A stretch of DNA of 64,000 nt, from the NCBI RefSeq assembly GCF_030269665.1, contig NZ_BSTS01000008.1, forward strand, positions 124,001 through 188,000. The letters run 5' to 3'. Source of the stretch: Actinomycetospora sp. NBRC 106375 (GTDB taxonomy: Bacteria; Actinomycetota; Actinomycetes; Mycobacteriales; Pseudonocardiaceae). The translations under genes were made by a program, and so were the position numbers. The first letter of the stretch is position 1. Each line of letters begins with the position of its first letter. The notes beneath the pieces are model-generated. The model worked only from the letters and a program-made list of their open reading frames with translations. It was not told the origin of the DNA and ran no database searches. Shown piece by piece: positions 1 to 64,000 of this stretch.

Positions 1-155
1 CGGCCGGCGGCCGTGACCACCTCGCGCAGCCCCGGATCGGCGAGCACCGACGGGAGGAGGTCGCCGAGAGGAGCGGCGGACGGGGCGGAGTGCGGCACGA
101 CAGCAGGCGCGGCGGGCGACAACGCGGAGGGACCCTTCGACGGACCGTCGGGCAC
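1..155 (-). CDS. Probable transcription-repair coupling factor Mfd, N-terminal fragment
   Basis: An open minus-strand frame runs off the left edge. From a GTG at 155 it encodes about 51 residues: a Pro/Ala/Ser-rich leader, then a segment of the pattern PLGDLLPSVLADPGLREVVT followed by AAG. That pattern resembles the extreme N-terminus of actinobacterial Mfd proteins, where a short helix with ADPxLxxxxxAAG precedes the UvrB-like domain. Mfd is a DNA translocase that removes stalled RNA polymerase and recruits UvrA. No helicase motif lies inside the window, so the family call rests on the N-terminal pattern alone. A -10-like TATCCT at 189-194 lies just upstream. The frame stays open upstream of 155, so the start could lie further right. 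Confidence 0.4.
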   Translation of the reverse strand, partial: MPDGPSKGPSALSPAAPAVVPHSAPSAAPLGDLLPSVLADPGLREVVTAAG

Positions 156-188
156 GCCGAGAGGAGCGGGCGCACCGGGGATGAGTCC

Positions 189-194
189 AGGATA
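189..194 (-). promoter_or_regulatory. Candidate -10 element of the Mfd-like gene
   Basis: TATCCT on the minus strand lies 33 bases upstream of the proposed GTG at 155. It matches the actinobacterial TANNNT -10 pattern. No good -35 hexamer is present at 17 bases. Confidence 0.3.
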
Positions 195-367
195 CGTGCG
201 CACCCCGACAGCGGACGCCGGGCACCGGGATGACGCGGGCCACCGGCGGCCAGCGGGAGCCGGGCGCGGGGGGTGGAGGCGCCGGCGCCCCGCCACCGGC
301 GACCTCCGGCCCCGCGGCGTCCGTGCGTGCCCCCCGGAATCGCACGGGCGCCCCGGCGCCGTGGGAA

Positions 368-396
368 AAAGTACCGTGCGGTTCGTTCGTGGACAA
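368..396 (-). promoter_or_regulatory. Candidate SigA-type promoter, leftward
   Basis: TTGTCC (-35, 391-396) and TACTTT (-10, 368-373) are separated by exactly 17 bases on the minus strand. If active, it would give a leader of about 205 bases before the Mfd-like start, or a separate small transcript. Confidence 0.3.
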
Positions 397-493
397 CGTC
401 ACGGTCGGTTCACGCCGTGGCCCGTCGCCGGCGCACCGAGGGCTCGGCGGCGATCACGGCCGGTGACCTGCGACGGGTCCCCACCGGGACCGG

Positions 494-1813
494 ATGCGGC
501 ACCCGGCATCATCGTCCCCCGTGACCCCGAGCCGACCGTGCCGGCAGCCCCGACAGCGCCCGGCACGCGCCCTCCTGGCCCTCGCGGCGCTGTTGACGCT
601 GGCCCTCACCGCGTGCGGTGAGCGCACCGAGGGGACCTCCGCCTCCCCGAGCACCGGCGCCGGCGCCGGCGGCAGCCCCCGCGCCGCCACCCCCGCCCCC
701 ACGACCACCGCCCCGACCGGCACCGGACTGCGTGTCGAGACGGTCGCCGCGGGCTTCGACCACCCGTGGGACATCGCGTTCATCGGCGGCGACCGCTTCC
801 TCGTGACCCAGCGCGACGGCACGTTGTCGCTGGTCACCGGACTCGGGCCGGGGGCGCGGGTCGCCCCCGTCGCGGCCGATCTCGGCGACGTCTACGCGCG
901 CGGCGAGGGCGGCCTGCTGGGCATCGCCGCCGCGCCGGACGTCGCGACGTCCGGGACGTTCGTGACCTGCCAGGACCACCAGGAGGGCGGTCGGCCGGTC
1001 GACATCCGCCTGGTGACCTGGCGCCTGTCGCCCGACGGCGCGCGCGCCGACCGCGTGCGCGACCCGCTCGTGGGCGGCCTCCCGATCAACCCCTCGGGAC
1101 GCCACTCGGGCTGCCGGCCCACCTACGACCAGGACGGGATGCTGCTCGTCGGCACCGGCGACACCGCGCGGGCCACGATCGCCCAGGACCGCGGTTCGCT
1201 CGGCGGCAAGGTCCTGCGGATCGACCCGGCCACGGGCGGGCCCGCCCCGGGCAACCCCTTCGCCGCGTCGGGCAGCGCCGCGGAGCGGCTCATCGTCGGC
1301 TACGGCCACCGCAACGTGCAGGGCGTGGCCGTCCAGCCGGGGACGGGGCGCGCGTGGAGCGCCGAGCACGGTCCCGACGTCGACGACGAGATCAACGTCG
1401 TCGTGCCGGGCCGCAATTACGGGTGGGACCCCGCCCAGGGCGGCGAGAACCCCGGCGGCTACGACGAGTCGGTGCCCATGACCGACCTCGACCGCTACCC
1501 GGACGCGGTCCCGGCCGCCTGGAGCTCCGGCGACCCGACCGAGGCGATCAGTGGCCTGACCTTTCTCGACGGACCCGCCTGGGGCGACATGGCCGGGATG
1601 CTCGCCGTGAGCGCGCTCAAGGGCGAGAAGCTCTACCTCATGCGTCCCGGCACCGGCGCGGACGAGGACCGCATCGTCGAGGTCCGCGTCCCGCCCGAGC
1701 TCGACGGCGCGTTCGGGCGCCTGCGCGGCGCGCGTCTCGGGCCCGACGGCGCCCTGTACCTGACCAGCGACACCGGGTCCGACGACGTCATCCTGCGCGT
1801 GACGCGGGCGTGA
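494..1813 (+). CDS. PQQ-dependent sugar (glucose/sorbosone-type) dehydrogenase, lipoprotein
   Basis: A 439-residue exported lipoprotein. The N-terminus has Arg residues, a hydrophobic stretch and lipobox LTAC (Cys about 41). The mature N-terminus is a Ser/Gly/Ala/Pro linker of about 35 residues. The rest is a six-bladed GDH-B/sorbosone dehydrogenase beta-propeller: HPWDIAF near the start of the domain, YGHRNVQG around residue 271, SAEHGPDVDDEIN around 290 and NYGWD just after. The His and following residues correspond to the catalytic/PQQ-binding region of the family. It probably oxidises a sugar or related alcohol at the outer face of the membrane; the substrate cannot be told. A GTG at 521 is an alternative start giving a shorter signal peptide. 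The downstream gene overlaps by GTGA, so the two are probably co-translated. Confidence 0.88.
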   Translation: MRHPASSSPVTPSRPCRQPRQRPARALLALAALLTLALTACGERTEGTSASPSTGAGAGGSPRAATPAPTTTAPTGTGLRVETVAAGFDHPWDIAFIGGDRFLVTQRDGTLSLVTGLGPGARVAPVAADLGDVYARGEGGLLGIAAAPDVATSGTFVTCQDHQEGGRPVDIRLVTWRLSPDGARADRVRDPLVGGLPINPSGRHSGCRPTYDQDGMLLVGTGDTARATIAQDRGSLGGKVLRIDPATGGPAPGNPFAASGSAAERLIVGYGHRNVQGVAVQPGTGRAWSAEHGPDVDDEINVVVPGRNYGWDPAQGGENPGGYDESVPMTDLDRYPDAVPAAWSSGDPTEAISGLTFLDGPAWGDMAGMLAVSALKGEKLYLMRPGTGADEDRIVEVRVPPELDGAFGRLRGARLGPDGALYLTSDTGSDDVILRVTRA

Positions 1814-3192
1814 CCGACCGGTCCGGCCCCGAGCGGCCCCCGCACGGCGGCGGCCGCCCGGGTCCCCCGCGGGGGCCCGCCGGACCGCCGCCCGGATCAC
1901 CGCCGGCCGGATCACCGCCGCCCGGGTCACGGCAGGGACCGTCGCGGCGACCGCCGTACGGACCCACGCCGGGACCGGGGCACGGGTCCGGTCGCCCTGG
2001 GGTCCCACCCGGGCGCCCCGATCCGGCCGGGACACCGCGCCGGATGCCCGCGCCGGGCGGTCGCGGGCCCGACGGCGGTCCCGACGGGCGCTGGAGCCTG
2101 CCCGGTCCGACCCAGGCCCTGCCCCGGGCTCCGCAGGAGCAGGCACCGGCGCTCGGTGGGGCTCCGCCGCGGGAGCGGCCGCCGCGGCCGCGCGGGCGGC
2201 TGCGCTCCGTCCGCGTTCCCGGGCCCGGTGCCCTCGGTGCCGCGGTGGTGCTCGGGCTCGGCGCCGCCGTCGTCACGTTCTCCGACCGGCTCGGCATCGA
2301 CGACCGGACGCCGTTCGTCCAGACGATCGCCTTCCGCCCGCAGCTCGCGGCCGGGCTCGTCGTCTTCGCGGTGCTGATCGGGGTGCTCGCCCGGCACGCG
2401 TGGCCGACCGCGGTGGCGCTCGGGCTCGTCGGCGTCGTCGGGCTGGGCATCGTCGCGCCGCGGGCCGTGGGATCCGCCGAGGCCGGGGCGACGGGCGGGC
2501 CCGAGCTCACCGTCCTCACCGCCAGCGCCTACGTCAGCCGCGCGGACCCGGAGGCCATCGCCGCGCTCATCCGCACGCGCACGCCCGACGTCGTCGTGCT
2601 GCCCGAGGCCCGCGGCACGCTGCGCAACCGCCTGCAGCAGGCGCTGGTCGACGAGTCGGGCGGCGACCAGGGCGTCAGCGGCTACCGCGCCTTCGCCGCC
2701 GACGCGCCGGGCGACGACAGCGCGATGACCGTCTTCGTGCGCCGCAGTCTCGGGCGCCCGACGGCCACGCCGAACCGCGACACCGAGTTCCCATCGCTCA
2801 TCGTCGACCTGCCCGACGTCGACGGCCGGGCGGTGCGCCTGGTCGCCACGCACCCGCAGTCACCCAAGCCGGGGGACACCTACGCGTGGAGCCGCGACGT
2901 CGCCGCGCTGTCGCGCTGGTGCACGGGCGACCGGCCGACGGTGGTCGCCGGCGACCTCAACGCCACCCTCGACCACGCGGAGCTACGTGAGGCCACCACG
3001 GGGTGCACGGACGCGGCGAGCGACGTCGGGGAGGGCCTTACGGGGACCTGGCCGTCCGCGCTGCCGACGGTGTTCGGGGCGCAGATCGACCACGTGCTGG
3101 TCTCGGGGGGACCGCGGGCCCGCGACGTCGAGGTCGTCGACGTGGCGGGCAGCGACCACCGCGGGGTCCTCGCCCGCGTCGGGCTCGGCTGA
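1810..3192 (+). CDS. Membrane-anchored endonuclease/exonuclease/phosphatase (EEP) family protein
   Basis: Starts at GTG 1810, overlapping the previous stop codon (GTGA), and encodes 460 residues. Residues 1-135 are a Pro/Gly/Arg-rich cytoplasmic tail. Three hydrophobic segments follow at about 139-160, 176-197 and 198-220. The EEP fold occupies about 231-460, with LPEAR, GDLNAT (about 381), QIDHVL (about 426) and GSDHRGV (about 447). These match the metal- and phosphate-binding positions of the DNase I/sphingomyelinase superfamily. The catalytic domain is predicted outside the membrane, so a phosphodiesterase acting on lipids, nucleotides or wall polymers is more likely than DNA repair. The substrate is unknown. 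The same frame stays open far upstream of 1810, but that part is only antisense-like composition over the dehydrogenase gene. Confidence 0.85.
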   Translation: MTDRSGPERPPHGGGRPGPPRGPAGPPPGSPPAGSPPPGSRQGPSRRPPYGPTPGPGHGSGRPGVPPGRPDPAGTPRRMPAPGGRGPDGGPDGRWSLPGPTQALPRAPQEQAPALGGAPPRERPPRPRGRLRSVRVPGPGALGAAVVLGLGAAVVTFSDRLGIDDRTPFVQTIAFRPQLAAGLVVFAVLIGVLARHAWPTAVALGLVGVVGLGIVAPRAVGSAEAGATGGPELTVLTASAYVSRADPEAIAALIRTRTPDVVVLPEARGTLRNRLQQALVDESGGDQGVSGYRAFAADAPGDDSAMTVFVRRSLGRPTATPNRDTEFPSLIVDLPDVDGRAVRLVATHPQSPKPGDTYAWSRDVAALSRWCTGDRPTVVAGDLNATLDHAELREATTGCTDAASDVGEGLTGTWPSALPTVFGAQIDHVLVSGGPRARDVEVVDVAGSDHRGVLARVGLG

Positions 3193-3224
3193 CCCGGGAC
3201 CGGTCGCGCGGAACCGGTCCCGGG
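3193..3224. terminator. Terminator-like hairpin between convergent genes
   Basis: A perfect 12-bp stem (CCCGGGACCGGT with its complement) and an 8-base loop lie directly after the stop codon at 3192. It sits between the rightward EEP gene and the leftward gene ending at 3246, so it could serve both. There is no U-tract, as is usual in actinobacteria. Confidence 0.6.
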
Positions 3225-3245
3225 CGCCGGGTCAGTGCTGCCGGG

Positions 3246-3809
3246 TCAGTGCTGCCGCATCCTCGGGTCCGGCACGCGCGGCGCGCTGATGGTCCGGCGC
3301 GGGTAGGTCACCGCGCCGGCGGGGGCCCCGGGCCTGCGGACCGGCGGGTCCACGCGGCGCTGGGCCGGCATGCCCGGCGCGTGCTCGTCCTCGAGCCCCC
3401 GCTGCCACGCCTCCGCGAGCGCCGACCGCGCGCCGTCGCGCACCGTGCCGAGCATCTCGTGCATCGACACCGCGAGCGGGCGCGGGATCAGCGGCGAGTC
3501 CGCCAGCCGCACCAGCGGCCCGAGCCGCGCCACCGCGTCCTGGAACATCGCCGACGCCGCCACCGGGCCGTCGGGTGGCTGGGCGACGATCCGGTCGCCC
3601 AGAGCCGCCTGCCACTGGCGGACCCGGTCGGCGAACGCCGTCGAGAGCCGCTCGAGCAGGCGCGCCTCCACGTAGGAGCCGAAGCCCCCGCGGACCGGTC
3701 CGAGCCCCTCGGTCGGCGGGTCCTCGCCCCGCCGGAAGGCCTCCAGCCAACTGACCCAGGCGGCGTAACCGCCGCGTGCCGGTGCGCTCACCGGTGTCCT
3801 CCCCGGCAT
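3246..3809 (-). CDS. Conserved-type hypothetical protein, predicted soluble
   Basis: 187 residues from ATG at 3809. There is no signal peptide or membrane segment. The sequence has normal composition, with a helical core (residues about 15-140, containing WVSWLEAFRRGEDPP and VSMHEMLGTVRDGARSALAEAW) and an Arg/Pro-rich, probably disordered tail ending RMRQH. I do not recognise a family. A 14-base direct repeat (GCCGGGTCAGTGCT, twice) around the stop codon places a second TGA just downstream. The gene converges on the EEP gene and shares its terminator hairpin. Confidence 0.6.
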   Translation of the reverse strand: MPGRTPVSAPARGGYAAWVSWLEAFRRGEDPPTEGLGPVRGGFGSYVEARLLERLSTAFADRVRQWQAALGDRIVAQPPDGPVAASAMFQDAVARLGPLVRLADSPLIPRPLAVSMHEMLGTVRDGARSALAEAWQRGLEDEHAPGMPAQRRVDPPVRRPGAPAGAVTYPRRTISAPRVPDPRMRQH

Positions 3810-4134
3810 CGCCCCTGCTGGGGGTGTGTCGTCCTCACGTCAACCGCCTTCTCGCTGCCGGTCGTGCCCGGGGTGTCCGGACGAGCCGGTCGTGGCGTCG
3901 GGCGCGGCCCTGCGCCCAGGTACGGCCCGGAAGTCGCTCGGAGGACGACGGGTGTTTCGCGATTCGTCCAGAACATTTCAGTTTCGCCCGCCTGGCCCAG
4001 TGGTGTCACTCGACCCGGCACCGCGCGTGGACCGGACGAGGGCGCCCCACGGCGCGAGGGGCACGTTCGGCAGGCACCGGGTGCTCGCGGAGCTGCGCAG
4101 CGTGCCCCTCGCGGCGGGAGCGCGCGTCGCCGGC
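3810..4134. other. Intergenic region
   Basis: About 325 bases between two leftward genes, without a supported gene. It holds the upstream region of the 3246-3809 gene and, near 4053-4113, a long inverted repeat just beyond the RDD gene's stop codon. Bases 3955-3990 are the least GC-rich part, but no clean promoter hexamers were recognised. Confidence 0.4.
4053..4113 (-). terminator. Long-loop inverted repeat downstream of the RDD gene
   Basis: Arms at 4053-4065 (CGCGAGGGGCACG) and 4101-4113 are perfectly complementary over 13 bp, with a 35-base loop that contains a small GCACC/GGTGC hairpin. It lies 21 bases past the stop codon of the leftward RDD gene, so termination is the simplest role; a protein-binding or RNA structure is possible. 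Confidence 0.4.
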
Positions 4135-5052
4135 TCAGGCGCGGATGACGAGGGTCTTCGCGGCCATGTCGCCGACCCGCTGGTGGCGCTGCGAGGTCGA
4201 CATGACGATCAGCCCCACGAGGCCCGCGACGAGTCCGTCGACGATGAAGAGCAACCAGCGCACCACGCACTGACCGAGGCTCGGGATGCCGCCGTCCTCC
4301 TCGCGCACGATGCGGAGGTTGAGCCAGCCCATGGCCGGCGTCTGACCCTGGTGGGTCGACGGCCAGTAGGCGTGGACGACGAACGCCGAGGCGAGCGCGA
4401 CGACGAAGATGAGCAGGTAGCCGACGAGGATGATCGCGGCGAGGCCGGACTCGCTGCCCGCCGAGGCGCCGGCGATCGCGCCCACGATGAAGAGCAGGAT
4501 GATGGTGGGCACCGACGACAGCAGCCCGTCGAGGATGTACTGCCCGACGCGGGAGCCGACGACGTCGGTCGGGTCGCCTGCCCCGGCGTAGCCAGGAGCG
4601 CCGTACCCGGGCTGCCCGTAGGCCGGCTGGCCGTACTGCTGGCCGTAGGCGGGCGGCTGCCCGTACCCCGCCTGCCCCGGCTGCCCCGCCTGGCCGTACG
4701 GCTGCCCGTAGCCGGGCTGACCGTAGGGCTGGCCGTATCCCGGTTGCCCGTACGCCGGCTGGCCGGGCTGCTGCCCGTACCCCTGCTGCCCGTAACCCTG
4801 GCCGGGCTGCTGGCCGTACTGCTGGCCGTACTGGCCATAGCCCTGCTGGCCGTACTGCTGGCCGTGGCCCGCGGGGTCGGGCTGGCCGTAGCCCTGCTGA
4901 CCCGGCGCGCCGGAGGGCTGTCCGGACTGGCCCGGGTCGTAGCCGCCCGGGGCATCCGCGCCGGACGCCTCACCGAAGCCGGACTGCTGTTGATACCCAC
5001 CTGGGGGCGGACCGAAGCCCGATTGCTGCTGGTAACCGTCGGGGTTGCTCAC
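4135..5052 (-). CDS. RDD family membrane protein with Gln/Gly/Tyr-rich N-terminal tail
   Basis: 305 residues from GTG at 5052, chosen because AGGAG lies 8 bases upstream. The frame also runs upstream to 5211, but that part has no ribosome site. Residues 1-165 are a low-complexity tail of GYGQQ/GQPxYGQ repeats, typical of a disordered cytoplasmic region. An RDD domain follows: [15 protein letters not shown] (with the conserved Arg/Asp positions), a hydrophobic helix around [12 protein letters not shown], a second around [19 protein letters not shown], then the [12 protein letters not shown] element and a final helix [21 protein letters not shown] proteins are small polytopic proteins of mostly unknown function, some linked to ion transport. 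The upstream region is shared divergently with the gene at 5421. Confidence 0.85.
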
Positions 5053-5420
5053 GCTCTGTACTCCTGCGGTCGTCGACGAGGGCGTTCCGCACCCCGATGG
5101 CTGCTGTCCGTGACACCCGACCGGACCACGAGCGAGGTCCGAGCCGGTCGGCCGACCGGCCGGGTCGGATCTCCCCCGACCCACTGGGCTCATGGGGCGG
5201 CAGCATGCCACCGCGCGGTCACCGAGGGCACTACCGAGCGGGCCGATCAGGGCACTCGCTCACCCTCACGGTCGGTCGGAGGGGTTCACGCAGCGGCGTT
5301 GGATCGACATCACTCCAATGCCCACACCGGCTCGCCCGCCCGGAGCATGACACCCGAGGCCCTGCGCGCGTTAGGTGTAGGTCAGGTCACAACACAGCAA
5401 CAACCCGGGAGGAGGTCACG
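5053..5420. other. Divergent intergenic region
   Basis: 368 bases separating the leftward RDD gene from the rightward gene at 5421; both promoters should lie here. Visible signals are the AGGAG site of the RDD gene and GGGAGGAGG before 5421. No -10/-35 pair could be assigned with confidence and no third gene is supported. Confidence 0.4.
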
Positions 5421-5981
5421 ATGGCCATCCCGCCCCGCTCCGGCGCCTCCGCCGCCCCGAGCGCCTCCGGCACGCTCGCCGCCGTGCCCGCCCCACGGTC
5501 GGCGCCCCGATCGTCGGACGCTCCGTCAGCGGTCGCCGACCGGGAGATCACCCCGGCCGACGCGACCGCCGAGGACGTCGCCGGGCTCGCCTGGATCGTC
5601 CGCGAGGTCACCCACGTCCCCGGCGTGCTGCGCCTGCGCCACGGCCGCCTCAGTTTCGAGTCGACCCGCCGGGTCGTCTTCGACGGCACGCCCGACGAGC
5701 TCGGCCTCGATCTCGGCCGGTCGCCGCGCGCGGGACTGCACGTCACGGCCGGGCAGGAGCGCCTGCGCGTGTGCGTGGTGCGTCCGTCCGGCGCCGTCGC
5801 CCCGTGCCGGGAGCTGGTCGACCGCGCCGCCGACGGGCGGCCCGCCACCGACGGCGAGGCCGACGCGTGGTCGGTGTGGCGTCCGCTGCTGACGTCGGGA
5901 CCGAGCGCGACGGCGGCCCGCACCCGGGTGCGCCGCGCCTTCTCCCTGCCCCGGTCGGCGGACCACCCCTGCTCGCCCTGA
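5421..5981 (+). CDS. Hypothetical protein, actinobacterial type
   Basis: 186 residues from ATG at 5421, preceded by a very strong ribosome site (GGGAGGAGG, 6 bases away). The first 45 residues are Ala/Ser/Pro-rich. Residues 45-130 look folded: DATAEDVAGLAWIVREVTHV, then LRLRHGRLSFES, RRVVFDGTPDELGLDLGR and GLHVTAGQERLRVCVV. The tail is Arg-rich and ends in HPCSP. There is no signal peptide or membrane helix. I do not recognise the family. The gene is monocistronic and converges on the phosphatase gene 16 bases downstream. Confidence 0.6.
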   Translation: MAIPPRSGASAAPSASGTLAAVPAPRSAPRSSDAPSAVADREITPADATAEDVAGLAWIVREVTHVPGVLRLRHGRLSFESTRRVVFDGTPDELGLDLGRSPRAGLHVTAGQERLRVCVVRPSGAVAPCRELVDRAADGRPATDGEADAWSVWRPLLTSGPSATAARTRVRRAFSLPRSADHPCSP

Positions 5982-5997
5982 CCCGCGGCTCGCCTGA

Positions 5998-7335
5998 TCA
6001 GCGTCCGGCGCGCGGCGTGGAGGCCGCGCGGCCCGCGGGCACGCCGGACGGCTCGCCTTCGTCCGCGGTCGGGTCGTAGCGGACGTCGAAGGCCCCGTCG
6101 AAGGCCCCGTCGTCGACGTCGTCGACGTCGTCGTGGTGGTCGCCGCCGTCCTGGTGGTCGCCCCCGCGGAGCGGCGGGAGGTGGCCGGGCGGGCCTGGAA
6201 CCGTCGGCCCGGACGACGGGAGCGGCGGCGGCACTGCTGACCCCGGCATCGTCCCGCCGGGCATGCCGTGCCGTCCCGTGGTGCCGCCGGTCGGCCCGGT
6301 GACGCCGAGGGGCGGTGAGGCGTGTGCCGCGGATGCCGCGGGTGCCGCGGGTGCCGCGGGTGCCGCGGGTGCCGGGGAGGCACCGGAGGCGGCGGGCGGA
6401 ACCCCCGGCGGTACGGAGCCGTCGCGGACGGGCGCGGCGCCGGGCGGTACGGGACCGCCGGCGACCGCGGGCCGCGGTCCGGAGGGCGGCCCAGGGGGCG
6501 ACCCGGTGGGCGACCCGGGGGGCGGCATCCCCGGCGGCCGGACCCCGGGTGGCGGGAGGGGGCCGCCCGACGGAGGACCGGCGGGCCCGGCGGGCCCGGC
6601 GGGCCCGGCGGGACCGGCGGGACCGGGCGGCCGCGGCGGGCCGGACGACCCGGGGGGACCCGGTGGCACGAACGGGCCGGTGGGACGCGGCGGCGGCCGC
6701 CGGCCGGGCCACGGGACGGCGGCACCGATCGCGTCGACGAGGGGCCGCACGGCGGCGTGGATGCGGCGCGCGGCCTCGGCGTGCTCCTCGACGCCGCCCT
6801 GGATGGGGTCGGGGATCGCGTCGTCCTCGGGGTCGACCGGCGCGCCCTGCCCGCGCTGGGCGAGCGCGGCCGCGACGAGTGCGTGGGCGCGCTCGCGGGG
6901 GTCGGGGGGCAGCGCGGCGTGGTCGGCGGGGTCCAGGCCCTCGAGCAGCCGGGCGAACTCTCGCATCGTGAACGTGCTGCGCAGCGCGCGGGGCTCGAGC
7001 TCGAGGACGGCGGAGCGGTGCGAGCGGCTCACGGTGAGCACGAGGTCGGCCAGCTCGACGTCCCGCGCCGGCAGCTGGCGGGCGCGGAAGGCGGCCACGT
7101 CGGGATGCATGGCGAGCGGCCCGAGCTGGGCGCGCGACATCGGGTGCATCTCCGCGCCCACGACCGCGCCGGTGCCCCCGCTGGCCACGTCGAACCACGA
7201 CGCCCAGCGCGGGCCGAGGCGCATGTCGAGCAGTGCACGCGTGTGGAAGCGGGCGAACGGCGACCGGCAGAGGTTGCCCGTGCACACGAACAGGAGGCGG
7301 AAACGACGCGGCGCACCGTCTCCCCGACCGTCCAT
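5998..7335 (-). CDS. Low-molecular-weight protein-tyrosine-phosphatase domain with long Pro/Gly-rich tail
   Basis: 445 residues from ATG at 7335. Residues 12-190 form a LMW-PTP fold. The P-loop FVCTGNLCRSPFA (Cys18, Arg24, Ser25) matches the CX5RS signature. It is followed by DVASGGTGAVVGAEMHPMS and the DLVLTVSRSHRSAVLELEP segment that replaces the usual DxxxxM/H motif. About 245 residues of low complexity follow: PP/GP stretches, collagen-like GPAGPAG repeats, Ala/Pro runs, a His/Asp patch (GDHHDDVDDVDDGAFDG) and a basic end. Bacterial LMW-PTPs are about 150-200 residues, so the tail is unusual. There are no tyrosine kinase or polysaccharide genes nearby. It probably acts in the cytoplasm on phosphoproteins, phosphoarginine or small phosphoesters. 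Confidence 0.8.
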   Translation of the reverse strand: MDGRGDGAPRRFRLLFVCTGNLCRSPFARFHTRALLDMRLGPRWASWFDVASGGTGAVVGAEMHPMSRAQLGPLAMHPDVAAFRARQLPARDVELADLVLTVSRSHRSAVLELEPRALRSTFTMREFARLLEGLDPADHAALPPDPRERAHALVAAALAQRGQGAPVDPEDDAIPDPIQGGVEEHAEAARRIHAAVRPLVDAIGAAVPWPGRRPPPRPTGPFVPPGPPGSSGPPRPPGPAGPAGPAGPAGPAGPPSGGPLPPPGVRPPGMPPPGSPTGSPPGPPSGPRPAVAGGPVPPGAAPVRDGSVPPGVPPAASGASPAPAAPAAPAAPAASAAHASPPLGVTGPTGGTTGRHGMPGGTMPGSAVPPPLPSSGPTVPGPPGHLPPLRGGDHQDGGDHHDDVDDVDDGAFDGAFDVRYDPTADEGEPSGVPAGRAASTPRAGR

Positions 7336-7432
7336 ACCGCCGATCGTCGCAGTCCCCGAGCCGCCGCGCGAGCCGTCGACTCGGTTGACCTGCCCGTTCA
7401 CCCCACGGAGGCGGGCGGGCAGGCGCGCCGGG

Positions 7433-8380
7433 TCAGAGACCGTGACGGGCGAACGACTCCAGGTCCAGCACCATGCGGGCCACCCGCAGGGCGGTGACGA
7501 CGGCGTCGACCTCGACCGCCGACGCCGCGCGGCCGTCCGCGTCGAGTCGCTCCAGGACCGCCTCCGCCGAGGCGAGCAGCGTGCCCGCGACCGCGGCGGC
7601 ACCGGCCAGCGTCTCGGCGTCGACCCGCTCCTGGGCCGACCAGCCCGCCTCGGGGATGCCCGCGGCCGACAGTTCGAGGACGCGCACGAGCGCACGGCGC
7701 TCCGGGGCTTCGGGGCTCTCCTCGGTCTCCGCGACCTCGGCGTGGAGGTCGTCGAGCGAGCTCACGAGGTCCCGGGCGGGCTTCGCGGAGCCGCCCGTGA
7801 ACGCGGCCGGCGGGATCACGCCGTCGGGGCTGCGGGGCTCCGGGATCACCGTGGTCTCGGGCTCGAGCCGCGACCGCGCCTCCCGCATGCGAGCCGCCAG
7901 GCGTCCACCGTGGGGCGGCTCGCCGCGGCCGCCCGACGTCGCGGCGGGTGCGGCGGGTGCGGCGGGTGCGGCGGGTGCGGCGGCCGCGGCCGGTGCGGCG
8001 GGCGCAGCGGGTCCGGCGGGCGGCACGGTCTCGGAGCGGGTCTGCGCCGGGACGGCGACGACCGGCTCCGCGTCCTCGGCACTCTCGACGGTGGTCATGG
8101 TCGTGTCATCACTCGTCTCGTCGGCCTCGTCGGCCTGATCGCTCTCGTCGGCCTCGTCGGCCGCCTCGGTGGTGGGCTCGCCCGTGGATCCGGTGGCCGT
8201 CCCGCTCGCGGGCGGGTCGGTGCTCTCCGGGGTGTCGGTGGTGGCGTCGTCCGGGGTGTCGGCGGCGCCGGTCGCGTCGGTGGTGGTGTCGGGCACGGCG
8301 ACGGGACCGGGGCCGGACCGGGGCTCGGGCACCCGGTCGTCGGCCGCGGGAGTGGCGGGTGTCGCGGCGTCGCTCGACAA
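7433..8380 (-). CDS. Ala/Pro- and acidic-rich hypothetical protein with C-terminal helical domain
   Basis: 315 residues from TTG at 8380, chosen because GAAGGAG lies 5-7 bases upstream and composition becomes irregular beyond it. Residues 1-110 are rich in Thr, Asp, Ala and Pro (for example DEADESDQADEADETSDD). A run of APAAPAA repeats follows, encoded by perfect 9-base DNA repeats near 7940-7985. The last 150 residues look folded and helical: SSLDDLHAEVAETEESPEAP, then ALVRVLELSAAGIPEAGWSA and AVVTALRVARMVLDLESFAR. There is no membrane segment. No family is recognised. It sits upstream of the phosphatase gene in the same orientation. Confidence 0.55.
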   Translation of the reverse strand: MSSDAATPATPAADDRVPEPRSGPGPVAVPDTTTDATGAADTPDDATTDTPESTDPPASGTATGSTGEPTTEAADEADESDQADEADETSDDTTMTTVESAEDAEPVVAVPAQTRSETVPPAGPAAPAAPAAAAAPAAPAAPAAPAATSGGRGEPPHGGRLAARMREARSRLEPETTVIPEPRSPDGVIPPAAFTGGSAKPARDLVSSLDDLHAEVAETEESPEAPERRALVRVLELSAAGIPEAGWSAQERVDAETLAGAAAVAGTLLASAEAVLERLDADGRAASAVEVDAVVTALRVARMVLDLESFARHGL

Positions 8381-8610
8381 CGGCGCTCCTTCACGGGCGG
8401 GGGCGTATCGCCGCCGGGTTCGCCGAGGGCGTCTGAACGGCGACACTGGGTCACCCGGGGGATCGTCGCGACCAGCCTGACGCGTTGCGGACGGCGCACG
8501 GAACAGCCCGTTCGGGGGATCTACTTCACCCGTGGGGCCGCTGGTCAGCACGAACAGGCGCCGATGGGCTCCCCCGATTGCGCCGTCCGGCCGCCGGGGT
8601 CCTCCCGGCG

Positions 8611-9015
8611 TCAGCGGCCGTCCCGATGACGGTGGGGCACCGCAACCGGCCCGACCGGCGCGAACCGCGGCCGGCGGGGCCCGGACGGCACCCCGGCCGA
8701 GGTGCGCGCCATGAGGGCCCGGCGCGTCTCCTGGGCCGAGCTGCCGCGGAACCGGCTCATGATCACGACGCCCGCCACGGCCAGCCCGTTGATCGTCCCG
8801 AGGCCGAGCATCCCGACCTCCAGCATCTGCTCCTCGTCGAAGGAGGAACCGGGGTCGGGGGCGTCCAGCGCGCCGCCGTAGGGCGCCGGCGCCGGGACGG
8901 GGTCGGCGGCGAGCGCCACCGGCGCGCCGGCCAGCAGCGCGCCGATCACCAGCGCCCCCGACGCCAGGCCGCGCACGAGACCCCGATGCCGCACCGACAC
9001 GTCCGCTCGCCCCAT
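8611..9015 (-). CDS. Small secreted or membrane protein, hypothetical
   Basis: 134 residues from ATG at 9015, preceded by GGGGCGGG; a GTG at 9051 in the same frame would add 12 residues. Residues 1-37 form a signal peptide (basic start, then LASGALVIGALLAGAPVALA). After a Pro-rich linker, residues around 60-85 (EEQMLEVGMLGLGTINGLAVAGVVIMSRF) form a second hydrophobic segment, probably a membrane anchor. The tail is Arg/Pro/His-rich and cytoplasmic if the protein stays in the membrane. No family is recognised. The 230 bases to the next gene on the left contain no supported gene. Confidence 0.6.
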   Translation of the reverse strand: MGRADVSVRHRGLVRGLASGALVIGALLAGAPVALAADPVPAPAPYGGALDAPDPGSSFDEEQMLEVGMLGLGTINGLAVAGVVIMSRFRGSSAQETRRALMARTSAGVPSGPRRPRFAPVGPVAVPHRHRDGR

Positions 9016-9244
9016 GTGCCCGCCCCGTCCGTCCGGTGTGCCGTCGGACACTCATCGAGCACGCCGACCGGGGTCGTTACCGCCGCGAGGCCCCGTCGTG
9101 ACGACACGCGGACATCGTGACCTCACCGTGACCTGAGTCACCCGGAACGTGCCGTTCCGTCCGCTTCCGCGGCTCGGCGCCCCGTCGGGTGACTTCCCCG
9201 CCGCGCCGCGTCCACCCTGACGCCGATCCCGCGCCGGAGCCCCC

Positions 9245-9250
9245 TAGGGT
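9245..9250 (+). promoter_or_regulatory. -10 element of a probably leaderless universal stress protein gene
   Basis: TAGGGT followed by 6 bases and then GTG. Transcription would begin at or next to the start codon, and no Shine-Dalgarno sequence is present, as expected for a leaderless mRNA. Confidence 0.5.
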
Positions 9251-9256
9251 GCCGCC

Positions 9257-9715
9257 GTGGGTGACTACCAGCTCGTGGCCGTGGGCACGGACGGGTCGAC
9301 CTCGGCCACCTCCGCGGTGACCCGGGCCGCACAGATCGCCGCCGACGCCGGCGCCAAGCTCCTCATCGTGTGCGCCTACGAGCGGGCACGCGGGTCCGGT
9401 GCCCGCGACCAGGCCGAGGCGGAACGCGCGCTCGGCGACGAGGCGTACAAGATCATCGGCTCCAACCCCGCCGAGGAGACGCTGCGCGACGCGCGCGACG
9501 TCGCCCAGCGGGCCGGCGCCGAGAAGGTCGACACGGTCGCCGTCGAGGGCGAGCCGGTGCACGCGATCTGCGACAAGGTCGAGCTGCACCATGCCGACCT
9601 CGTCGTGGTCGGCAACAAGGGCCTCGCCAGCTTCGCGGGCCGCCTGCTCGGATCGGTTCCCGCCGAGGTCTCGCGCCGCTCGCCGACCGACGTGCTGATC
9701 GTCCACACGACCTGA
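9257..9715 (+). CDS. Universal stress protein (UspA family)
   Basis: 152 residues, a single Usp domain of normal length. It begins with the strand AVGTDGSTSA and ends with the nucleotide-binding signature GNKGLASFAGRLLGS (residues 119-133), matching GX2GX9G(S/T), and a final TDVLIVHTT strand. The intact signature suggests an ATP-binding member. Usp proteins help cells survive starvation, hypoxia and other stresses; the ligand response here is unknown. GTG at 9257 lies six bases after a TAGGGT -10 element, so the transcript is probably leaderless. It converges on the next gene with only 7 bases between stops. Confidence 0.92.
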   Translation: MGDYQLVAVGTDGSTSATSAVTRAAQIAADAGAKLLIVCAYERARGSGARDQAEAERALGDEAYKIIGSNPAEETLRDARDVAQRAGAEKVDTVAVEGEPVHAICDKVELHHADLVVVGNKGLASFAGRLLGSVPAEVSRRSPTDVLIVHTT

Positions 9716-9722
9716 CGGCCGC

Positions 9723-10613
9723 CTACCGGGCCGAGACCGGCTCCGCCTCCTCCAGCGACGCGGCCGCCGGGACCTGCTCGGTGAGGTCGGCACGGCGCGG
9801 CGCGGGGGTCGCGGCCGTGGGCGGCGTCGCCCACGTGCCGGGCACGGAGCAGTAGGGCGCGGCACCGTGGCGGCCCAGTACGGTGCCGAGGTCGGCGTCC
9901 CCGAGCACGTCGGCGAGCGCGTGCTCGAACGAGCGCCGCATCCCGCGGTCACGGGGACGGGCCAGCGCCTCGGCCAGGCGGCGGGTCAGACGCTCCGACG
10001 TGGCGAGGAACGGCGTCAGCGAGAGCCGCCCGCGCCCGAGCTCGCGCCGGCACCGGCCGGCCACGGTGTCGCCCTCCCCCACGACGCACACCTCGACGTC
10101 GACGTCGCCCGCCTCGAGCACCGCACCGGTGCCGTCCGGGGCGGGCTGGGACATCGCGGCGCGGAAGACGGCGTTGGTGACGCGGTCGGACGGCTCGCGC
10201 ACCAGCGCGGCGAGCAGGTTCCAGCCGCCGCGGCTCTCGAGCACGTCGCGCAGGCCGCGCACGTCGACGGTCAGCCGACGCACCCGCACCCCGCCGTCGC
10301 CTCCCTCGCCGGCCTCGCCGCCCTCGGTCCCGTCGCCCCCCGCCAGCGCGAGCAGCTGCTCGACCGTGTCCGGGCGCACGTCGTCGTCGACGACGACGTG
10401 CAGCCGCGGCACCGACGGGCTGCCCGGTACCTGGGGGTCGATCCCGCACACGGAGACCTCGGGCGCCGGCGGGCGGACGGGCTCGCGGGCGGGGGTGTCG
10501 AGGTACTCCATCCCGGCCATGACGTCGGGGGCCGGCACGTCGCGACGGACGGTGCCGGGAGTGGTGGTGGGGGGCGTGGTGGTGGGTCGACGACGGATGA
10601 ACGGGATGCGCAC
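9723..10613 (-). CDS. Hypothetical protein
   Basis: 296 residues from GTG at 10613, chosen because GAGGGAGCGGAGAG lies immediately upstream and the product begins RIPFIRRR, a plausible basic N-terminus. A further 30 in-frame codons upstream lack a ribosome site. Residues 1-60 are basic and Thr/Pro-rich. The central part contains RLHVVVDDDVRPDTVEQLLA and VRRLTVDVRGLRDVLESRGG, and the C-terminal half is helical with RRLAEALARPRDRGMRRSFE. There is no signal peptide or membrane helix. I do not recognise the family. Confidence 0.55.
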   Translation of the reverse strand: MRIPFIRRRPTTTPPTTTPGTVRRDVPAPDVMAGMEYLDTPAREPVRPPAPEVSVCGIDPQVPGSPSVPRLHVVVDDDVRPDTVEQLLALAGGDGTEGGEAGEGGDGGVRVRRLTVDVRGLRDVLESRGGWNLLAALVREPSDRVTNAVFRAAMSQPAPDGTGAVLEAGDVDVEVCVVGEGDTVAGRCRRELGRGRLSLTPFLATSERLTRRLAEALARPRDRGMRRSFEHALADVLGDADLGTVLGRHGAAPYCSVPGTWATPPTAATPAPRRADLTEQVPAAASLEEAEPVSAR

Positions 10614-10712
10614 GGGCTCTCCGCTCCCTCGGATCGGGAACGACCCACGATGCCAGAGCGGGGTGACCCTCGCCACGTCGACCGATTCAGCGACCCGGGC
10701 CACCCGGACGGC

Positions 10713-11120
10713 TCAGCCGACCCGCTCCGTGCCGGAGCCGTCGAGGATCCGCTTGAGGTCGGCGAGGGTCTGCTCGAGGCCCGCGCGGATCGCCGGGCCG
10801 TCGGCGTGCTCGGTGTGCAGCGTGACGGTGACGCGTGAGTCCTCGTCGCCGATCCCGGTCACGAACAGCTCGCCGTGGTAGCCGCTGGAGCGCTCGGCGC
10901 CCCACCGCAGGCTCCTGGCGTCCTGGTCGGCGTGCATCCAGGCGGTGCCCTCGTACCGCTCGCCCTCGACGTTCGCGACCACCGCGACGTCCTCCGGGCC
11001 CGTGCTCCACGCCTTCTCCAGGCCGCTGAAGTACTCGGGGAGGTGCGAGACGTCGGCGAGGTAGTCGAAGACGTCCTCGGGCGTGCGCCGGACGTCGGTC
11101 GTGTGCTCGTAGTCACCCAT
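10713..11120 (-). CDS. SRPBCC (START/polyketide cyclase-like) family protein
   Basis: 135 residues, the usual length for a single SRPBCC domain. The N-terminus has the typical first strand and helix (TTDVRRTPEDVFDYLADVSHLPEYFSG, read in two parts: TTDVRRTPEDVFDYLAD and VSHLPEYFSG). Beta-strands around the cavity follow, with VANVEGERYEG and RVTVTLHTEH, then the long C-terminal helix (GPAIRAGLEQTLADLKRIL). Such proteins bind hydrophobic small molecules or act as cyclases, and many actinobacterial copies have no assigned ligand. The upstream region to the next gene is short, so it may share a transcript with the beta-propeller lipoprotein. Confidence 0.85.
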   Translation of the reverse strand: MGDYEHTTDVRRTPEDVFDYLADVSHLPEYFSGLEKAWSTGPEDVAVVANVEGERYEGTAWMHADQDARSLRWGAERSSGYHGELFVTGIGDEDSRVTVTLHTEHADGPAIRAGLEQTLADLKRILDGSGTERVG

Positions 11121-11153
11121 CCCCGGGGCTACCCGCTTCCCGGGGGCCGACCC

Positions 11154-12407
11154 TCAGCGGATCGCCGGCGTGATCGACGCGCCGCCGCCGAAGCCCGCGA
11201 CGCCGCCGGCCTCCGCCCCGAGCCCGAGGTAGGCGTTGACCAGGATCGGCGCGGCGCCGGGGCGGGTGTCGCGGTCGCCGCCGGTGCGCGCGTCCAGCAC
11301 GAGCGGCCCGTTCACCGTGGTGCCGTAGACCGCGCCGTGCCACGCCGTCGTCAGGCGCGGGGCGATGCGGTTGGCGGCCGGGTCGGGCAGCTCCCACAAG
11401 GGCGCCGCGGTGGTCGCGTCGACGGCGAACACGCGGGTGTCGCCGCCGCAGACGGTCGTGGCCGCCTCGTCCCACACGCATCGCGGCGGGGTGTAGGAGC
11501 GGCCGACGTCGACGGTGCGCACCGTCGCCCCCCGCGCGTCGACGAACCGCAGGGTGGCCGCGGGGGCGGAGAGCGTCGTCGCGGACGTGCGACCGGAGAC
11601 GACGGCGAGGCCCGGCCCGGCGGACGTGATCCGCGGTGCGGTCAGGGTCTCGCCGTCGAAGCGCCGCAGGCCGGTGACCGCGTCGAGCCCGACGACCGTC
11701 GAGTCGGCGTAGGTGCCGCTCTGGCTCGGCGCCGTGGCGACGCCGAGCGCGGTGCCCCCGGCCGGTCCGTCGGCGAGCACGGCGTCGGCGCCGACGCCGT
11801 CCGCGGTCCACAGCACCCGCCGGGAGGTGAGGTCGACCCCGAGCGCGGTCCGCTGGGTATCGGTGCTCGCGGTGAGCACGGCGACCCCGGCGACCACCCC
11901 GGCGACGCGCAGCGCGACGGCGGGCGGGCGGTCCGACCACGGCAGCACGGTCGGCGCGTCCCACCGGAGGGCACCGGTGGCCGCGTCGAACGCGAGGAGG
12001 TCCACCGACAGACCGGGCGGGGTGGTGCCGGACCCGGGGATCGTGGTCGCGGCCCCGACGAGGACGCCGCCGTCGGCGGTGGCGACCGGGCGGCCCGCCG
12101 CCCACGCCCCCGGCGGCGCCGCGGGTCCGGGGAGCGCCGCGCCGGTGGAGTCGACGCGCAGCACACGCCCGCCGTCGGTGCCCCAGACCGCGGTGCCGAC
12201 GAGGGCGGCGGGCAGGTCGTCGGCGTCGCGCCCGAACACCTGACCGGTGGAGCCGCCGAAGAGGCTGCCGGTGGGGGCGGCGAACCCGGTCGGCGGGTCG
12301 AAGGCCGGCGGTGGCGCGGCGGTCTCGTCGGTCCCGCCGCAGCCGGCGAGGAGCAGGGCGGTCACCAGGGCGGCGGTGATCGCGGCGAGGCGACTCCGGG
12401 GGAGCAC
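11154..12407 (-). CDS. PQQ-like beta-propeller repeat lipoprotein
   Basis: About 417 residues from GTG at 12407. The N-terminus (LPRSRLAAITAALVTALLLAGC) carries a lipobox LAGC at about residues 20-23. The mature protein has repeated blades of the PQQ/WD40-like type: LLAFDAATGALRWDAP, GVDLTSRRVLWTADG, VVGLDAVTGLRRFDGE, VFAVDATTAAPLWELP and PLVLDARTGG. This suggests a seven- or eight-bladed propeller anchored on the outer face of the membrane. No catalytic residues of quinoprotein dehydrogenases stand out, so a structural or binding role (as in BamB-like proteins) is as likely as an enzyme. The open frame extends upstream into the next gene, but that part is not credible. The start codon is uncertain within about 20 residues. 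Confidence 0.75.
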   Translation of the reverse strand: MLPRSRLAAITAALVTALLLAGCGGTDETAAPPPAFDPPTGFAAPTGSLFGGSTGQVFGRDADDLPAALVGTAVWGTDGGRVLRVDSTGAALPGPAAPPGAWAAGRPVATADGGVLVGAATTIPGSGTTPPGLSVDLLAFDAATGALRWDAPTVLPWSDRPPAVALRVAGVVAGVAVLTASTDTQRTALGVDLTSRRVLWTADGVGADAVLADGPAGGTALGVATAPSQSGTYADSTVVGLDAVTGLRRFDGETLTAPRITSAGPGLAVVSGRTSATTLSAPAATLRFVDARGATVRTVDVGRSYTPPRCVWDEAATTVCGGDTRVFAVDATTAAPLWELPDPAANRIAPRLTTAWHGAVYGTTVNGPLVLDARTGGDRDTRPGAAPILVNAYLGLGAEAGGVAGFGGGASITPAIR

Positions 12408-12453
12408 GGCGGGCAGCGTTCCATGCGCCCGCCGCCGGGGTGACGGGGTCCGG

Positions 12454-12699
12454 TCAGTCGGTGCGCACCGCGTCGTCGCTCGAGCGGCGCTGGGGCACGA
12501 CCGGGAGCGGCCCGGTGGCCTGGGCGAGGCGGCGCTGGGCCCGCGCGATGCGGGCGGCGAGCTCGGCGGCCGCGGCCTCCTCGGCCTTGCGGGCCTTGCG
12601 CTCGGCGCGGGTGGGGCGGGCCGGGCGGGGGGTCGGCGGCTCGTCGGTGGCGGCGGACGTGACGGACGGCGCGTCGGCACGGCGGCGCAGGAACGACAT
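12454..12699 (-). CDS. Small basic, Ala/Arg-rich protein
   Basis: 81 residues from ATG at 12699, preceded by GAGGAG with 6-base spacing; an upstream ATG in the same frame lacks such a site. A short disordered Pro/Thr-rich region leads into a highly charged predicted coiled-coil (RAERKARKAEEAAAAELAA, then RIARAQRRLAQATG), and the tail is polar. The layout resembles small cytoplasmic scaffold or nucleoid-associated proteins, but no family is recognised. It lies 46 bases upstream of the beta-propeller lipoprotein start. Confidence 0.55.
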   Translation of the reverse strand: MSFLRRRADAPSVTSAATDEPPTPRPARPTRAERKARKAEEAAAAELAARIARAQRRLAQATGPLPVVPQRRSSDDAVRTD

Positions 12700-12916
12700 C
12701 GCGGACTCCTCGAACACCTCGAGCGGCTCTCGCGATCAGTGTCGTCGCGACCACTCGGGACGTGACGGTGCTCCACCCCATCGTGTCGTAGCCGTGACCG
12801 TGTCCGGTGACGGAGATCGACACGGCGACACGAAGAGGTCGGAACCGGGCGTCACTCCAGGTCGCCGGGGGTCGTCAGCCTGGCGTCCACCTGCGGCACG
12901 CAGCGCAGCGGAGCTG

Positions 12917-12933
12917 CCGCGCCGGAGGCGCGG
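12917..12933 (-). terminator. Terminator-like hairpin after the GMC oxidoreductase gene
   Basis: CCGCGCC, loop GGA, GGCGCGG: a perfect 7-bp stem 17 bases beyond the stop codon of the leftward gene. A second small inverted repeat (CTGACG/CGTCAG, 12937-12953) includes the stop codon itself. Confidence 0.4.
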
Positions 12934-12949
12934 ACACTGACGATCAACG

Positions 12950-14452
12950 TCAGGAAATCCGCCCGCTCGCCTCTGGGACGACGCCCGCGATCAGGTCCGC
13001 GCCGCGTTCGCCGAGCATCAGCGCGGTGGCCGCCGGGCCGCGCCGGGGCACGGTCGGCAGCACCGAGGTGTCGACGACGCGCAGCCCCGCGAGCCCCTGC
13101 ACGCGCAGCTCCGGGTCGACGGCGGCGTCGGGGTCGCCGGCGACCCCGAGGCGGGCGGTGCCGCACAGGTGCGCCGACGTCCCGAGGTGCGCCGAGATCC
13201 AGGCGTCGAGCTCGCGGTCGCCGAGGCCCCGCTCGGTGCCCAAAGCGAGCCCGCCCGCGGCGAGCATCTCGCCCGCGCGGCGCACGACCTCGCGCATCCG
13301 CGCCCGGTCCCGGCCGGACTCTAGGTAGCGGTGCTCGAGCCGGGGGGTCCCGCCGAGCTCCGGCGAGGGCGTCAGCATCCCGCGGCTCTCCGGCGCCTGC
13401 AGCGCGCACATGAGGTGGCACGGCCCGCCGGAGGCGAAGGGGCGGGCGAACAGGAGGATCTCGAGGTCGCCGGCCGGGTCGTCGCCGGCGTCGAGGTGCA
13501 CGGCGGCCTGGGCGCCGGGCGCTTCCGGGTGCAGGGGCTCGCCACCGGTGGTGTCGGTGAAGGGCAGGTAGACGTTCGGGTGGTCGGTGTAGCCGCGCCC
13601 GACCGCCGGGAGCTCGTGATGCACGGGCAGCCCCGCCGCGCGCAGGACGTCGGGCGGGCCGATCCCCGACTGCGCGAGAAGCTGCGGCGAGAACACCGCG
13701 CCCGCCGCGAGCACCACCTCGCCGGCGTCGACGCGCTCGCCGTCGGCGGTCACCACGCCGACGGCACGGTCGCCGTCGAGCAGCACGCGGGCGACGGTGA
13801 CGTCGCCGCGCACCGTGAGGTTCGGGCGCGCGAGGTGCGGCAGCACGTACGCCAGCGCCGCGTTCACCCGCACCCCGCGGCGCACGTTGGCGGGCACGAG
13901 GCCGGCCCCGGGCGGCGCGTCGCCGTTCTTGTCCGGCTCGGCGGGCACCCCGACGCGCGCGGCCGCGTCGAGGAACCGCTCGGTCACCGTGGCGCGCAGC
14001 TCCCCGGCGGGGCGGACCACCGGCACCGGCCCGGCGTCGCCGTGCAGCGGGCCGCGGACGTCGAGGTCGTCCTCGCCGCGGATGTAGTAGGGCAGCGTCG
14101 CGTCGTACGACCAGCCCGGCCACGCGTCGAGATCCGCCCGTGTCGCGCGCACGTGGTTGGCCCCGTTGACCGCGCTCGACCCGCCCAGCAACCGCCCACG
14201 GCCGACACGCGTGCGCCGGCCCGGCGCGAGGTCGACGCCGACGTCCCAGGTGTGCGGGCCGTCCGGGTCGCACGCGGCGAGCGACGCGACGTCACGGACC
14301 TCCGCCGGGAACCCGGCGGGATCGGCGACGGCCGCGCCGGCCTCGAGCAGCAGCACCCGCCGGCGCGGGTCCTCGGACAGGCGCCCGGCGAGCGCGCAGC
14401 CCGCCGAGCCCCCGCCGACGATCACCACGTCCCACGACGGACCCGTGCTCAT
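12950..14452 (-). CDS. GMC family FAD-dependent oxidoreductase (possibly MftG-like)
   Basis: 500 residues from ATG at 14452. The N-terminal dinucleotide-binding motif IVGGGSAG (11-18) is followed by the FAD-ribose acidic residue in VLLLEAG, and the GMC signature GRLLGGSSAVNG spans 86-97. The second GMC signature region (GAVFSPQLLAQSGIGP) lies mid-protein. The C-terminus has SAHLCGTARLG and RVVDTSVLPTVPRRGPAATA, where the first His is the expected catalytic base. Family members oxidise alcohols such as choline or glucose. The N-terminal layout and the RGPxAT motif also resemble MftG, the mycofactocin-linked GMC enzyme, but no other mycofactocin gene is present, so this subgroup call is tentative. 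Confidence 0.85.
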   Translation of the reverse strand: MSTGPSWDVVIVGGGSAGCALAGRLSEDPRRRVLLLEAGAAVADPAGFPAEVRDVASLAACDPDGPHTWDVGVDLAPGRRTRVGRGRLLGGSSAVNGANHVRATRADLDAWPGWSYDATLPYYIRGEDDLDVRGPLHGDAGPVPVVRPAGELRATVTERFLDAAARVGVPAEPDKNGDAPPGAGLVPANVRRGVRVNAALAYVLPHLARPNLTVRGDVTVARVLLDGDRAVGVVTADGERVDAGEVVLAAGAVFSPQLLAQSGIGPPDVLRAAGLPVHHELPAVGRGYTDHPNVYLPFTDTTGGEPLHPEAPGAQAAVHLDAGDDPAGDLEILLFARPFASGGPCHLMCALQAPESRGMLTPSPELGGTPRLEHRYLESGRDRARMREVVRRAGEMLAAGGLALGTERGLGDRELDAWISAHLGTSAHLCGTARLGVAGDPDAAVDPELRVQGLAGLRVVDTSVLPTVPRRGPAATALMLGERGADLIAGVVPEASGRIS

Positions 14453-14470
14453 GATCCGCCGGGTACCCGC

Positions 14471-15535
14471 TCAGCGCGGGGTGTTCGACAGCTGCTCCTG
14501 CGGGCGGGCGGCGACCCACTGCGGGACCTGGTCGTTGTTGACCGCGAACCAGAGATCCCGCCCGGCCGTCTCGTCGAGGTAGACCACCGACTGGTCGCCC
14601 TCCATGCCCGTCCCGGTGACCGGGGTCGTCAGGAACGAGATGTTGGAGTTCCGCAGGTTCCGCAGGTTGAACGCCAGCTCGGCCAGGCCGGTGTTGCTCA
14701 GCGAGTCGTCGACGCCGACGTGCTGGGTGACGGTGTCGACGAGGCTGTACGCGCTGGTCGGGCTGGACAGCGTGCCGGACGAGAGCGCCTTGCTGACGAA
14801 CGAGCGCAGCGCGGCCTGCTGGCGCCGGACGCGGTCGAGGTCGCCGCCGGGCAGGTTGTAGCGCTCGCGGACGTAGACCAGCGCCTGGGCGCCGTTGAGG
14901 TGCTGCTGACCGGCCGGGACGACGACGCCGTCGCGCTCGGAGGACTGGCCGACGTTGACGTCGATGCCGCCGACCGCGTCGGTCATCTGCGCGAAGCCGG
15001 CGAAGTCGATGACCGCGAAGTGGTCGATGTGCACGCGCGTGAGCCCCTCGACGGTCTGGATCAGCAACGGGGGCCCGCCGAACGCGTAGGCGGCGTTGAT
15101 CTTGTTCTTGCCGCGGCCGGGGATGTCGACGTACGAGTCGCGCGGGATCGAGACGACGCTGGCGCTCTGCCCGTCCTGGGCGACGGTCGCCACCATGATC
15201 ACGTCACTGCGCTGCGAGCCGAACACGGCGTCGGGCGCGGCGTCGGTGCCGGTCGTGGGGTCGGGCGAGCGCGTGTCCGTGCCCATCAGCAGGAAGGTCT
15301 GCCCGCCGGAGTCCGCGGGGCGCGTCGACGGGTCGACGTTCGCGAAGACGTTCGGGTAGCGCCCGACCTGCGACCCGAGCTGCTGGGTGACGATGACGAC
15401 GCCGGCCGCGGCGAGGAGCACGAGCACCAGCAGCGCGATGATCCCGTACGCGAACGCCCGCAGGCCGTTCCGTCGCCGGCCGCGGTCGTCCTCGTCCTGA
15501 CCCGGCTCCGGGTCGATCATGCTTCCCAGGCTCAT
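14471..15535 (-). CDS. LytR-CpsA-Psr (LCP) family protein
   Basis: 354 residues from ATG at 15535; ATG at 15520 is also possible. A charged cytoplasmic N-terminus (DPEPGQDEDDRGRRRNG) precedes one transmembrane helix (about 28-50). The extracellular LCP domain follows: FLLMGTDTR, the conserved Arg/Asp pattern in SQRSDVIMVATV and VSIPRDSYVDIPG, NKINAAYAFGG, VDHF-type IDHFAVIDFAGF, and YVRERYNLPGGDLDRVRRQQ. All hallmark elements are present. LCP enzymes transfer teichoic-acid-like polymers or arabinogalactan from lipid carriers to peptidoglycan, so this is probably a wall-polymer ligase acting outside the membrane. The gene lies 18 bases upstream of the GMC gene end, but the functions are not obviously related. 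Confidence 0.92.
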   Translation of the reverse strand: MSLGSMIDPEPGQDEDDRGRRRNGLRAFAYGIIALLVLVLLAAAGVVIVTQQLGSQVGRYPNVFANVDPSTRPADSGGQTFLLMGTDTRSPDPTTGTDAAPDAVFGSQRSDVIMVATVAQDGQSASVVSIPRDSYVDIPGRGKNKINAAYAFGGPPLLIQTVEGLTRVHIDHFAVIDFAGFAQMTDAVGGIDVNVGQSSERDGVVVPAGQQHLNGAQALVYVRERYNLPGGDLDRVRRQQAALRSFVSKALSSGTLSSPTSAYSLVDTVTQHVGVDDSLSNTGLAELAFNLRNLRNSNISFLTTPVTGTGMEGDQSVVYLDETAGRDLWFAVNNDQVPQWVAARPQEQLSNTPR

Positions 15536-15772
15536 TCCCCGACCACCCTCGTCCCGCGGCCGCCGGCCTCCGCCGGCCGACGACTCACTCCCGTGGACCT
15601 CGGACGGCGAGCGGCCATCGTTACGCGCCGCACGGTGTGAGGCCGCCGGGAACGACCCAGCGTGACAGCGTGCGCACCAGTGGCCTCCGGCGGCCGGACG
15701 CTCCTCGTCGCTCCCAGCCCGCCGTCCCCCGCCCGGCCGGCGATCCTGCCCCTCCTGCCCGGCCGCTGTCCC

Positions 15773-15778
15773 TACGCT
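15773..15778 (+). promoter_or_regulatory. Candidate -10 element
   Basis: TACGCT lies 7 bases before the GTG at 15786, the spacing seen for several leaderless genes in this window. GGAAGG in the gap could instead serve as a very close ribosome site. Confidence 0.35.
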
Positions 15779-15785
15779 CGGAAGG

Positions 15786-16001
15786 GTGACGCCCGATCGT
15801 GAGCCCGTTCTCGACCCGGTCGACACCGCGCAGGACGCGGCGGCCGTGGCGGTCGGCCCGGTGCCCGCCCCGCGCCCGGAGGTCCTCGCCCGCGTGCTCG
15901 AGGGCCTGCGCGACCTGCCGGCCGCGCGGCGCCCGGTGCGCGGGACCGCCGACGGATCGGGCGGCGACACCGCGCTCCCGTTCCCCCGCCGCCGCTCCTG
16001 A
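15786..16001 (+). CDS. Small hypothetical protein upstream of DUF7002
   Basis: 71 residues from GTG at 15786. The product is acidic then basic: LDPVDTAQDAAAVAVGPVPA, followed by a helix RPEVLARVLEGLRDLPAARR and a Gly/Arg-rich end. There is no signal peptide or membrane helix and no known family. Its stop codon overlaps the proposed CTG start of the DUF7002 gene (CTGA), so the two may be a translationally coupled pair of related function. Confidence 0.5.
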   Translation: MTPDREPVLDPVDTAQDAAAVAVGPVPAPRPEVLARVLEGLRDLPAARRPVRGTADGSGGDTALPFPRRRS

Positions 16002-16639
16002 CCCCCGCCGGCCTCTCCCCCGGCGAGCTCGCCGCCCGCCACCCGCGGCTGTTCCACATGGCCGAGCCCGGCGCCTGGCCCTCGATCCGCGCGCACGGCC
16101 TGGCGAGCGCCGCGGCCCTCGTGGAGCGGTTCGGCGCGGCAACGGAGCTCGTGTCGGCGCGGCGCCCGGTCGCGGTAACGCTCTCCGCGCCGGGCCGCGA
16201 CCCCGTGGTCCTGCGGGACAACGGCGTCCTGCACGACGGTCAGCTCGCCCGGTGCCTCGAGGGCATGGAGATCGGCGCCTTCTACCGCATGCTCAACGAC
16301 CGCGTGTACCTCTGGCCGACCCGCCGGCGCGTGGCCGGGCTGCTCGCGGCCCGCGCGTACCGCGACCGCGCCCACCTGGTGCTCGAGCTCGACACCGCCG
16401 CGCTGCTGGACCGTCACGGCGCCGCGGTGCGCCTCTCGCCGATCAACATGGGCGCGACGCTCATCACGCCGCCGCCGCGCGGTCCGCACACCGCCCGGCC
16501 GCTCGGGGACTGGCCGCGCGACCGCACGATCGCGGAGGTGTCGGTCGAGCACGCGATCCCCGACGCGGCCGACCTGGTCGCCGCCGCCGCGGTGCACCAG
16601 CCGGACGGCGCCGTGGTGCCGGTGGATCTCGACGACTGA
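15998..16639 (+). CDS. DUF7002 family protein
   Basis: 213 residues if started at CTG 15998; the first ATG in frame is at 16058 (193 residues). I prefer 15998 because the 20 extra codons (LTPAGLSPGELAARHPRLFH) read as a natural N-terminus of this family, where ARHPxLFHMAE leads into the conserved WPSIRAHGL. CTG is a rare start, but it overlaps the upstream stop as CTGA. The domain continues with LSAPGRDPVVLRDNG, LARCLEGMEIGAFYRMLNDR, VYLWPT and LSPINMGATL. DUF7002 proteins are cytoplasmic and of unknown function; some resemble ADP-ribosyl or nucleotide-binding folds, which cannot be verified here. Confidence 0.7.
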   Translation: MTPAGLSPGELAARHPRLFHMAEPGAWPSIRAHGLASAAALVERFGAATELVSARRPVAVTLSAPGRDPVVLRDNGVLHDGQLARCLEGMEIGAFYRMLNDRVYLWPTRRRVAGLLAARAYRDRAHLVLELDTAALLDRHGAAVRLSPINMGATLITPPPRGPHTARPLGDWPRDRTIAEVSVEHAIPDAADLVAAAAVHQPDGAVVPVDLDD

Positions 16640-16691
16640 GCGCCGGTGGCCGCCCTCGGGCCGTGGCGACGAACCCGGCGCCGCCGGCCGG

Positions 16692-16768
16692 CCCCGCTAC
16701 CCGGCCCCGCTACCCGGCCCCGCTACCCGGCCCCGGCACCCGGTCCCGCTACCCGGCTCCGCACCCGA
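16692..16768. repeat. 13-bp tandem repeat, about six copies
   Basis: CCCCGCTACCCGG occurs three times perfectly (16692-16730), followed by three degenerate copies. It lies in the non-coding gap between the DUF7002 gene and the gene at 16933, immediately before a long hairpin. Confidence 0.7.
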
Positions 16769-16784
16769 CTCCCGGCCCGGGCCG

Positions 16785-16833
16785 GGTTACTGGCTGGTAT
16801 CCCTCACCAGGCGAGGAATACCAGCCAGTAACC
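16785..16833. terminator. Long perfect-stem hairpin
   Basis: Arms GGTTACTGGCTGGTAT (16785-16800) and its exact complement (16818-16833) form 16 bp. After one mismatch, CCTC/GAGG adds 4 bp, closing a 7-base loop. The arms are less GC-rich than their surroundings. The position between two rightward genes suits a terminator, but the length and symmetry would also suit a dispersed repeat or a protein-binding site. Confidence 0.5.
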
Positions 16834-16932
16834 GCACGGCCGACTCCGTCCGCGCGCCGCGAACACGGGCCGACAGGTCGGCGCGCGGCACCTACGGTGG
16901 ACGGGCCACGCCGGCACGAGAGGAGGGACGCC

Positions 16933-17286
16933 GTGACCGTCCCCGACCCCGGCCACCCCGACGCCCGCCCCACCGGGCGCCCGAGCACCGGCATGGACCC
17001 CATGCCGTCGTCGACACCGCCCCCGCCGCTGGGAGACCGGCCGCGCCCGTCACCGGACGACCCGCGCCGACCGACGCCCGGCGACCCGTCCCCGGACGGC
17101 ACGCTCGTGCTCGTCGCGGCCGGGCGTGAGGACCGTCACCGCCATGTCGTCGACGTGACCTCCGGCGAGCTCGGCGACCCCTCTGGCCTGCGGGCACGCT
17201 GCGGCGCGGCCGTCGAGCAGGTCGTGCCCGGCCTGCGTGCGGAGCAGGCGGATTGCCCCGGTTGTCTGCTTTCGGTGCACCGTTGA
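16933..17286 (+). CDS. Small hypothetical protein with C-terminal Cys motif
   Basis: 117 residues from GTG at 16933, preceded by AGAGGAGGG with good spacing. Residues 1-60 are Pro/Asp-rich and probably disordered. Residues 60-117 look folded: TLVLVAAGREDRHRHVVDVT, then LRARCGAAVEQVVPGL and QADCPGCLLSVHR. The single Cys plus CxxC arrangement (three cysteines) may bind metal with a nearby His, a layout seen in small actinobacterial proteins. No family name can be given. The next gene, a methyltransferase, starts 48 bases downstream in the same direction. Confidence 0.55.
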   Translation: MTVPDPGHPDARPTGRPSTGMDPMPSSTPPPPLGDRPRPSPDDPRRPTPGDPSPDGTLVLVAAGREDRHRHVVDVTSGELGDPSGLRARCGAAVEQVVPGLRAEQADCPGCLLSVHR

Positions 17287-17334
17287 GCCCAGACTGGTCG
17301 TTAGCCTGCGCAACGATCGGGGAACCCCGGGCGC

Positions 17335-18261
17335 ATGCGCACCGAGGACGACCAGTGGGGCATCACCGAGAGCGTGGGCGTCACCGCCCTGGGCGTGGCC
17401 AGCGGCCGGGCGATGGAGACCCATCGCCCCGACGGCCTCGTCCACGACCCGTACGCCGAGGCGTTCGTCGACGCCGCGGCCGGCGAGATCCGGCTGCCCA
17501 AGGGCCCCGAGGACGCCCGGGCGATGGCGGCGGAGAACGGCGCCGCGCAGGACGACGGTGCCACCGAGGCGGACTGGCAGGAGCAGTCGGCGTACATCGG
17601 GGTGCGGTCGCGCTTCTTCGACGACGCCCTGACCGCGGCCACCGCCGACGGCGTGCGCCAGGTCGTGCTGCTCGCCGCCGGCCTGGACACCCGCGCCCAG
17701 CGCCTGGACTGGCCCGCGGACACCGTCGTCTACGAGGTGGACCAGCACGGTGTCCTCGACTTCAAGGACGACGTGCTCGCCGAGCAGCGGGCCACCACCG
17801 CCGGCGGGGGCGCCCGGCGTGTCGTGGTGCGGGTGGACCTGCGCCACGACTGGTCCGCCGCGCTACGCGAGGCCGGCTTCGACCCGGGCGCGCCGACGGC
17901 GTGGCTCGCCGAGGGCCTGCTGCCGTACCTGCCCGCCCAGGCCGAGATCGACCTGTTCGACCGCATCGGCGAGCTCTCGGCGCCCGGCAGCCACCTCGCC
18001 GTCGAGCACTTCGGCGACATCGTGCACCACTTCGGGCGGGAGGACTCGCGGCTCGCGTCGCTGTCGCGGCGGTTCGGCGTCGACATCCGCGAGCTGTTCT
18101 TCGCCGACGACCGTCCGGACGCCGCGGAGCGCCTCGGCGAGCTGGGGTGGACCGTGACGGGGCGCTCGGCCTCGGAGCTCGCGGAGAGCTACGGGCGCCC
18201 GCTCGACCCGGAGCTCGCGGACGTCCACGGCGCCGCGAAGCTCCTCGACGCCCGACGCTGA
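17335..18261 (+). CDS. Class I SAM-dependent methyltransferase (PPM/leucine carboxyl methyltransferase-like)
   Basis: 308 residues, typical for this large mycobacterial/actinobacterial family. Motifs: an N-terminal VGVTALGVASGRAMET, then HDPYAEAFVD; the SAM-binding motif I VVLLAAGLDTRAQRL (LLAAGLDTR is the family hallmark), the acidic VYEVDQHGVLDFKDD, VRVDLRHDW, and WLAEGLLPYLP with the conserved Trp/Glu/Gly. The substrate of such enzymes is mostly unknown; polyketides, lipids and carboxylates have been suggested. A paralogue lies at 21149-22138. TAGCCT at 17302-17307 may be its -10 element. Confidence 0.9.
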   Translation: MRTEDDQWGITESVGVTALGVASGRAMETHRPDGLVHDPYAEAFVDAAAGEIRLPKGPEDARAMAAENGAAQDDGATEADWQEQSAYIGVRSRFFDDALTAATADGVRQVVLLAAGLDTRAQRLDWPADTVVYEVDQHGVLDFKDDVLAEQRATTAGGGARRVVVRVDLRHDWSAALREAGFDPGAPTAWLAEGLLPYLPAQAEIDLFDRIGELSAPGSHLAVEHFGDIVHHFGREDSRLASLSRRFGVDIRELFFADDRPDAAERLGELGWTVTGRSASELAESYGRPLDPELADVHGAAKLLDARR

Positions 18262-18306
18262 GCGGGGTCGCACGGCACGACGCGTGGCGGTGATCGAAGT
18301 ACCGAT

Positions 18307-18325
18307 ACGGACGCTCAGCGTCCGT
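18307..18325. terminator. Palindromic terminator between convergent genes
   Basis: ACGGACGCT C AGCGTCCGT is a perfect 19-base palindrome, giving at least a 7-bp stem with a 5-base loop. It lies between the converging methyltransferase and K+ channel genes, so it probably ends both transcripts. Confidence 0.5.
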
Positions 18326-18348
18326 GACGGCACTTCGCTGACACCTCG

Positions 18349-19413
18349 CTAACCCTCGTCGGGGCCGGCGCGGCGGACGCAGAGCAGGCGGTCGCCGCGT
18401 TCGAGGGCGTCGACCTCGGGGGCGTCGATCGCGTGCACCTGCCCGTCGCGCACGACGCCGAGCACGATGTCGCGCAGGTGGCGCGGGGAGCCGCCGATCT
18501 CGCTCTCCGTCACCTGGCGCTCGCCGATGCTCATGCCCGCTTCCGGCGAGATCAGGTCCTCGACGACGGACACGACGGCGGGCGTGGTCGTCGCCATCCC
18601 GAGCAGTCGGCCCGCGGTCTCGGCGGACACGACCACCGAGTCCGCGCCCGACTGCCGCAGCAGGTGCACGTTCTCCGCCTCGCGGACCGCCGCCGTGATC
18701 ATGATCTTGGGTGCCATCTCGCGGGCGGTCAGCGTCACCATCACCGCCGTGTCGTCACGGTTGGTGGCGACGACGAGCGCGGTCGCGTGCGGGAGGCCGG
18801 CGGTGCGCAGGACCGAGGACTGGGTGGCGTCGCCGCGCACCGTCACCAGCCCGAGCGCCGACGCGGCGTCGAGGCGCCCGCGGTCGGTGTCGACGACGAC
18901 GATGTGGTCCACGTCCTGGCCGTCGCCGCGCAGGGTGGTCACCGCCGCCTGGCCCTTCGTCCCGTAGCCCACGACCACCACGTGGTTGCGCACGCGCGAC
19001 CTCCACCGTCGGATGCGGAACGCCTGGCGCGACCGTTCGGTCAGCAGCTCGACCGTGGTGCCGACCAGGACGATGAGGAACAACAGGCGCAGCGGGGTGA
19101 TGACGAGGATCGTCCACAGCCGCGCGGTCTCGCTGACGGGGACGACGTCGCCGTAGCCCGTGGTCGAGAGCGACACCGTGGCGTAGTAGAAGGCGTCGAT
19201 GATCCCGATGCCGTCGTCGTTGTTGTTGTCGATGTAGCCGTCGCGCTGGACGTAGACGATCATGGCGGCCGCGGTGAGCGCCCCGAGCGCCAGCGCGAGG
19301 CGGCGCAGCAGGGCCACTACCGGCCCGATGCGCGTCTCGGGCATCTGCACCGACGCGCCCACCGGCGAAGCGCCCTGCGGCACATCCCGCGTCACCCGGT
19401 TCCGCAGGACCAT
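18349..19413 (-). CDS. Potassium channel protein with RCK (TrkA-N/TrkA-C) domains
   Basis: 354 residues. A two-helix pore module has a first transmembrane helix at about 36-56, a pore loop with selectivity filter TTGYGD (84-89) and a second helix at about 101-122. A cytoplasmic RCK domain follows, with Rossmann motif VVVGYGTKGQAA (146-157) and the acidic VVDTD that caps the nucleotide ribose. TrkA-C-like residues form the last 80 (MSIGERQVTESEIGGSPRHL, then DRLLCVRRAG). The layout is that of MthK-type channels gated by ligands on the RCK ring. It probably allows K+ flux tuned by Ca2+, nucleotide or pH; the ligand is not readable from sequence. Confidence 0.93.
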   Translation of the reverse strand: MVLRNRVTRDVPQGASPVGASVQMPETRIGPVVALLRRLALALGALTAAAMIVYVQRDGYIDNNNDDGIGIIDAFYYATVSLSTTGYGDVVPVSETARLWTILVITPLRLLFLIVLVGTTVELLTERSRQAFRIRRWRSRVRNHVVVVGYGTKGQAAVTTLRGDGQDVDHIVVVDTDRGRLDAASALGLVTVRGDATQSSVLRTAGLPHATALVVATNRDDTAVMVTLTAREMAPKIMITAAVREAENVHLLRQSGADSVVVSAETAGRLLGMATTTPAVVSVVEDLISPEAGMSIGERQVTESEIGGSPRHLRDIVLGVVRDGQVHAIDAPEVDALERGDRLLCVRRAGPDEG

Positions 19414-19521
19414 CCCCGGCCCTCCCGACCGACCGCGTACTCGGACCGGCCCGTGCGAGCCGGCTCAGCGGGCCCGCGGCCGCGCCGGGAGGACACTACC
19501 GGGTGCGGACCACCGTCCCGA

Positions 19522-21108
19522 TCAGGTCGCGGGGTAGCGGTGGTACCCGGGGAAGTTGCCGAAGAGGTTCTCCCCGGGCGGGCCCTCGGTGACGGCCTGC
19601 ACGAGGTACTCGCCGCCGACGAACGCGCCCTTCCACGACTCGCCGCGCCCGCCGAACGCCTCGTCCTTGTCGCCGCGCGAGCGCAGCTTGTTGATGCCGA
19701 CCTTGAAGGCCTGCACCTGCTCGGCGAGGCGCTCGGCGTGGTCGGTGTCGTCGGAGGCGATGCTCGCGACGAGGGCGCCGTTGGAGGCGTTCATCTGGGC
19801 GAGCAGCTCGGCCTCGGTGTCGACGACGACGATCGAGTCGACCGGGCCGAACGGCTCCTCGTGCATCAGCCGCGACGCCCCCGGCGGGGCCAGCATCGAC
19901 ACCGGCGCGTGGTAGGCCGAGGTGTCCTGACCGTCCAGGTACCGGCCGTTCTCCCGGCTGCCGCGGTAGAGCGGGATCGCGCCGTGGCGCAGGGCCTCGG
20001 CGACGCTCTCGTCGAGCTCCTCGGCCTTGCCGGCGGAGATCAGCGGGCCGTAGTCGAGCGCGGGCAGGTCGTCGGTGCCGCCCGCCGAGGAGGAGTCCAC
20101 CGCGAGCGGGTGACCGAACTGCACCCCGTCGAGCACGGGCAGGTACGTCGCGAGGAACTGGTCGACGAGCTTGCGCTGCACGACGAAGCGCGGGTAGGCG
20201 GTGCAGCGCTGCTTGGCGTACTCGAAGCCCTTCTTGAGGATCTCCGAGAACGCGTCCCAGTCGGAGAACTCCCAGATGCCCCAGGTGTTGAGGCCCTCCT
20301 GCTCGAGCATGTGCCGCTTGCCGGTGTCGGCGAGCTGGGCGGCGACCTTGCCGCCGTTGGAGCGCCCGCCGACGAACGCCAGGGCGCCGATCTCGGGCGA
20401 GCGGATGAGCGCGTCGGAGAGCTCGGAGCCGTCACCGGAGAGCAGGGTGACCGGCAGGCCCTCCCGGGCCATGAGGGCGTGGGCGACGGTCAGCGTCATC
20501 CAGCCGCCCTGGGTGGGGGTCTTGGCGACGACACCGTTGCCGGCCAGGAGCTGCACGAGCTCGGCGTGCACCTGCACGCTCATCGGGTAGTTCCAGCTCG
20601 CGATGTTCGAGACCGGGCCCTCGAGCGCCACGCGCTTCGCGGGCGCGCCCTCGACGTCGCGGGAGAGCATCCCCTCGATCTCGTCGACGTACCAGCGCAC
20701 CCCCGAGATACAGCGGTCGACGTCGGAGCACGCCGCCTTCCAGGGCTTGCCGATCTCCCAGGCCAGGAGCAGCGCGAGGTCGTCGCGCGCCCCCTCCAGG
20801 GCGTCGAGCGAGGCGGCCACCTTGCGGCGGCGCTCGTCGAGCTCCGTGCCGGCCCATCCGCGATGGGTCTGCGCCGCGCGCTGGACCGCGTCGGTGGCGG
20901 TGGCGGAGTCGACCTTGAGCATGGTCCCGAGCGACGACCCGTCGTTCGGGCTGATCTGCTCGGACGGCGTGCCGATCGCCCGCCACTCGCCGTCGACCAG
21001 GTTGGCGGGCCCGTCGTCGGTGAAGGCCTCGCCCACCAGGTCGCGGACCCGGCCGGTCACCGCGGACCAGGTCAGGTTCTCCGGAACGTGGAGCTGGGTG
21101 TCGCTCAT
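19522..21108 (-). CDS. Aldehyde dehydrogenase family protein
   Basis: 528 residues, slightly longer than usual because of an N-terminal extension. The catalytic Cys lies in AKQRCTAYPRFVV (about residue 301) and the general-base Glu in MLEQEGLNTW (about 269), where the standard ELGGK is altered. Other elements are ASWNYPMSVQVHAELVQLLA, NGVVAKTP (the Lys that binds the cofactor), and HEEPFGPVDSIVVVD near the C-terminus. The altered motif and KTPTQG in place of KPSE suggest a divergent subgroup, perhaps with different cofactor preference. It oxidises an aldehyde to an acid or acyl product with NAD(P)+; the substrate is unknown. It is flanked by its own short intergenic regions. Confidence 0.88.
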   Translation of the reverse strand: MSDTQLHVPENLTWSAVTGRVRDLVGEAFTDDGPANLVDGEWRAIGTPSEQISPNDGSSLGTMLKVDSATATDAVQRAAQTHRGWAGTELDERRRKVAASLDALEGARDDLALLLAWEIGKPWKAACSDVDRCISGVRWYVDEIEGMLSRDVEGAPAKRVALEGPVSNIASWNYPMSVQVHAELVQLLAGNGVVAKTPTQGGWMTLTVAHALMAREGLPVTLLSGDGSELSDALIRSPEIGALAFVGGRSNGGKVAAQLADTGKRHMLEQEGLNTWGIWEFSDWDAFSEILKKGFEYAKQRCTAYPRFVVQRKLVDQFLATYLPVLDGVQFGHPLAVDSSSAGGTDDLPALDYGPLISAGKAEELDESVAEALRHGAIPLYRGSRENGRYLDGQDTSAYHAPVSMLAPPGASRLMHEEPFGPVDSIVVVDTEAELLAQMNASNGALVASIASDDTDHAERLAEQVQAFKVGINKLRSRGDKDEAFGGRGESWKGAFVGGEYLVQAVTEGPPGENLFGNFPGYHRYPAT

Positions 21109-21148
21109 GGCCGTCCTCCCGTGTGGCGGTCGTGGGCAGCCATCGACC

Positions 21149-22138
21149 CTAGGCAGGACGACCGGCCCACGGGAACCGCCGGACCGGAGGGGCCGGGAAC
21201 GGATGGGACAGGGACCGCCACGCCGCGTGACCGCGGATCCGGACCCTGCGGGACGGACCGGTCAGGTGCGCTCGGCGGTCAGGAAGGTCGACTTCCCGTT
21301 GAGTCGCTGCGTCAGCGGGTCGAACTCGCGGCCCCAGCCGTCGGCGACGGCGGTCGCGAGGTCGCGCCGCACCGCCCAGCCGCGCTCTCCGACCCGGGCT
21401 TCCGCCGGGGTCGGGCCGGTGGTCGGTGTGGATCAGGGCGGACATGTCCACGCCGATCCCCGCCGCGATCCGGCGGAAGCCCGGGTCGGAGAGCTGGTCG
21501 CCGAGGTTGGTGAAGTCCTCGACCGCGATCCGCGAGCCCGGCGCCGAGCGCTCGTCGACGGCTGTGAGCAGCCCATCCTGCGCCTCGGCGGGCAGGTAGG
21601 GCAGCAGGCCCTCGGCGAGCCAGGCCGTCGGGGCGGCCGGGTCCAGGCCGGCGTCGTCGAGCGCGCCGGTCCAGTCGTCGCGCAGGTCGACCGCGATCGG
21701 GCGCCGGTCGCACCGCGCCTCGTCGTCGGCGAGGACGTCGTCCTTGAAGGTCAGTACCGCCGGCTGGTCGACCTCGGAGAGCGTCGTGCCGTCCGCCCAG
21801 TCCAGGCGCTGGGCGCGGGCGTCGAGGCCCGCCGCGAGGATGACGGCCTGGCGCACGCCCGCGTCGCCCGCGGCGTCGAAGAACTCGTCGAAGAACCGCG
21901 TGCGGACCCCCATGTAGCCCGACATCATCTGCCAGAGCTCGTCCTCGGAGTCGTCGCGCGGCGCCACGGGCCGGGTGGGCAGCGGCGTGGGCGGCGCGGC
22001 GGCGTCGACGAAGCGCTCGGCGTACGGATCGGAGATCAGCGCATCCGTACGGTGGGTGTCGACGGACCGCCCGGCCGCCACCACGAGGGCGGTCAGGCCC
22101 ACGCTCGACACGATGTCCCACTGCTCGTAACGGCTCAC
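21149..22138 (-). CDS. Class I SAM-dependent methyltransferase, C-terminus frameshifted
   Basis: The open frame from GTG at 22138 (GAAGG upstream) encodes 329 residues. The first 240 match the same family as the gene at 17335: VGLTALVVAAGRSVDTHR, LISDPYAERFVD, VILAAGLDARAQRLDW and WLAEGLLPYLPAEA. After HTDHRPDP the frame becomes an Arg-rich, family-unlike tail. One base in the run at 21407-21410 appears extra: removing it restores EARVGERGWAVRRDLA, then WGREFDPLTQRL and a TGA at 21262, matching the paralogue's C-terminus. So this is either a recent pseudogene or a sequencing error. If intact, the true gene is 21262-22138. Confidence 0.8.
   Translation of the reverse strand: MSRYEQWDIVSSVGLTALVVAAGRSVDTHRTDALISDPYAERFVDAAAPPTPLPTRPVAPRDDSEDELWQMMSGYMGVRTRFFDEFFDAAGDAGVRQAVILAAGLDARAQRLDWADGTTLSEVDQPAVLTFKDDVLADDEARCDRRPIAVDLRDDWTGALDDAGLDPAAPTAWLAEGLLPYLPAEAQDGLLTAVDERSAPGSRIAVEDFTNLGDQLSDPGFRRIAAGIGVDMSALIHTDHRPDPGGSPGRRARLGGAARPRDRRRRRLGPRVRPADAATQREVDLPDRRAHLTGPSRRVRIRGHAAWRSLSHPFPAPPVRRFPWAGRPA
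21407..21410 (-). other. Frameshift site (one extra base in a four-base homopolymer)
   Basis: GGGG on the plus strand reads CCCC in the gene. With three Cs the reading continues in the family-consistent frame to a stop at 21262-21264; with four it continues out of frame to 21149. Confidence 0.75.
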
Positions 22139-22159
22139 TCGGGACAGCCTTCCGTAGAC

Positions 22160-22174
22160 GTTAGTTCGGCTAAC
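22160..22174. promoter_or_regulatory. Candidate operator palindrome
   Basis: GTTAG TTCGG CTAAC: 5-bp perfect arms with a 5-base spacer, in an AT-richer stretch between the leftward methyltransferase start (22138) and a rightward short frame (22205). The shape fits a TetR-type operator, but no regulator gene adjoins it. Confidence 0.3.
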
Positions 22175-22204
22175 AATCTATGGGATCGTGAGCGTGCATC
22201 AACG

Positions 22205-22291
22205 ATGAGTGATCAGGCCGACACGACCCGTGACGCTCTGCGGCGGCTCGACCCTCGCGTCGCCGAGCGCTCCACCCTCCCGGGTGAATAG
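22205..22291 (+). CDS. Very short open frame, possibly a remnant
   Basis: 28 residues starting MSDQADTTRDALRRLDPRVA from ATG at 22205 and ending at TAG 22291. The first dozen residues resemble the N-terminal lead-in of small regulators, but no domain follows in any frame. It may be a true small protein, a truncated gene or chance. It is divergent from the frameshifted methyltransferase and shares the palindrome at 22160-22174. Confidence 0.2.
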   Translation: MSDQADTTRDALRRLDPRVAERSTLPGE

Positions 22292-22428
22292 TTGAAATCT
22301 TGAGTCAGATATTGGGCATCCTCACGTCACCACTCGTGACAGCGACCCGCGCCGGCGCGCTGCCCGTCCCTCGACGGAGCGACGCCGCGGGTCGGACCGG
22401 GATGCGCGGTGGTGCACCGCGCCGACGT

Positions 22429-22436
22429 GGAGGAGA
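22429..22436 (+). promoter_or_regulatory. Ribosome binding site deciding a TTG start
   Basis: GGAGGAGA with 5-base spacing to TTG at 22442. The other in-frame candidate, GTG at 22409, has no comparable site. Confidence 0.5.
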
Positions 22437-22441
22437 GACCG

Positions 22442-22864
22442 TTGGACCACGATCCCCGGTGCACCCGCACGGACGCCACCCACTGCGACACCACACGCCG
22501 GGACACCACCCGCCGGGACACCACCCGCCGGGACACCACCCGCCGGGAGCCCGCCCACCGGGATCCCGCCCGCCTGGACGCCGCGCGCCTGGACGCCGAT
22601 CCGGCCGCCGCGGCGCCGGTGCACGACCCGCCGCCCGGCGTCGACTGGCTCACGGCGCAGATCGAGGTCGACGAGTGCGACGGGTACGTGGTGCTCGCCG
22701 TGGACCCGCAGACCGGCGAGGTCGATGCGCACGGCCCGTTCGCGGGGTTCGAGGCGCTGGAGGCCGCGCAGTCGTTGCGCGAGACGCTCGACCGCGAGGA
22801 GCTCGCCGACGTGGTCGTCCGCGTCGTGCGGTGGCACCAGAACCGGCCGGGACAGGCCGCCTGA
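22442..22864 (+). CDS. Hypothetical protein with DTTRR pentapeptide repeats
   Basis: 140 residues from TTG at 22442. The N-terminal third is low complexity: four DTTRR-type pentapeptides followed by REPAHRDPARLDAARLD, encoded by a 15-bp tandem DNA repeat. The C-terminal 75 residues look folded: GVDWLTAQIEVDECDGYVVL, then PFAGFEALEAAQSLRETLDR and a helix ELADVVVRVVRWHQ. This part resembles small actinobacterial proteins of unknown function. There is no signal peptide or membrane helix. The stop codon abuts the stop of the convergent amidase gene (TGATCA), with no gap. Confidence 0.6.
   Translation: MDHDPRCTRTDATHCDTTRRDTTRRDTTRRDTTRREPAHRDPARLDAARLDADPAAAAPVHDPPPGVDWLTAQIEVDECDGYVVLAVDPQTGEVDAHGPFAGFEALEAAQSLRETLDREELADVVVRVVRWHQNRPGQAA
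22487..22561 (+). repeat. 15-bp in-frame tandem repeat, five copies
   Basis: Units of the form GACACCACCCGCCGG at 22487, 22502, 22517, 22532 and 22547; copies 2-4 are identical and the last is diverged. Each encodes one DTTRR-like pentapeptide. Confidence 0.85.
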
Positions 22865-23644
22865 TCAGCGGTTGAGCACCTGCAGGATCCCGGCCGCCAG
22901 GCCCTCGGCGTAGCGCTGCCGGCCCGCCGGGTCCTCGGTGCGCGCCGCGTCCGCGGGATCGGCCATGTTCGCGCACTCCACCAGGGCCGCCGGCACGCGG
23001 GCGAGCGAGAGCCCGGCGAGGTCGGGCCGCCGGTCGAGACCGTCCTCGCCCCGGTAGGTCGAGGTCTCGAACCCCTGCGCCTGCAGGCCCGCCACGAGCG
23101 CCCGGCCCAGCGCCGCCGACGGCGGGCCCTGCGAGGCCGACAGCGCCGGGTCGGAGAGCGCGACGTGGAAACCCCGCCCGCCGCGGGGCCCCGAGTCGGC
23201 GTGGATGGAGACGGTCAGGGCCGCGCGGGCGTCGTTCGCGATCTCCGCGCGGCGGTCGACGCACGGGCCGACGCCGGTGTCGTCGGGCCGCGTCGAGCGC
23301 ACGGCCACACCGTGCGCCTCCAGGAGGCGCGTGACGCGGGCGGCCACGTCCCAGGCGAAGGCGTGCTCGGCGTAGCCGCCGGCGGTGTCGGTGCCGGTGG
23401 TGTTGCAGGGCTTCGTGCCGCCGCGCCCGTCGGGCACCTCGCGGGCGATCTCGTCCGACGCCGCCGCGTTGCCGCCGTTGTGCCCGGGGTCGAGGACGAC
23501 GACGGGCGCCGGTGACGTCGGGGGTGCGGCTCGGGCTTCCCGGGCCTGCGGCGTGGGCGCGGCCGGCGGCGGTGGCGGCGCCGCTCCCCCGCAGGCGGCG
23601 AGGACGAGCAGCAGGCCGGTGACGATCAGGGGAGCCGCGCGCAC
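22865..23644 (-). CDS. N-acetylmuramoyl-L-alanine amidase (Amidase_3), lipoprotein
   Basis: 259 residues from ATG at 23644. Signal sequence with lipobox LAAC (15-18), then a Pro/Ala linker. The Amidase_3 domain starts at VVVLDPGHNGGN (His55), continues through RPDDTGVGPCVDRRAEIAN and VSIHADSGP (second His), and ends with ALVECANM (catalytic Glu). The Zn ligands and the catalytic Glu are all present. The pair of cysteines (KPCNTTG and GPCVDRR) is like that of the mycobacterial Ami1/Rv3717-type enzymes. It cleaves stem peptides from muramic acid in peptidoglycan at the outer membrane face. The gene is tail-to-tail with 22442-22864. Confidence 0.92.
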   Translation of the reverse strand: MRAAPLIVTGLLLVLAACGGAAPPPPPAAPTPQAREARAAPPTSPAPVVVLDPGHNGGNAAASDEIAREVPDGRGGTKPCNTTGTDTAGGYAEHAFAWDVAARVTRLLEAHGVAVRSTRPDDTGVGPCVDRRAEIANDARAALTVSIHADSGPRGGRGFHVALSDPALSASQGPPSAALGRALVAGLQAQGFETSTYRGEDGLDRRPDLAGLSLARVPAALVECANMADPADAARTEDPAGRQRYAEGLAAGILQVLNR

Positions 23645-23670
23645 GGCCGGTCAGTGTGCGCTACGTGTAC

Positions 23671-23710
23671 GTGAGCACTTGGCGCCCCTGCCGGGGCGCC
23701 ACGTGCTCAC
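23671..23710 (-). terminator. Strong hairpin at the end of the CoA-transferase gene
   Basis: An 18-bp stem with one mismatch and a 4-base TGCC loop. The stop codon of the leftward CoA-transferase gene (23707-23709) lies within one arm. It separates this operon from the downstream amidase gene. Confidence 0.65.
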
Positions 23711-25191
23711 GAAGGCAGCCAGGCACGGTCCGAGGAGCCCCGGGCGACGAGGACGGGGTCGTAGCGCCCGGGGGTGGCCGACATGTGCACCTGGTCGGTG
23801 ACGCCCTGGTAGGCGCCGAGCCCGGTGTCGGCGGTGAACGTCTCCGGGTCGAGGTAGCGGTGCCGCTCGTCCGATCCCGCCGTCGCGTGGGCCCACTCCC
23901 GGTCGAGGATCCCGAGCGACAGGATCCACAGCGCGACGCGGGTCAGCGAGACGTGCACGTGGTACGACCCGCCCTCACTCGCTCGCCGGCGCAGCGCGGC
24001 GACCACCCCGGCCTGGGCGAGCCACGGGACGATGTAGTCGTTGACGACGAGGATCGGCGGCAGCCGGGGCTCGGTGCCCCCGCCCTCGAGCAGCATCATC
24101 CCGGTGACCGAGCCGGCCGACTGGTCGAACCCCGGCCGTCCCGCCCAGGGCCCGGTGAGCCCGTGCAGCGACACCGAGACTCCCACGATGCCGGGGCGTT
24201 CGACCGCGGCCTTCCCGGGTGTCAGCCCGATCTCGTCGAGGAACGCCGGGCGGCGGTTGTGGAAGAAGACGTCGGCGACGGCCAGCAGCTCGGACAGCTC
24301 CGCGCGGTCGCGGCGGGGGTCGAGCCACGCCGAGCGCATCCCGACGTTCGCCGACGCGTAGGTCGTCTCGTGCTCGGACTCGCCCGGGCGCCAGAGGTTG
24401 AGCACGTCGGCGCCGTGCAGCGCGAGCGAACGCCCGAGGCCCGCACCGGCGATGACGTGCCCCATGCCCAGCGCGCGCAGCCCGGAGAACGGCTGCGCGC
24501 CGAGCGGCGGCAGTGGTTCGGGCGGGCCGTCGGCGATCTTCGTGACCTCGACGAGCGGCTGCCCGGCCAGCACGTCGGTGTACTGCGGCTCGGCCAGCAT
24601 CTCGGGCAGCGAGCGCACCATCGGCATCACCACCCCCGCCTCGGCGGCGGCGAGCTCCAGCGCGGGGGCGTCCCAGCGCGCGATCGCGTCGGTGACGGCC
24701 GCCTTCGTCAGCGGGACCCCGAGCAGGTCCTGAGCTCGTTCCCGCAGCCCCGGGTACATGTTCTGCGGCATCACCCAGCGACCGTCGCGGCACCGGAAGA
24801 ACGCGAACCCCATGACGTTGCCCGTCTCCAGGGTGGACGCGACGGGGTAGCCGCCGAGGCGTTCCCAGGTGCGGTCGTAGAACGGGCAGAGGCGGTGGGG
24901 CGAGGCCCGCAGGTCGACGTGCACGTCCTGCCCGGGCCCGCCGCGGTCGCGGTGCAGCGCCGCGGCGGCGACCGACTTCGCCAGCAGCCCGATGCTCGCC
25001 GCCGACCCCACGCGCACGGGGCTCGGGACCACCGGGTCGGCGCCGGTGACCGTCACCGCGCCGCCCGCGTCGGCGCCCGACAGCCCGAGCGGGGCCAGCA
25101 CCTCGTCCAGCTCGGCGAGGGGATCGAAGCCGTCGTCCCCGCGCAGGGGGTCCGCCCACGCCGACGCGAGCCGGGTCGTCAGAGCAGACAC
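23707..25191 (-). CDS. CaiB/BaiF (class III) CoA-transferase family protein, with rearranged halves
   Basis: 494 residues from GTG at 25191, overlapping the end of the upstream AtuA gene by 13 bases. The usual family N-terminal core lies in the second half: GHVIAGAGLGRSLALHGADV, FFHNRRPAFLDEIGLTPGKA, VGVSVSLHGLTGPWAGRPGF and VVNDYIVPWLAQAGVVAALR, with the probable catalytic Asp in NDY. The first half contains a related segment (VRVGSAASIGLLAK, then GQDVHVDLRASPHRL, FFRCRDGRWVMPQNMYPGL) that normally follows the core. The protein therefore reads like a permuted or part-duplicated class III CoA-transferase of about normal total length plus 90 residues. With AtuA it probably activates a branched or terpenoid-type acid. 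Confidence 0.8.
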   Translation of the reverse strand: MSALTTRLASAWADPLRGDDGFDPLAELDEVLAPLGLSGADAGGAVTVTGADPVVPSPVRVGSAASIGLLAKSVAAAALHRDRGGPGQDVHVDLRASPHRLCPFYDRTWERLGGYPVASTLETGNVMGFAFFRCRDGRWVMPQNMYPGLRERAQDLLGVPLTKAAVTDAIARWDAPALELAAAEAGVVMPMVRSLPEMLAEPQYTDVLAGQPLVEVTKIADGPPEPLPPLGAQPFSGLRALGMGHVIAGAGLGRSLALHGADVLNLWRPGESEHETTYASANVGMRSAWLDPRRDRAELSELLAVADVFFHNRRPAFLDEIGLTPGKAAVERPGIVGVSVSLHGLTGPWAGRPGFDQSAGSVTGMMLLEGGGTEPRLPPILVVNDYIVPWLAQAGVVAALRRRASEGGSYHVHVSLTRVALWILSLGILDREWAHATAGSDERHRYLDPETFTADTGLGAYQGVTDQVHMSATPGRYDPVLVARGSSDRAWLPS

Positions 25192-26984
25192 TCGGGGACC
25201 TCCACGTGACGGGCCCGCAGGAACTCCGCGACGGCCTTGCCGGCGATGTCGGGACGGCCATTGGACGACGCGCCCTTGCCGAGGACGTCGTGCACGACGA
25301 AGTGCACCGCCCGCAGCGTCGGGAACTCGTGGCGCTCGACCTCGACGCCGGCGGCGTCGCCGAACAGCTCCCGGAGGCGGTCGGTCGACAGCACCGCGCG
25401 CAGCCACTCCCACGCCCGCTCGTCGGCCCCGGCCGGGATCCACAGCCCGACGTTCGAGTTGCCGCCCTTGTCCCCGCAGCGCCCGTGGGCGACCAGTCCG
25501 AGCGGGGCGCGCCGGGTCGGCCCCAGATCGCGCGGGGGCGGGGCCTCGTCGGAGGGACGCTGCCCGCTCGCCGGCGCCCGGACCGGGGTGTCCTTGACCG
25601 GCGTGCGCGCGCCGTCGGCGGTGACCACGACGTGGTCGAGGACGTCGACGGGGACGAGCGCGGGCCAGTACTCGACCACCGGCGCGCACACCTTGAGCGG
25701 GGTGACGTAGAGCCCCGGGTAGCCGGGCAGGAAGAGCCCGGTCATCGGGGCGACGAACCGCCGCGCGTCGACCTGGTCCTTCCTCCGCGACTGGGCCGTG
25801 ACGAGGATCTGCTGGGCGGCCGCCCACTGGTCGGGCGGGTCCTCGACCGGCGTGCCGATGCGGTCGACGCGCAGCAGGCTCAGGTCGAGCCCGGCGGTGA
25901 TCCGCTCGACGTGCGTGCGCAGCAGGGCGGCCTTCGCTTCGAGGTCGAGCCCGGTGGCGTAGAACGCGACGCTCGACTCGTAGCCTCCCGGGGCCGTCAT
26001 CGCGAGCTTCGTGGTCGGCGGGGGCGGCGAGCCGGTCACGCCGGCGATCTCCACGCGGTCCGGCCCGACCTCGGTCAGCGTGACGTCGTCGAGGTGCACG
26101 GTGACGTCGGGGTTGAGGTAGGTCGGGCCCTGGATCTCGTAGAGCAGCTGCGCGGTGACGGTGTCGGTGGTGACGGTGCCGCCCGCGCTGTCGTGCTTGG
26201 TGATCACAGCGGTGCCGTCGGCGGCGATCTCGGCGATCGGGTAGCCGAGGTCGTCGACGCGCGGGACCGTCGTGAAGCCGGAGAAGTTGCCACCCGTGGC
26301 CTGCGGGCCGCACTCGATGACGTGCGCGGCGGCGACCGCGCCGGCCAGACGATCCCGGTCCGCGGTGCCCACGTCCTCGGGTGACCAGCCGTGCCACCAG
26401 GCCGCGGCGCCGACGGTCAGCGAGGCGTCGGTGACGCGCGGGCAGATCACGACGTCGGCGCCGCCGGCGAGCGCGGCCGCGATGCCCCAGCCGCCGAGGT
26501 AGGCGTTGGCGGTGGTGGGCTCGAGACCGGAGTCGGCGAGCGCGACGCCGGTGTCGAGGTGCTCGAGCGCGCCGAGGGCGTCGAGCCGGGCGGAGAGGTC
26601 GTCGCCCTCGACGTGCGCGACGACGAGCCCGAGCCCGGCGTCGGCGATCACCCGGCGGACCTCGTCGGCCAGACCGGCGGGGTTGAGCCCGCCCGCGTCG
26701 ACCACGAGCCGGGCTCCCCGCTCGGCGAGCAGCCCGACCGCGTCGGTGAACTGGGCGAGGAAGCTCTGCGCGTACCCGAGGGCCGGGTCCTTCGCCCGCT
26801 CGAGGGCGAGCTGGCGCAGGGTCGGCTCGGCGAGGTAGTCCCCGGTCACGACGTCGACGGGGCCCGCGAGCGCGTCCCGCAGGCCGGAGAAGCGGTCCCA
26901 GAGCCAGCCGGCGCAGTTGGCGATGCGGACGGGGCGGGAGCCGGAGCGGAGCGGAGCTCGACCATCCGGTGGGGTCGCCGTCAC
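25179..26984 (-). CDS. AtuA-like acyclic terpene utilization protein (DUF1446)
   Basis: 601 residues from GTG at 26984, with GGAGG upstream. The N-terminal DUF1446 domain spans about 20-380: VRIANCAGWLWDR, GDYLAEPTLRQLALERA, VVDAGGLNPAGLADEVRRV, GGADVVICPRVTDASL, ECGPQATGGNFSGF and YEIQGPTYLNPDV. The last 110 residues form the second AtuA domain (LVAHGRCGDKGGNSNVGLWI, then HDVLGKGASSN). This is the full AtuA/family fusion. AtuA is required for citronellol and geraniol degradation in Pseudomonas, but homologues occur widely with unknown chemistry. The overlapping CoA-transferase gene suggests joint action in a catabolic route. An operator-like palindrome lies just upstream. Confidence 0.88.
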   Translation of the reverse strand: MTATPPDGRAPLRSGSRPVRIANCAGWLWDRFSGLRDALAGPVDVVTGDYLAEPTLRQLALERAKDPALGYAQSFLAQFTDAVGLLAERGARLVVDAGGLNPAGLADEVRRVIADAGLGLVVAHVEGDDLSARLDALGALEHLDTGVALADSGLEPTTANAYLGGWGIAAALAGGADVVICPRVTDASLTVGAAAWWHGWSPEDVGTADRDRLAGAVAAAHVIECGPQATGGNFSGFTTVPRVDDLGYPIAEIAADGTAVITKHDSAGGTVTTDTVTAQLLYEIQGPTYLNPDVTVHLDDVTLTEVGPDRVEIAGVTGSPPPPTTKLAMTAPGGYESSVAFYATGLDLEAKAALLRTHVERITAGLDLSLLRVDRIGTPVEDPPDQWAAAQQILVTAQSRRKDQVDARRFVAPMTGLFLPGYPGLYVTPLKVCAPVVEYWPALVPVDVLDHVVVTADGARTPVKDTPVRAPASGQRPSDEAPPPRDLGPTRRAPLGLVAHGRCGDKGGNSNVGLWIPAGADERAWEWLRAVLSTDRLRELFGDAAGVEVERHEFPTLRAVHFVVHDVLGKGASSNGRPDIAGKAVAEFLRARHVEVPECLL

Positions 26985-27004
26985 GGGGCCTCCGATGCGT
27001 ACGA

Positions 27005-27022
27005 ACGGTCAGAGCTGACCGT
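27005..27022. promoter_or_regulatory. Candidate operator upstream of the AtuA/CoA-transferase operon
   Basis: ACGGTCAG AG CTGACCGT: perfect 8-bp arms with a 2-base spacer, 21-38 bases upstream of the AtuA start codon. The position and symmetry fit a TetR- or GntR-type repressor site that would block the operon's promoter. No cognate regulator gene adjoins it. Confidence 0.5.
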
Positions 27023-27208
27023 CCGGAGTGTGCCGCGTTGACGCCGCTCGCGCCGGGTGAGCCAGTTCACAAAACTCTGAGAGCAACCTGAGCGCTCGTC
27101 ACGCGTACGGCTCAGTGTTGTTCCGGGCCGGCGCTCTACGGTGAGCAACGCACCCGGCCGCCGGTCGGAGCAATGCGATCACGCCCGAACGCGGGCACAG
27201 GGGGGATC

Positions 27209-27406
27209 ATGAAGACGCTGGTGCTCGCCCTCGGAGGGCTCTCCGCCGCGTGGATGCTCGCGCCGGTGGTGGCCATGAGCGCCCGGGGCACCGTCGACTC
27301 GCGCACGCGCGCCGCCTGCCGTGCCGCGGCGCAGGCCGCACCGCCGTCCGTCCTGACGATCCCCGCCCAGCGCCGCGGCGACCTGGACGACCGCGTCTCC
27401 GCCTGA
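27209..27406 (+). CDS. Small secreted or membrane-anchored protein
   Basis: 65 residues from ATG at 27209, preceded by a strong AGGGGGG site. Residues 1-24 form a signal-like hydrophobic segment (KTLVLALGGLSAAWMLAPVV). The rest is Ala/Arg-rich, contains one Cys and ends in RRGDLDDRVSA. There is no lipobox. No family is recognised. It is divergent from the AtuA operon, with about 220 bases between the two start codons. Confidence 0.5.
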   Translation: MKTLVLALGGLSAAWMLAPVVAMSARGTVDSRTRAACRAAAQAAPPSVLTIPAQRRGDLDDRVSA

Positions 27407-27532
27407 GGCACCCAGAGCCGCGCCGAACGGCAACGGCGACCTGCGTGGTCGCGTCGGACGTCAGTGGCAGCGGCCGGTCGCGCCGCGTCGGACGACTTCG
27501 GCGACGGCACGGGCGAGGGCGGTCGCGTCGCG

Positions 27533-28021
27533 TCAGACCGCGGCGGCGCCCGGCCGCGGGAGCGGCTCGAACAGCGATCCCCCGAACACGCCGCGCCCGG
27601 TGCCGACGCTCGCGAGCAGCGCGTCCTGGCAGCGCCGGGCGAGCCGCGCGGCGGCCGCGCCGCCGCCGGCGCCGTCGGGCCCGCGACCGGCCGCGGCGAT
27701 CTGGTCGAGCACGTGCTGCGGCCACGCACCCATGTCGCCGTGAACGTCGGGACGCCCCGCCTCGCACGCGGCCTCGACCTCGGCCCACCGCGCGGGGTCG
27801 ACGTCGCGGCGGCCCTGCTCGAGGAACAGGGTGCCGAGGTGCTCGCGGACGGCGAGCACGTTGTGCGCCGTCGCGGGGAAGCCGGCGCGGAGCAGGATCG
27901 TCTCCGCGAGGTCCGGCGAGAGTCGTGGTGCGGGCGCGAGGTCGGGTCGGTGGCGCAGCGCGACCGCGAGCGTGAGGGCGAACAGCACGAGCACCGCCAC
28001 GGTGCCGATCACGGTTCCCAC
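27533..28021 (-). CDS. Membrane-anchored hypothetical protein
   Basis: 162 residues from GTG at 28021. A single N-terminal transmembrane segment (about 3-23: TVIGTVAVLVLFALTLAVAL) is followed by a soluble helical domain: LSPDLAETILLRAGFPATAH, NVLAVREHLGTLFLEQGRRD, WAEVEAACEAGRPDV and ARRCQDALLASVG. The short N-terminus before the helix and the basic residues after it favour a cytoplasmic domain. The family is not recognised. It is divergent from the DUF4185 gene 140 bases to the right. Confidence 0.6.
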   Translation of the reverse strand: MGTVIGTVAVLVLFALTLAVALRHRPDLAPAPRLSPDLAETILLRAGFPATAHNVLAVREHLGTLFLEQGRRDVDPARWAEVEAACEAGRPDVHGDMGAWPQHVLDQIAAAGRGPDGAGGGAAAARLARRCQDALLASVGTGRGVFGGSLFEPLPRPGAAAV

Positions 28022-28149
28022 GTCGAGACCTCCCCGGTGCCCGCCCCGACGGCGGGATGCCCACGGAGTCGTCGGTCGAGATCAGCTCGTTACGCCGGCG
28101 GGACGCGCCGGGTGGGAGGGATCGATTCCGTGCGGCCACCGGGAGCGGG

Positions 28150-28155
28150 TATCAA
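28150..28155 (+). promoter_or_regulatory. -10 element of a probably leaderless gene
   Basis: TATCAA, 6 bases, then ATG at 28162, with no ribosome site between. Confidence 0.4.
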
Positions 28156-28161
28156 CTCCGC

Positions 28162-29199
28162 ATGCGCTATCTCGAGGTGACGAAGCTGCGGGATCTGACC
28201 GGGCCGGGCCACACCGACGAGTTCGGGGTCGGCGGCACCGACCTCGGCGCCGCCGCCCTGGCCCCGGACGGGCGCCTCGTCGCGGTCTTCGGCGACACCT
28301 TCGAGCGCGCCGGGGTCGGCGGTCCGGGATGGCGCTCGCCGGTGATCCTCTTCGCCGACCCGTCCTCGGTCACGAACGGCACCGGGCTGACGTGGACCGG
28401 GTCCGCCGGGCCGACGCACGGCTACGCCGACCAGGTCGTCGAGTACCACCACGGCTCCCGGGTCGGCGGCCGGTTCCTGGGCCTGGTCGGCGGTCTCAAG
28501 ATCGGCACCGTGCTGCCGACCGACCTGATCACCGTCGGCGACACGATGTACCTGCACGTCATGGTCTGCCAGCAGCTCGGGACCGTGCACTGGACCGAGG
28601 TCCACCGCTCCACCGACAACGGCGTGACCTGGGAGCCCACCGACACCTGGTGGCCCGGCGACCACCTCGACGGGCACTTCCAGATGCTGACCTGGGAGCT
28701 GGGCCCCGACGGCTACGTCTACGCGCTGACCACGGGGTTCCAGCGCGACAAGGGCCTGCTCCTGCACCGGGTGCCGGCCGCGAAGCTGCTCGACGCCGCC
28801 GCGTGGGAGAGCTGGGGCTTCGCCGACGGCACGTGGGCCTGGGGCCGGCCCGCCACCCCCGTGCTGCCCGGTGCGTTCGGGGAGCTGTGCCTGCGACGCG
28901 TCGACGGCGAGTGGTGGCTGTGCGCGTTCGACGCCGGGAACTACCGCGTCGACCTGATCCCGCTCCCCGACGGTCCGACGACCAACCTCCACACCGCCGA
29001 GCGCCTCACCGTGATCGCCGGGTGCTGGTGGCACGACGAGGACCACGGCTGCGGACGCGTCGCCCAGCCCTACGGCGGCTACATCCTGCCCGGCTCGACG
29101 CCCGACGACTTCCAGCTCGTGATCAGCCAGTGGAACACCGAGACCAACTGGCCCTATCGCGCCATGCAGTTCCGCGCCCGGGTGCTGCAGAGCGCGTGA
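28162..29199 (+). CDS. DUF4185 domain-containing protein
   Basis: 345 residues from ATG at 28162, chosen for the TATCAA-N6-ATG leaderless layout; the frame remains open upstream without a good site. The whole protein matches the DUF4185 beta-propeller type: GGTDLGAAALAPDGRLVAVF, GDTFERAGVGG, WRSPVILFAD, HRSTDNGVTWEPT (an Asp-box-like element), VYALTTGFQRDKGLLLHRV, WAWGRPATPVLPGAFGELCL and FQLVISQWNTETNWPYRAMQ. DUF4185 also occurs at the C-terminus of some mycobacterial PE proteins and resembles sialidase or glycosidase propellers, but no activity is established. No signal peptide is visible. It is tail-to-tail with the sortase gene, with one base between stops. Confidence 0.85.
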   Translation: MRYLEVTKLRDLTGPGHTDEFGVGGTDLGAAALAPDGRLVAVFGDTFERAGVGGPGWRSPVILFADPSSVTNGTGLTWTGSAGPTHGYADQVVEYHHGSRVGGRFLGLVGGLKIGTVLPTDLITVGDTMYLHVMVCQQLGTVHWTEVHRSTDNGVTWEPTDTWWPGDHLDGHFQMLTWELGPDGYVYALTTGFQRDKGLLLHRVPAAKLLDAAAWESWGFADGTWAWGRPATPVLPGAFGELCLRRVDGEWWLCAFDAGNYRVDLIPLPDGPTTNLHTAERLTVIAGCWWHDEDHGCGRVAQPYGGYILPGSTPDDFQLVISQWNTETNWPYRAMQFRARVLQSA

Positions 29200-29200
29200 C

Positions 29201-30208
29201 TCACCGCGGCACCTGGCGGGCGTAGACGACGGTGTTGTCGCGGTAGGAGCCCGCGCTGCGGTCGAAGCTCCCGCCGCAGGTGATCAGGCGCAGCTCGGGC
29301 CCGGGGGTCGGTCCGTAGACGCGGTCGGTGGGGAACGCGTCCTTCGGGTAGACGGCGACCTCGGTGACCTCGAACGTGACCGACGCGCCGTCGGCGCGGG
29401 CGACCTCGGCGCGGTCGCCGGGGCGCAGGCGCCCGATCTCGTAGAACACCGAGGGCCCGTTCGCGGCGGAGTCCACGTGCCCGATGATCACCGACGGCCC
29501 CTGACGGCCCGGGGCCACGGAGTAGCGGAACCACGCGGCGTGGTCGTAGCCGGGCGAGCCCTCGGCGGGCACCTCCATCGTGCGGTCCGGGTTCAGCCCG
29601 ACCTGGTCGACCGGCGACGCCACGCGGATCGCGGGCACGGTCAGCGTCACCGGAGGCGACGACGACCCGAGCGCCTCCGCGGGCTCGGCCGCCCGCCCCG
29701 GCGGCGGGGACGCCAGCGACGGCGGGGGCGGCGGTCCGGCGGCGCCGGCCGCGGTGGCGACGGGTGCGGGCGGCGGACCGGTCTGGTGCGCGAGCGCCCA
29801 GCCCACCAGCGCGACCCCCAGCACCGCGAGCAGCGCCGCACCGACGACCAGCATCCGCCGCGCCCGGTCGGGGGCGGGTGCGGGTGTCGGCGCGGGCGCG
29901 GCCAGGTCGGGGACGGGCGCGGCCGGATCGTCGGCGGCGTCGGAGGAGGAGGCGGCGTCGGAGGCGGAGGAGGCGTCGGAGGAGGCGGCGTCGGCGTCGG
30001 CGTCGGCGTCGGAGATCACGAGCGCGTCATCCACCTCCGCGGCGCCCGCCGCGTGCATCACGCGCCCCTGATCTCCGGACACGGACCCGCCGCCGGACTC
30101 ACCGCCGGAGTCCTTGGAGATCACGAGCGCGTCATCCACCTCCGCGGCGCCCGCCGCGTGCGTCACGCGCTCCTGATCTCCGGAGCCGTCGTCGGGTGCG
30201 GCGTCCAC
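29201..30208 (-). CDS. Class F sortase
   Basis: 335 residues from GTG at 30208, preceded by GGGAGGAGGG. The cytoplasmic tail of about 115 residues is Ala/Asp/Ser-rich and contains two copies of a 23-residue repeat (HAAGAAEVDDALVIS). One transmembrane helix follows (about 118-138, MLVVGAALLAVLGVALVGWA). The extracellular sortase domain has VPAIRVASPVDQVGL, HAAWFRYSVAPGRQGPSVI, GHVDS (catalytic His, about 243), RPGDRAEVARADG, TEVAVYPKD, LRLITCGG (catalytic Cys, about 311) and SYRDNTVVYAR (with the Arg). Class F sortases are typical of actinobacteria, and their substrates are poorly known. The neighbouring collagen-like lipoprotein is a candidate partner. Confidence 0.9.
   Translation of the reverse strand: MDAAPDDGSGDQERVTHAAGAAEVDDALVISKDSGGESGGGSVSGDQGRVMHAAGAAEVDDALVISDADADADAASSDASSASDAASSSDAADDPAAPVPDLAAPAPTPAPAPDRARRMLVVGAALLAVLGVALVGWALAHQTGPPPAPVATAAGAAGPPPPPSLASPPPGRAAEPAEALGSSSPPVTLTVPAIRVASPVDQVGLNPDRTMEVPAEGSPGYDHAAWFRYSVAPGRQGPSVIIGHVDSAANGPSVFYEIGRLRPGDRAEVARADGASVTFEVTEVAVYPKDAFPTDRVYGPTPGPELRLITCGGSFDRSAGSYRDNTVVYARQVPR
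30011..30079. repeat. 69-bp direct repeat, copy 1, with inverted ends
   Basis: Differs from copy 2 (30116-30184) at two positions. Each copy begins GGAGATCACGAGCGCGT and ends with a near-perfect inverted version of that sequence, so each can fold into a long stem-loop. Both lie in the coding region for the sortase's cytoplasmic tail. Confidence 0.8.
30116..30184. repeat. 69-bp direct repeat, copy 2, with inverted ends
   Basis: 67 of 69 bases match copy 1. The terminal 17-base inverted repeats match each other at 16 positions in this copy and at 15 in copy 1. Confidence 0.8.
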
Positions 30209-30304
30209 CGGCCCTCCTCCCGCCGCGCCGAGGCTACGCAGACAGCGACCCCGCACACCGCGTGGTGTGCGGGGTCGCCGCCGTCGTTCCCTGTCCGCGC
30301 GTGA

Positions 30305-30847
30305 TCAGCTCTCCTGGCGGCGGCGACGGGCCGCCGCCGCACCGAGCGCGCCCGCACCCGCGAGGGCGAGCGCACCGGCGCCGATCATGCCCGCGTGCTC
30401 GATGCCCGAGGTCGAGCCGCCGCCGGTCTCGACGCCGCCGGACGGCGTCTGGCTGGCGCCACCACCGGAGCCACTGCCCGAGCCCGAGCCGCTGCCCGAG
30501 CCCGAGCCGCTGCCCGAGCCGTCGGCCCCGGCACCGCCGGCACCACCGGCACCACCCGCACCACCGGCACCGCCGGCACCGGCCTCACCGCCCGCACCCG
30601 GCTGCCCCTCGGCGCCCGGTTGACCCGGCGCTCCCGCCTGACCCGGAGCCCCGGCCTGACCCGGCGCCCCGGGCTGACCCGGCGCCCCCGCCTGACCCGG
30701 AGCGCCGGCCTGGCCCGCGGCACTGGGCTGGGCGGGCGGCGGCCCCTGCTGCGCCGCGTTCTGCGCACATCCGCCGAGAATCCCGAGACCCAGCGCCCCC
30801 AGCAGCACCGGGGCCGCGACCAGACGCGTCCTGCTGTTCACGTTCAC
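30305..30847 (-). CDS. Collagen-like Gly-rich lipoprotein with C-terminal anchor-like tail
   Basis: 180 residues from GTG at 30847, preceded by TGGAGG at good spacing. The N-terminus (VAAPVLLGALGLGILGGC) is a lipoprotein signal with lipobox LGGC. The mature protein is almost entirely GQAGAPGQPGAPG-type collagen-like triplets, then GGAGGAG and GSGSGSG runs. The C-terminus has VETGGGSTSGIEHAG, a hydrophobic stretch (MIGAGALALAGAGALGAAAA) and the basic end RRRRQES. That tail has the three-part layout of sortase substrates (motif, hydrophobic span, positive charges), with VETGG in place of LPxTG. It lies 96 bases upstream of the class F sortase, in the same direction. A surface-exposed structural protein is likely. 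Confidence 0.65.
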   Translation of the reverse strand: MNVNSRTRLVAAPVLLGALGLGILGGCAQNAAQQGPPPAQPSAAGQAGAPGQAGAPGQPGAPGQAGAPGQAGAPGQPGAEGQPGAGGEAGAGGAGGAGGAGGAGGAGADGSGSGSGSGSGSGSGSGSGGGASQTPSGGVETGGGSTSGIEHAGMIGAGALALAGAGALGAAAARRRRQES

Positions 30848-31019
30848 GATGTCCTCCACCCGGTTCGTCGCGTTCACGTCCACCCCGACAACGGGCGTGA
30901 CGCGGTCGGGGGAACCCTCCCGGGCTCACGGATTCACCACAGCCCCGAGCACCGCGATTGCGACGAACGGTTGTGCGCCACCTGCCGAACGGCATCGTGA
31001 TCGACATCGTTGCGACCAC

Positions 31020-31025
31020 TACCGT
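31020..31025 (+). promoter_or_regulatory. -10 element of the DUF5685 gene
   Basis: TACCGT, 7 bases, then GTG at 31033. It supports a leaderless transcript and the shorter start. Confidence 0.4.
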
Positions 31026-31032
31026 TCCCGCA

Positions 31033-32157
31033 GTGCTCGGCATCGTGCGGCCCTGCCGCCACCACCTCCCGGCGGACCTCCACCGACGCTGGATGGGCCA
31101 CCTCTGCGGCACCTGTCTCGCGCTGCGGGACGGCCACGGCCAGCTCGCCCGCACCGCCACGAACGTCGACGCCCTGCTCGTCTCGGTGCTGACCGCCGCG
31201 CAGACCGCCGTCGACCCGACGACGCGCCGCGCCGGTCCGTGTCCGGCGCGCGGGATGCGGACCGCGACGGTCGTGTCCGGCGACGCCGCCCAGCTCGCCG
31301 CGCACGCGGCGCTGCTGCTCGCGGCCGGGCACCTCGCCGACCACGTCGACGACGGCCAGGGCGCCTTCCGCCACGGTCCGGTCGCCGCGGCGGGCCGACG
31401 GGTGGCGTCCCGGTGGAGCGACCGCGCCCGGGCCACGGCGCCGGCCGGGTTCGACCCGTCGGCGCTGCTCGCCGTGCCGTCCCGCCAGTACGCCGTCGAG
31501 CACGGCGGCGGCGCGGTCACCCTCGAGGACGCGACCGCCCCGACCGCCGACGCGGTCGCCGCCACCTTCGCCCACACCGCGGTGCTCGCCGGGCGTCCCG
31601 TCAACGCCGCGTCGCTGCACACCGCCGGCGCCGCGTTCGGCCGGCTCGCGCACCTGCTCGACGCGCTCGACGACCTCGACGACGACCGCCGCGACGGCCG
31701 CTGGAACCCCGTCGACGCGACCGGCGCCGGCGTCGGGGCCACGCGGGCGCTCGCGCGCCGGCAGGTCGCGACGCTCGCGGCCACCCTGCCGGACCTGGAG
31801 CTGTGCGGCGGTCCCGACGCCCGGCTCGCGCACCGCCTCCTGGTCCACGAGACCGACCGGGCGTTGGACCGCACGATCGGCCGGTCGGAGCAGCCGTCCA
31901 CCGACCAACCGCCGCAGCCCGGCGACAGGCCACCGGTCCGTCCGCCGCGCGGGTTCTTCGCCGGCTGCGCCGCCGCGGTCGGCGTCTGCTGCGCCGGACA
32001 GATCTGCTGCTCCGAGGAGTTCACCGGGCCGTGGAGCGGTCAGCCGCGGTCGAGCCCCTGCCCCACCTGCATCGACTGCTCCTCGTGCGGCTGCGACTGC
32101 TGCGACTGCTGTGCCGACGGCGATAGCTGCTGCAGCTGTTGCGACTGCGGGAGCTGA
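31033..32157 (+). CDS. DUF5685 family protein with Cys-rich C-terminus
   Basis: 374 residues from GTG at 31033. I chose this start because the family begins close to FGIVRPCRHHL and the product here starts LGIVRPCRHHLPADLHRRWM, then HLCGTCLALRDGHG; the frame continues upstream without a site. The helical core includes RTATNVDALLVSVLTAAQTA, HAALLLAAGHLADHVDDGQG and a DALDDLDDDRRDGRWN region rich in Asp, reminiscent of prenyltransferase-like metal sites. The last 63 residues contain 19 cysteines (CCAGQICC, then CPTCIDCSSCGCDCCDCC and CCSCCDC). The tail probably binds metal or forms disulfides. There is no signal peptide. The function of the family is unknown. Confidence 0.82.
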   Translation: MLGIVRPCRHHLPADLHRRWMGHLCGTCLALRDGHGQLARTATNVDALLVSVLTAAQTAVDPTTRRAGPCPARGMRTATVVSGDAAQLAAHAALLLAAGHLADHVDDGQGAFRHGPVAAAGRRVASRWSDRARATAPAGFDPSALLAVPSRQYAVEHGGGAVTLEDATAPTADAVAATFAHTAVLAGRPVNAASLHTAGAAFGRLAHLLDALDDLDDDRRDGRWNPVDATGAGVGATRALARRQVATLAATLPDLELCGGPDARLAHRLLVHETDRALDRTIGRSEQPSTDQPPQPGDRPPVRPPRGFFAGCAAAVGVCCAGQICCSEEFTGPWSGQPRSSPCPTCIDCSSCGCDCCDCCADGDSCCSCCDCGS

Positions 32158-32355
32158 CCCCATCCGGCGTCACGGCGACCGACGAACGGACGAACTCGCG
32201 CGCCGAAGGGGCGACCCGCCGTTCCCCACCCGCTCCCGGCACGTTGGACCCGTCCGGGTGATGCTGACGCGCGACACGGTGCCGGGGGGCGCCGTGGCAT
32301 CCGTCGGCCGTCCGGCCGCAGCGGGGTTCGTCAGGAGCGGAGGCTCGGGGAGCGC

Positions 32356-34293
32356 ATGTCGCAGGCGACGGTGGTGGCGGGCCGCTACCAGCTCGGGCCG
32401 TCCCTGGGACGCGGCGGCATGGCCGACGTGCACGCGGGTCTCGACGTGCGTCTCGGCCGCGAGGTCGCGGTCAAGGTCCTGCGCGCCGACCTCGCCCGCG
32501 ACCCGTCGTTCCGGCTGCGCTTCGAGCGCGAGGCCCAGAACGTCGCGGGCCTGAACCACCCCGGGATCGTCGCGGTCTACGACACCGGTGAGGTGCCCAC
32601 CGAGCAGGTCGGGCTGCCGTTCATCGTCATGGAGTACGTCAGCGGTTCGACGCTGCGCGACATCCTGCGCGCCCACGGGCCGATGCCGCCCGAGCGCGCG
32701 TGCGCGGTGATGGCCGACGTCTGCGCGGCCCTGGGCTACAGCCACGAGCACGGTGTGGTGCACCGTGACGTCAAGCCCGCCAACATCATGATCACCCCGG
32801 GCGACGTGGTGAAGGTGATGGACTTCGGCATCGCCCGCGCCCTCACCGAGACCGGGCCCGCGCTGACGGGCGACATGGTCATCGGCACGGCCCAGTACCT
32901 CTCGCCCGAGCAGGGCCTCGGCCAGGAGGTCGACGCACGGGCCGACGTCTACGCCGCGGGCTGCGTGCTCTTCGAGCTCCTCACCGGCGAGCCCCCGTTC
33001 ACCGGCGACAGCCCGGTCGCGATCGTCTACCAGCACGTGCGGGAGGACCCGCCGCTGCTCGAGACCCTCGCCCCGCCCGGTGTGGCGATCTCGAGCGAGC
33101 TCGAGGCCGTCGTCCGCCAGGCGATGGCCAAGAACCCCGAGAACCGGTACGCGACCGCGGCCGAGATGCGCGCGGACCTCTTGCGCGTCCTCGCCGGCGA
33201 GCGCCCCGACGCACCGGCGATCCTCGCCGAGCACGAGCGGGTCAGCGGCGAGGAGGAGGAGCCGACCGACCCGGGCCGGCGCTCCTGGCGCGGGCTCACC
33301 GGGTCGCAGCGGGTCGTGGACGTCGACGACGTCAGCAGCACCGCCGAGACCCGTCTGACCCCGGAGATCGCCCGCGGGACCCGGACCGGCGCCCACGCCG
33401 CGGCCACGCGCACCCGTCCGCGACGGCGCCTCGCGGTGATCGCCCTCGGGCTCGTCGCGGTGCTCGGTCTCGGCGGCTGGGGGCTCCTGGCCGGCGGCGA
33501 CAGCGAGGTCCCGCAGCTCGTGGGCCTCACCCGCGACGACGCGGTCCGCGCGGTCACCGACGCCGGCCTCTCGCCGCTCGTCGTCCCCGTGCCCTCGGCC
33601 CCCGAGCAGCAGGACCACGTCCTCTCGGTGACGCCCGACGTGGGCGCGTCGGTCGACGAGGAGTCGCCGGTGACGCTGCGCATCGGCCGCGGCCCCGGAC
33701 TGATCCAGGTCCCGCTGCTCGTCGGGCGCAGCCCGGAGGCCGCGCGGATCGCCGCGGAGGGCGCGGGCCTCGTGCTCACCCCCGTCCCGAAGCTGCGCGA
33801 GACCAGCGACCCGACCGAGGTCGGCCAGGTCGTCGGCCAGGACCCGGTGCCCGGCTCGCTGCGCCCGCCCGGCGGTGCGATCGAGCTGACCGTCGGGCAG
33901 CGGCGCGCGACCCTCCAGGTCCCCGACGTGACGGGGCGCTCGCGCGACTCGGCGGAGGCCACGCTCGAGGGCGTGGGCCTGGAGGTCTCGTTCCAGGAGG
34001 TCGACGGCGGCGGGGCCGCGGGCACCGTCGTCGCGCTGCGCCCGGGCGTCGGCACCTCGGTGCCGCGCGGCAGCACCGTCACCGTCGACGTCGTCCGCGC
34101 GGGTTCCACCCCCTCGTCGGGAGCACCGCCGTCCGGCGCCGCCGGGAACGGGGCGACCGGGACCGGGGGCGCCGCAGGCGGGGCCCAGGGCGGCGCGCAA
34201 GGCGGCGGTGCCGCGAACGACGGCACGGGCGCCGATGACGGCGGCGACGGCGGCGACGACGACGGCGGCGGGATCGGCGGCCTGTTCGGCTGA
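32356..34293 (+). CDS. PASTA-domain Ser/Thr protein kinase (PknB-like)
   Basis: 645 residues. Kinase domain about 11-275: glycine loop LGRGGMADVH, VAVKVL (catalytic Lys), HRDVKPANIM (His136-Arg137-Asp138), DFG 156-158, and TAQYLSPEQ in the activation segment. A charged juxtamembrane region follows, then one transmembrane helix at about 357-378. Three PASTA repeats lie outside (VPQLVGLTRDDAVRAVTDAG, VPLLVGRSPEAARIAAEGAG, VPDVTGRSRDSAEATLEGVG), ending in a Gly/Asp-rich tail. PASTA kinases sense lipid II or muropeptides and control wall synthesis and division. This copy is not beside pbpA/rodA/fhaA, so it may be a secondary kinase. It may also phosphorylate the FHA domains encoded downstream. 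Confidence 0.93.
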   Translation: MSQATVVAGRYQLGPSLGRGGMADVHAGLDVRLGREVAVKVLRADLARDPSFRLRFEREAQNVAGLNHPGIVAVYDTGEVPTEQVGLPFIVMEYVSGSTLRDILRAHGPMPPERACAVMADVCAALGYSHEHGVVHRDVKPANIMITPGDVVKVMDFGIARALTETGPALTGDMVIGTAQYLSPEQGLGQEVDARADVYAAGCVLFELLTGEPPFTGDSPVAIVYQHVREDPPLLETLAPPGVAISSELEAVVRQAMAKNPENRYATAAEMRADLLRVLAGERPDAPAILAEHERVSGEEEEPTDPGRRSWRGLTGSQRVVDVDDVSSTAETRLTPEIARGTRTGAHAAATRTRPRRRLAVIALGLVAVLGLGGWGLLAGGDSEVPQLVGLTRDDAVRAVTDAGLSPLVVPVPSAPEQQDHVLSVTPDVGASVDEESPVTLRIGRGPGLIQVPLLVGRSPEAARIAAEGAGLVLTPVPKLRETSDPTEVGQVVGQDPVPGSLRPPGGAIELTVGQRRATLQVPDVTGRSRDSAEATLEGVGLEVSFQEVDGGGAAGTVVALRPGVGTSVPRGSTVTVDVVRAGSTPSSGAPPSGAAGNGATGTGGAAGGAQGGAQGGGAANDGTGADDGGDGGDDDGGGIGGLFG

Positions 34294-34320
34294 CGGGCGC
34301 CGCGCCGGGAGGGCCACGCC

Positions 34321-34536
34321 GGAGCGAGGGACGCCCTCACTGCGTCGCACCTCGCCGGCGACGGACCGAAGGACGCCCTCTCTGCGTCGCGCGGCGCCGG
34401 AGCGAGGGACGCCCTCGCTGCGTCGCGCCTCGCCGAGCGCCGGAGCGAGGGACGCCTTCGCTGCGTCGCACCTCGCCCGTCACGGGCCGAGGGGCGCCCT
34501 CGCTGCGTCCCACGCAGCGAAGGACGCCCTCGCTCC
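34321..34536. repeat. Array of about 36-bp repeats that each form a small hairpin
   Basis: Five near-full copies start at 34321, 34363, 34399, 34442 and 34484, and a partial sixth lies at 34517-34536. The consensus core is GGAGCGAGGGACGCCCTCGC, followed by TGCGTCGCACCTCGCC. Within each, GCGAGGG and CCCTCGC can pair around a 3-base loop. The array fills the non-coding gap after the PASTA kinase gene. Variation between copies (for example GAGCGAGGG to GACCGAAGG) shows it is not a recent duplication. Confidence 0.8.
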
Positions 34537-34691
34537 ACCCCCAACCACGCTCGCGCGCGCACTCGGCACGGAACGGCGCGGGCTGGAGTCCACCGGACGG
34601 CGCATCAAGAGCGGCCGCGTGCCCTCCGATGCAGAGGGTGACCGCACAGCGGCTCACGCACAGGCCCGTCGCACCGAGGGACGTGATCCAG

Positions 34692-35027
34692 ATGTTCCGC
34701 CGCTCGACCTCCTCCGCCGCTCTCTCCGTCTCCCCCGAGGAGGAGGCACCGGAGTCCGTCGCGGGGGCCCGGCACACCCGCCGCGCGCAGCAGCAGCAGG
34801 CCAGCAACGAGGCGGCGCTCAAGGCGCGCCTCGAGCGCGTCCACCGGCGTCTCGCCGAGGTCGGTTCCGTGCAGGTCACGGGCCGTGTCCACGCCATCGA
34901 CAACGACGCCGCCCGCCGCGACCCGCTGACGCGGCCGTTCGCCCTCCCCGACGGCGCGCCCATGCCGCGCCACCGCACGGCGACGCCGACGAAGCCCACG
35001 ACGGCCGCGATGCCCCGACCCGCCTGA
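34692..35027 (+). CDS. Small hypothetical protein in the kinase cluster
   Basis: 111 residues from ATG at 34692; an earlier in-frame ATG at 34629 would add 21 residues. The first part is Ser/Glu-rich (RRSTSSAALSVSPEEEAPES). A predicted coiled-coil follows (RRAQQQQASNEAALKARLER, then VHRRLAEVGSVQVTGR), and the tail is Pro/Arg/Thr-rich. There is no membrane segment. Its Thr- and Ser-rich ends could be phosphorylation sites for neighbouring kinases, but that is speculation. The family is not recognised. Confidence 0.5.
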   Translation: MFRRSTSSAALSVSPEEEAPESVAGARHTRRAQQQQASNEAALKARLERVHRRLAEVGSVQVTGRVHAIDNDAARRDPLTRPFALPDGAPMPRHRTATPTKPTTAAMPRPA

Positions 35028-35079
35028 GCGGGCGGCGCACGCACCCGCCGACGCGGCGTCACTCCGGGTAGTACTGCGC

Positions 35080-35092
35080 CGCGATTATCGCG
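35080..35092. promoter_or_regulatory. Candidate operator upstream of FHA-ABC transporter 1
   Basis: CGCGAT T ATCGCG: 6-bp perfect arms with a 1-base centre, within the AT-richest stretch of the 180-base gap before the transporter gene. Regulator unknown. Confidence 0.3.
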
Positions 35093-35207
35093 AACCCCCT
35101 GGTGAGTACTCCGCTCGCGAACACAGACTGTCACCTTCTCGGGCAACCGCGCCGAGGGAGGTGACGTCGCCGGGCCCGCAGCGCCCGGTCGCGAGGAGGT
35201 CGGCGGA

Positions 35208-37886
35208 GTGCACTCCGTGGAACCCGTGCCCCGGCCGGCGGCCGGGCGTCGAGCGGTCCGGGGCCGGCCGCTCACGGTGCCGCAGCTCGAGCTCACGCAC
35301 GGTGACCAGCGCCTCGTCGTCCCGCCCGGGCAGAGCGTCACGATCGGCCGTGACGAGGCAGCCGGCTTCCAGGTCGTGCACCCCCTGGTCTCGCGGGTCC
35401 ACGCCGAGCTGCGGGCGCTGCCCGGCGGGTGGGAGCTGATCGACCGCAGCCAGAACGGGGTGTTCGTCGCCAACGAGCGGCTGCAACAGCTCCGCCTGTC
35501 CCCCGGAGCGACGCCGCGCCTGACCCTCGCCTTCGGCCGCGGCGGGCCCGAGGTGTCGCTGGTGCTCCGCGCCGTCGCCGCCGACCCCGGCGCCCCGCCC
35601 GTGCCCATGGCGGCGCCGCTGACACCCCCGGACGCCCACCCGGGGCCGGTCCCCGCCGGAGCGACGCCGACCCCCGCGGCCGGCACCCCTGCCCCCGACC
35701 GCCCCGCGCCCGACCGCCCCGCCCCGTCCCCGGTCCGGCCCGCCGACGTCCCCGAGCTGTCGGGACCGAGCCGCCAGGGCCGGCTGTCGGCGGTGCACCG
35801 GCTGCCGTCGGCGCCCCCGACGACAGCCGGTGCTCCGGGGCCGGGCGCGCCCGGCGGCCCGGCCGGGAACGTCCCCGCCACACACGCCCCCGCCACACAC
35901 GGCCGCATCCGGATCGGGCGCGCCGAGGACAACGACGTCGTGGTCGCGGACCTGCTCGTGTCCCGTCACCACGCCGAACTGGTCGGCGACGGCGCGGGCG
36001 GCTGGGAGCTGGTCGACCTCGGCAGCCCGAACGGCACCTACGTCGACGGGCAGCGGGTCCGCCGCGCGGTCCTGCGTCCCGGGATGCTCGTCGCGATCGG
36101 CCGCGCGTTGTTCCACCTGGACGGCAGCCCGGACGGATCCGTCCGGCTCGTCGAGCGCGAGGACGCCGGCGCGATCGCGTTCCGCGCGCAGGACCTCGTC
36201 GTCCGGACACCACAGGGACGCACCCTGCTCGACCGGGTCGGCTTCGCCCTGGAGGAGAACAGCCTGCTCGCGGTCGTCGGACCGTCCGGGGCCGGCAAGT
36301 CGACGCTGCTGCGCGCGCTGACCGGCTTCCGCCCCGCCGACGAGGGCGTGGTCACCTACGCCGACCGCGACCTGTACGCCGACTACGACGAGCTGCGCCA
36401 GCGCATCGGGCTCGTGCCCCAGGACGACATCCTCCACCCGCAGCTCACCGTGCGACGCGCGCTCGCCTACGCCGCGCGGCTGCGGTTCCCGTCGGACACC
36501 ACCGCGGCGGAGCGGGACCGCCGCATCGACGAGGTGATCGGCGAGCTCGGCCTCACCGGCCAATCCGACCAACGCATCGACTCCCTGTCCGGCGGCCAAC
36601 GCAAACGCACCAGCGTCGCCCTCGAACTGCTCACCCGCCCCTCCCTGCTCTTCCTCGACGAACCCACCAGCGGCCTCGACCCCGGCCTCGACAAGAGCGT
36701 CATGCGCACCCTGCGCAGCCTCGCCGACGACGGCCGCACCGTCGTCGTGGTCACCCACAACGTCGCCAACCTCGACGTCTGCGACCGCCTCCTGCTGCTG
36801 GCCCCCGGCGGCACCGTCGCCTACTTCGGGCCACCCCAGGAAGCCCTCGCCTACTTCGGCGTCACCGACTTCGCCGACCTGTTCCTGCTGCTCGAACAGC
36901 ACCACCACACCGACTGGGCCGACCGCTACCGCCGCTCCTCGCTGGCCGAGCGCTACATCGGCACCGCGCCGCCGTCGCACGCACCCGTCGCCCGGGGTGC
37001 CTCGGCGCAGCCCGCGGCGTCGGCTCCGCCGCCGCGTCAGCAGTCGGCGCCCGCCCAGTTCGGGATCCTCGCGCGCCGCTACCTCGCGGTGATCGCCGCG
37101 GACCGCCAGTACACGATCTTCATGGCCGCGCTGCCGCTGGTGCTGGCGCTGCTGTCGCACGCGCTGCCCGTGGACACCGGGCTGTCGCTGTCCGAGCAGC
37201 TGCGCGGCGTCTCGGGCGCGCCGCAGAGCCTGCTCATGGTGTTCATCGTGGGCGCCGCGCTGATGGGGTCGGCCGCGTCGATCCGCGAGCTGGTGAAGGA
37301 ACGCGAGATCTACCGCCGCGAGCGCGCGATCGGGCTGTCGCGGGCGGCGTACCTGCTGTCCAAGGTCGCGGTGCTCGCCGTGATCACCGGCCTGCAGGGC
37401 GTCGTCCTCGGCGTGCTCGGGATCCTCGGGCGCCCCGGGCCCGACCAGGCCGTCGCCCTCGGCGATCCCCGCCTCGAGATCCTCGTCGCGATCGCCGCGA
37501 CCACCGTCGCGAGCATGGCCGTCGGGCTCGCCGTGTCGGCCTGGATCGACAACGCCGACCGCGGGATGCCGCTGCTGGTGCTCCTCGCGATGCTGCAGTT
37601 CATCCTGTCCAGCGCGCTGCTGCAGATCCAGGACAGCCCCGTCCTCGCGCAGCTGTCGTGGTTCGTGCCGGCGCGCTGGGGGTTCGCGCTCGGCGCGTCG
37701 ACGATCGGCGTGCGCAGCGGACCGGGCACGCCGCCGCCCTACACCGACGCCGAACCGCTCTGGGAGCACACCGCCGGCACCTGGTGGTTCGACCTCGGCG
37801 CCCTCGCCGGCGTCACCGTCCTGTTCGTCGTCGTCACCGCGCTCCTGCTCCGCCGCCTCGACCCGCGGGCGCGGAGACCGCGATGA
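35208..37886 (+). CDS. FHA-domain ABC transporter 1 (Rv1747-like)
   Basis: 892 residues from GTG at 35208. Two FHA domains: residues about 25-110 (TIGRD, SRVHAEL, NGVFV) and about 230-305 (IGRAEDNDVVVAD, SRHHAEL, GSPNGTYVDG), joined by a Pro/Ala-rich linker. The nucleotide-binding domain has Walker A GPSGAGKST (about 358), signature LSGGQRKRTS (about 459), Walker B LLFLDEPTSGLD (about 481) and the H-loop THNVANLD. The membrane domain (about 630-885) is of the ABC-2 type with EREIYRRERAIGLSR and about six helices. It is a half-transporter exporter that should dimerise. Rv1747 is phosphorylated by PknF on Thr residues that bind its own FHA domains, and the kinases encoded next door suggest the same control here. 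The cargo is unknown. Confidence 0.93.
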   Translation: MHSVEPVPRPAAGRRAVRGRPLTVPQLELTHGDQRLVVPPGQSVTIGRDEAAGFQVVHPLVSRVHAELRALPGGWELIDRSQNGVFVANERLQQLRLSPGATPRLTLAFGRGGPEVSLVLRAVAADPGAPPVPMAAPLTPPDAHPGPVPAGATPTPAAGTPAPDRPAPDRPAPSPVRPADVPELSGPSRQGRLSAVHRLPSAPPTTAGAPGPGAPGGPAGNVPATHAPATHGRIRIGRAEDNDVVVADLLVSRHHAELVGDGAGGWELVDLGSPNGTYVDGQRVRRAVLRPGMLVAIGRALFHLDGSPDGSVRLVEREDAGAIAFRAQDLVVRTPQGRTLLDRVGFALEENSLLAVVGPSGAGKSTLLRALTGFRPADEGVVTYADRDLYADYDELRQRIGLVPQDDILHPQLTVRRALAYAARLRFPSDTTAAERDRRIDEVIGELGLTGQSDQRIDSLSGGQRKRTSVALELLTRPSLLFLDEPTSGLDPGLDKSVMRTLRSLADDGRTVVVVTHNVANLDVCDRLLLLAPGGTVAYFGPPQEALAYFGVTDFADLFLLLEQHHHTDWADRYRRSSLAERYIGTAPPSHAPVARGASAQPAASAPPPRQQSAPAQFGILARRYLAVIAADRQYTIFMAALPLVLALLSHALPVDTGLSLSEQLRGVSGAPQSLLMVFIVGAALMGSAASIRELVKEREIYRRERAIGLSRAAYLLSKVAVLAVITGLQGVVLGVLGILGRPGPDQAVALGDPRLEILVAIAATTVASMAVGLAVSAWIDNADRGMPLLVLLAMLQFILSSALLQIQDSPVLAQLSWFVPARWGFALGASTIGVRSGPGTPPPYTDAEPLWEHTAGTWWFDLGALAGVTVLFVVVTALLLRRLDPRARRPR
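36534..36937 (+). repeat. 404-bp near-identical tract shared with FHA-ABC transporter 2 (copy 1)
   Basis: By eye it differs from 45608-46011 at only four positions, all single bases. Flanking sequence of the two genes is clearly more diverged. The tract encodes the signature motif, Walker B, D-loop and H-loop of the ATPase. Confidence 0.9.
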
Positions 37887-39583
37887 CCGTCACCGCCTCC
37901 GGCCGCCACGCGCTCCCCGACACCACCACCGACACCACCACCGGCTCCGACGCCGGGGAGGTGTTCGGGCCCTACCGGCTCGGGGAGTGCCTCGGTCGGG
38001 GCCGGACGGGCGACGTCCACCGTGCCCACGACACCGGACGCGGACGGACCGTCGCGCTGAAGCGCCTGCCCGCGGGATCGGACGCCGACCGCTTCCACCG
38101 CGCCGCGCGCACGGCCGCCCGCCTGTCGTCGCCGCACGTCATCCCGATCCACGACTTCGGGACGATCGACGGGCGGCTCTACCTCGCCATGCGCCTCGTC
38201 CCCGGCACCGATCTCGCCACGGAGATCGACCGGGACGGCCCGCTGCGCCCGGGGCGGGTGGCGTCGATCGTGCGCCAGATCGCGGACGCGCTCGACGCCG
38301 CGCACGCCGACGGGCTCGTGCACGGCGGCCTCACGCCGTCGACCGTGCTGCTCGCCCGGCAGGCCGGGCGCGACGTCGTCTACCTCACCGACATCGGGAT
38401 CGCCCGCGCCGTGCACGGTGACGGCGACGAGGGCCTCGATGACGTCAACGACCGCGCGCCGTCCGCCACCGCCGCCGCCGCCGGAACGTCCGCCGCGACG
38501 ACGCCCGAGGACGCCACCGGCCACGGGTTCCGCCCGGGGAGCGACGTCCACGCGCTCGGCTGCCTGCTCGTCGAGGCGCTCAGCGGGCGCCCGGCGTTCC
38601 CCGGGGCGACCACGCCGCCGCGCGACGCCGCGCCGCCGCTGGTCACCGAGCGGGTCCCGGGGCTGCCCCCGGCGATCGACGCGGTGGTCGCCCGCGCGCT
38701 GGCCACCGCACCGGCCGACCGGTACGCCTCGGCGGGCGAGCTCGCGGAGGCGGCGTACCGCGCGCTCACGGGCGCGTCCGCCGCGAGCGCGCCCGCGGGA
38801 CCGCCCGTGGTGACGCCGCCACGTGGGGCGCGCTACGTCGTCGTCCCCGACACCGCGCCCGGCCGGAACGGCACCGGGACCCACCAGCCGCTGATGCCGG
38901 CCGCGGTGCCGGGCCAGCGCTCGGCCCCGCCCGTCGTCGACCCCTCCCCGGCGCCGCCCCGTCCGATCGCGACGACCGCCCCGCCGCGACCGGCACGGCG
39001 GGCGCCGTCCCGGACGCCCCGGTGGATCGGCGGCGGGATCGTCGCCGCGGTCGTCGCCGTCCTGGGGCTGCTCACGGTCACCGGCGTCGTCGCCGGGGAC
39101 GACCCCCATCCGCCGCCGACGGCCCCGCTCACCGCCCCCGCCCCGGACGGCGGGCTCGCCGCCGCGTTCCCCGACGTCGCCCGGCTCGGCGGGGCCTGCG
39201 CGCCGTACGCGCCGGGGTCCCAGGAGTACGCGACGTCGACCGGCGCGCGGCCGGTGGCGGTGATCCGCTGTGACCACGGCGCGGTCGTGCCGGGGACGTA
39301 CGTCTACTACACGCAGTGGCCGACCGCGGCCGACGCCCGGCGGTGGCAGACCGACCAGGCAAGCGGCGGCCCGAGCCTGGACGGCCTCGCGACCTGGGTC
39401 GACGGCACCGGCGCGGCGCAGGGACCGCGGCACACCCGCGCGGCGACCGACGGCACCGTCTACACCACGGCGGCCTACGCCGATCGTCCGTACAGCTTCG
39501 ACGTGATCGCCCGGGCGCTGGACGACGCGCACCGCGTGCTCCCGTCGATGGGCCTCCTGCCGGCCGCCCGGGTGCCGGCCTGA
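37883..39583 (+). CDS. Membrane pseudokinase (Ser/Thr kinase fold) with extracellular domain
   Basis: 566 residues from ATG at 37883, overlapping the FHA-ABC stop codon (ATGA). The kinase fold spans about 30-300: LGRGRTGDVHRAHD as glycine loop, VALKRLP with Lys, LSSPHVIPIHDFGTIDGRL, then LVHGGLTPSTVLL where active kinases have HRDVKPSN, and TDIGIA in place of DFG. The loss of the catalytic Asp (HGG at 147-149) and of the Asn ligand predicts no phosphotransfer, though the nucleotide may still bind. A Pro/Ala linker, a transmembrane helix (about 381-403) and an ectodomain (about 415-566, with Cys-containing LGGACAPYAPGSQEYATSTG, YTQWPTAADARRWQTDQ) follow. The ectodomain is homologous to that of the next kinase. 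Confidence 0.85.
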   Translation: MTVTASGRHALPDTTTDTTTGSDAGEVFGPYRLGECLGRGRTGDVHRAHDTGRGRTVALKRLPAGSDADRFHRAARTAARLSSPHVIPIHDFGTIDGRLYLAMRLVPGTDLATEIDRDGPLRPGRVASIVRQIADALDAAHADGLVHGGLTPSTVLLARQAGRDVVYLTDIGIARAVHGDGDEGLDDVNDRAPSATAAAAGTSAATTPEDATGHGFRPGSDVHALGCLLVEALSGRPAFPGATTPPRDAAPPLVTERVPGLPPAIDAVVARALATAPADRYASAGELAEAAYRALTGASAASAPAGPPVVTPPRGARYVVVPDTAPGRNGTGTHQPLMPAAVPGQRSAPPVVDPSPAPPRPIATTAPPRPARRAPSRTPRWIGGGIVAAVVAVLGLLTVTGVVAGDDPHPPPTAPLTAPAPDGGLAAAFPDVARLGGACAPYAPGSQEYATSTGARPVAVIRCDHGAVVPGTYVYYTQWPTAADARRWQTDQASGGPSLDGLATWVDGTGAAQGPRHTRAATDGTVYTTAAYADRPYSFDVIARALDDAHRVLPSMGLLPAARVPA

Positions 39584-39669
39584 GCGGACCCCGTCCGGAG
39601 CCACGTGCCACCCCGACGTGGCTCTCCGACGACCGAGAGATCACCAAACGTGAGGGAACTCTGCGAAAA

Positions 39670-39693
39670 GTGTGAGAGCTATGGCCCTCACAC
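39670..39693. promoter_or_regulatory. Inverted repeat in the kinase upstream region
   Basis: GTGTGAG, 10 bases, CTCACAC: perfect 7-bp arms. A -10-like TACTCT lies downstream at 39708-39713. It may be a regulator site for the kinase gene, which has its own 225-base upstream region. Confidence 0.35.
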
Positions 39694-39808
39694 ACCGCGA
39701 TCGCACATACTCTCGGTGACTTTCACCCCCGGGGGATCGACCTCCCGGAGCAGTGCCCCGACTGCCCGCTCGACCTCCTCCGCCGCACCCCGATCAGGAG
39801 AACGCCCC

Positions 39809-41737
39809 ATGAGCACCGAGGCCCCCGGCCACTCGCCGTCGCCGTCGTCGGGCGAGCCGACGGAGACGTTCGGGCCGTACCGCCTCGAGGAGCGCATCGG
39901 GCGGGGCGGGATGGGCGAGGTGTTCCGCGCGTTCGACACCTCCCGTCAGCGCACGGTGGCGGTCAAGCGGCTGCACGGCGGGCTGGCCGACGACGGCGAC
40001 TACCAGGAGCGCTTCCGCCGCGAGTCGCGCACGGCGGCGCGCCTCTCGTCGCCGCACGTCATCCCGATCCACGACTTCGGCACGATCGACGGGCGCCTCT
40101 ACATCGACATGCGCCTGGTCTCCGGCGTCGACCTCGCCGAGGAGATCGAGCGCCACGGACGTCTCGAGCCCCGCCGCGCCGCCGAGATCGTCCGGCAGAC
40201 CGCGGACGCCCTCGACGCCGCGCACGACGACGGGCTGATCCACCGCGACGTCAAGCCGTCCAACGTCCTGATCACCCAGCACCGCGGGCGCGACTTCGTC
40301 TACCTCGTCGACTTCGGCATCGTCCGCGCCATGGGCGGCGACACCAAGAGCTCGCTGACCGGCACCGGCTCGGCGATCGGCACGCTCGCCTACATGGCCC
40401 CCGAGCTGTTCGTGGGCCGCGACATGGACCGCCGTGTCGACGTCTACGCGCTGGGCTGCCTGCTCTTCGAGGCGATCGCCGGGCGCCCGCCCTTCGTCTC
40501 CGAGGGGCCGGGCCTCATGTACGACCACCTCAACGAGACGCCCCCGCGGCTCTCGGAGATCGCGCCGGGCTCGCCGCCCGCGCTCGACGAGGTGCTGGCG
40601 AAGGCGATGGCTAAGGACCCCGCCGCGCGCTACGCCACCGCCGGCGACTTCGCCGACGCCGCGGTGCGCGCCGTCGGCGGCGAGGTGTCCCCGACGACGA
40701 CCGGACCGGCCGACGACGCGACGTCCCGGACCCCGAGCGTCGGCCCCGCGGCGGCGGGCCTGGCGGCAGGTGCCGCCGGTGCCGCCGGTGCCGCGGCGAC
40801 CAGCGGCCCGCAGAGCGGCACGCCCACCCACGTCCCCGGTCCCCGCGCACCCTCGGGCCCGCAGGCCCAGCCGTGGACCCCCGCGGCCCCGACGGGACCC
40901 TCCGGACCCCCGTCCCCGTTCGGCTCGCCCCAGGGCTCCGGCCCGCAGGGCACGCCGGCGTGGGGTCAGGGCGCGCCCGGCCAGAGCGGGCCGCAGGGCT
41001 TCGCCCAGGGCTACCCGGGCACGGCGCCCTACGGCCAGGGGTACGGCCCGGCGGGCACCGGACAGTTCCCGCCGCCGGGCGGCAGCGGGCCGCAGGCCGG
41101 CTGGTACGGCCAGCCGCCGCAGCCCCCGAAGGGCGGCAAGGGCAAGGTCGTCGCGATCGTCGCCGGCGTCGTCGTGCTGCTGCTCGTCGTCGCCGTCGGC
41201 GCGGTCGTGCTGCTCAACCAGGGCAGCTCGCCGACGCCGGCCGCCCCGCCGGTCAACCCCGGCCCCCAGACCTCGCAGCCGCAGGCCTCGACGACACCGG
41301 CCGTCCCCGCCGGGCAGCCCGCGCTCTCGCAGGTCTTCCCGGACGTGGCGACGTCGAACTGCCGCCCGTCCACATCGGCGGACCAGCTGACCACCAGCAC
41401 CGGCGTGAACCCCACCGAGGCCTACGTCTGCGACTTCTCCAGCGCGGCCCCCGGCGCACGGGTGATCTTCGCGCGCTGGCCGGACTCCTCGGGCGCCCAG
41501 TCCTGGTACAACGACACCGCCGCCCTCGGACCGCGCATCGAGAACTTCGACGTCTGGCAGTCCGGCGGGGTCGAGCAGGGACCGCTCTACACGGCGCAGT
41601 CCAACGGCACCGTCTACTCCACCGGCATCTACAACGGCCTGCCCTACAGCTGGGAGATCCGGACGACGACGCTGGACCAGTCGAACACGGTCTTCGAGCG
41701 GGTGCAGTTCCGGGCCCGGACGACCTTCGGCGGCTGA
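39809..41737 (+). CDS. Membrane Ser/Thr protein kinase (active), PknF-like, with extracellular domain
   Basis: 642 residues from ATG at 39809, with AGGAG at 9-base spacing. The kinase domain spans about 30-290: GRGGMGEVFRA, VAVKRL, HRDVKPSN (145 onward), DFG (168-170) and GTLAYMAPELF. All catalytic residues are present. A Gly/Gln/Pro/Tyr-rich juxtamembrane region of about 150 residues and a transmembrane helix (about 447-470) precede an ectodomain with two cysteines (VATSNCRPSTSADQLTTSTG, EAYVCDFSSAAPG, IFARWPDSSGAQSWYNDTAA, TVYSTGIYNGLPYSWEI). It is the only clearly active kinase between the two FHA-ABC genes, so it is the best candidate for phosphorylating them. The signal it senses is unknown. 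Confidence 0.92.
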   Translation: MSTEAPGHSPSPSSGEPTETFGPYRLEERIGRGGMGEVFRAFDTSRQRTVAVKRLHGGLADDGDYQERFRRESRTAARLSSPHVIPIHDFGTIDGRLYIDMRLVSGVDLAEEIERHGRLEPRRAAEIVRQTADALDAAHDDGLIHRDVKPSNVLITQHRGRDFVYLVDFGIVRAMGGDTKSSLTGTGSAIGTLAYMAPELFVGRDMDRRVDVYALGCLLFEAIAGRPPFVSEGPGLMYDHLNETPPRLSEIAPGSPPALDEVLAKAMAKDPAARYATAGDFADAAVRAVGGEVSPTTTGPADDATSRTPSVGPAAAGLAAGAAGAAGAAATSGPQSGTPTHVPGPRAPSGPQAQPWTPAAPTGPSGPPSPFGSPQGSGPQGTPAWGQGAPGQSGPQGFAQGYPGTAPYGQGYGPAGTGQFPPPGGSGPQAGWYGQPPQPPKGGKGKVVAIVAGVVVLLLVVAVGAVVLLNQGSSPTPAAPPVNPGPQTSQPQASTTPAVPAGQPALSQVFPDVATSNCRPSTSADQLTTSTGVNPTEAYVCDFSSAAPGARVIFARWPDSSGAQSWYNDTAALGPRIENFDVWQSGGVEQGPLYTAQSNGTVYSTGIYNGLPYSWEIRTTTLDQSNTVFERVQFRARTTFGG

Positions 41738-41774
41738 CGCCCGACCCCTGACGGCACCAGGACGGGACGGCCCT

Positions 41775-43817
41775 GTGACGGAGGGGACCGGCGGGACGCC
41801 GGGGAGCGACGGCGAGTCGCTCTCCGGCGGGCACTACCGGCTCGGCGCGGCCCGTTCCGGGCTCGTCCGCTCGGCCCGCGACACGTGGGACGATCGGGAC
41901 GTCGTCGCGGTCGCGCTCGCCCCGGACGGCGGGTCGCCGGACCCCGGTGCCCTGACCCGCGTCGCCCGGGACGTCCGGCGCGGCGGGGAGCACCCGCACC
42001 CCGGTCTCGCGCCGGTGCTCGACGTCGCCGCGGGCGCCGACCGCAGGCTGTGGCTCGTCCACGAGGTGCCGGCGGGCGCCCGCGGGCTCGCCGCCCTCGA
42101 CCCGGTGCCCGCCGACCGGCTGCTGGGGTACGCGCTGGTGCTCGCCGGGGCACTCCGGGCGGCCCACGCGGCGCGGCTGGTGCACGGCCGTATCGGGGCG
42201 GACGTCGTGCTGGTCGGGGCTGCGGGGTCGGACGGGTCGGACGGCGCGGGGATCCGGCTGCTCGGCGCGCCGTCGGGGACGCGCCCGGACGACCGCCCCG
42301 GCGCCGAGGACGACGACGCCCGCGCCCTGGCCGCGACCCTCGCCGCGGTGCCCGTGGTCGATGCCGACGACGACACGGCCGAGCGCCTCGCCGCCGTGCT
42401 CACCCGCGCCGCGCAGGCCCGCCCGGAGACCGCCGGCGGGCTCGCGACCGCGCTGCAGGAGGACCTGCACGCGCTCGAGGGATCGCCCCCGGACGGCGCG
42501 GCGACCCCCGCGGAGCCCGCCGGGCGACCCACGGACACAGGTGACGGTGAGCCCGCGATCCGGCGCACCGAGGTCATCAGCACCGCGGCGGTCACGGGCG
42601 CCTGGTCGCCGACCCGTCCCGAGCCCTTCGGCGCGCCGCCCACGGACGCCCGTCCCACGACCCGCGTCGGTGTCCTGGCCTCCCCTTCGGCCGGCCCGGC
42701 TCCCGCCGCGCCGGCGCCCCGCTCCCCGGCTGGCGGCCCGCCCGCGGGGCCCGCGTCGGCCCCGCCCCGCGCTCCCCTCTCACCGCGCCCACCGCACCCA
42801 CCGGGCCCGCCACACCCGCCCCACCCACCGGGCCCGTCGACCCCGCCGCCCGCCCGCTCCCGGCGCGGCCTGGTCGTCGTCGCGGTGGTGGCCGTCCTCG
42901 TGCTCCTCGCCGGCGTGGTCGCGGCGGCACTGTCGTTCCGCGGCGGCGGCACGGATGACACGGGCGGCACGGGCGGGGCGGCGGGTGCGGGCGACCGGGT
43001 CGTCCCCGCCGTGATCGGCGACGCCCGCACCGTCGAGCCGTGCGCCGTGACGGACCCCGCCGCGATCAGCGGGACCGCACGGGTCGTGCCCGATCTCGGC
43101 AGCCCCGCCGCGTGCACCGTCCTCGCCGCGGTCCCGGGCGGGGACGTCGTGGTCGTCGCGACGCTCGAGCCGGTCGCCACCGCGGTCACCGAGGGGCGGG
43201 AGGAGCGGGTCGGGAGCCTGGTCGTCCGGCGGTCCGCCCCGCGGGACGGGATCTGCTCCCGCACGGTCGTGACCACCGAAGGGGTGCAGGTCGCCGTCGA
43301 CGCGGCCCCGGCCTCCGGGTCGTCCGCCGACCCGTGCGCGTCCGCCGACGCCGCGACCGACGCGACGGTCCGGACGCTGCTCGCCGGCGCACCCCTGCCC
43401 CGCCGCGCCACGGCCGACCCGCCGGCGGCCCTGACCACGGTCGACGCGTGCGCCCTGCTCGACCCCGACGACCTCGAGGCCGTGCCCGGCCTCGACGCCG
43501 CCCGCGTCGCCCCGGGTGTCGGCGGCTGGTCGTGCCGCTGGGGCTCCGAACCGGGGGCGGGAGGCACCGTCGCCGAGGTCGCCGTCGAGCGACGCCGCAC
43601 CTTCACCGCGACGGCGGACGTCGGCGGCCGGCCCGCGACGGTCACCGACCGCCGCGACTCGTGCGACGTGGCGGTCGCCCAGCGGGCGTACACGGCGGTC
43701 GACGGCTCGCCGCGGGTCGAGCTGCTGGAGGTCTCCGTCCACGGGCCGCCCGAGGACCGCTGCGCGGCCGCGACCGGCCTCGCCGCGGCGGCGGTGCCCC
43801 GGCTCCCGGCGCCGTGA
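41775..43817 (+). CDS. Degenerate kinase-fold membrane protein with DUF3558-like ectodomain
   Basis: 680 residues from GTG at 41775. Residues about 15-230 follow the kinase fold only loosely: GGHYRLGAARSGLVRSARDT as the first strand, VVAVALAPDG where VAxK should be (Lys lost), ARLVHGRIGADVVLVGAAG where HRD should be, and LLGAPSG in place of DFG. No catalytic residue remains. A long Pro-rich stretch (PPHPPGPPHPPHPPGP) and a transmembrane helix (about 369-391) lead to a Cys-containing extracellular region. Its last part (TVDACALLDPDDLEAVPG and GWSCRWGS) resembles DUF3558 lipoproteins. It probably serves as a scaffold or sensor subunit. It follows the active kinase by 37 bases. Confidence 0.75.
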   Translation: MTEGTGGTPGSDGESLSGGHYRLGAARSGLVRSARDTWDDRDVVAVALAPDGGSPDPGALTRVARDVRRGGEHPHPGLAPVLDVAAGADRRLWLVHEVPAGARGLAALDPVPADRLLGYALVLAGALRAAHAARLVHGRIGADVVLVGAAGSDGSDGAGIRLLGAPSGTRPDDRPGAEDDDARALAATLAAVPVVDADDDTAERLAAVLTRAAQARPETAGGLATALQEDLHALEGSPPDGAATPAEPAGRPTDTGDGEPAIRRTEVISTAAVTGAWSPTRPEPFGAPPTDARPTTRVGVLASPSAGPAPAAPAPRSPAGGPPAGPASAPPRAPLSPRPPHPPGPPHPPHPPGPSTPPPARSRRGLVVVAVVAVLVLLAGVVAAALSFRGGGTDDTGGTGGAAGAGDRVVPAVIGDARTVEPCAVTDPAAISGTARVVPDLGSPAACTVLAAVPGGDVVVVATLEPVATAVTEGREERVGSLVVRRSAPRDGICSRTVVTTEGVQVAVDAAPASGSSADPCASADAATDATVRTLLAGAPLPRRATADPPAALTTVDACALLDPDDLEAVPGLDAARVAPGVGGWSCRWGSEPGAGGTVAEVAVERRRTFTATADVGGRPATVTDRRDSCDVAVAQRAYTAVDGSPRVELLEVSVHGPPEDRCAAATGLAAAAVPRLPAP

Positions 43818-43884
43818 CGTCGAAGAGTGCGCCGAGGGGGTGCGCTCGCGATCGAGATGGCCGAGACTGCCGCGGGACCCGACC

Positions 43885-43891
43885 GAGGAGG
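43885..43891 (+). promoter_or_regulatory. Ribosome binding site of a 15-codon leader frame
   Basis: GAGGAGG, 5 bases before ATG at 43897. This is one of the strongest ribosome sites in the cluster, and it serves a very short frame rather than the main gene. Confidence 0.6.
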
Positions 43892-43896
43892 CCGAC

Positions 43897-43944
43897 ATGA
43901 CGAGCACCGCGCCGCTGCTGTGGCGCCCGGGGTCGGGACGATGA
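43897..43944 (+). CDS. 15-residue leader peptide, coupled to the next gene
   Basis: MTSTAPLLWRPGSGR from ATG at 43897 to TGA at 43944. The stop overlaps the next gene's start as ATGA, and the next gene has no ribosome site of its own. The arrangement fits translational coupling: ribosomes load on the leader and re-initiate on the ectodomain gene. Regulation through the leader's codons (Trp, Arg, Pro) is possible but not shown. Confidence 0.45.
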   Translation: MTSTAPLLWRPGSGR

Positions 43945-44519
43945 CGGCGTCGACGGCCACCGCGGACACGGTGGACACCACGACCGGCGCCGCCCCGTCG
44001 AAGGGTCCGTGGATCGCGAGCGTCGCCCTGGCCGTCGCCATCGTCGTCGCGGCGGGTCTCGCGGTCGTGACGCTCGTCCGGGAGCCCGCGGGGTCGGCCG
44101 CCGCGCCGGCCGCGACCCAGGACCAGCCGGTCGCGGCGCCCCTGCCCCAGGCCCCGCCGCTCCAGGGCACCGGGAACCCGGCGCCGCCCCAGGTCCCGGT
44201 CGGGCAGCCCGCCGTCACCGACACCACCGGTCGTGCGCTCCCCGCCGCGGTGGCCACCGGCGTCGGCGGCCTCTACACCGCCCTCGGGACGGGCGACCTG
44301 CCCGGCGTGCAGTCGCGTTACCGGCCCGCCGCCGCGTTCGACGCGGCACCGTGGTCCCAGGTGGCGCCGCTGCTCACCACCGCCCCCAACCGCGAGCAGC
44401 TCCTCGCGGCCCTGCGTGAGCCACCCCAGCGCCGCTCCGGCATCTACCGCTACGCCGCGAACGGGGCCGTGGTCGGCGTCGACGCCCAGGGCCGGATGGC
44501 CTTCATGCTCCTGCCCTGA
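43941..44519 (+). CDS. Single-pass membrane protein with small ectodomain
   Basis: 192 residues from ATG at 43941. The short cytoplasmic N-terminus is Thr-rich (ASTATADTVDTTTGAAPSKG), a set of possible phosphorylation sites. The transmembrane helix is at about 23-45 (WIASVALAVAIVVAAGLAVV). A Pro/Gln linker follows, and a folded ectodomain of about 100 residues begins at ALPAAVATGVGGLYTALGTG and ends QGRMAFMLLP. The family is not recognised. Its stop overlaps the start of FHA-ABC transporter 2 (TGATG). A Thr-rich tail beside an FHA protein invites the idea that it is bound by an FHA domain after phosphorylation. Confidence 0.65.
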   Translation: MTASTATADTVDTTTGAAPSKGPWIASVALAVAIVVAAGLAVVTLVREPAGSAAAPAATQDQPVAAPLPQAPPLQGTGNPAPPQVPVGQPAVTDTTGRALPAAVATGVGGLYTALGTGDLPGVQSRYRPAAAFDAAPWSQVAPLLTTAPNREQLLAALREPPQRRSGIYRYAANGAVVGVDAQGRMAFMLLP

Positions 44520-46948
44520 TGGGAGCCCCGGACCACCTCGCCCGCCCCGGTACCCCCGCCACCGGTCCCCTCGAGGTGCGCGCGGGCGGGCAGCGGCGGA
44601 CCGTCCCGCCGGGCGGCACGCTGGGTGTCGGCCGCGACGAGGCGTCCGACCTGCAGGTCATCGGTCCGCGCGTCTCCCGCGAGCACCTGCGGATCCGGGC
44701 CACGCCCGAGGGCTGGCAGCTGGTCGACCGCAGCCGCAACGGGTCGTTCGCCTTCGGGCGGCCGTTCCGCGAGATGATCCTGACGGGCCCGGTCGCCGTG
44801 CGCCTCGGCGATCCCGCGGCCGGCCCCGAGGTGCACCTCGCCGTCCTGACGCCCCCGTCGCCGACCCCCGAGCCGGCGGCCGGCCCGCACGGCACGGCCG
44901 TCGTCCCGGCCGCCGCGCGGTCGTCGGCGCAGGGCCGCCTCTCCGCGGTGCACCAGCTCGCGACCACGCCGGCGCCCGGCCGCAGCACGTCGCCGCGCGT
45001 GCGGATCGGCCGCGCGGACGACAACGACGTCGTGGTCGCCGACCTGCTGGTCTCCCGGCACCACGCCGAGCTCGTCCGCCGCCCCGACGGCGGGTGGGAC
45101 ATCGTCGACCTCGGCAGCCCCAACGGCACGTTCGTCGACGGGGCCCGGGTGCGGCGGGCACCGGTGTCGTCGACGTCGGTGGTCGGCATCGGGCACGCCC
45201 TGTTCCACCTCGAGGGTGACCGGCTGGTCGAGCACGTCGACACCGGCGACATCGGCTTCCGCGCCGACGGGCTCGTCGTGCGCGAGGGCGACAAGACGCT
45301 GCTCTCCGGGGTCGGGTTCTCCCTCGCCCAGCGCAGCCTCCTGGCCGTCGTCGGACCGTCCGGGGCCGGCAAGTCGACATTGCTGCGCGCGCTGACCGGC
45401 TTCCGGCCCGCCGACGAGGGCGTCGTCGAGTACGCGGGACGGGACCTCTACGGCGAGTACGACGAGCTCCGCCAGCGCATCGGGCTCGTGCCCCAGGACG
45501 ACATCCTGCATCCCCAGCTTACGGTGCGCCGGGCCCTGGCGTACGCGGCCCGGCTGCGCTTCCCCACCGACGTGTCGGCCGCCGACCGCGACCGCCGCAT
45601 CGACGACGTGATCGGCGAGCTCGGCCTCACCGGCCAATCCGACCAACGCATCGACTCCCTGTCCGGCGGCCAACGCAAACGCACCAGCGTCGCCCTCGAA
45701 CTGCTCACCCGCCCCTCCCTGCTCTTCCTCGATGAACCCACCAGCGGCCTCGACCCCGGCCTCGACAAGAGCGTCATGCGCACCCTGCGCAGCCTCGCCG
45801 ACGACGGCCGCACCGTCGTCGTGGTCACCCACAACGTCGCCAACCTCGACGCCTGCGACCGCCTCCTGCTGCTCGCCCCCGGCGGCACCGTCGCCTACTT
45901 CGGCCCACCCCAGGAAGCCCTCGCCTACTTCGGCGTCACCGACTTCGCCGACCTGTTCCTGCTGCTCGAACAGCACCACCACACCGACTGGGCCGACCGC
46001 TACCGCCGCTCGCCCCAGTGGGCGCGCTACGTCGGCGCGCCCGACGCCCGCCGCGGGCGTCCCGTCCCGACCGCCCCGAACCAGGCGCCGCGCCAGCAGC
46101 CGGTGCTCTCGCAGTTCGCGGTGCTGTGCCGGCGCTACCTCGCCGTGGTGCTGGCCGACCGCCAGTACACGATCTTCATGGCGGCGCTGCCGCTGCTGCT
46201 GGCCGTGCTCACCCACGCCCTGCCCGGGGACACGGGGCTGTCCCAGGCCGCGCAGGCGCGCGGGACGCCCGGCTCGCCGAACAGCCTGCTGCTGGTGTTC
46301 GTCGTCGGCGCCGCGCTGATGGGGTCGGCGGCGTCGATCCGCGAGGTCGTCAAGGAACGCGAGATCTACCGCCGCGAGCGGGCGATCGGGCTCTCGCGCG
46401 GGGCCTACCTCTTCTCCAAGCTCAGCGTGCTGATCGCGATCACCGGCGTGCAGGCCGTGCTGCTCGGCGTGCTGGGGATGCTCGGCAGGCCGGCACCCGA
46501 CGAGGCGGTGCTGCTCGGCTCGGGCACGCTCGAGATCGTCGTCGCGCTGGTCGGCGTCGCCGTCGCGAGCATGGCCCTGGGGCTCGCGGTGTCCGCGGCC
46601 ATCACCAACGCCGACCGCGGGATGCCGCTGCTCGTGCTGCTCGCGATGCTGCAGTTCATCCTGTCCAGCGCGCTGCTGCAGATCCAGGGCAGCCCCGTCC
46701 TGGCGCAGCTGTCGTGGCTGGTCCCGGCCCGGTGGGGGTTCGCGCTCGGCGCGTCGACCATCGGCCTGCCGAGCGGACCCGGCCTGCCGACGCCGTACCG
46801 CGAGCACGACCCGTTGTGGGACCACGACGCCGCCACCTGGCTGCTCGACCTCGGCGCGCTCGCCGCCCTGGTCGTGCTCTTCGCGGTGGCGACCGCGGTG
46901 CTGCTGCGCCGCGTCGAGCCCATCCGCCGCCGCCGGCGCGCGGGCTAG
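44519..46948 (+). CDS. FHA-domain ABC transporter 2 (Rv1747-like)
   Basis: 809 residues from ATG at 44519. FHA 1 (about 20-100) has LGVGRDEASDLQVIG, SREHLRIR and RNGSFAF. FHA 2 (about 160-235) has RIGRADDNDVVVADLLVSRH and GSPNGTFVDG. Its ATPase has Walker A GPSGAGKST (about 279), LSGGQRKRTS (about 381), LLFLDEPTSGLD and THNVANLDAC. The ABC-2 membrane domain occupies about 540-800. It is about 80 residues shorter than transporter 1 because of its shorter linkers. Domain order and most of the ATPase and membrane sequence match transporter 1, so the two are paralogues that could form homo- or heterodimers. It closes the coupled gene set that begins at 41775. Confidence 0.93.
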   Translation: MGAPDHLARPGTPATGPLEVRAGGQRRTVPPGGTLGVGRDEASDLQVIGPRVSREHLRIRATPEGWQLVDRSRNGSFAFGRPFREMILTGPVAVRLGDPAAGPEVHLAVLTPPSPTPEPAAGPHGTAVVPAAARSSAQGRLSAVHQLATTPAPGRSTSPRVRIGRADDNDVVVADLLVSRHHAELVRRPDGGWDIVDLGSPNGTFVDGARVRRAPVSSTSVVGIGHALFHLEGDRLVEHVDTGDIGFRADGLVVREGDKTLLSGVGFSLAQRSLLAVVGPSGAGKSTLLRALTGFRPADEGVVEYAGRDLYGEYDELRQRIGLVPQDDILHPQLTVRRALAYAARLRFPTDVSAADRDRRIDDVIGELGLTGQSDQRIDSLSGGQRKRTSVALELLTRPSLLFLDEPTSGLDPGLDKSVMRTLRSLADDGRTVVVVTHNVANLDACDRLLLLAPGGTVAYFGPPQEALAYFGVTDFADLFLLLEQHHHTDWADRYRRSPQWARYVGAPDARRGRPVPTAPNQAPRQQPVLSQFAVLCRRYLAVVLADRQYTIFMAALPLLLAVLTHALPGDTGLSQAAQARGTPGSPNSLLLVFVVGAALMGSAASIREVVKEREIYRRERAIGLSRGAYLFSKLSVLIAITGVQAVLLGVLGMLGRPAPDEAVLLGSGTLEIVVALVGVAVASMALGLAVSAAITNADRGMPLLVLLAMLQFILSSALLQIQGSPVLAQLSWLVPARWGFALGASTIGLPSGPGLPTPYREHDPLWDHDAATWLLDLGALAALVVLFAVATAVLLRRVEPIRRRRRAG
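45608..46011 (+). repeat. 404-bp near-identical tract shared with FHA-ABC transporter 1 (copy 2)
   Basis: Partner of 36534-36937. The four differences seen are C to T in the Walker B Asp codon, T to C giving Val to Ala after NLD, and two third-position changes. Confidence 0.9.
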
Positions 46949-47041
46949 GGACGCTGCCAGAGTTCCCTCAGGAACATCCGTGGCCCCCCGCGCCGTCCCA
47001 GGGTCGTCCGCACCGACCACTCCGGCGAGGGAGACCCCGAG

Positions 47042-47428
47042 ATGACCAGCCCCGGTACCTACACCACCAGCGACGGCGCGACGTTCGGCGCCGACGGCGG
47101 ACTCCTCTCGGAGCCGGCGGGCACGCCCACCATGACCTCGTTCGACGAGGACCGCGACGGCTACTACGAGACCTCGGCCACCGACGCCGACGGCGACGGG
47201 TACGCCGAGACGGCGTCGGCCGACCGGAACCACGACGGCTTCGACGAGTACGCCGTCTCTGACCACGACCACGACGGCAAGGTCGACGAGGTCGTCCTCG
47301 ACACCGACGCGGACGGCTACGGCGACGCGGCCGTCACCGACGGCGCGCCCTACGGCGACCACGGCCCGGTCGCGGTCGCGGACACCGACGGCGACACCTA
47401 CGCCGACGTCGTCATCCCGCTCCCCTGA
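47042..47428 (+). CDS. Acidic DxDxDG-repeat protein, probably Ca2+-binding
   Basis: 128 residues from ATG at 47042, with GAGGGAGA upstream. About six repeats of 11-13 residues carry Ca2+-loop motifs: DEDRDGYYE, DADGDGYAE, DRNHDGFDE, DHDHDGKVDE, DTDADGYGD and DTDGDTYAD. The pattern resembles thrombospondin type 3 or dockerin/EF-hand loops without helices. The pI is very low. There is no signal peptide, so it would be cytoplasmic unless exported by another route. It follows the FHA-ABC gene by 93 bases in the same direction. That makes it a possible cargo or Ca2+-linked partner, which is inference only. Confidence 0.7.
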   Translation: MTSPGTYTTSDGATFGADGGLLSEPAGTPTMTSFDEDRDGYYETSATDADGDGYAETASADRNHDGFDEYAVSDHDHDGKVDEVVLDTDADGYGDAAVTDGAPYGDHGPVAVADTDGDTYADVVIPLP

Positions 47429-47498
47429 CGCACGCCCCTGACGCACACCCCGGCGTCACGTCGCGCCGGGAATCGCCCGAAACCACCGACCCGACCTC

Positions 47499-47504
47499 TA
47501 GGAT
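47499..47504 (+). promoter_or_regulatory. -10 element of the DUF4190 gene
   Basis: TAGGAT, 6 bases, then GTG at 47511: leaderless layout. Confidence 0.5.
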
Positions 47505-47510
47505 CCACTC

Positions 47511-47999
47511 GTGAGCTCGCCGTGGGAACCGCCGCGTGATCCGCAGTACCCGCAGCCCTACGGCTCGACGGAGGGCCCGGGCGGCGGACTGACGCCCTAC
47601 TCCGACCCGTACGGCCCCTCGCCGTACGGCGCGCCGTACCAGCAGCCCTACGGCGCGCCGTACGAGCAGCCGTACGGGTCCGGCCCGTCCTCGCCGATGC
47701 CGTACCCCGGGGCGCCCGGCGCGCCGGGCCCCTACGGTGCCTACGGCTACCAGCCGAGCCCGCCCGCGTCCGGCCTCGCCATCGCCGCGCTCGTCTGCGG
47801 CATCCTCGGCTTCTTCACCGCCGGCATCACCTCGATCCCTGCGGTCATCTGCGGGCACCTCGCCTGGCCGGACACGAGCAACGGGCACTACACGGGCCAC
47901 GGCATGACGATCGCGGGGCTCGTCCTGGGCTACATCCCGATCGTCGGCTGGATCGTGTTCTGGCTGTTCGTCGTCGTCCTCGGCGCCGCGAGCGTCTGA
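47511..47999 (+). CDS. DUF4190 domain-containing membrane protein
   Basis: 162 residues. A Pro/Tyr/Gly-rich cytoplasmic tail of about 85 residues (PYGAPYQQPYGAPYEQPYGS) precedes the DUF4190 domain: LAIAALVCGILGFFTAGITS, a polar loop with GHLAWPDTSNGHYTGHGMTI, and AGLVLGYIPIVGWIVFWLFV. There are two membrane helices with the loop between them. The tail resembles that of the RDD protein at 4135-5052. DUF4190 proteins are small and of unknown function, often near cell-envelope genes. GTG at 47511 follows a TAGGAT -10 element by 6 bases, so it has its own leaderless transcript. Confidence 0.85.
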   Translation: MSSPWEPPRDPQYPQPYGSTEGPGGGLTPYSDPYGPSPYGAPYQQPYGAPYEQPYGSGPSSPMPYPGAPGAPGPYGAYGYQPSPPASGLAIAALVCGILGFFTAGITSIPAVICGHLAWPDTSNGHYTGHGMTIAGLVLGYIPIVGWIVFWLFVVVLGAASV

Positions 48000-48050
48000 G
48001 CGGGCCTGAGAGGTCCTCCACAGGGACGGTTCGCCGCGCGCGGGACCGGT

Positions 48051-48056
48051 TACCGT
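48051..48056 (+). promoter_or_regulatory. -10 element of the TetR gene
   Basis: TACCGT directly upstream of the candidate operator at 48058-48071. Transcription would start inside or next to the palindrome. Confidence 0.4.
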
Positions 48057-48057
48057 A

Positions 48058-48071
48058 GCTGAAGGTTCAGC
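48058..48071. promoter_or_regulatory. Candidate TetR operator
   Basis: GCTGAA GG TTCAGC: perfect 6-bp arms with a 2-base centre, placed just after TACCGT and before the TetR gene. The position is right for autorepression. Confidence 0.45.
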
Positions 48072-48126
48072 GACTGCAGAGTTGCGGACACCGAAGCGAT
48101 TTCCCTCCGCGAGCCAGGAGGTCCTC

Positions 48127-48789
48127 CTGACCACGAGCGGCACCCCGGCTCCCGCGCGCACCGGGCTGCGGGAGCGCAAGAAGGCCGCGACGCGCGAGGC
48201 GCTGCGCGCGGCGGCGGTCCGGCTCGGGCGTGAGCACGGCCCGGACGGCGTCACGGTCGAGGCCGTCTGCGCCGAGGTCGACGTCTCGCCGCGCACGTTC
48301 TTCAACCACTTCGCGAGCAAGGACGACGCGTTCTTCGGCACGGGGCCCGAGGCGGCCGGCGACCTCACCGCGGCCGTCGTCGCCCGCCCGGCCGCGGAGG
48401 AGCCGCTCGACGCCGTGGCCGCGGTCCTCGGCGACGTCCTCGACACCGCCACCGGGTCCGGGATCTGGCACGAACAGCTCCTGCTGCTGCGCGAGCACCC
48501 CGAGCTCCTCGGGCGGATGCACGCCGCCACCCGGGAGACCGAGGCCGCGCTCGCCGAGGGCGTCGCCGGACGGACCGGACGCACCGCGGCCGACCCGTAC
48601 GTGCTCACCGTCGCGGCGGCGGCCATGACGGCGGTGCGGGTGGCCGTGGGTCTCTGGCTCGACGCACCCGGCGGCACGGCGCGCGACCGCCTCGGCGACG
48701 TGATCGCCCACCTGCGCGACGGCCTGACCCCGCCTGACCACCCCGGAACCGCCACCGCGCGTCGGGGCGGCGCGTACGGCGGGGCCTGA
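48127..48789 (+). CDS. TetR family transcriptional regulator
   Basis: 220 residues if started at CTG 48127. That codon has an ideal ribosome site (AGGAGG, 5-base spacing), whereas the upstream in-frame TTG at 48082 has none. The helix-turn-helix is clear: TREALRAAAVRLGREHGPDG, VTVEAVCAEVDVSPRTFFNH and FASKDDAFF. The C-terminal ligand domain (GIWHEQLLLLREHPELLGRM, then VLTVAAAAMTAVRVAVGLWL) is of normal length and sequence type. It probably represses its own gene through the palindrome at 48058-48071. No transporter or enzyme gene is divergent from it, so the wider targets are unclear. The downstream ASCH-like gene may be co-transcribed. Confidence 0.88.
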   Translation: MTTSGTPAPARTGLRERKKAATREALRAAAVRLGREHGPDGVTVEAVCAEVDVSPRTFFNHFASKDDAFFGTGPEAAGDLTAAVVARPAAEEPLDAVAAVLGDVLDTATGSGIWHEQLLLLREHPELLGRMHAATRETEAALAEGVAGRTGRTAADPYVLTVAAAAMTAVRVAVGLWLDAPGGTARDRLGDVIAHLRDGLTPPDHPGTATARRGGAYGGA

Positions 48790-48809
48790 CGTCGTGGGAA
48801 CCTGACCGC

Positions 48810-49394
48810 GTGCTGTTCGCGCTGCGCTTCGCCGGGCCCATCGCGCGCGGCGAGGTCGACCTGACGTTCCGGCGCTGGCGCCGCGCCCAGGTCCGCCCGG
48901 GCCGGCTCTACCGGACGCCGGTGGGCCGGTTGCAGGTCGACGAGGTCGACGTCGTCGAGCCCGGCGACCTGACCCCCGACGACGCCCGCCGCGCCGGCTT
49001 CCCCTCGGTGGACGCGGCGCTCGCCGAGGCGGACCGGCACGCGGCGCCCGACGCGTTGCTGTTCCGCGTGCGCTTCCACCCGCTCGACGAGCCCGACCCG
49101 CGCGCCGAGCTCGCCGCGTCCGTGCCCGACGGCGACGACCTCGCCGCCGTGTGCCGGCGGCTCGACGCGATGGACGCGCGCAGCGGCCACGGGCCCTGGG
49201 CCTGGTCGACGCTCGCGACGATCGGCGAACGTCCCGGGGTGCGCGCGCCCGACCTCGCCGCGTCGTTCGGCCGCGAGACCGCCCCGTTCAAGGCCGACGT
49301 CCGACGGCTCAAGGCGCTGGGTCTGACCCACTCGCTGGCGGTCGGCTACGAGCTCTCGCCGCGCGGGCGGGCGGTGCTCGCCGCGCGGGAGTGA
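48810..49394 (+). CDS. ASCH-domain-like protein with C-terminal winged-helix-like region
   Basis: 194 residues from GTG at 48810. The N-terminal 85 residues follow the ASCH/PUA-like pattern: LFALRFAGPIARGEVDLTFR, RWRRAQVRPGRLYRT and VGRLQVDEVDVVEPGDL, where RRW and RPG(R)xYRT are typical. The C-terminal part (SGHGPWAWSTLATIGERPGV, DLAASFGRETAPFKADVRRL, GYELSPRGRAVLA) resembles a winged helix. ASCH domains bind RNA or act in modification of nucleosides. There is no signal peptide. It lies 20 bases after the TetR gene, so the pair may be one operon. Confidence 0.65.
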   Translation: MLFALRFAGPIARGEVDLTFRRWRRAQVRPGRLYRTPVGRLQVDEVDVVEPGDLTPDDARRAGFPSVDAALAEADRHAAPDALLFRVRFHPLDEPDPRAELAASVPDGDDLAAVCRRLDAMDARSGHGPWAWSTLATIGERPGVRAPDLAASFGRETAPFKADVRRLKALGLTHSLAVGYELSPRGRAVLAARE

Positions 49395-49433
49395 CAGGGC
49401 CCCACGCCATCACCCCGGTGCTCTCGGTGACGT

Positions 49434-49447
49434 CCCGGTCGACCGGG
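49434..49447. terminator. Small palindrome between convergent genes
   Basis: CCCGG TCGA CCGGG: a 5-bp stem with a 4-base loop in the 58-base gap between the ASCH-like gene and the leftward esterase-like gene. It is a weak but well-placed terminator candidate. Confidence 0.3.
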
Positions 49448-49452
49448 AGCGC

Positions 49453-50751
49453 TCAGCGCACCCAGCACGGGTGCACCGTGCGCACCACGGCGAACCCGTC
49501 CAGCTCGCTCCCCGGCACGCACGGCACGAGCGCCGTCGCGGGCGCGGCGGGCGAGACCTCGTCCCCGACCGAGCGCCGCGACGCCGTCGCCGCGGCCCAG
49601 GCGGTGACCGCGGCGGGGGTGCCGGCGTCCTCGAGGGCACCGAGGTCGAGGGCGAGGTCGGGGGCGGGCGTGGCGGATGCGACGGACGCGGCGAGCAGGT
49701 CGGCCTCCAGCGCACCGACCGGCGGGGCGGGGAGCCGGTGCACCGAGGGGGTGCGGGCACGACCGGTGAACCGGCGCCGGCGGACCGCGCGCGTCCGGCC
49801 CTCCCCCGCCGAGAGCACCAGGGCGCGGTAGCGGTCGCCGAAGCGCTCACGCAGGTGCGCACCGAGCGTCGGGGCGTCCCCGCCCGACCCGTCCCGCACG
49901 ACGACGTGATCGGCGTGGGCCCAGAGCACCACGCGCTCGTCGGGCCCGCCCGCGTCGAGCGCCTCGACCACGGCGTCGGCCATCAGCCGGCCCGCCACCG
50001 CGTCCGCCTCGCCGGGCGGTGCGGCCGCGAGCTCGGCGGCCCGCGCGAGGTACCCGGCGTGCCGGACGGCCTCGTCGTGCTGCCGCGCCGAGGTCGCGGC
50101 GATCAGCGCCGGCACGTCCTGCCCCAGCCGCTCCCGCACGCGGTCGACCGCGCGGCGGGTGGCCTGGTCGCCGTGCCCCAGCGTGAGGTCGGCCAGGGCG
50201 TCGCGCACCGAGGGCAGCACGTCCGGGGCCGCGGTGCGCAGGAACCGGCCCACGACCTGCACGGCCGTGGCCGGGCGCCGCGGGTCGACGCCGACGACGC
50301 GGAGCGTCCCGTGGCCCGGCTCGCCGGCTAGGTCGCGGACGACGTCGAGCACCTCGCGGGTGTTCCAGCTCCAGGACCCGAGCGCCTCGAGCGCCGCGCC
50401 CGGGGAGCCCGTCCCGCCGCGCACGTGGTCGTCGACCAGCGACGCGCCCGACTCGCTGGCCTGGAGGGCGAGCGTGTGCACGCCGCCGTCGGCGACGAGG
50501 CCGTCGAGCACCCGGTGCGCCAGGCGCGGGAGCTCCCGCGTACCCACCACGGCCGGCCCGAGCGCCACCACCCGCGCGCCGGACGCCGCCCGCACCCACC
50601 CGCCCACCCCGTCGTGGGGGCGCTCGTCGGGCACCGGGGAGTCCTCGTCGGCCGTCTGCTCGACCAGCTCGTCGGGGGCCGCGAGCGGCCGGGCGTGCCC
50701 GGCGAGCCAGCGCGTCACCTCACCACCGCTGCCGTCGGTCACGGCGAGCAC
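49453..50751 (-). CDS. Erythromycin-esterase-like protein, active-site motif altered
   Basis: 432 residues from GTG at 50751; GTG at 50742 fits a CAGGGT-N7 leaderless layout. The fold pattern is recognisable: ARVVALGPAVVGTRELPRLA, VLDGLVADGGVHTLALQASE, GSWSWNTREVLDVVRDL, LRVVGVDP, VVLWAHADHVV and FGDRYRALVLSAG. In active erythromycin esterases the first motif reads GExxHGTxE; here it is GPAVVGTRE, so both the Glu and the His are replaced. The WAHxxH segment is kept. The protein is therefore probably not an esterase of the Ere type and may be a repurposed member. Its substrate is unknown. Confidence 0.7.
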   Translation of the reverse strand: MLAVTDGSGGEVTRWLAGHARPLAAPDELVEQTADEDSPVPDERPHDGVGGWVRAASGARVVALGPAVVGTRELPRLAHRVLDGLVADGGVHTLALQASESGASLVDDHVRGGTGSPGAALEALGSWSWNTREVLDVVRDLAGEPGHGTLRVVGVDPRRPATAVQVVGRFLRTAAPDVLPSVRDALADLTLGHGDQATRRAVDRVRERLGQDVPALIAATSARQHDEAVRHAGYLARAAELAAAPPGEADAVAGRLMADAVVEALDAGGPDERVVLWAHADHVVVRDGSGGDAPTLGAHLRERFGDRYRALVLSAGEGRTRAVRRRRFTGRARTPSVHRLPAPPVGALEADLLAASVASATPAPDLALDLGALEDAGTPAAVTAWAAATASRRSVGDEVSPAAPATALVPCVPGSELDGFAVVRTVHPCWVR

Positions 50752-50763
50752 CCTGACAGGTCG

Positions 50764-50997
50764 TCACGCGGACAGCGGCAGCGCCTCCTCGACCGGTGCG
50801 GCGACCGTGCCGTCGTAGACGCGCGTGATCGCCTCGCACCAGGTCGGGGCGGTGAAGCGCGCGTGGAAGGACGCGCTCGCGCGCCGGCGCAGCCCCGTGC
50901 CGGCGGCCGTGATCGTGGCGATCCCGGCCCGCAGCTCGCCGGTGGTCGGCGAGGCCGCGGTGACGACGCCGAGGTCGTGCGCGGCGACGTCGTCGGC
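50764..50997 (-). pseudogene. Truncated glycosyltransferase C-terminus
   Basis: An open minus-strand frame without a start ends at TGA (50764-50766). It encodes about 77 residues: AADDVAAHDLGVVTAASPTT, then LRAGIATITAAGTGLRRRAS and FHARFTAPTWCEAITRVYDG. This reads like the end of a GT4-type glycosyltransferase, where a final helix with FTW/TAPTW and a C-terminal Tyr helix is common. Codon use is normal coding. The frame stops making sense at about 50997, where an oppositely oriented gene fragment begins. So it is a remnant, not a complete gene. Confidence 0.5.
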
Positions 50998-51116
50998 GGC
51001 AGAACGCGCTGGTCCTCGCCGGATGGACGGTGCTGCGGGTGACCTGGCACGACCTCGAGGGCGAGCCCGACGCCGTCCTCGCGATGATCACCGAGGCGGT
51101 GGCGTCGGCGGCATGA
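50997..51116 (+). pseudogene. Truncated DUF559-type endonuclease C-terminus
   Basis: A plus-strand frame without a start codon, ending at TGA 51114-51116. It encodes RQNALVLAGWTVLRVTWHDL followed by EGEPDAVLAMITEAVASAA. RQNxLxxAGWxVLRxTWxDL is the hallmark C-terminal strand and helix of actinobacterial DUF559 (Vsr-like) nucleases. The N-terminal two thirds are absent. It abuts the truncated glycosyltransferase head-to-head, so a deletion or rearrangement fused the two. Confidence 0.6.
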
Positions 51117-51225
51117 TCCGCCGCGGTGCTCCGGGAGGTCGACGACACGGCCCCGGCGGAGCACCCGGGGCGATCACCACCCTTCTCGTCTCGACAGGGG
51201 CCGATCGGCGACGGAGGGTGCAGGG

Positions 51226-52431
51226 GTGACGTCCACCGACACCCCACCGGACCTCGGCGCCGAGGACCTCGCCGCGCGCGTCGAGGCCTTCCTCGCCGAG
51301 CACGATCCGTCGACCACCGAGCCGTCCGAGTTCCTGCGCGAGCGTTTCGCCGCCGGCCTCGCCTGGGTCCACTACCCCGCCGGCCTCGGCGGCCTGGGCG
51401 CGGCGAACGGCCTGCAGACCGCGGTCGACGCCGCGTTCGCCGAGGCCGGCGCACCGGAGAACCGGCCGCGCCTCAACGTCATCGGGCTCGGCATGGCCGC
51501 CCCGACGATCCTGCGCTTCGGCACCGAGTCCCAGCACCGGCGCTGGCTGCCGTCGCTGTGGACCGGCGAGGACATCTGGTGCCAGCTCTTCAGCGAGCCC
51601 GGCGCGGGGTCCGACCTCGCGGGCCTGGCCACCAGCGCGGTCCGCGACGGGGACGAGTGGGTGGTCAACGGCCAGAAGGTGTGGACGTCGATGGCCCACC
51701 ACGCGCGCTGGGGCATCCTCGTCGCCCGCACCGACCCGTCGGCGCCCAAGCACCGCGGGCTGTCCTACTTCGTGGTGGACATGCAGGCGCCGGGCGTCGA
51801 GGTCCGCGGCCTGCGCCAGATCACGGGCGAGGCCGAGTTCAACGAGGTCTTCCTGACCGACGTGCGCATCCCCGACGACCAGCGCCTCGGCGAGGTCGGG
51901 CAGGGCTGGGCCGTCGCGCAGTACACGCTGATGAACGAGCGCGTGGCGATCGGCGGGGGCACGCTGCCCCGCGAGAGCGGCGCGGTCGGCCCCCTCGCGG
52001 CGCGCTGGCGCGAGCACCCCGAGGCGCACACTCCCGGCCTGCACGACCGGATGCTGCGGCTCTGGGTGCAGACCGAGGCGGCGCGGCTGACCGCCGAGCG
52101 CCTGGGCCAGCAGCAGGCCGCGGGCCAGCCCGGCCCCGAGGGGTCCGGCGTGAAGATCACCTACGCGCGGCTGAACCAGGAGTGCTCGTCGCTCGAGCTG
52201 GAGCTCCGGGGCGAGGACGGCCTGCGCTACCCCGACTACACCGAGCGGCGTCCCGAGGTCGAGGACTACGGCCGCCGCGACGCCGCGTGGCGCTACCTGC
52301 GCTTCCGCGCCAACTCGATCGAGGGCGGCACGTCGGAGATCCTGCGCAACGTCGTCGCCGAGCGCGTGCTCGGCCTGCCCGCCGAGGCCCGCGCCGACAA
52401 GGACGTCCCGTGGAAGGACCTGCCCCGATGA
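51226..52431 (+). CDS. Acyl-CoA dehydrogenase, subunit 1
   Basis: 401 residues from GTG at 51226, with GGAGGGTGCAGG upstream. All acyl-CoA dehydrogenase parts are visible: helical N-domain, CQLFSEPGAGSDLAGLATSA (the FAD/substrate loop), WVVNGQKVWTSMAHHARWGI, ITGEAEFNEVFLTDVRIPDD and, at the C-terminus, ANSIEGGTSEILRNVVAERV with GLP. The RxxIxGGTxEI pattern is kept as NSIEGGTSEI. It overlaps the next acyl-CoA dehydrogenase gene by ATGA. Such pairs form heterotetramers in steroid side-chain and branched-acid catabolism in actinobacteria. The substrate cannot be told from sequence. Confidence 0.92.
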   Translation: MTSTDTPPDLGAEDLAARVEAFLAEHDPSTTEPSEFLRERFAAGLAWVHYPAGLGGLGAANGLQTAVDAAFAEAGAPENRPRLNVIGLGMAAPTILRFGTESQHRRWLPSLWTGEDIWCQLFSEPGAGSDLAGLATSAVRDGDEWVVNGQKVWTSMAHHARWGILVARTDPSAPKHRGLSYFVVDMQAPGVEVRGLRQITGEAEFNEVFLTDVRIPDDQRLGEVGQGWAVAQYTLMNERVAIGGGTLPRESGAVGPLAARWREHPEAHTPGLHDRMLRLWVQTEAARLTAERLGQQQAAGQPGPEGSGVKITYARLNQECSSLELELRGEDGLRYPDYTERRPEVEDYGRRDAAWRYLRFRANSIEGGTSEILRNVVAERVLGLPAEARADKDVPWKDLPR

Positions 52432-53555
52432 GCGCTGCAGCACCGACCCCGAGCACTCCGGAGACCGGCGACCTCCTCTACTCCGACGTCGAGGAGGACC
52501 TGCGCGCGAGCGTCCGCGCGCTCGTCGAGAAGCAGGCGCCCTGGGACGTCGTCCTCGCCCGCACCGACACCGAGGAACCGGTCGACACCGACCTCTGGAA
52601 GCGGCTCACGCAGGAGATCGGCGTCGCCGGGCTCGCCGTGCCCGAGGAGCGCGGCGGCGCGGGCGCGTCGTGGCGCGAGGTGGCCGTCGTCGCCGAGGAG
52701 CTGGGCCGCGCGGTCGCGCCCGTGCCCTTCCTCGGCACGGTCGTCGCGACGGCGCTGCTGCTCGGTACGGGTGAGGACGAGCTGCTCGCGGCCGTCGCCG
52801 CGGGCGAGCGCACCGCGGCCGTCGCGGTCGGCGCCACCCGCGGGCCGGGGCGGCCGGTACCGGTGACCGTCGAACGCCAGGGCGGGGGCGACCTGCTGCA
52901 GGGCACCGTCACGGCGGTGATCGACGCCGTCACGGCCGACGTCCTGCTCGTGCCGGTCTCGGGCACCGAGATCGCGGTCGTGGAGGCTGGTGTCGACGGT
53001 GGCGGGGACGGCGTCACGCGCACCACCGCCGAGTCGCTGGACATGACCCGCCGGCTCACCGACGTGACCTTCGACGGCGCGCCGGCGCGGATCGTCGCCG
53101 GCGCCGACGTCGAGCACGCCCTGCGGATCGGGGCCGCGGTCCTCGCCTCCGAGCAGCTGGGCCTCGCCGAGCGCTGCCTCGCCGACACCGTCGCCTACCT
53201 GCGCGAACGGCACCAGTTCGGGCGGGCGCTGGCGTCCTACCAGGCGCTCAAGCACCGGCTCGCGGATCTCTGGGTGGCGATCACCCAGGCCCGCGCGACG
53301 GCCCGCTACGCGGCGCGGTGCGCCGCCGACGGCTCGCCGGACCTGCCGGTCGCCGCCGCGGTCGCGGCGGCCCACGGCTCCGAGGTCGCCCTGCTCGCGG
53401 CCGAGGACTCCCTGCAGCTCCACGGCGGCATCGGGTTCACCTGGGAGCACCCGGCGCACCTGTTCCTCAAGCGCGCCCGCGCCGAGGCCCTGCTGCTGGG
53501 GTCGGCCGATCACCACCGCGCCGTGCTGGCCGAGCTGGTCGACCTGCCGGCCTGA
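52428..53555 (+). CDS. Acyl-CoA dehydrogenase, subunit 2
   Basis: 375 residues from ATG at 52428 (ATGA overlap with subunit 1). N-terminal helices (LRASVRALVEKQAPWDVVLA, LTQEIGVAGLAVPEERGGAG), a shortened middle beta-domain, and C-terminal helices with YLRERHQFGRALASYQALKH, ARCAADGSPD and LQLHGGIGFTWEHPAHLFLK. The HGGIGFTWEHxxHLxLKR motif is typical of FadE-type second subunits. The shortened FAD-loop region and the paired layout favour an obligate heteromer with subunit 1. It lacks the GGTSEI motif, which its partner supplies. Confidence 0.92.
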   Translation: MSAAAPTPSTPETGDLLYSDVEEDLRASVRALVEKQAPWDVVLARTDTEEPVDTDLWKRLTQEIGVAGLAVPEERGGAGASWREVAVVAEELGRAVAPVPFLGTVVATALLLGTGEDELLAAVAAGERTAAVAVGATRGPGRPVPVTVERQGGGDLLQGTVTAVIDAVTADVLLVPVSGTEIAVVEAGVDGGGDGVTRTTAESLDMTRRLTDVTFDGAPARIVAGADVEHALRIGAAVLASEQLGLAERCLADTVAYLRERHQFGRALASYQALKHRLADLWVAITQARATARYAARCAADGSPDLPVAAAVAAAHGSEVALLAAEDSLQLHGGIGFTWEHPAHLFLKRARAEALLLGSADHHRAVLAELVDLPA

Positions 53556-53586
53556 CCGCGTCACCGCCGGGGGCGGGGCCGCCGCC

Positions 53587-53592
53587 TACGGT
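53587..53592 (+). promoter_or_regulatory. -10 element of the SEC-C gene
   Basis: TACGGT, 6 bases, then GTG at 53599; leaderless layout with no ribosome site. Confidence 0.5.
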
Positions 53593-53598
53593 GACGCG

Positions 53599-54645
53599 GT
53601 GGCCCCGCTCCTGACGACCGACGACCTCGACGACCTCGGTGCCGACGCGCTCGACGCGCGCGACCCGCGGCCCGCCGCCCGGCGGATCGTCGCCGCGGTC
53701 GACGACGGCGGGCTCGCCGACCCCGACGACGCCGGCTACGCGCTGAGCCTCGCCGGCGACCTCTACGAGCGCGCCGGCGACCACGACGAGGCGCTGGCCC
53801 TCTCGGCCCGGTCGGTCACCGCCGGCGCGGGGACCGACGACGCCACCTGGCTGCACGCGATGCACGCGGACCGCCTGCTGCGCGCCGGGCGCGACGACGA
53901 GGGCATGGCCGCGCTGACGACCCTGCGCCCGCGGCTGCACCGCGAGGCGAGCGCCGTCGCGGCGATCACCGACGCGCTCACCGAGAACGGGCGGGCCGAG
54001 CTCGCCGAGCAGTGGCTCACCGCCGCCCTGCACACGGCGGTCGAGCGCGAGGAGCGGGCCACGTCGACGTCGGGACCGGACTCCGACGAGCAGCTCGAGG
54101 CCGCGGACGTCGTCGACGAGCTCGTCACGCGCCGCCGCCACGTCCGCGCCCACCTCGGCCTGCCGGCCGACGAGTACGACGTGCTCGCCGAGGAGATGGA
54201 CGCGGCCCCGGACCTCGTCTTCTTCCCGGAGGCGGAGCTCACGAGGCTCCTCGCCGCGCTGCCGGGCGCGGCCGGCGACCTCGGCGCCGACTGGGACGCC
54301 CACCGCGCGCTGGTGGAGGGCGAGCTGCAGGACGCCGCGGCTGAGGGTGAGGTGCTCGACGTCGAGGTCGCGACCCCGGCCCTCGTGGCGGCGATCATCG
54401 GCGAGACCGACGCCGACCCCGTCGGGGAGCCCCTGGCCTGGCCGCCGGGCCGCAACGACCCGTGCTGGTGCGGTTCGGGCGCCAAGTACAAGAAGTGCTG
54501 CCTGCCCCGGACCCGGGAGACGGCCACCCCCGCCGTCCCGCCCGCTGACGCACGTGCTGCGTCGCCCGGGCCCGCCCCGTCGGCGCCGACCTCCTCGGAA
54601 CGGGTCATCAAGCGCGGGGCAGGGACGCGGTCACGGGCGCGGTGA
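53599..54645 (+). CDS. SEC-C metal-binding domain protein with TPR-like helices
   Basis: 348 residues. Residues about 25-240 are helical and TPR-like: GYALSLAGDLYERAGDHDEA, WLHAMHADRLLRAGRDDEGM and ELAEQWLTAALHTAVE. The C-terminal SEC-C motif is PPGRNDPCWCGSGAKYKKCC (about 295-315), with the CxCx8CC zinc ligands also found at the end of SecA. A basic, Pro-rich tail follows. SEC-C proteins may bind ribosomes or partner proteins; no specific job is known. The gene converges on the ABC transporter genes, with 15 bases between stops. Confidence 0.85.
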   Translation: MAPLLTTDDLDDLGADALDARDPRPAARRIVAAVDDGGLADPDDAGYALSLAGDLYERAGDHDEALALSARSVTAGAGTDDATWLHAMHADRLLRAGRDDEGMAALTTLRPRLHREASAVAAITDALTENGRAELAEQWLTAALHTAVEREERATSTSGPDSDEQLEAADVVDELVTRRRHVRAHLGLPADEYDVLAEEMDAAPDLVFFPEAELTRLLAALPGAAGDLGADWDAHRALVEGELQDAAAEGEVLDVEVATPALVAAIIGETDADPVGEPLAWPPGRNDPCWCGSGAKYKKCCLPRTRETATPAVPPADARAASPGPAPSAPTSSERVIKRGAGTRSRAR

Positions 54646-54660
54646 CCGCCGCGGTGACCC

Positions 54661-55488
54661 TCAGCCCCGCGCCAGCCGGGGCAGCAGCGCCGACGCGATC
54701 ACGATCATCGCCGCGGCCGCCACGACGAGCACCACGGCGTCGACGCCGAGCCGCGCCGGGGTGCCGATGAGCAGGCCCCGCAGGGCGTCGACCTCGTAGC
54801 TCAGCGGGTTGACGTGGTTGACCCACTGCAGCCAGGTCGGCATGACGTCCACCGGGTACAGCGCGTTCGACGCGAAGAACAGCGGCATCGTGATCGCCTG
54901 CCCGATGCCCATGAGCCGGTCGCGCGAGAGGACGACGCCGGCGAGCGTGATCGAGAAGCAGCAGAAGAACGCCGAGCCCAGCACGACGACCGCGGCCGCC
55001 GCGAGCAGCTTCAGCGGGTTCGCCGTGAACCCCACCCCGAGCAGCAGGGCGATCACGACCACGACGAGCGCCTGCACCAGCGCGCGGATGCCCGCGGCGA
55101 AGGCCTTCGCGGTGACCAGCGCGGCCCGGGGCGTCGGCGTCACCAGCAGCTTCGCGAGCACCCCGGCGTCCCGTTCCCAGATGACCTGGATGCCGTAGAA
55201 GATCGCGATGAACAGCGCGGACTGCGCGAGGATCCCCGGCGCGAGGAAGTCGAGGTAGGGGATCGAGCCGGTCGGGATCGCGTGGATGCGGCTGAACGTC
55301 GTCCCGAACACCGCCAGCCACAGGGCGGGCTGCACGGTGCGGGTGACGAGCTCGGTGCGGTCGTGGCGCAGCTTCTGGAGCTCCACGAGGCACATCGCCC
55401 CGATGCGGCGCACCAGCAGCGCGACCTCGGCCGCGGGCGAGAACCGGTCAGCCGACCCGGCGGGCGGTGCGGCGGGCAGCACGGACAC
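54661..55488 (-). CDS. ABC-2 type transporter permease (drug-exporter, DrrB-like)
   Basis: 275 residues from GTG at 55488, with GGAGG upstream; it overlaps the end of the ATPase gene by 41 bases. A cytoplasmic N-terminus precedes about six membrane helices: PALWLAVFGTTFSRIHAIPT, YLDFLAPGILAQSALFIAIF, ALVQALVVVVIALLLGVGFT, LAAAAVVVLGSAFFCCFSIT, MPLFFASNALYPVDVMPTWL and a final AVVLVVAAAAMIVIASALLP. The pattern SNALYPxxxMPxWLQWxxxxNPLSY is the hallmark of the DrrB/ABC2 family. With the ATPase it forms an exporter for a drug, lipid or similar molecule. Confidence 0.9.
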   Translation of the reverse strand: MSVLPAAPPAGSADRFSPAAEVALLVRRIGAMCLVELQKLRHDRTELVTRTVQPALWLAVFGTTFSRIHAIPTGSIPYLDFLAPGILAQSALFIAIFYGIQVIWERDAGVLAKLLVTPTPRAALVTAKAFAAGIRALVQALVVVVIALLLGVGFTANPLKLLAAAAVVVLGSAFFCCFSITLAGVVLSRDRLMGIGQAITMPLFFASNALYPVDVMPTWLQWVNHVNPLSYEVDALRGLLIGTPARLGVDAVVLVVAAAAMIVIASALLPRLARG

Positions 55489-56272
55489 TGCGCAGGCCTC
55501 CTTCCTCGGCGGGGCTCCCCGGCGTGAGCGTGTCGCCGGTGTGGTGGCGGAAGACGTCGTCGAGGGTCGCCTCGTCACCGAGGGCGGCCATGAGCTCGGC
55601 CGGCGACCCTTCGGCCCGCTTGCGGCCGCGGTGCAGCAGCGCCACGCGGTCGCAGTGCAGCTCGGCCTCCTCCATGGCGTGGGTGGTGACGAGCACGGTC
55701 ATGCCGGTCTCGTGGCGCACCTCGTGGATGCGGTCCCAGACGCCGGAGCGGGCGACCGGGTCGAGCCCCACCGTCGGCTCGTCGAGCACGAGCACCTGGG
55801 GCGCGCTGACCAGGGCCTGGGCGAGCTCGAGGCGTCGGATCATGCCGCCGGAGTATGTCGACGCCGTGCGGTCGGCCGCCTCGGTGAGGCCCATGGCGTC
55901 GAGGACGCCGGCGACCGCGTCGGACCGGTCGCTGCGGGGCACGTCGAAGAGGCGGGCGAAGAGCGCCACGTTCTCGCGGCCGGAGAGCGAGGCGTCCGCG
56001 GAGAGCTGCTGGGGCACGTACCCGAGCAGCCGGCGCACGCGCCGCTGGTTCCGGGCGACGTCGAGACCGGCCACGGTGACCGTGCCCGGCGGGGCCGGCA
56101 GCAGCGTCGTGATGACGCGGATCGTCGTCGTCTTGCCGGCGCCGTTCGGGCCGAGCAGGCCGAACACCTCGCCGGGCGCGAGCGCGAGGTCGAGGCCGTC
56201 GACCGCGACGTGCTCGCCGAACGCGTACCGCAGGCCCCGGGTGACGACGGGTCCGCTCTCGCTCGCTGTCAC
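55448..56272 (-). CDS. ABC transporter ATP-binding protein (DrrA-like)
   Basis: 274 residues from GTG at 56272, chosen for GAGGAGG at good spacing; ATG codons at 56311 and 56305 are alternatives. Walker A is GPNGAGKTTTIR, the Q-loop GYVPQQ, the signature YSGGMIRRLELAQAL and Walker B VLVLDEPTVGLDP, followed by an H-loop TTHAMEEAE. The C-terminal DrrA-type tail (AELMAALGDEATLDDVFRHH, TGD) is present. The signature YSGGMxRRLELA is typical of the daunorubicin-resistance group. The permease gene overlaps it and completes the exporter. Confidence 0.92.
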   Translation of the reverse strand: MTASESGPVVTRGLRYAFGEHVAVDGLDLALAPGEVFGLLGPNGAGKTTTIRVITTLLPAPPGTVTVAGLDVARNQRRVRRLLGYVPQQLSADASLSGRENVALFARLFDVPRSDRSDAVAGVLDAMGLTEAADRTASTYSGGMIRRLELAQALVSAPQVLVLDEPTVGLDPVARSGVWDRIHEVRHETGMTVLVTTHAMEEAELHCDRVALLHRGRKRAEGSPAELMAALGDEATLDDVFRHHTGDTLTPGSPAEEGGLRSVRAARRTARRVG

Positions 56273-56371
56273 CGGCGTCCTCCTCGCTCCTCGGTCGGCA
56301 TCCATCGTCATCCCCCTCCGGCGCGCCCGCGAGCGCACCTTTCCTCGCGCACGTCGCACACCGGACGGGTC

Positions 56372-57793
56372 TCACGCCGTGGGCGGCGAGCCCGGCGCCG
56401 CCAGGCGCCCGGCCAGCCACGGCAGGGCGTCGGCGAACGCGGTCGAGGCGAACGGCCAACTGTGCCGCCCGGGCTGCGTGTCGACCGCGCAGGCGATCCC
56501 GCGCGGGGTGGCCTGCGCGCAGAGCGCCTGCGCCTCGGGCAGCTCCTGGCCCGTCGCGCCGCCGCCCCCGCGCCCGCCGACGCCGGCGTCCGCGGCATCC
56601 GTGGCGTCCGGACCGCGGGCCCCACCCGGCGGGCGGCCGGGGCGCCGGGGGCTCCCCGGCCCGTCGGCCGAGTCGACGAACCGGCCCGCCGTGTCGGGGT
56701 ACGGCGGGTGCCCGGCGAGGACGGTCGCCGGGTCGAACCGCGCCCAGGCCGCCGCGTCGCCGCCGTAGAGGCGCGCGATCGTCTGGTCCCGCGTCCCCAC
56801 CTCGGGCCCGGCGTCGCCGGCGATGTCGACGAAGCTGTCGACCAGCTCGGGGTGCATCACCGCGAGGTCGACCGCGCAGGTCCCGCCCATCGACCACCCG
56901 ACGACACCCCATTGGCGCGGGTCGGACGACGCCCCGAAGTGCTGTTCGACGTAGGGCACGACATCGCGGGTCAGGTGGTCGGCGGCCGCGCCCCGCGGGC
57001 CGTCGACGCACTCGGTGTCGTTGTTGAACGTCCCGCCGGCGTCGACGAACACGAGGATCGGGGCGACGCCACCGTGCGCCGCGGCGTAGGCGTCGGCCAC
57101 ACCCTCGGCGTCGCCGATGCGCATCCAGTCCGCCGGGGTGTTGAACTCCCCGGCGATCATCATGACGACGGGCAGCGGCGTGCTGCCGGTGAACCAGGCG
57201 GGCGGGAGCCACACGTACTCCTCGCGGTGGGCGAACCCGCTACCCGTCGCGGGGATGCTGACCGGGACGACGTGGCCGGTCGCCGTGGGGTTCCCGCGCA
57301 GTGACGCGAGCTGGTCGGCCTCGATCTGGTCCGGCAGCGGTCCGGCCGTGACCTCGCCCCAGCCCTCGGACACCGTGGTCACGTAGCCGACCCACTGGTT
57401 GAGCACGACACCGACGCACAGCACGCAGAGCGGGACCACGAGCACCGACACCGTCCGCCGCCACCAGCGCGCGCCCGGCCACCCGACGACCACGAGCGCC
57501 ACGGCCGCGACGGTCAGCCCGACCCAGACCCACAGCAGCAGCGGCGCCGGGTCGGACGCGAGCCCGCTCCCCCGGAACGACAGCCACGCCCCGAGCGCAC
57601 CGGCCGCGCCGAGCACGACGACGATCGGCAGCCGCCGTCGCCGGAACCGCCCGCTGCGCCGGCCGACCGCCAGCAGGAGCAGCAGCAGGACGAGCGCCTG
57701 GACGGTCCAGGGGAGCCAGCCGTCGAGCAGGGACGGGCCGTGGCCGTAGCGGGGAACCGGCACGGATCCCACCGTGCTCCGCGCCACCATCAT
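56372..57793 (-). CDS. Membrane-anchored esterase / alpha-beta hydrolase (esterase D type)
   Basis: About 473 residues if started at ATG 57793; GTG codons within the next 12 codons are also possible. About four membrane helices occupy residues 15-155 (LPWTVQALVLLLLLLAVGR, LPIVVVLGAAGALGAWLSF, LLLWVWVGLTVAAVALVVVG, TVSVLVVPLCVLCVGVVLNQ). The extracellular alpha/beta hydrolase follows: EEYVWLPPAW, VVMMIAGEFNTPADWMRIGD, WGVVGWSMGGTCAVDLA (nucleophile Ser about 299) and PGRHSWPFASTAFADALPWL (catalytic His). A Gly/Arg/Pro-rich insertion of about 50 residues precedes the final part. It is in the same fold family as mycolyltransferases (Ag85) and esterase D, so it may act on envelope lipids. Confidence 0.82.
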   Translation of the reverse strand: MMVARSTVGSVPVPRYGHGPSLLDGWLPWTVQALVLLLLLLAVGRRSGRFRRRRLPIVVVLGAAGALGAWLSFRGSGLASDPAPLLLWVWVGLTVAAVALVVVGWPGARWWRRTVSVLVVPLCVLCVGVVLNQWVGYVTTVSEGWGEVTAGPLPDQIEADQLASLRGNPTATGHVVPVSIPATGSGFAHREEYVWLPPAWFTGSTPLPVVMMIAGEFNTPADWMRIGDAEGVADAYAAAHGGVAPILVFVDAGGTFNNDTECVDGPRGAAADHLTRDVVPYVEQHFGASSDPRQWGVVGWSMGGTCAVDLAVMHPELVDSFVDIAGDAGPEVGTRDQTIARLYGGDAAAWARFDPATVLAGHPPYPDTAGRFVDSADGPGSPRRPGRPPGGARGPDATDAADAGVGGRGGGGATGQELPEAQALCAQATPRGIACAVDTQPGRHSWPFASTAFADALPWLAGRLAAPGSPPTA

Positions 57794-57856
57794 CGCCGTG
57801 TGTGGTGGCGCGCCCACGGCCTGTGCAAGCGCTGTGAATCCCCGTGGTCGGCACGG

Positions 57857-57862
57857 CAGACT
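57857..57862 (+). promoter_or_regulatory. -10-like element of the FUSC gene
   Basis: CAGACT, 6 bases, then GTG at 57869. It deviates from TANNNT at the first base but has the leaderless spacing. Confidence 0.35.
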
Positions 57863-57868
57863 CGGCGC

Positions 57869-60085
57869 GTGGCCGGACGGCGAGGACTGCGGTGGCTGGT
57901 GCGCCGCGACCCGGGCCTGGTCGCGACGCGGAAGGCGGCGCGCGTCGCCGTCGTCGCCACGGTCGCCTTCATGCTCTGCCGCTACGGGGCCGGCAGCCCG
58001 ACGGCCGCGACCTACGCGGCGTTCGGGGCGATCGGGTTCGGGGTGCTCTCCCAGGTGGTCGGCACCCCGCGCGAGCGCACGCGCACCCTCGCCGGCTGCT
58101 TCGTCACCGGCACCGTGCTGCTCACGATCGGCACGCTGCTGGCGGGGAGCACGTGGGCGGCGACGGCCGGGATGCTCGTCGTCGGCGTCGTCGTCGCGTT
58201 CCTGCCGATCGGCGGCCCGCGTCCGGCCGGCGTGGCCAACGGGCTCCAGCTGCTCTACATCCTCCCGTCGTTCCCGCCGTTCGCCCCGGACACGCTGCCC
58301 GAGCGCGTGCTCGGTCTCGCCCTCGGGATGGGGCTGCTCGCGCTGGCCGACCGCCTGCTCTGGCCGCCGCGCCCGGTCGAGCCCTACGCCTGCCGCGCGG
58401 CCGGGGCGGCCCGCGCGCTCGCCGACCTGCTGGACGCGGTCACGCGCGACGGCGCCACCGACCTGCCGGCCCGCCGCGCGGCCGCCGCGCACGCGGTCGG
58501 CCGCCTGAAGCTGCAGGTCACGCCCTGGGAGGAACGCCCGACCGGCCCCGGGGCGCGGGACCGCGGGCTCGCGCACCTCGGGGCGGCCCTGCGGTCGGTG
58601 CAGGGCCGGGTCGAGGCCCTGCTCACGGCCGAGGAACGCGGCGCCGGCGCCGTGCCGGGGGACGCCGTCGCCGCCCTGTCGACCACCGCGGCGGCGCTGC
58701 GCCGGACGTCGGCGGCGCTGCGCGGGCGCGGCACGCTCCCCGACGTCGCCCTCCTCGACGACGCCCGTGCGGCCTACACGCAGCGCCGGATCACCGCGAT
58801 CGCGACCATCCACGGCGGTGACGCCGCCGTCGAGCACGCGCGGTCGGCCGTCGCCGTCGCCCAGGTCCTCGCCGAGGCGCGTATCGCGGTCGCGGCCGCG
58901 CGGGTGGTCGCCGACCCGCGCGGGCGCGCCGGGGTGCCCGCGGATCTCGGGTGGTGGGCGACGGCCCCGGTCGCCCTGCTGTGGCGCCGCCGCATCCGGG
59001 CGCACCTCTCGCTGCGCTCGGTGTACCTGCAGAACGCCGTCCGCCTCGGGGTCGGCCTCGCCCTCGCCCGGCTCGTCGCCGGCGCGTTCGACCTCTCCCA
59101 CGGGCTGTGGGTCCTGCTGGCGACGCTGACGCTGATGCGCACCTCGGTGACCTCGACCCGCGCCACGCTGCTGCCGGCGATCGCCGGCACCGCGCTCGGA
59201 GCGGTCGTGGCGGCGGGGCTGCTCGAGGTCGTCGGGCAGGACGCGGTCGTCTACGCGGTGCTCTTCCCCGTGCTGTGCGTCGCGTCCGTCCTCGGCGGGC
59301 AGCTGGTCGGGATGATCGCCGGGCAGGCGTTCTTCACGGTGCTCGTCGCCGTGCTCTTCGCCCAGCTCGCGCCGGCGGGCCCGTCGCTGGCCGGGGTGCG
59401 GCTGCTCGACGTCGCCGTCGGCGCCGCGGTCGGGATCGCGGTCGGGGCGGCGGTGTGGCCCGCCGGCGGGCACGGCGAGGTCCGCCACGACGCCGCGCGG
59501 GCGCTGCACGCCCTCGCCGACCTGCTCGGGGCCACGGCCGCGTGGCTGACCGGGCGCGGCAGCCGCACGGACCTCGCCCGGCGTCTGTGGGTGAGCGACC
59601 ACCAGCTGATCTACTTCGAGGCCGACTTCCTGCAGTACCGCGCGGAACGGCGCCGGCGCCACGAGGACGACGCCGACTGGTTCACGGTCCTCGGCGTCGT
59701 GCACCGGACCATGCGCGCGGTCCGCTCGGCCCTCGACGACACGGCCGCTCCCGCGCAGCGGGAACCGGCGGTGCCGTGGCCGGACCTCGTGGACCGTCTC
59801 GACCACGACGCCCGGGCGCTCGCCACGGGCTACACCGCGGTCGCGCAGGCGCTGACCCTGCACCGGTCGCCCGACGTCGTCCTCGGGGTCCCCGTCGACT
59901 TCGTCGACCGTGCCCTGCGCGCCGTCGCCGACGCCCCCGAGCGCCGCGAGCACCCGCAGGCCACGCTGCGGCTGGTGGACGCGTGGGGTCGGTTGGGCTG
60001 GGCCGCGGACGACCTCGCCGCGCTCGGCGTCGTGCTCGCGCCCACGCCGGCGCGGGTGCCGCGCCGGCGGCGTCAGCCGGCGTGA
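57869..60085 (+). CDS. FUSC family (fusaric acid resistance-like) membrane protein
   Basis: 738 residues from GTG at 57869; 43 codons further upstream are in frame but would run into the divergent esterase's start. There are two membrane blocks. The N-terminal six-helix block (about 20-165) has ARVAVVATVAFMLCRYGAGS and VLSQVVGTPRERTRTLAGCF. A long cytoplasmic helical region follows, then the C-terminal six-helix block (about 385-535) with LQNAVRLGVGLALARLVAGA and SHGLWVLLATLTLMRTSVTS. These layouts match FUSC/YccS-type efflux proteins, which export aromatic acids or drugs. No membrane-fusion partner gene adjoins it. It is divergent from the esterase and convergent with the next gene. Confidence 0.88.
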   Translation: MAGRRGLRWLVRRDPGLVATRKAARVAVVATVAFMLCRYGAGSPTAATYAAFGAIGFGVLSQVVGTPRERTRTLAGCFVTGTVLLTIGTLLAGSTWAATAGMLVVGVVVAFLPIGGPRPAGVANGLQLLYILPSFPPFAPDTLPERVLGLALGMGLLALADRLLWPPRPVEPYACRAAGAARALADLLDAVTRDGATDLPARRAAAAHAVGRLKLQVTPWEERPTGPGARDRGLAHLGAALRSVQGRVEALLTAEERGAGAVPGDAVAALSTTAAALRRTSAALRGRGTLPDVALLDDARAAYTQRRITAIATIHGGDAAVEHARSAVAVAQVLAEARIAVAAARVVADPRGRAGVPADLGWWATAPVALLWRRRIRAHLSLRSVYLQNAVRLGVGLALARLVAGAFDLSHGLWVLLATLTLMRTSVTSTRATLLPAIAGTALGAVVAAGLLEVVGQDAVVYAVLFPVLCVASVLGGQLVGMIAGQAFFTVLVAVLFAQLAPAGPSLAGVRLLDVAVGAAVGIAVGAAVWPAGGHGEVRHDAARALHALADLLGATAAWLTGRGSRTDLARRLWVSDHQLIYFEADFLQYRAERRRRHEDDADWFTVLGVVHRTMRAVRSALDDTAAPAQREPAVPWPDLVDRLDHDARALATGYTAVAQALTLHRSPDVVLGVPVDFVDRALRAVADAPERREHPQATLRLVDAWGRLGWAADDLAALGVVLAPTPARVPRRRRQPA

Positions 60086-60092
60086 GCAGGGA

Positions 60093-61262
60093 TCACCCGG
60101 TGCCGGCCTGCTCGCCCTCGGCGGCCCGGTCGTCCTCGCGGTCGAGCCGGGCCCGCCGCTGCTGCTCCCGGGTGCTGTAGGCGGCGGCGCGGACGGCGTC
60201 GGGCGACGTGAGGCCGGACCCGACGGCGCCGGCCACGATGCCCATCGACGTCGCCATCGACGCCACCGCGAGGTACGCCGACGGCCCGACCGGGTGCCCG
60301 AGCGTCGCCGCCAGCGTCGACGGCGGGATCACGACCACGGCCGCGGTCCCCGCGAGCACCAGCAGCAGGGCGTAGCAGCAGACGACGCCGAGCACGATCG
60401 TCGAGGTCGTCGCGGCGTTGTAGAGGTGCACCTCGGCGCGCAGCCGGTGTGAGCGCGGGTGCTCCCAGAGGTGGTTGTCGGCGACGAGCCAGGAGCTCAT
60501 CGCCGCGACCGCGAGCACCGCGACGAGCGCGAGCCGGCCGGGACCCGCCTCGCCCGCGAGCGCCCAGATGTTCGAGTAGAAGATCCCGAACGCGGCGCCG
60601 GCCGCGGCGGCGGCGAGGGCGGTCGACAGGCTCGGCACCAGCCGCCACGGGCGGTTGCTGCGCACCATGCCCGCGAGCAGGCGCAGGCGCCCTCGTGTCC
60701 CCGTCAGCGCGAGGTGGCTGTCGATGCCCTCGTGCTGCGAGGCGATCCGGCAGATGGGCGGGGAGAGGAGGGTGGGCCGGGTCGGTGACGCGGTCGCGGC
60801 CGTCGTGGCCGTCGGGTCGGCGAGGCCATGCGCGAGCAGGTCGACCACGGCGGCCCGCAGCCGCCGGCGCAGCCCGACCGCTCCGAGCGCGGGCACCGAG
60901 ACGAGACCGACGCCGTCGTCGGACCCGAAGTCCGACACCAGCGGCTCGGTCCCCGCCCGACGCGGCAGGTCGGTGACGATGACGACGACGTCCCAGCCGT
61001 GCCGGCGCTGGTGCTCGCAGCCCGTCCGCAGCATGGGCATGAGGCCCTCGGCGTCGAGGCCGACCGGGCCCTCGGCGGTCTCCACCTGCCAGGTGCGGCC
61101 CGGCAGCCGCCGGGCCAGGAGGTCGGGGAGGTCGCGCGCGACCTGGGCCGCGAGCTTGGTGGGGAGCCCGGGGTCGGCGAGCAGGCCGACGGTCCGGACG
61201 GGGTTCTCGGGGTTGCTTGTGGTCTCGGGGGCCTCGTCCTGTCGAGGCACCGTGGAGGTCAT
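60093..61262 (-). CDS. Membrane protein of unknown function, actinobacterial type
   Basis: 389 residues from ATG at 61262, preceded by AGGAGACC; an earlier in-frame start lacks a site. Residues 20-170 form a soluble region of alternating strands and helices: VRTVGLLADPGLPTKLAAQV, DLPDLLARRLPGRTWQVETA, WDVVVIVTDLPRR and VGLVSVPALGAVGLRRRLRA. Four membrane segments follow: LSTALAAAAAGAAFGIFYSN, LALVAVLAVAAMSSWLVADN, IVLGVVCCYALLLVLAGTAA and AYLAVASMATSMGIVAGAVG. The tail is Arg/Glu-rich. The Ala-rich soluble part with VIVTDLP resembles a nucleotide- or metabolite-binding fold. The family name is not known to me. Confidence 0.7.
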   Translation of the reverse strand: MTSTVPRQDEAPETTSNPENPVRTVGLLADPGLPTKLAAQVARDLPDLLARRLPGRTWQVETAEGPVGLDAEGLMPMLRTGCEHQRRHGWDVVVIVTDLPRRAGTEPLVSDFGSDDGVGLVSVPALGAVGLRRRLRAAVVDLLAHGLADPTATTAATASPTRPTLLSPPICRIASQHEGIDSHLALTGTRGRLRLLAGMVRSNRPWRLVPSLSTALAAAAAGAAFGIFYSNIWALAGEAGPGRLALVAVLAVAAMSSWLVADNHLWEHPRSHRLRAEVHLYNAATTSTIVLGVVCCYALLLVLAGTAAVVVIPPSTLAATLGHPVGPSAYLAVASMATSMGIVAGAVGSGLTSPDAVRAAAYSTREQQRRARLDREDDRAAEGEQAGTG

Positions 61263-61472
61263 CGGAGGGTCTCCTGGTGGCAGAACAGCAGAGACCGCCA
61301 CGGGCGCCGGATCCGTCGAGCGTCTCGAGGCCTCGGCCGCCGCAGCGATCTCGCGGGGAAAGATGACGTCCCGCCACCATCTCGACGGGCCGAGGGAGAA
61401 CCGGCCGGAGTCGGCGGTTCGTGCTCACCCACCGCGTGCCCGGTGCGCCTGCCGTTCAATCCCGCGCGGTCC

Positions 61473-61478
61473 TACTCT
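61473..61478 (+). promoter_or_regulatory. -10 element of the MBL-fold gene
   Basis: TACTCT, 7 bases, then GTG at 61486; leaderless layout. Confidence 0.45.
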
Positions 61479-61485
61479 CCGACGC

Positions 61486-62535
61486 GTGTGCGTGGAGACA
61501 CCGACCACCGACGAGGTCCGGCTCGCCGCGCCCCGCTCGGCGCCCGGCCCCGCGGTCGACCCGATCGCTCTCGCGCCGGTCGACGACCTCACGGTCACGG
61601 TGCTCACCGACAACCTCTTCGACGCGCTGCTCGCGGGCGACGCCGTCGCCACCCGCGCGCGGACGGGGACCGGCCCGCGCGTCCCCGGTGAGCAGTACAC
61701 CGACGGGCTGGCCGCGCCCGGTCTGGTCGCCGAGCACGGCTTCGCCGCCGTCGTGACCGTGCGCCGCGGCGACCACGAGCACACGCTGCTGTTCGACACC
61801 GGCATCTCCCCCGAGGGCATGGCGGGCAACGGGCGCCGGCTCGACGTCGACCCGTCGTCGTTCGCCGCCGTCGTCCTGAGCCACGGCCACGGCGACCACA
61901 CCGGCGGCTTCCCCGGCCTCGTGCGCTGGCTCGGTCGCCGCGCGCTGCCGCTCGTGCTCCACCCCGGTGCGTTCACCCCGCGGCGCCTCGTCCCGCCGGG
62001 CGCGCCGCCGTTCGCCATCCCGACGCTGTCGCGCCGCGCGCTCGAGGGCGAGGGCTTCACCCTCGTCGAGCGCCGCACGCCCTCGGTGCTCCTCGACGGC
62101 TGCGTGCTCGTCACCGGCGAGGTCGACCGGGTCACCGACTTCGAGAACGGCCTGCCGCACCACGAGGGCCACGTCGACGGTGCGTGGCGCCCCGACCCGT
62201 GGATCGTCGACGACCAGGCGCTCGTCGTGAATGTCCGCGACCGCGGCCTCGTCGTGATCACGGGCTGCGGTCACGCCGGCGCGGTCAACATCGCCCGTCA
62301 CGCCCTACGGCTCACCGGCGCGGAGCACCTCCACGCCCTGCTCGGCGGCCTGCACCTGTCGGGGCCCGGCTTCGAGCCCGTCATCGAGCCCACGGTCGCC
62401 GCGCTGGCCGACCTGGCGCCCGACGTCGTCGTGCCCGCGCACTGCACGGGCTGGTGCGCGCAGATGCGCCTCGCCACCGAGCTGCCCGACGCCTTCGTCC
62501 CCGGCTCGGTCGGCAGCCGCTACCGCTTCGGCTGA
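61486..62535 (+). CDS. MBL-fold metallo-hydrolase (DHPS-like)
   Basis: 349 residues from GTG at 61486. The metallo-beta-lactamase core is clear: LTVTVLTDNLFDALL, HTLLFDTGISPEG, the metal-binding VVLSHGHGDHTGGFPGLVRW (HxHxDH, about 133-138), VVITGCGHAGAVNIARHAL and ALLGGLHLSGPG, with the C-terminal VVVPAHCTGW. The TDN start and GCGHAGxxNI motifs place it in the group annotated as 7,8-dihydropterin-6-methyl-beta-ribofuranosylaminobenzene phosphate synthase-like proteins. Metal ligands are complete, so it is likely active. Its substrate in actinobacteria is not known. It lies between two leftward genes on its own promoter. Confidence 0.88.
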   Translation: MCVETPTTDEVRLAAPRSAPGPAVDPIALAPVDDLTVTVLTDNLFDALLAGDAVATRARTGTGPRVPGEQYTDGLAAPGLVAEHGFAAVVTVRRGDHEHTLLFDTGISPEGMAGNGRRLDVDPSSFAAVVLSHGHGDHTGGFPGLVRWLGRRALPLVLHPGAFTPRRLVPPGAPPFAIPTLSRRALEGEGFTLVERRTPSVLLDGCVLVTGEVDRVTDFENGLPHHEGHVDGAWRPDPWIVDDQALVVNVRDRGLVVITGCGHAGAVNIARHALRLTGAEHLHALLGGLHLSGPGFEPVIEPTVAALADLAPDVVVPAHCTGWCAQMRLATELPDAFVPGSVGSRYRFG

Positions 62536-62577
62536 CCGTCGACGTCGCGGACCGGTGCTGCTCGCGAGCCTGGGCCG

Positions 62578-63930
62578 CTACCGGGGCTCGAGCTGTACGG
62601 GATGCCGCCCGCCGGGGCGGGGTCTTCGGTCGGGGTCCACCCAGCTCGGCGGCGTGAACCACGGCCGGCCCTCCACCATCGCGACGGTCCACTGACCGTG
62701 GTGCACGAGCTGGTGGTGGTACAGGCAGAGCAGGCACAGGTTCTCGAGGCACGTCTCGCCGCCGTCGCCCCAGTGATCGAGATGGTGGGCGTGGCAGCGC
62801 CGGGGACGCCGCGGGCAGCCGGGGAAGGCGCAGCCGCCGTCGCGCACGTTCAGCGCGCGGCGGATCGCGTCGGTGACCGCGCGCGACCGACGCCCGATGT
62901 CGAGGGGCTCGGAGCGCGTCCCGAGGACCATGGGGATGATCTCGGCGTCGCAGGCCCAGCGGCGCACCGTGTGCACGTCGGCCAGGGCCTCGCCGTCGAG
63001 GGTGCCGTGCCCGGTGGCCTGCCGCAGCCACCCGTGGTCGATGGTGATCGTCAGCCACGCCCGGCCCGCGGACGCCGGCGCGGACGTCTCCGTCGGCTCG
63101 GGGCGCCGCGGGCCGGGGATCAGGGCACCCTGCGCGGCATCCTCAGCGGCGCACGCGCCGACCTCGGTGTCGACCTCGGACCCGCCCTCGCGGCGCGTGT
63201 CGGTGATCAGCCCGCCGGCCCCGGTCGCGCCGGCGAACAGCTCGATCAACGTGTCGGCCTGCCGGGCGGCGAGCCCGCGGTGGTCGTCCGGGCCGGCCGG
63301 GGCGGACATCACGTCGAACCCTTCGTCGATCAACGCGGCGGCCGTGGTGTCGCGGATGCTCCCGCGCAGGTCCAGCGTGCCGTCCCGGCGACGGAGCACC
63401 CGCACCTCGTCCGGGCCGTCGCCCGCGGGCTCGGGAGCCGCCCCGTCGGGATCGAGGTGGGCCAGCAGGCGGGCCGCCGCCTTCTCGAGACCGCGCGGCC
63501 CCAGCTCCCGGGCGTCCTCGGCCAGCCTGCTCTCCGCCTCGGCCACCACCGCCGGCTCGAGGTGCTCGAGCTTCTCGATCCTGGCCATGGTCCGGCGGAT
63601 CACCGCCACGTGCGCCGAGCTGATCGCCCCGGTGGCGAGCGCGTCGGCGGTGCCGGGGTAGCGCGCGGCCAGCGGCTCCCCCGACAGCGCCCACTGCGGC
63701 ACGAGGTCGCGGGACTCCCCGACCAGGCGGGTCGCCTCCGCGCGGTCGTACCGGCCCAGCTCGGCGACCAGCCGGTCGACCCACCGGTCCCCGGTCAGCT
63801 CGGCCACCCCACGGCGGTCGAGCTCGGCGACGTCCTCGAGCAGCCGGTAGTGCTCGACGTTGCGGGCGACCATCCGCGCGCGGGCGCGGTCGAGCATCTC
63901 CCGCTCGGCCGCCCCCACCCGTTCGCTCAC
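62578..63930 (-). CDS. DUF222 and HNH endonuclease domain-containing protein
   Basis: 450 residues from GTG at 63930, chosen for the TACACT-N7-GTG layout. The N-terminal DUF222 region spans about 1-300 (helical, with RLVGESRDLVPQWALSGEPL, LATGAISSAHVAVIRRTMAR, LDLRGSIRDTTAAALIDEGF, and TITIDHGWLRQATGHGTLDG). The HNH nuclease domain is at the C-terminus: RRALNVRDGGCAFPGCPRRP, then CHAHHLDHWGDGGETCLENL and CLYHHQLVHHGQWTV. The catalytic His and the four Cys are kept. This family is highly expanded in actinobacteria (the so-called 13E12 repeat family in mycobacteria). It occurs in mobile-element-like copies, though no element boundaries are seen here. Confidence 0.92.
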   Translation of the reverse strand: MSERVGAAEREMLDRARARMVARNVEHYRLLEDVAELDRRGVAELTGDRWVDRLVAELGRYDRAEATRLVGESRDLVPQWALSGEPLAARYPGTADALATGAISSAHVAVIRRTMARIEKLEHLEPAVVAEAESRLAEDARELGPRGLEKAAARLLAHLDPDGAAPEPAGDGPDEVRVLRRRDGTLDLRGSIRDTTAAALIDEGFDVMSAPAGPDDHRGLAARQADTLIELFAGATGAGGLITDTRREGGSEVDTEVGACAAEDAAQGALIPGPRRPEPTETSAPASAGRAWLTITIDHGWLRQATGHGTLDGEALADVHTVRRWACDAEIIPMVLGTRSEPLDIGRRSRAVTDAIRRALNVRDGGCAFPGCPRRPRRCHAHHLDHWGDGGETCLENLCLLCLYHHQLVHHGQWTVAMVEGRPWFTPPSWVDPDRRPRPGGRHPVQLEPR

Positions 63931-63937
63931 GTGTTCG

Positions 63938-63943
63938 AGTGTA
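63938..63943 (-). promoter_or_regulatory. -10 element of the DUF222-HNH gene
   Basis: TACACT on the minus strand, 7 bases before the GTG at 63930; leaderless layout. Confidence 0.5.
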
Positions 63944-64000
63944 CACGACACCGGCGACAGGAGGTGACACCGGCGACGGTCCTCAGCTCGACGCGAACGC

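Follow-up and report, generated by a model that had tools for sequence, protein, structure and literature searches.

A gene cluster of Actinomycetospora resembling an enlarged kinase and FHA-ABC exporter module

In the literature that we searched, evidence that kinases control FHA-ABC exporters comes from one mycobacterial pair. A locus of Actinomycetospora sp. NBRC 106375, where one intact kinase and two kinase-like proteins are encoded between two such exporters, raises the question of how a single kinase might serve both exporters and what its two partners might contribute. We analyzed this locus in a window of 64,000 nucleotides (the whole stretch of DNA under study, from contig NZ_BSTS01000008.1) and compared it with related loci. 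We give a probability of about 0.47 to the reading that it is an enlarged kinase and FHA-ABC module, with a co-receptor, phosphorylation of the degenerate kinase, the exporters, or both, docking by FHA domains, and interchangeable exporters. A search by title and opening of the abstract, in a body of literature that takes in few subscription journals, found no published account of this cluster or of the kinase-exporter fusions described below.

Organization of the cluster

The open reading frames of the window confirm the gene order claimed in the first-pass annotation, all on the + strand: FHA-ABC exporter 1, the pseudokinase PSK, the kinase KIN, the degenerate kinase DEG, a leader minicistron, the membrane protein SM, and FHA-ABC exporter 2. 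Exporter 1 (ABC1, positions 35208-37886, with an uncertain start at GTG 35208 or nearby) and its paralogue exporter 2 (ABC2, 44519-46948) both have two FHA stretches and the ABC_tran and ABC2_membrane domains of Pfam in one polypeptide. Both thus have the Rv1747 architecture, and the earlier description is corrected in that each carries two FHA domains. With exporter 1 as the query, residues 20-94 align with FHA-1 of Rv1747 (6ccd) and residues 231-306 with FHA-2 (6cah). PSK (37883-39583) is a membrane protein whose C-terminal extracellular domain (39155-39580) is homologous to that of KIN, with which it was aligned. KIN (39809-41737) is a receptor Ser/Thr kinase with a proline-rich linker, one membrane span, and an extracellular domain (41306-41734), and would be the sole catalytic kinase between the two exporters. 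DEG (41775-43817) has a degenerate kinase domain, a linker, one membrane span, and an extracellular part. The leader minicistron (43897-43944) has 15 codons, and its TGA stop overlaps the start of SM (43941-44519), which crosses the membrane once and has a C-terminal domain.

The three couplings reported for the cluster are all present: ATGA between exporter 1 and PSK, ATGA between the leader and SM, and TGATG between SM and exporter 2. The first is kept in all eight loci whose exporter 1 extends as far as PSK, and an equivalent of the minicistron was found in 8 of 8 loci. The TGATG is absent from the other four junctions of this type, where gaps of 27 to 92 bases separate the genes. SM has a sub-threshold match to Rv0361_Cterm (E 0.044) and is probably an accessory extracytoplasmic subunit. 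It had been described as having a threonine-rich tail. This tail, at the N-terminus, exists in the window but is not conserved: seven threonines precede the conserved GPW there, whereas the counts in the seven further SM proteins are 0, 0, 0, 0, 1, 3, and 3. This rules out the tail as a general FHA ligand.

Distribution in the genus and beyond

The gene order recurs within the genus, and KIN and PSK genes adjoin in 10 of 18 Actinomycetospora genomes. The KIN- and PSK-type extracellular domains co-occur in the same number of genomes, and the other eight have neither at E <= 1e-6. Among the eight species where the whole region could be read, both exporters are intact in three: that of the window, A. 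succinea, and A. lemnae. Exporter 2 has disappeared about three times and exporter 1 once, and several species retain exporter 1 alone. A. lutea has a single exporter. In A. straminea, exporter 2 is missing and a break in the reading frame of exporter 1 separates FHA-1 from the remainder, so not every species can be assumed to have an intact exporter. Only the window combines both exporters, a PSK with its kinase domain, and a full-length DEG.

Three in-frame fusions of kinase, FHA, and ABC domains, from Pseudonocardia and Parafrankia, were found among 80 named loci. Such single chains connect kinases and exporters of these types. The association is not universal: KIN paralogues at two loci (L051 and L052) have no FHA-ABC gene beside them, and three of four FHA-ABC loci from other genera have no kinase like these in the 20 kb covered. 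These results fit an enlarged form of the mycobacterial PknF-Rv1747 module, which in this comparison we find only in Actinomycetospora. The Rv1747/PknF-like module of the first-pass annotation is supported by the recurring order and by the fusions. The claim that two pseudokinases gate two exporters is not supported in that form, as the full set occurs in the window only. As for a plasmid origin, matches to KIN in five plasmid records (E <= 1e-60) were all below 60% identity and none covered 80%, and we rejected it.

An intact kinase and a candidate co-receptor

KIN matches Pkinase of Pfam at 7.2e-46, and its catalytic Lys, Glu, HRD, DFG, and APE are invariant in 10 of 10 KIN proteins, as predicted of an active Hanks kinase. 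The dN/dS of its kinase domain is 0.02-0.12 (five pairs). Its extracellular domain gives a confident structure model (pLDDT 93.7) with middling fold matches, among them the sensor domain of PknH. PSK also matches Pkinase (1.5e-24), with HGG or HGA in place of HRD and an activation segment that is degenerate or absent. This combination of kinase homology and lost catalytic residues, found in all three PSK proteins in which the domain survives, classes PSK as a pseudokinase.

The kinase domain of PSK was lost at least twice and is missing at six of nine assessable loci. This rules out the general gating role that had been suggested for an inactive kinase domain in this protein. The extracellular domain was retained in 10 of 10 loci. 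PSK is therefore likely a co-receptor, with an extracellular domain that persists while the kinase domain goes. At the loci that keep the kinase domain, its dN/dS (0.33-0.52, three pairs) does not exceed the 0.59-0.67 obtained for the PSK extracellular domain in these pairs, so it is not in free decay at these loci. KIN and PSK would sense the envelope jointly through their homologous extracellular domains, and the kinase domain of PSK would be dispensable.

The degenerate kinase as a candidate FHA ligand

DEG has no kinase match in Pfam, but its profile finds the solved kinases PknE (1.3e-5) and PknA (3e-5), as well as active kinases among the fetched proteins (up to 1.5e-8), and kinase models of PADLOC match it (6e-8). 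Its HRD is changed to HGR or HGG. By sequence, DEG is thus a kinase-derived protein that lost its catalytic residues, which classes it as a pseudokinase. Its profile comparison with KIN is weak (a probability of 5), and its structure model is poor (pLDDT 57, pTM 0.30) and yielded no Foldseek match at E <= 0.001.

The linker of DEG carries the best candidate for an FHA ligand. The motif R-x-T-[DE]-V-I, which in the window lies in RRTEVIST (residues 263-270, positions 42561-42584, with Thr265 as the putative phospho-threonine), is present in all seven complete linkers. In 20,000 shuffles it appeared in at most one of the seven, in a test that ignores the shared ancestry of the linkers. A second motif, R-x-T-x-x-V, lies around 30 residues further on (Thr295, positions 42651-42668) in five of the seven species. 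For comparison, a published study reports that FHA-1 of Rv1747 recognizes a pTXX(V) site (PMC5549992). The ligand residues of the FHA domains (GR, SRxH, and NG) are intact in the 11 rows of FHA-2 and in all 10 rows that hold FHA-1, and KIN, found in each of the eight clusters read through, provides a cognate kinase in the gene group of the exporters.

In the proposed mechanism, activated KIN would phosphorylate threonines of the DEG linker (with Thr265 in RRTEVI as the best candidate), the exporters, or both. The FHA domains of the exporters would dock on these phospho-threonines, and this docking would recruit or cluster, and activate, whichever exporter is present. The cargo could be envelope material. 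A more specific account, which we regard as doubtful, is that DEG turned from a receptor kinase into a phospho-threonine tail, whose sites at Thr265 and Thr295 would form a paired ligand for paired FHA domains. One kinase would then switch two interchangeable pumps through a dead kinase, with PSK as the outer half of the receptor.

Alternative explanations

A plain module like that of Rv1747 and PknF is a possible explanation, if not the one we favor. KIN would phosphorylate the linkers of the exporters, the FHA domains would bind KIN or each other, and PSK and DEG would be decaying duplicates with no cytosolic role. Rv1747 is indeed reported to be phosphorylated by PknF and to cluster on phosphorylation (PMC9312465, PMC7761784), and kinase and exporter form one chain in other genera. 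Two threonines of the linker between the FHA domains of exporter 2 are kept in all four aligned rows, one of them with Val at +3 (a T-x-x-V setting). These threonines make the plain module more probable, and both the proposed mechanism and the tail account of DEG less so; they also weigh against DEG as a scaffold (see below). The kinase-like domains of PSK and DEG evolve faster than that of KIN (dN/dS 0.29-0.52 vs 0.02-0.12). In addition to the losses in PSK, DEG is missing from A. cinnamomea, which keeps exporter 2, and hence is not indispensable.

On the other hand, exporter 1, the only exporter of several species, has no conserved threonine in this linker (seven rows), and none is conserved across both exporters. 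(The LSAVH before FHA-2, invariant in both, was set aside as a probable strand of FHA-2, because TALH or TAVH stands near this domain in the fusions and in a Geodermatophilus exporter.) The complete conservation of the DEG motif and a dN/dS below 0.5 in its kinase-like domain also speak against mere decay. So do the DEG proteins of A. straminea and A. lemnae, which lost the membrane span and the extracellular part and were trimmed to exactly the kinase-like domain and the motif, both cytosolic. The comparison of species suggests that what keeps PSK and DEG in place is an outer domain for sensing or a conserved tail for docking.

It is unlikely that the locus merely brings together two separate export systems with different cargo. 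In their membrane domains the two exporters do form separate groups (support 100), and cargo recognition could thus differ. However, one or the other exporter was lost across four lineages, and the ATPase halves were homogenised by gene conversion: a 125-bp block of exporter 1 (36534-36658), identical to 45608-45732 in exporter 2, belongs to a conversion tract in the latter half of the ATPase domain. This suggests that the two exporters are largely interchangeable and that either may stand in for the other.

More improbable still is docking independent of phosphorylation, with the kinase-like domain of DEG as a scaffold for the FHA domains by analogy with EssB/YukC and EssC/YukB. The layout of DEG is that of YukC (kinase-like domain, membrane span, and extracellular domain), and the YukC pseudokinase and the FHA region of YukB are reported to interact in E. 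coli, from which the authors infer independence from phosphorylation (PMC9600267). Yet the same source describes the ligand residues of type VIIb FHA domains as not conserved, whereas they are kept here, and an intact kinase adjoins in every cluster read through. Finally, an anti-phage defence island based on Hanks kinases (PD-T4-6-like or linked to StpK7, whose M. smegmatis member is associated with phage susceptibility in PMC13355554) is very improbable. In its favor, PADLOC models match KIN (PD-T4-6, 4.3e-116), PSK (PD-T4-6, 6.1e-72), and the exporters (mad3, AriA, and mad8), and StpK7 is the closest NCBIfam equivalog of KIN. Against it, the kinase matches centre on the general kinase domain, with some on part of the linker, and those of the exporters on ATPase stretches, and KIN scores 332 bits against the StpK7 equivalog (NF052427), short of its cut-off of 900.

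Comparison with known systems

The enlarged module that we favor, with KIN and PSK as receptors and DEG as a candidate docking partner, would be open to comparative study. Actinomycetospora offers a natural series among soil species, in which the kinase domain of PSK is present or absent, either or both exporters are found, and DEG is full, shortened, or missing, and other genera have kinase and exporter fused. The roles of the pseudokinases and of FHA docking can thus be separated by comparison, and the short motif of DEG yields a single-residue prediction, Thr265.

The PknH extracellular sensor domain (4esq) is among the closest known systems. In PknF-Rv1747 of M. tuberculosis, the gene of a membrane kinase likewise adjoins that of an exporter whose single chain holds two FHA domains, an ATPase, and a membrane domain, with the FHA domains in the same order. 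It differs in that the present cluster adds a second exporter, a putative co-receptor, and a degenerate kinase, and that the closest NCBIfam equivalog of KIN is StpK7 of M. smegmatis. In the mycobacterial PknB-MviN-FhaA system, the kinase is reported to phosphorylate a membrane pseudokinase, on which the FHA protein then acts (PMC3989709). The cluster would share this set of kinase, membrane pseudokinase, and FHA partner, with phosphorylation predicted, but its FHA domains are on the exporters and its candidate site is in the linker of DEG. The type VIIb proteins EssB/YukC and EssC/YukB also pair a membrane pseudokinase that has an extracellular domain with an ATP-driven transporter that has two FHA domains, the two being described as binding each other. 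FHA domains of the EssC type are described as lacking the conserved phospho-threonine ligand residues, whereas those of the cluster keep them and are accompanied by a kinase. In the PpkA-TssL-Fha system of Agrobacterium type VI secretion, a phospho-threonine of a membrane protein is reported to recruit an FHA protein and turn export on (PMC3953482), in an export machine unrelated to FHA-ABC exporters.

Composition of the gene cluster

The seven reading frames reported by the first-pass annotation are all present where it had placed them, all on the + strand: a first Rv1747-type FHA-ABC exporter, a membrane pseudokinase with an extracellular domain (PSK), a receptor Ser/Thr kinase (KIN), a degenerate kinase-like protein (DEG), a leader minicistron, a small membrane protein (SM), and a second exporter. 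By Pfam, each exporter combines a pair of FHA domains with an ABC ATPase and an ABC2-type membrane domain. Judged by its sequence, KIN is an intact kinase, and PSK is recognisable as a kinase with its catalytic residues missing. The Pfam scan does not recognise a kinase in DEG. A DEG profile matched PknE (1.3e-5) and PknA (3e-5) in the PDB and, within the fetched protein set, active kinases (up to 1.5e-8), and PADLOC kinase models matched DEG at 6e-8. Since the AlphaFold prediction for DEG is of poor quality and the profile comparison of DEG with KIN is weak, the case for its descent from a kinase is a sequence-based one.

The leader minicistron (window 43897-43944, + strand) encodes a real peptide; its position, frame, and stop overlap are kept in 8 of 8 loci. 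In each, a frame of 10-16 residues lies 3' of a GAGG ribosome site, in constant frame relative to SM, and its TGA overlaps [AG]TGA at codon 1 (3 loci) or codon 3 (5 loci) of SM as called. The leader sequence itself is conserved only loosely, and we infer that its role is likely translational coupling.

Adjoining the cluster, in relatives too, window 47042-47428 encodes an acidic protein of small size that contains repeated DxDxDG-like stretches and whose EF-hand and FG-GAP matches are weak and under the cut-off. At 29201-30883, on the - strand, a gene that looks sortase-like by eye lies next to one whose product carries a GVDTG sorting signal (28.9 bits, just under the cut-off of 29).

Distribution of the cluster

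The window comes from a 297-kb contig; the genome totals 6.79 Mb. At E <= 1e-60, FHA-ABC exporters are found in 15 of the 18 Actinomycetospora genomes. Two genomes that lack a match at this threshold (G006 and G017) are 96 and 97% complete, which makes an essential role of the exporter in the genus unlikely. The KIN-type extracellular domain occurs in 10 of the 18 genomes, with the PSK-type domain adjoining in all 10; neither was found at E <= 1e-6 in the remaining 8, one of which is only 59% complete. Five other genomes of the genus (L026-L031) have a different FHA-ABC neighbourhood with a StpK7-like kinase. In four of these five loci (L026, L027, L028, L030, and L031), a protein of 257-270 residues, FHA-like by eye, overlaps the FHA-ABC 3' end; in L026 it comes after a second kinase.

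Among 61 genomes (60 relatives and that of the window), FHA-ABC was found at E <= 1e-100 in 20, representing 6 of 42 genera. When the best 80 named of 146 confirmed KIN loci were surveyed, FHA-ABC aligned over >500 columns in 12: 7 are the cluster and the rest belong to Parafrankia (2), Geodermatophilus (2), and Pseudonocardia (1). By these counts, the cluster is seen only in Actinomycetospora within the sampling used. Second KIN-like receptor kinases occur in A. lemnae (L051:10001-11014) and A. succinea (L052:10001-11449), with no FHA-ABC gene within the fetched stretch. In Geodermatophilus sabuli (L100:10010-15668), a gene resembling a peptidoglycan amidase by eye lies between kinase and exporter.

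Loss and gene conversion of the exporters

The whole region lies on a contig in 8 species: that of the window, A. straminea, A. succinea, A. lutea, A. callitridis, A. chibensis, A. lemnae, and A. cinnamomea; no N occurs in any of the 20-kb (seven) or 15-kb (four) loci. Four of them (window, succinea, lemnae, cinnamomea) have an intact exporter 2, callitridis has two pieces of it, and straminea, lutea, and chibensis have none. An intact exporter 1 is present in 6 of the 8; only residues 1-133 are left in cinnamomea, and in straminea the FHA-1 part is out of frame with the remainder, which reflects either a true break or an error in sequencing. If both exporters are ancestral, a midpoint-rooted tree built from five concatenated proteins (internal supports 99-100) implies that exporter 2 was lost about three times (straminea; lutea; callitridis with chibensis) and exporter 1 once. 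DEG is missing from cinnamomea, and the straminea and lemnae versions have lost both the membrane span and the extracellular part. Among the 8 species, only that of the window has both exporters, PSK with its kinase domain, and full-length DEG.

Exporters 1 and 2 within a genome tend to resemble each other more than their orthologues across the second half of the ATPase domain. The tract spans window 36516-36875 (exporter 1) and 45590-45949 (exporter 2), and A. succinea, with A. lemnae as a possible further case, shows gene conversion as well. In three successive 40-codon windows, third-position identity between exporters 1 and 2 is 95, 98, and 94% here, 88-91% in succinea, and 92-100% in lemnae, against 62-90% between exporter 2 of the window and its succinea and lemnae orthologues; the contrast is strongest in the first 40 codons, and in the second some orthologues are as close (98% between the window and lemnae exporter 1). 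The tree of the ATPase segment pairs the two exporters of succinea (99) and of the window (98), and places those of lemnae near each other with a value of 52, which is not real support; in the membrane-domain segment, exporters 1 and 2 stand apart (100). The losses of one exporter or the other and the conversion between them jointly point to an overlap in function despite diverged membrane domains.

Kinase-exporter fusions

Kinase and exporter are joined in one frame in Pseudonocardia sp. TRM90224 (L118:10067-13450, 1127 residues) and Parafrankia soli (L080:9992-13306, 1104 residues, with one undetermined base inside), both with Pkinase, FHA, ABC_tran, and ABC2_membrane in Pfam. In Parafrankia sp. 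EUN1f (L089:10001-13657) the frame is open from kinase to exporter, as judged by reading frame only. The gene directly downstream of the Pseudonocardia fusion encodes a receptor kinase that has HRD and DFG; its extracellular part matches the corresponding part of DEG (4.7e-29, profile positions 282-631). This suggests that the ancestor of DEG was a true receptor kinase with an FHA-ABC exporter as its partner.

The first-pass annotation had proposed that one active kinase and two inactive partners gate two exporters. This proposal is half right: context and the fusions support the link between kinase and FHA exporter, but the PSK kinase domain is not required, nor is a pair of exporters.

Candidate phospho-threonine sites

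The DEG linker between kinase-like domain and membrane span evolves fast (dN/dS 0.56-1.08 in 5 pairs). It contains R-x-T-[DE]-V-I in 7 of 7 proteins with a complete linker, excluding two metagenome-derived loci that end inside the motif (MAG99, reading RVTERV) or before it (MAG54). In 20,000 rounds of linker shuffling, the motif appeared in one of the seven in 10 rounds and never in more, a control that is optimistic because the linkers share ancestry. Among 27 ungapped 8-column linker stretches, the motif ranks first in conservation, and a second one, R-x-T-x-x-V, follows in 5 of 7. A pTXX(V) site, Thr237 of Rv2623, is described as a target that FHA-1 of Rv1747 recognises (PMC5549992), and R-x-T-[DE]-V-I is a candidate FHA ligand. 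The two species whose DEG lacks its outer part retain both cytosolic domain and motif. Against DEG as the ligand, cinnamomea has no DEG at all, and the inter-FHA linker of exporter 2 has two conserved threonines of its own (4 of 4 aligned rows), of which the first has Val at +3 (T-x-x-V). Only the second is in place in a metagenome-derived exporter 2 (L005), and the exporter 1 linker has no conserved threonine in 7 rows.

Proposed mechanism and comparison with known systems

Given the pairing of their domains in 10 of 10 genomes, KIN and PSK may form the receptor. KIN would then phosphorylate DEG, the exporters, or both. The FHA ligand residues of the exporters are kept, and their FHA domains could dock on phospho-threonine, clustering or activating the exporter as described for Rv1747 with PknF (PMC9312465, PMC7761784). 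By analogy with Rv1747, envelope lipids are our guess for the cargo. Precedents for a dead kinase meeting an FHA domain are described for MviN-FhaA (PMC3989709) and EssB-EssC (PMC9600267).
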